NCBI GenBank assembly: GCA_029938505.1
Contig: JAOZUV010000132.1
Coordinates: forward strand, 1-6,123
DNA from: Bacteroidales bacterium
Lineage (GTDB): Bacteria > Bacteroidota > Bacteroidia > Bacteroidales > GCA-2711565
Direction: 5' to 3'
Length of the DNA: 6,123 bases
Shown here one piece after another: positions 1 to 6,123 of the stretch. Numbering within the stretch: the stretch's first letter is position 1; the number at the start of each line of letters is the position of its first letter. The translations under genes were made by a program, and so were the position numbers. The notes beneath the pieces are model-generated. The model saw only the letters and a program-made list of their open reading frames with translations, was not told the origin of the DNA and ran no database searches.

Positions 1-21
1 TTAAAATAAAGAAAAATAAGC

Positions 22-58
22 AAAAAAAAAGAGAGATGAATAATTTCACCTCTCTTTT
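22..58 (-). terminator. Rho-independent terminator after the aldehyde oxidoreductase gene
   Basis: Positions 27-40 pair with 45-58 around a 4-nt loop (41-44). The arms are AAAAGAGAG plus TGAA and their complements. The only non-Watson-Crick position (36 against 49) is A-C on the plus strand but G-U on the minus-strand RNA, so the hairpin is complete only when transcribed leftward. Nine consecutive T residues (minus strand, 30 to 22) overlap and follow the stem, as expected for an intrinsic terminator. It is the likely end of the leftward transcript that includes the oxidoreductase gene, whose stop codon is about 130 nt upstream. Confidence 0.8.
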
Positions 59-67
59 AATTTATTC

Positions 68-182
68 CGTCATACTGAACTTCTTGCCCATCCGTTCAGG
101 CTGGGATTCAGCATCTCATAATTATATTTTAGATTCCGGGTTAAGCCTGTCTGTCGGCAGACAGGCTTAACCCGGAATGACG
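68..182. repeat. Palindromic intergenic repeat element with a perfect 21-bp stem
   Basis: Positions 133-153 and 158-178 are perfect inverted copies (21 bp, no mismatch) around the loop TCGG. The stem is GC-rich (CCGGG and CCTGTCTG blocks) in otherwise AT-rich DNA. The element may be longer: CGTCAT at 68-73 is inverted as ATGACG at 177-182, and CTGAAC (75-80) is inverted as GTTCAG (94-99). No T tract follows the stem on either strand, so it is not an intrinsic terminator. It begins 8 nt past the oxidoreductase stop codon. From memory, intergenic repeats of the general form CGTCAT...TTCCGGG...CCCGGAATGACG are common in Bacteroidetes genomes. Copy number here is unknown. It may protect the 3' end of the mRNA (inference). 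Confidence 0.75.
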
Positions 183-186
183 CATA

Positions 187-1956
187 TTAAATCAATTCAA
201 ATTCTTTAAGTGTTTCCTGAGTAGGAACGCCTTTGGTATCCCAACCTCTGAGTTGATAATAATCGCCTATCATGGATTTGAAAAATTCGCGATCAATTTT
301 TTGTCCACGCATAAATCCGGCCAATGATTCCTCCTCAAAATAACGATCCGGTAAAGTATCGTCAGCATTGGTTCGCCCATTGCGCATATTATATTGACGA
401 GCCAAATGTGTTAGATTTGTTCCAATAGCAACCAAACTTTTCTCATTATGATTAAAACCAGTTGCTGCATTCAATAGTTCTGATAAACGATCCAAACCTA
501 AAGCCACAAAATCACAAATGACCAAACTATTTCTAATATTTACAGTATCTAAACTTTCGGCAATGGTTTCAGGAATGTCTTCGATTTTAAAATCGGGACC
601 CATTTCTTGTTCTGTTACCCACGAACGAGTATGCGAAGCAAAATCGGCTACAGCCATCACAAAGGCCATAGTTAAACAACCCTTAGGATTTACGCCTGAG
701 TGCTCCATGCCATAAGTATTGATAGCGAAGAATTCACTTCCTTGGCCAATTTTAGCCGCAGCATCGCGGGTTCCATCAGCGAATATTGTTCCAATACCTT
801 CGCGTTTAGCCATTTTATTTATCAATTCACGTTGAGCTTTGGCATTACCCCAATCTAGTTGCAAACCATCCCATTCGTCCAATAAATTTTTCTCGTAGCA
901 CTCCATTGCAAAGGAACAGGTGACTCCGGTACTAATACTATCCATACCTAAATCGTTACACATCTCATTGGCCCAAGCCACATCTTTAATGCTGTTCACC
1001 ATACTTCCTGAACCTAGGAATGCAGTGGTTTCATATTCGGGCCCTTCAATTTCGTGATCATCCCAACGTGCCCATTTTGAGCATCGTATAGAACAATTAT
1101 AGCAAGAGGTGTCTTCCCAATTCAATTCTTCACGAGCAGCTTCCGAACTGATTTTTTCAAAATCATCAAATACTACTTCCTTGAAATTCTTAGTTGGAAG
1201 AAATTCGTTTTCCTGTCCGCTACGAACACATTTCATGGTTCCTTTCTCGCGGCGGAATTTTACTCCATCATTATCAAGCAAGTCTTTTACAAATTGTTTG
1301 TTCAAGGCCATGAATTTTTCTTCATCAAAATATTTTGTTGGAACTTCTCCATCGGCAACAATTGCTTTAAGGTTTTTTGAACCCATTACTGCACCCGATC
1401 CACCACGTCCATATTGACGATGTTTGTCAACACCAATGCATGCAATCTTGGAAAGTTGTTCTCCGGCCTGTCCGATAGAAGCTACTCGGGTGTCTTTCCC
1501 GCTATGTCTCTCCATCAGGGTATCTGTAGTTTCAAAAATTCCTTTTCCCCAAAGTTCAGAAGCATCTTTTATCTCTTGAATTTTATCAGTAATATTTAGA
1601 TAAATTGGTTTGTCGGATTTCCCGGTAATAACTACATAATCAAATCCGGCTCTTTTCAAAGCGGGGCCAAAATTACCGCCACAATGCGAATCCAATAATG
1701 AATTAGTAGCTGGTGATTTTGTGACTAAAGTAGTGCGTGCACTGGTTTGAACCTTGCTTCCGGTAAATGGTCCATTGGCAAAGATGATCGGGTTTTCAGG
1801 TCCAAAAACATCCGGATTTGGAGCTATTTGTTCCATCAAGGCAAATCCTAAACCTTTACCCCCGATGTATTTTTTAAGTAAATCCTGATCGGAATCTTTG
1901 TTGGAAATCTTCCCGGTAGTTAAATCAATGTATAAGCATTTGTTTGTGTATGACAT
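187..1956 (-). CDS. aor: Aldehyde:ferredoxin oxidoreductase (tungsten/molybdopterin family)
   Basis: The product is a 589-residue cytoplasmic enzyme of the AOR family. These enzymes oxidise aldehydes to carboxylic acids with ferredoxin as electron acceptor, using a tungsten bis-pterin cofactor and one [4Fe-4S] cluster. The N-terminal domain (about 1-205) carries IGGKGLG (31-37), NGPFTG (61-66) and GRGGSGAVMGSKNLKAI (183-199), typical cofactor-binding segments. The cluster ligands are C285-x2-C288-x3-C292 and C481. EYET (E309), the block around NDLGMDSISTG (334-344) and H442 correspond to active-site and pterin-binding positions of Pyrococcus furiosus AOR. The second pterin motif, usually DSLGLC, reads NSLVIC (476-481). 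The length is close to the family norm of about 600, so the gene appears intact. It is the last gene of the leftward cluster, 71 nt after the four-helix-bundle gene. The physiological aldehyde cannot be read from sequence; a member specialised on another substrate is possible. Confidence 0.93.
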   Translation of the reverse strand: MSYTNKCLYIDLTTGKISNKDSDQDLLKKYIGGKGLGFALMEQIAPNPDVFGPENPIIFANGPFTGSKVQTSARTTLVTKSPATNSLLDSHCGGNFGPALKRAGFDYVVITGKSDKPIYLNITDKIQEIKDASELWGKGIFETTDTLMERHSGKDTRVASIGQAGEQLSKIACIGVDKHRQYGRGGSGAVMGSKNLKAIVADGEVPTKYFDEEKFMALNKQFVKDLLDNDGVKFRREKGTMKCVRSGQENEFLPTKNFKEVVFDDFEKISSEAAREELNWEDTSCYNCSIRCSKWARWDDHEIEGPEYETTAFLGSGSMVNSIKDVAWANEMCNDLGMDSISTGVTCSFAMECYEKNLLDEWDGLQLDWGNAKAQRELINKMAKREGIGTIFADGTRDAAAKIGQGSEFFAINTYGMEHSGVNPKGCLTMAFVMAVADFASHTRSWVTEQEMGPDFKIEDIPETIAESLDTVNIRNSLVICDFVALGLDRLSELLNAATGFNHNEKSLVAIGTNLTHLARQYNMRNGRTNADDTLPDRYFEEESLAGFMRGQKIDREFFKSMIGDYYQLRGWDTKGVPTQETLKEFELI

Positions 1957-1993
1957 AATGAGTTTAGTTTTAAATTACTTATAGAAAATAATT

Positions 1994-2025
1994 AAGAAAT
2001 AATGAAATACAGAAATAGTGAAATA
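1994..2025 (+). repeat. Octamer array NNGAAATA, left arm beside the four-helix-bundle gene
   Basis: Four contiguous 8-bp units share GAAATA and differ in the first two bases (AA, AT, CA, GT). The array ends 2 bp before the last base of the stop codon of the four-helix-bundle gene as placed on the plus strand (2028-2030). Its partner of opposite orientation lies at 2433-2456, just upstream of that gene's start. Confidence 0.8.
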
Positions 2026-2027
2026 TT

Positions 2028-2417
2028 TTATTTGTTTGCTTTGGATTTAGTTGCTTTTATTAAGAGATTCAGTTTGATTTGAAGTTCTTTTCCAATCTCT
2101 TTTAGTTTATCAGACTCTGATTTAGAAACTAATTTTCTTTGGAAAAGTAAATCTAGCCAATGTTCTATACTTTCAAAATAAGAACCTCGAGCATTGTAAT
2201 AAAAACGCACCTTATCTAAATAATGAAACCTTCCGTAGCCCTCGGCTATATTCGCGCCAATTGAATCTATGGATCGAATAAACTGTTGCCCAATACTCCA
2301 TTTTAAATCCTTCTCGAGAGATTGATATATTTCCCATGCGTATAATAATAACTCTTTGGAGAGTTTATAAACTTCTAAATCATTTAGGATAATATATTTC
2401 GATTTCTCAGAATTCAT
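2028..2417 (-). CDS. Four-helix-bundle protein (S23 / 23S rRNA intervening-sequence protein family)
   Basis: The product is a 129-residue protein of the small four-helix-bundle family (TIGR02436 / PF05635 type), first known from ORFs in intervening sequences of bacterial 23S rRNA and related to the Avd accessory protein of diversity-generating retroelements. Its biochemical role is not established. Diagnostic features are an early DLEVYKLSKEL helix (13-23), the signature SIGANIAEGYGR (52-63) and ARGSYFESIEHWLDL (76-90) at the third helix, followed by a Lys-rich fourth helix. There is no signal peptide or membrane segment. The length is normal (about 115-130). No rRNA, reverse transcriptase or variable-repeat pair lies nearby, so neither classic context applies. 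The gene is bracketed by inverted 8-bp-period arrays at 1994-2025 and 2433-2456, which suggests a cassette inserted between hom and aor. The start follows an AT-rich leader with no clear ribosome-binding site. Confidence 0.9.
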   Translation of the reverse strand: MNSEKSKYIILNDLEVYKLSKELLLYAWEIYQSLEKDLKWSIGQQFIRSIDSIGANIAEGYGRFHYLDKVRFYYNARGSYFESIEHWLDLLFQRKLVSKSESDKLKEIGKELQIKLNLLIKATKSKANK

Positions 2418-2432
2418 AATAGATTAATCTTC

Positions 2433-2456
2433 TATTTCATTATTTCTTTATTTCAC
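2433..2456 (-). repeat. Octamer array NNGAAATA, right arm beside the four-helix-bundle gene
   Basis: Read on the minus strand, three contiguous 8-bp units share GAAATA with leading dinucleotides GT, AA and AT. The AA-AT pair gives a 16-bp stretch identical to the first two units of the left arm (1994-2009), so the two arms form an inverted repeat around the gene. The array lies 15 nt upstream of the four-helix-bundle ATG and 14 nt from the end of the homoserine dehydrogenase gene. Confidence 0.8.
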
Positions 2457-2470
2457 TATTAAAATAAATG

Positions 2471-3496
2471 TTAACAACATTTCTTATTTCTATGAATCGC
2501 TAAAATATCGGTCAGAATTGAGAAACCGGTTTCAATTTTACCTGCTCCGGGACCAACGATAGTAACATCACCTAATAAATCGGTGGTAAATGTTAGTGCA
2601 TTGGTAGCACCCATTACACCAGCCAATGGATGAGACATATCAACCATTTCAGGAGCTACGCTACCTATTACTTTTCCATCTTTTTTCTCTACCGAACCGA
2701 TGAGTTTCCAACGTGCATTTTGTTTTTTTGCTTTTGCGATATCTTCCAAAGTAATTTTTGTAATTCCTTCGCAACTTACATCAGCAATTTTGATTCCGGC
2801 ATTCATTACAATATTTGCAAGGATTGTAACTTTTCCTCTTGCATCATGACCTTCAACATCACCTGTTGGGTCTGCTTCGGCATAACCTAATTCTTGAGCA
2901 ATTTTTAAAACATCATCATAAGCCATTCCTTTTTCCATTTCGCTAAGCATATAATTGGTTGTCCCGTTAAGGATGCCACGAATCTTAGAAATTTCACAAC
3001 CTGCTAATGGGCCATCAGTTAAATTAATAATTGGAGTTCCTGCGCAAACAGTTCCTTCAATCATAAAGGTGACGCCGTTTTCATCAGCTAATTTTTTCAT
3101 CTCAGGATAATACAAAGCAGCGGGTCCTTTGTTAGAAGTTACCACATGTTTGCCTGAACTTAAAGCAGCTTTACAATGGTCTATTGCTGGGCCACCAGTT
3201 GTTAGATCGGTGTACGTTAATTCGCACATCAGATCGGCATTACATTTTTTAATTAATGTAACATTATCCATGTCAACTACATCTTTACTGAATTTTTCAC
3301 CAGCATTTGCTTCTTTCATTAAAAGATCCATGTCGAGTCCGTTCGGATTATAAACATTGCCATAAGCAAAATCAGAAATAGCTACAAATTTATAATCAAA
3401 ACCGTATTTTTCTTTTAAGTAATTTTCTTTGTCTTTTAGGATTTCGTATAAACCTTTTCCTACGGTTCCGAATCCGAGTAATGCAATATTTGTCAT
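2471..3496 (-). CDS. hom: Homoserine dehydrogenase, short stand-alone type without ACT domain
   Basis: The product is a 341-residue cytoplasmic oxidoreductase that interconverts L-aspartate 4-semialdehyde and L-homoserine with NAD(P)H, a step towards threonine and methionine. The N-terminal Rossmann fold has G8-x-G10-x2-G13. SNKGPAA (121-127) supplies the conserved Asn-Lys of the nucleotide/substrate cleft, and NGTTNYML (177-184) is a family hallmark. The catalytic signature runs through EADPTGDVEGHDARGK (207-222); E207, D218 and K222 match yeast E208, D219 and K223 almost residue for residue. The chain ends after the catalytic domain with GPGAGKIETG and a Cys-Cys C-terminus. It therefore has no regulatory ACT domain and no fused aspartokinase, resembling the short archaeal-type enzymes. 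The gene lies 183 nt after the PLP enzyme gene on the same strand. Feedback control by threonine through an ACT domain is not expected (inference). Confidence 0.93.
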   Translation of the reverse strand: MTNIALLGFGTVGKGLYEILKDKENYLKEKYGFDYKFVAISDFAYGNVYNPNGLDMDLLMKEANAGEKFSKDVVDMDNVTLIKKCNADLMCELTYTDLTTGGPAIDHCKAALSSGKHVVTSNKGPAALYYPEMKKLADENGVTFMIEGTVCAGTPIINLTDGPLAGCEISKIRGILNGTTNYMLSEMEKGMAYDDVLKIAQELGYAEADPTGDVEGHDARGKVTILANIVMNAGIKIADVSCEGITKITLEDIAKAKKQNARWKLIGSVEKKDGKVIGSVAPEMVDMSHPLAGVMGATNALTFTTDLLGDVTIVGPGAGKIETGFSILTDILAIHRNKKCC

Positions 3497-3533
3497 TTTT
3501 TTATCTTTTTAGTTTAATGATTGTTATATTTTG

Positions 3534-3563
3534 AAATTTGATAACGTTTAATCAAATTTGATA
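3534..3563. promoter_or_regulatory. Palindrome and direct repeat upstream of hom
   Basis: ATCAAATTTGAT (3551-3562) is a perfect 12-bp palindrome. AAATTTGATA occurs at 3534-3543 and again at 3554-3563, exactly 20 bp (about two helical turns) apart. The pair sits 40-70 nt upstream of the hom start and could be an operator. The word AATTTGAT is also the unit of the octamer array at 5789-5836, so this may instead be a decayed repeat. No convincing TAnnTTTG promoter box for hom was found beside it. Confidence 0.4.
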
Positions 3564-3578
3564 CTATATTTTAATCGT

Positions 3579-3610
3579 GTGTTTTTGTGTTAAAGTGTTT
3601 GGGTGTTTAT
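3579..3610 (+). repeat. Octamer array GTGTTNNN, left arm
   Basis: Four contiguous 8-bp units share GTGTT and end in the variable triplets TTT, AAA, TGG and TAT. The array lies between hom and the PLP gene. It faces an inverted partner at 3649-3672; over 24 aligned positions (3588-3611) about 18 match the complement of that arm. Confidence 0.75.
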
Positions 3611-3648
3611 GTTGTATGAACATTTTAAAATTTTATTCAAACAGGCGC

Positions 3649-3672
3649 ATTAACACTTGAACACCATAACAT
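3649..3672 (-). repeat. Octamer array GTGTTNNN, right arm
   Basis: On the minus strand three 8-bp units read ATGTT-ATG, GTGTT-CAA and GTGTT-AAT. The arm begins 7 nt past the PLP gene stop codon, and 38 nt separate it from the left arm. RNA from this stretch could form an imperfect hairpin. No T tract follows, so it is not scored as a terminator. Confidence 0.75.
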
Positions 3673-3679
3673 ATTCTTT

Positions 3680-5146
3680 CTATCTTCTTAAACTAGCTGA
3701 AGAGGCACCGCCCGCAGAAAATTCGGGGGAAGTAGACTCAATTTTTTTACCATCGAGTACAGCCAATGCTTGATCCAAATCAGCAATAACATCATCCGGA
3801 TGTTCGGCACCTACACATAAACGAATCAAGTTTCCCGGAACATCAGCAAGTTCACGGCCTTCTTCGCCTTGTTGTGAGTGAGTAGAAATAGCGGGAATAG
3901 TGGCCACAGATTTTATTCGACCAAGATCAGTTGCTCTCCAAATGCGTTGTAGTCCGTCGAAAACATCACGGGCAGCTTGCGCACCGCCTTTTACACGGAA
4001 TGACATTAAATGACCAAAGCGATTTACTTTTTCGTTATATAATTCGTCGTATTCTGAATCTACCAGAACAAGATATTTTTTTGCTAATTCGTTTAATGGG
4101 TGTGATTCCAATCCTAGATAATCCACTTGTTCGATCTGTGGGTGTTTTTCAAGATATTTTGCCACCGTCATTGTGCTACGACTCATCAAATCCATTTTTG
4201 AACGAAGTGTACGAATATCATTCAAGGTCAGAATAGCATTCATAGGTGAAATATTCGGTCCATTATCGCGGTTTGGTAGAGCTTTGATATATAAACCAAA
4301 ATTCTCTTTCATAAAATCATTATCTATGTTTGAAGTTAGATTTTTACGGGCAATTACTGCTCCGGCAACTCCAAAACCACTAGTGGTTAAACTTTTAGTT
4401 ACTGATTGAATTACAATATCAGCTCCCCAAGCTAGTGGGCGCATTAGAGCAGGCGAAGCAACAGTTCCATCAACGATTAAAGGAATGCCGTGTTTGTGAG
4501 CAATCTTGGCAACTTCTTCTAAATCGAAAAAAGCTTGTCCAGGATTACTTGGCATTTCACCATATAAAAAACGAGTATTTTCATCAATTAGTTTTTCCCA
4601 TTCACTCAAGTCGTTTGAGTTAATGACTTTACGCCATTCAATTCCTTTTTCCTCATCTTTACGGATGGCGAATTGTTGGAAAGTTCCACCATAAACCTGG
4701 CATGTTGCTACAAAATTCATTGGAGCATCCGGTTTTTTCGGGTCAACAACAAGGAATGGTTCGCAGGCACTATGGATAGCTGCCATACCTGAAGATGTTG
4801 CACAACAACTGGCATCAATATCAGTTCCATAGGTTTCTAACAAAGCAAGTACACCTTCCAGATAGTACATGCTTGGGTTACCAATGCGTGAATAACACCA
4901 GGTTGGAATTTGATAGCTCAATGCAGCTTCCATTTCATCCGAATCGCGATAGGCTTGCGAAGCAGCCATATAAATTGGCTCGATGGTTGATCCTTGATTA
5001 AAATCGAGGGCTTCTTGCATGGAGTAAACGCCGTGTACTGCAATCGTATCAAAACGGCATTTTTTCATACTCTTTTTGTATTCTTCGTGCCATTCGGCTG
5101 AGCGTTTGGCGGCTTCTAAATAGTGGTTAATACCTTTAGGACTCAT
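3680..5146 (-). CDS. Divergent Cys/Met-metabolism PLP-dependent enzyme (trans-sulfuration family)
   Basis: The 488-residue product belongs to the cystathionine gamma-synthase / O-acetylhomoserine sulfhydrylase / methionine gamma-lyase superfamily (fold type I, cytoplasmic). Visible landmarks are YSRIGNP (85-91), SSGMAAI (118-124) for the PLP phosphate, YGGT (152-155) whose Tyr stacks on PLP, EMPSNP (197-202), D226 in VDGT, the Schiff-base lysine K251 in SVTKS, and IRLCVGAEHPDD (441-452) whose Arg binds the substrate carboxylate. Two usual motifs are altered: VDNT is VDGT, and the TKYxxGHSD stretch is TKSLTTSGFG. The protein is about 60-90 residues longer than typical members, with an N-terminal extension (about 1-30) and a Ser/Ala-rich C-terminal tail (471-488). 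G154 replaces the Cys of classical methionine gamma-lyases, which argues against that activity. A gamma-replacement role on an activated homoserine fits the neighbouring hom gene, but the exact reaction is not determined. It heads the leftward cluster and diverges from the lrp-type gene. Confidence 0.85.
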   Translation of the reverse strand: MSPKGINHYLEAAKRSAEWHEEYKKSMKKCRFDTIAVHGVYSMQEALDFNQGSTIEPIYMAASQAYRDSDEMEAALSYQIPTWCYSRIGNPSMYYLEGVLALLETYGTDIDASCCATSSGMAAIHSACEPFLVVDPKKPDAPMNFVATCQVYGGTFQQFAIRKDEEKGIEWRKVINSNDLSEWEKLIDENTRFLYGEMPSNPGQAFFDLEEVAKIAHKHGIPLIVDGTVASPALMRPLAWGADIVIQSVTKSLTTSGFGVAGAVIARKNLTSNIDNDFMKENFGLYIKALPNRDNGPNISPMNAILTLNDIRTLRSKMDLMSRSTMTVAKYLEKHPQIEQVDYLGLESHPLNELAKKYLVLVDSEYDELYNEKVNRFGHLMSFRVKGGAQAARDVFDGLQRIWRATDLGRIKSVATIPAISTHSQQGEEGRELADVPGNLIRLCVGAEHPDDVIADLDQALAVLDGKKIESTSPEFSAGGASSASLRR

Positions 5147-5189
5147 AGGTTATAATTATTTAATTAGTAAATTTTGTAGGTTAAGCACG

Positions 5190-5220
5190 TAAAATTAGCA
5201 ATCTAACTGCATAATAGCAA
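5190..5220 (-). promoter_or_regulatory. Candidate Bacteroidetes-type promoter for the PLP enzyme gene
   Basis: On the minus strand TTG (5220-5218) is followed after exactly 20 nt by TAATTTTA (5197-5190). This matches the Bacteroidetes upstream TTG and downstream TAnnTTTG pattern at the usual spacing, with one mismatch at the last base. Transcription would begin near 5183, giving a leader of about 37 nt before the ATG at 5146. Confidence 0.5.
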
Positions 5221-5230
5221 GGAAGCTAAC
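5195..5230. promoter_or_regulatory. Two dyads, candidate operator for the Lrp/AsnC-type regulator
   Basis: TTAG-CAAT-CTAA (5195-5206) and TAGC-AAGGAA-GCTA (5215-5228) are two small inverted repeats. They also form a direct repeat: TAGCAA at 5196 and 5215, CTAAC at 5203-5207 and 5226-5230, with the CTAAC copies 23 bp apart. They overlap the candidate PLP-gene promoter between its two boxes. Lrp/AsnC proteins commonly bind short phased dyads in divergent control regions, so regulation by the adjacent gene is a reasonable inference. No published site is being matched here. Confidence 0.4.
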
Positions 5231-5281
5231 ATATACTTGAAGGACTAGAGCGTAATATTTAAAATTGTAAGAAAAAATCAA

Positions 5282-5289
5282 TAAATTTG
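5282..5289 (+). promoter_or_regulatory. Candidate -7 box of the lrp-type gene
   Basis: TAAATTTG is an exact match to the Bacteroidetes TAnnTTTG box, 28 nt before the ATG at 5318. Upstream support is weak: the nearest TTG (5265-5267) leaves a spacer of only 14 nt. Confidence 0.4.
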
Positions 5290-5317
5290 AAAAAATTATA
5301 AGTAAATAACCTGAAAT

Positions 5318-5791
5318 ATGAAAACTCGCTTTCATCTTGATAGTTTAGATCAACGAATTCTTAAAATGTTGACGCAAAATGCACGTGTTCCTTATCTTGA
5401 AATTGCCCGTGCTTGTAAGGTTTCAGGAGCAGCTATTCATCAACGAATTCATCGAATGATTGAGGCTAAAGTTATCTCGGGTTCGCAGTTTAATTTGAAT
5501 CCCAAGGGAATGGGGTATCTTACTTGTGCTTTTATTGGATTACAGGTGAATTTGACTTCTTCCAGTACACATGAAGATGTTTTTTCAAAGATCAATCAGA
5601 TAACAGAAATTGTGGAATGTCATCATATTACCGGGAAATTTTCATTGCTGATTAAAATTTATGCGCATGATAACGAGCATCTGAAAAAAATTATTGTTGA
5701 AAAGGTTCAGTCGATTATTGAAATTACCAATACAGAGACTTTTTTATCTCTGGAAGAAGGTTTTATAAGACAACTACCGATTGAAAGTTAA
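5318..5791 (+). CDS. Lrp/AsnC-family transcriptional regulator
   Basis: The 157-residue product has the normal length and two-domain build of Lrp/AsnC proteins, which sense amino acids or related metabolites as oligomers. The N-terminal winged helix-turn-helix (about 7-60) starts with LDSLDQRILKMLTQNAR and continues through EIARACKVSGAAIHQRIHRM, the recognition helix region, then the wing VISGSQFNLNPKGMG. The C-terminal RAM domain (about 68-150) has the alternating beta-alpha pattern, including VECHHITGKFSLLIKI (99-114). There the usual GDYD-like ligand loop reads GKFS, so the effector may differ from those of leucine or asparagine regulators. Divergent orientation from the PLP enzyme gene, with dyads in the shared 171-bp region, suggests that it controls that gene and perhaps itself. 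No Shine-Dalgarno site precedes the ATG. An octamer array begins at its stop codon. Confidence 0.92.
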   Translation: MKTRFHLDSLDQRILKMLTQNARVPYLEIARACKVSGAAIHQRIHRMIEAKVISGSQFNLNPKGMGYLTCAFIGLQVNLTSSSTHEDVFSKINQITEIVECHHITGKFSLLIKIYAHDNEHLKKIIVEKVQSIIEITNTETFLSLEEGFIRQLPIES

Positions 5792-5836
5792 TTTGATAAT
5801 TTGATAATTTGGAAATTTGAAAATGAGTTAATTTGA
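5789..5836 (+). repeat. Octamer array NAATTTGN, left arm, overlapping the lrp stop codon
   Basis: Six contiguous 8-bp units follow the core AATTTG. Units 1, 2 and 6 are TAATTTGA, unit 3 is TAATTTGG, unit 4 is AAATTTGA, and unit 5 is degenerate (AAATGAGT). The first unit contains the TAA stop codon of the regulator gene. The inverted partner lies at 5884-5919. Confidence 0.8.
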
Positions 5837-5883
5837 AATTTTAATCATTTATTTATCAGAATTTTAATCAGATAGAAATTTTT

Positions 5884-5919
5884 ATTGACACATTGAAAAA
5901 TTGACAAATTGGCTAATTA
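5884..5919 (-). repeat. Octamer array, right arm, running into the lpd promoter
   Basis: On the plus strand four 8-bp units begin with ATTG (ATTG followed by ACAC, AAAA, ACAA and GCTA) and a partial fifth follows. The reverse complement reads as CAATTTGT-like units that align with 5797-5832; about 27 of 36 positions match and the mismatches cluster at unit junctions. The central 47 nt between the arms is AT-rich with no clear feature. The arm ends 7 nt before the -7 box of the next gene. Confidence 0.7.
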
Positions 5920-5934
5920 TTTTTACTAATTTTG
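5901..5934 (+). promoter_or_regulatory. Candidate Bacteroidetes-type promoter for the dihydrolipoamide dehydrogenase gene
   Basis: TAATTTTG (5927-5934) fits TAnnTTTG exactly and is followed by C, as often seen. Possible upstream TTG elements are at 5901-5903 (spacer 23) and 5909-5911 (spacer 15); neither has the ideal 19-21 spacing. Both TTG copies lie inside the octamer array, so part of this promoter may derive from the repeat. The implied leader is about 26 nt. Confidence 0.55.
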
Positions 5935-5966
5935 CAATTTATAATAAATCTAAAATACAAACATAA

Positions 5967-6123
<157 letters not shown>

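Follow-up and report, generated by a model that had tools for sequence, protein, structure and literature searches.

The known 23S rRNA intervening sequences (IVS) are excised by RNase III, and STRR is the name given to the heptanucleotide repeats of cyanobacteria. MITEs and insertion sequences are small multicopy units with inverted ends and empty sites, while REP/RAYT is a Y1 transposase system with noncoding inverted ends that could be moved in trans.

IVS have been termed selfish with transposition among the ideas on their origin, and the accessible part of one study describes both the role of S23p and the spread of the 23S rRNA IVS as unclear (PMC4990558). The same part of that study reports three tandem heptamers immediately before the S23p start in the Coxiella IVS, with fewer in some strains, and a Xanthomonas relative of S23p that is a pentamer (PMC4990558). 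Two Xanthomonas strains carry 70 and 75 inverted pairs, respectively, of GGGAATC heptanucleotide repeats, such repeats being generally not tied to mobile elements and discussed as one motif per genome in the accessible text (PMC4692102). An excerpted source describes heptamer arrays for which there was “no mechanism evident” (PMC4679880), and STRR are mentioned in the accessible part of another (PMC2670836). Within these partial texts, heptamer arrays are described without S23p (PMC4679880; PMC4692102) and S23p without general inverted arrays (PMC4990558). Searches of the open-access literature, outside which lie most subscription papers and all preprints, yielded no paper linking S23p to general inverted arrays, such that the novelty of this link is provisional.

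A unit comparable to each of these systems lies in the window, the 6,123-nt stretch of Bacteroidales DNA analysed here. As in a 23S rRNA IVS, about 0.4-0.5 kb of DNA with inverted ends carries a member of the same protein family, and an S23p ORF lies between inverted repeats that can close a stem; the difference is that an IVS is inside a 23S rRNA gene while the window unit is between hom and aor. S23p units share with MITEs and insertion sequences their small size, inverted ends, multiple copies and empty sites, but have neither a transposase nor a terminal sequence common to distant elements. Their inverted ends could, as in REP/RAYT, be moved in trans and their copy numbers co-vary with Y1, but the window ends are arrays where Y1 genes have palindromes (judged by eye) and the unit holds no Y1 gene. 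The heptanucleotide repeats (cyanobacterial STRR, Xanthomonas GGGAATC and the TAACTGA of Beggiatoaceae, Cyanobacteria and Bacteroidetes) likewise have period 7 and are intergenic, but are described without an S23p gene, whereas S23p elements each have their own motif. Cyanobacterial relatives of the unit have heptamer arms; the window arms are octamers and the host is not cyanobacterial. Avd of the diversity-generating retroelements (DGR) has the same fold as the window S23p, but no reverse transcriptase was found among the five window proteins scanned. Judged from comparative sequence analysis, the window unit is probably a small transposase-less mobile cassette, a general intergenic form of the 23S rRNA IVS/S23p element.

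The unit between hom and aor

The whole unit spans 1994..2460 on the minus strand with a 129-aa S23p/four-helix-bundle ORF (2028..2417, minus strand) that matches PF05635 with 82.3 bits (cut-off 33.8) and TIGR02436 with 76.3 (cut-off 24). Four NNGAAATA units on the plus strand at about 1994..2025 form the 3′ arm of the gene, which is C-richer in the gene sense, and three units on the minus strand at 2433..2460 form the G-richer 5′ arm, confirming the four-against-three inverted arrangement described in the sequence-only reading. The host genes hom (homoserine dehydrogenase; 2471..3496, minus strand) and aor (aldehyde ferredoxin oxidoreductase; 187..1956, minus strand) are the upstream and downstream neighbours, with an OAH/OAS-sulfhydrylase-like gene at 3680..5146 (minus strand) and beyond it an AsnC-type regulator on the plus strand. 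No transposase is present inside 1994-2460, where S23p is the sole ORF of at least 60 aa, no Rfam match was found in the window, with the unit adjoining two protein genes (hom and aor), and no RVT match was found among the five window proteins scanned.

The window arms are 89% complementary over 28 ungapped nt with a spacing of 407 nt, giving an arm score of 20.5 where even 14 was reached by just 13 of 411 other genes at the same loci. The 16-bp stretch previously seen in both arms was recovered, plus-strand 1994-2009 being the reverse complement of 2433-2448, though it is offset by one unit relative to the best 28-nt arm alignment. The repeat had been taken as an exact 8-mer, of which the 8-bp periodicity holds and the exactness does not, each unit having six fixed and two free bases. 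Compared with those of L001, the nearest relative that is filled, the window arms differ at 4 of 14 free positions as against 1 of 46 fixed ones (Fisher p 0.009). As RNA, the unit folds so that a 12+7+7-bp stem closes it, with an MFE of -98.1 kcal/mol and a z of -2.6, which none of 100 shuffles equalled.

Three other repeats were seen in the window. In the gap between the sulfhydrylase-like gene and hom (3560-3665) there is a gene-less inverted GTGTT-type 8-nt array, seen by eye in L001 too, which was non-significant on shuffling (8 of 100 as good). An AATTTG array in octamer phase lies in the gap from the AsnC-type gene to the following ORF (5790-5935); its inverted partner is weak, and it too was non-significant (32 of 100 as good). 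A long palindrome (ATTCCGGGTTAAGCCTGTCTG...), REP-like by eye, lies downstream of aor at 131-178.

The AF2 model of the window protein (pLDDT 92.5) has four long helices. In Foldseek the nearest solved folds were XCC0516 (2gsc) and BT_0352 (2rld), with TM of 0.73-0.84 by query and five chains in each entry. Avd from the DGR of a Bordetella phage (4dwl; query-length TM-score 0.76) and DGR RNP entries came next with weaker E-values, the Avd chains being 12-13% identical to the model. The dN/dS of the S23p gene (median 0.07, maximum 0.14 in 21 partly non-independent pairs that include different-site pairs) indicates that the protein is under purifying selection.

Paired arrays at S23p genes

To score the arms, the sequence upstream of each gene was aligned to the reverse-complemented downstream sequence, with a threshold score of 14. 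In a first set, 47 of 93 elements reached this threshold, whereas the other genes gave the 13 of 411 noted above, of which three or more are themselves S23p genes that the first profile had missed; genes missed in this way were added by hand to the final non-redundant set and to the 502-kb array count described below. The final set was reduced from 158 unique elements to 150 with flanks of at least 150 bp and then to 118 below 72% nucleotide identity, 66 of which had inverted short-tandem arms as against 21 of 438 other genes (Fisher 2e-34) and 11 of 585 mismatched flank pairs (5e-48). The link between the protein family and such repeats, previously an inference, is now a statistical one, with periodic inverted flanks far above the controls but not at every homologue. 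The threshold was missed by 52 of the 118 elements, which counts against the cassette reading, with L112, L116, L020 and L028 among the low scorers and L197 having two arrays in one orientation.

The layout was found in Bacteroidota, in a second phylum (that of G127, the genome behind L005; Candidatus Aminicenantes), on cyanobacterial and Gemmatimonadota plasmids and in an Azospirillum 23S rRNA intervening sequence. By group, the threshold was passed by 38 of 77 elements in Bacteroidota, 23 of 32 in the second phylum, 5 of 8 on cyanobacterial plasmids and 0 of 1 IVS. When measured from the Pfam match the second phylum has arms at 30 of 32 loci and the Azospirillum IVS has inverted heptamer arms scoring 23.5, the lower values in the final set (23 of 32, and 10.0 for the IVS) resulting from script-chosen ORF limits that differ from the match limits. 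With further records included, 13 of 20 distinct cyanobacterial plasmid loci pass (duplicates L155-L158 excluded), as does the Gemmatimonadota plasmid locus L199 with an arm score of 30.5. In Azospirillum lipoferum 4B plasmid AZO_p2 (L124), the S23p frame lies in a stretch matching bacterial LSU rRNA end to end; none of 18 further S23p loci fell in an Rfam family and these are therefore not rRNA insertions. PF05635 was found in 90 of 118 Bacteroidota genomes and 75 of 149 in the second phylum, with 1-19 copies per genome in the genomes of nine relatives.

Across 41 regions totalling 502 kb and picked around S23p genes, arrays of period 7 (38 against 3 in one shuffle) and period 8 (36 against 3) were enriched, with 41 against 21 for period 6 and 137 against 180 for period 5. 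Nine of the 10 inverted array pairs in these regions enclose an S23p gene, eight being flagged by script (two with hand-added coordinates) and the ninth, L101, being a Pfam hit. Among 61 arms of at least 22 nt, the best period was 14 in 21, 7 in 20, 8 in 14 and another in 6. As such the GAAATA octamer is no family feature, the motif being element-specific and period 7 at least as common as 8. The polarity of the arms was consistent, with G exceeding C in the 5′ arm (gene sense) in 62 of 66 elements, one being opposite and three tied.

Mean similarity of arms on the same strand, compared for 46 elements, was 0.74 above 75% protein identity, 0.34 at 60-75%, 0.27 at 50-60% and 0.19-0.23 below 50%, showing that the motif turns over faster than the protein. 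Homologous arms also vary in their number of units. The idea that the protein reads one conserved array sequence was unsupported, with a weak trend left below 50% protein identity (rho 0.10).

Among S23p genes with tandem neighbours 76 of 85 are in a co-directional setting, with 22 others. Since ordinary genes give 204 of 240, co-direction was rejected as a special signature, and its failure to exceed this baseline counts against the cassette reading. In CRISPR operons of cyanobacterial plasmids, S23p cassettes lie between cas6 and cas4 (L115, L119) and between cas10 and a cmr3-family gene (L121), and at L200 a cassette lies amid two ribonucleotide reductase genes on the strand opposite to both.

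Filled and empty sites

Scanning genomes with Hom yielded 11 loci, eight of which have both hom and aor. Only L001 has an S23p cassette at this boundary (84% amino acid identity with arms of like kind), the cassette being absent from the other seven (L002, L003, L004, L007, L009, L010 and L011), with gaps of 22 and 23 bp between the hom and aor matches in L002 and L003, respectively. The window groups with L001 and L002 in one clade of the hom tree (97/99), whose internal order is unresolved; L002 is empty yet 88.4% identical to the window in hom. The hom contigs of L001 and L002 (85% nucleotide identity) are both in one MAG bin, which may thus mix populations or contain a paralogue. The dS between the window and L001 is nearly equal for the cassette gene (0.65) and hom (0.67), so that both filled copies go back to one old insertion, and the junction alignment is too diverged for target-site duplication to be judged. 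In L011 the hom-aor gap, which has no S23p gene, contains a period-8 TTTAACTA array and a period-7 AATTACG array (7017-7093).

Reciprocal sites were found on two Nostoc plasmids, pC052_D of Nostoc sp. C052 (L118) and pNsp_c of Nostoc sp. ATCC 53789 (L193), which share three adjacent genes that are 94.6, 99.7 and 92.9% identical. At the first junction L118 is filled and L193 empty, while at the second L193 is filled with another cassette and L118 is empty. The difference between L118 and its empty site is the cassette plus about two bases, and the L193 insert also takes in about 37 nt past the 3′ array. No clear target-site duplication was found at the two Nostoc junctions and the inserts differ outside the arrays, which counts against the cassette reading. 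Empty sites, as sought at hom-aor, are therefore present both in relatives of the window and reciprocally on these plasmids.

Similar cassettes also occur at different sites. Those of Trichormus/Scytonema (L160/L159), Aulosira (L117) and Nostoc C052 (L118) have genes that are 76.5-81.7% identical and occupy three unrelated sites, with the aligned similarity beginning and ending at the arms. In the related Bacteroidota genomes G063, G047, G109 and G035 (aligned blocks of about 80-95% nucleotide identity) three have the same cassette at one boundary and the fourth a different cassette with different arms, while the boundary is bare in G074 and, as judged by eye, holds an inverted array without a gene in G098. 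At another Bacteroidota boundary one genome has an internally deleted S23p gene with the arms retained. From these comparisons we infer that the [array]-S23p ORF-[reverse-complement array] unit moves as one. With periodic inverted flanks at homologues, empty sites in relatives and reciprocal Nostoc junctions, the sequence-only description of a mobile cassette without its own transposase stands, while its alternative term “domesticated” is not supported. Neither of the two refuting outcomes named in that description occurred.

Gene-less arrays were also seen, by eye, at site B of L110 (orthologous to L106 6394), where an inverted CGCAGAG-type array takes the place at which relatives have S23p cassettes. 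A further gene-less inverted array is present at L082.

Mobilising enzymes and competing explanations

Copy numbers were compared in 110 of the 118 Bacteroidota genomes, eight without a match being dropped. S23p copy number tracks that of Y1_Tnp with a Spearman coefficient of 0.60 (kinship ignored) and a partial correlation of 0.57 on genome size and 0.51 on size, DDE and ParE, with values of 0.11 for RVT_1, -0.15 for DDE_Tnp_1 (at most 24 scored DDE candidates being counted in three genomes) and, weakly, 0.29 for ParE. The Y1_Tnp correlation would fit an explanation in which a Y1 (HUH) transposase acts in trans on the arms, these STRR- or REP-like hairpins being the element that is mobile or a hot spot and S23p a passenger, as would the gene-less inverted arrays at L110 site B (by eye) and L082 and the complementary flanks at 14 of 30 Y1 genes. 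By eye, however, these Y1 flanks are single palindromes unlike short-tandem arrays, and no Y1 match was found in 6 of the 48 genomes with at least five S23p copies. Given in addition that nine of ten inverted array pairs hold an S23p gene (in regions picked around such genes) and that the protein is under purifying selection, this explanation is unlikely. As a mobiliser, Y1 transposase is tied to the unit by correlation and has ends of its own that look different, and the comparison with Y1_Tnp, RVT_1, DDE_Tnp_1 and ParE established no mobiliser, which counts against the cassette reading.

Movement at the RNA level, in which a trans-acting reverse transcriptase copies the excised unit transcript back and S23p has an Avd-like role, would be in keeping with the resemblance of the S23p fold to both Avd and chains from DGR RNP entries, the presence of S23p inside rRNA, the stem z of -2.6 and the mostly co-directional insertion. 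This explanation is nonetheless quite doubtful, since 25 of the 48 genomes with at least five copies have no RVT_1 match (four having neither this nor Y1), copy numbers are uncorrelated (0.11) and co-direction is at baseline. As an obligate partner, reverse transcriptase is unsupported by the same 25 genomes. Covariation between the arms is likewise weak, 14 pairs giving 220 unchanged, 4 compensatory and 5 G-U positions against 32 one-sided breaks, 6 with both sides broken and 25 gapped, so that support for a stem kept pair by pair is weak, which counts against the cassette reading too.

It is improbable that S23p is an ordinary, non-mobile regulatory gene binding its own flanking arrays and often lost. 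Purifying selection, the similar dS of the cassette gene and hom, implying vertical inheritance between the window and L001, and a gene orientation resembling that of ordinary genes would all agree with such a role. Reciprocal filled and empty Nostoc sites amid near-identical neighbours argue against it, as do the related genes shared by unrelated sites, the boundary occupied by a different cassette and an arm motif uncoupled from the protein. Chance or low-complexity AT-rich repeats, suggested by the AT-rich window and its two non-significant gene-less arrays, were rejected as the cause of the arms and have virtually no likelihood in view of the other-gene and mismatched-flank controls (13/411, 21/438 and 11/585), the period-specific enrichment at 7 and 8 over a single shuffle and the same layout in G+C-rich loci.

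For the transposase-less mobile cassette, the differing motifs suggest that recognition of the ends depends on architecture rather than on a common sequence, the features read being the 7-8 nt phase, the inversion and the strand polarity. An oligomer of S23p, which is related in fold to the DGR cofactor Avd, would bind the unit as a single strand or hairpin and assist a host-supplied enzyme in moving it, with insertion at gene boundaries keeping the operon readable. More tentatively, and with some doubt, such units may make up a cross-phylum class of transposase-less mobile elements, in which each end would be a phased array of 7-8 nt units, directional and inverted, whose motif is element-specific and turns over faster than the protein, while S23p would be a mobility protein and the arms would be rebuilt by the element's own copying process. 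The 23S rRNA IVS and part of the cyanobacterial, Xanthomonas and Bacteroidetes heptanucleotide repeats might then be special cases and remains of this class.

If the IVS and the heptamer arrays are one moving layout, the S23p/IVS question would become testable in harmless laboratory organisms. Likewise, if this is true, many “four helix bundle protein” genes could be marked as mobile by the simple rule of inverted 7-8 nt arrays flanking both sides with the 5′ side G-rich.
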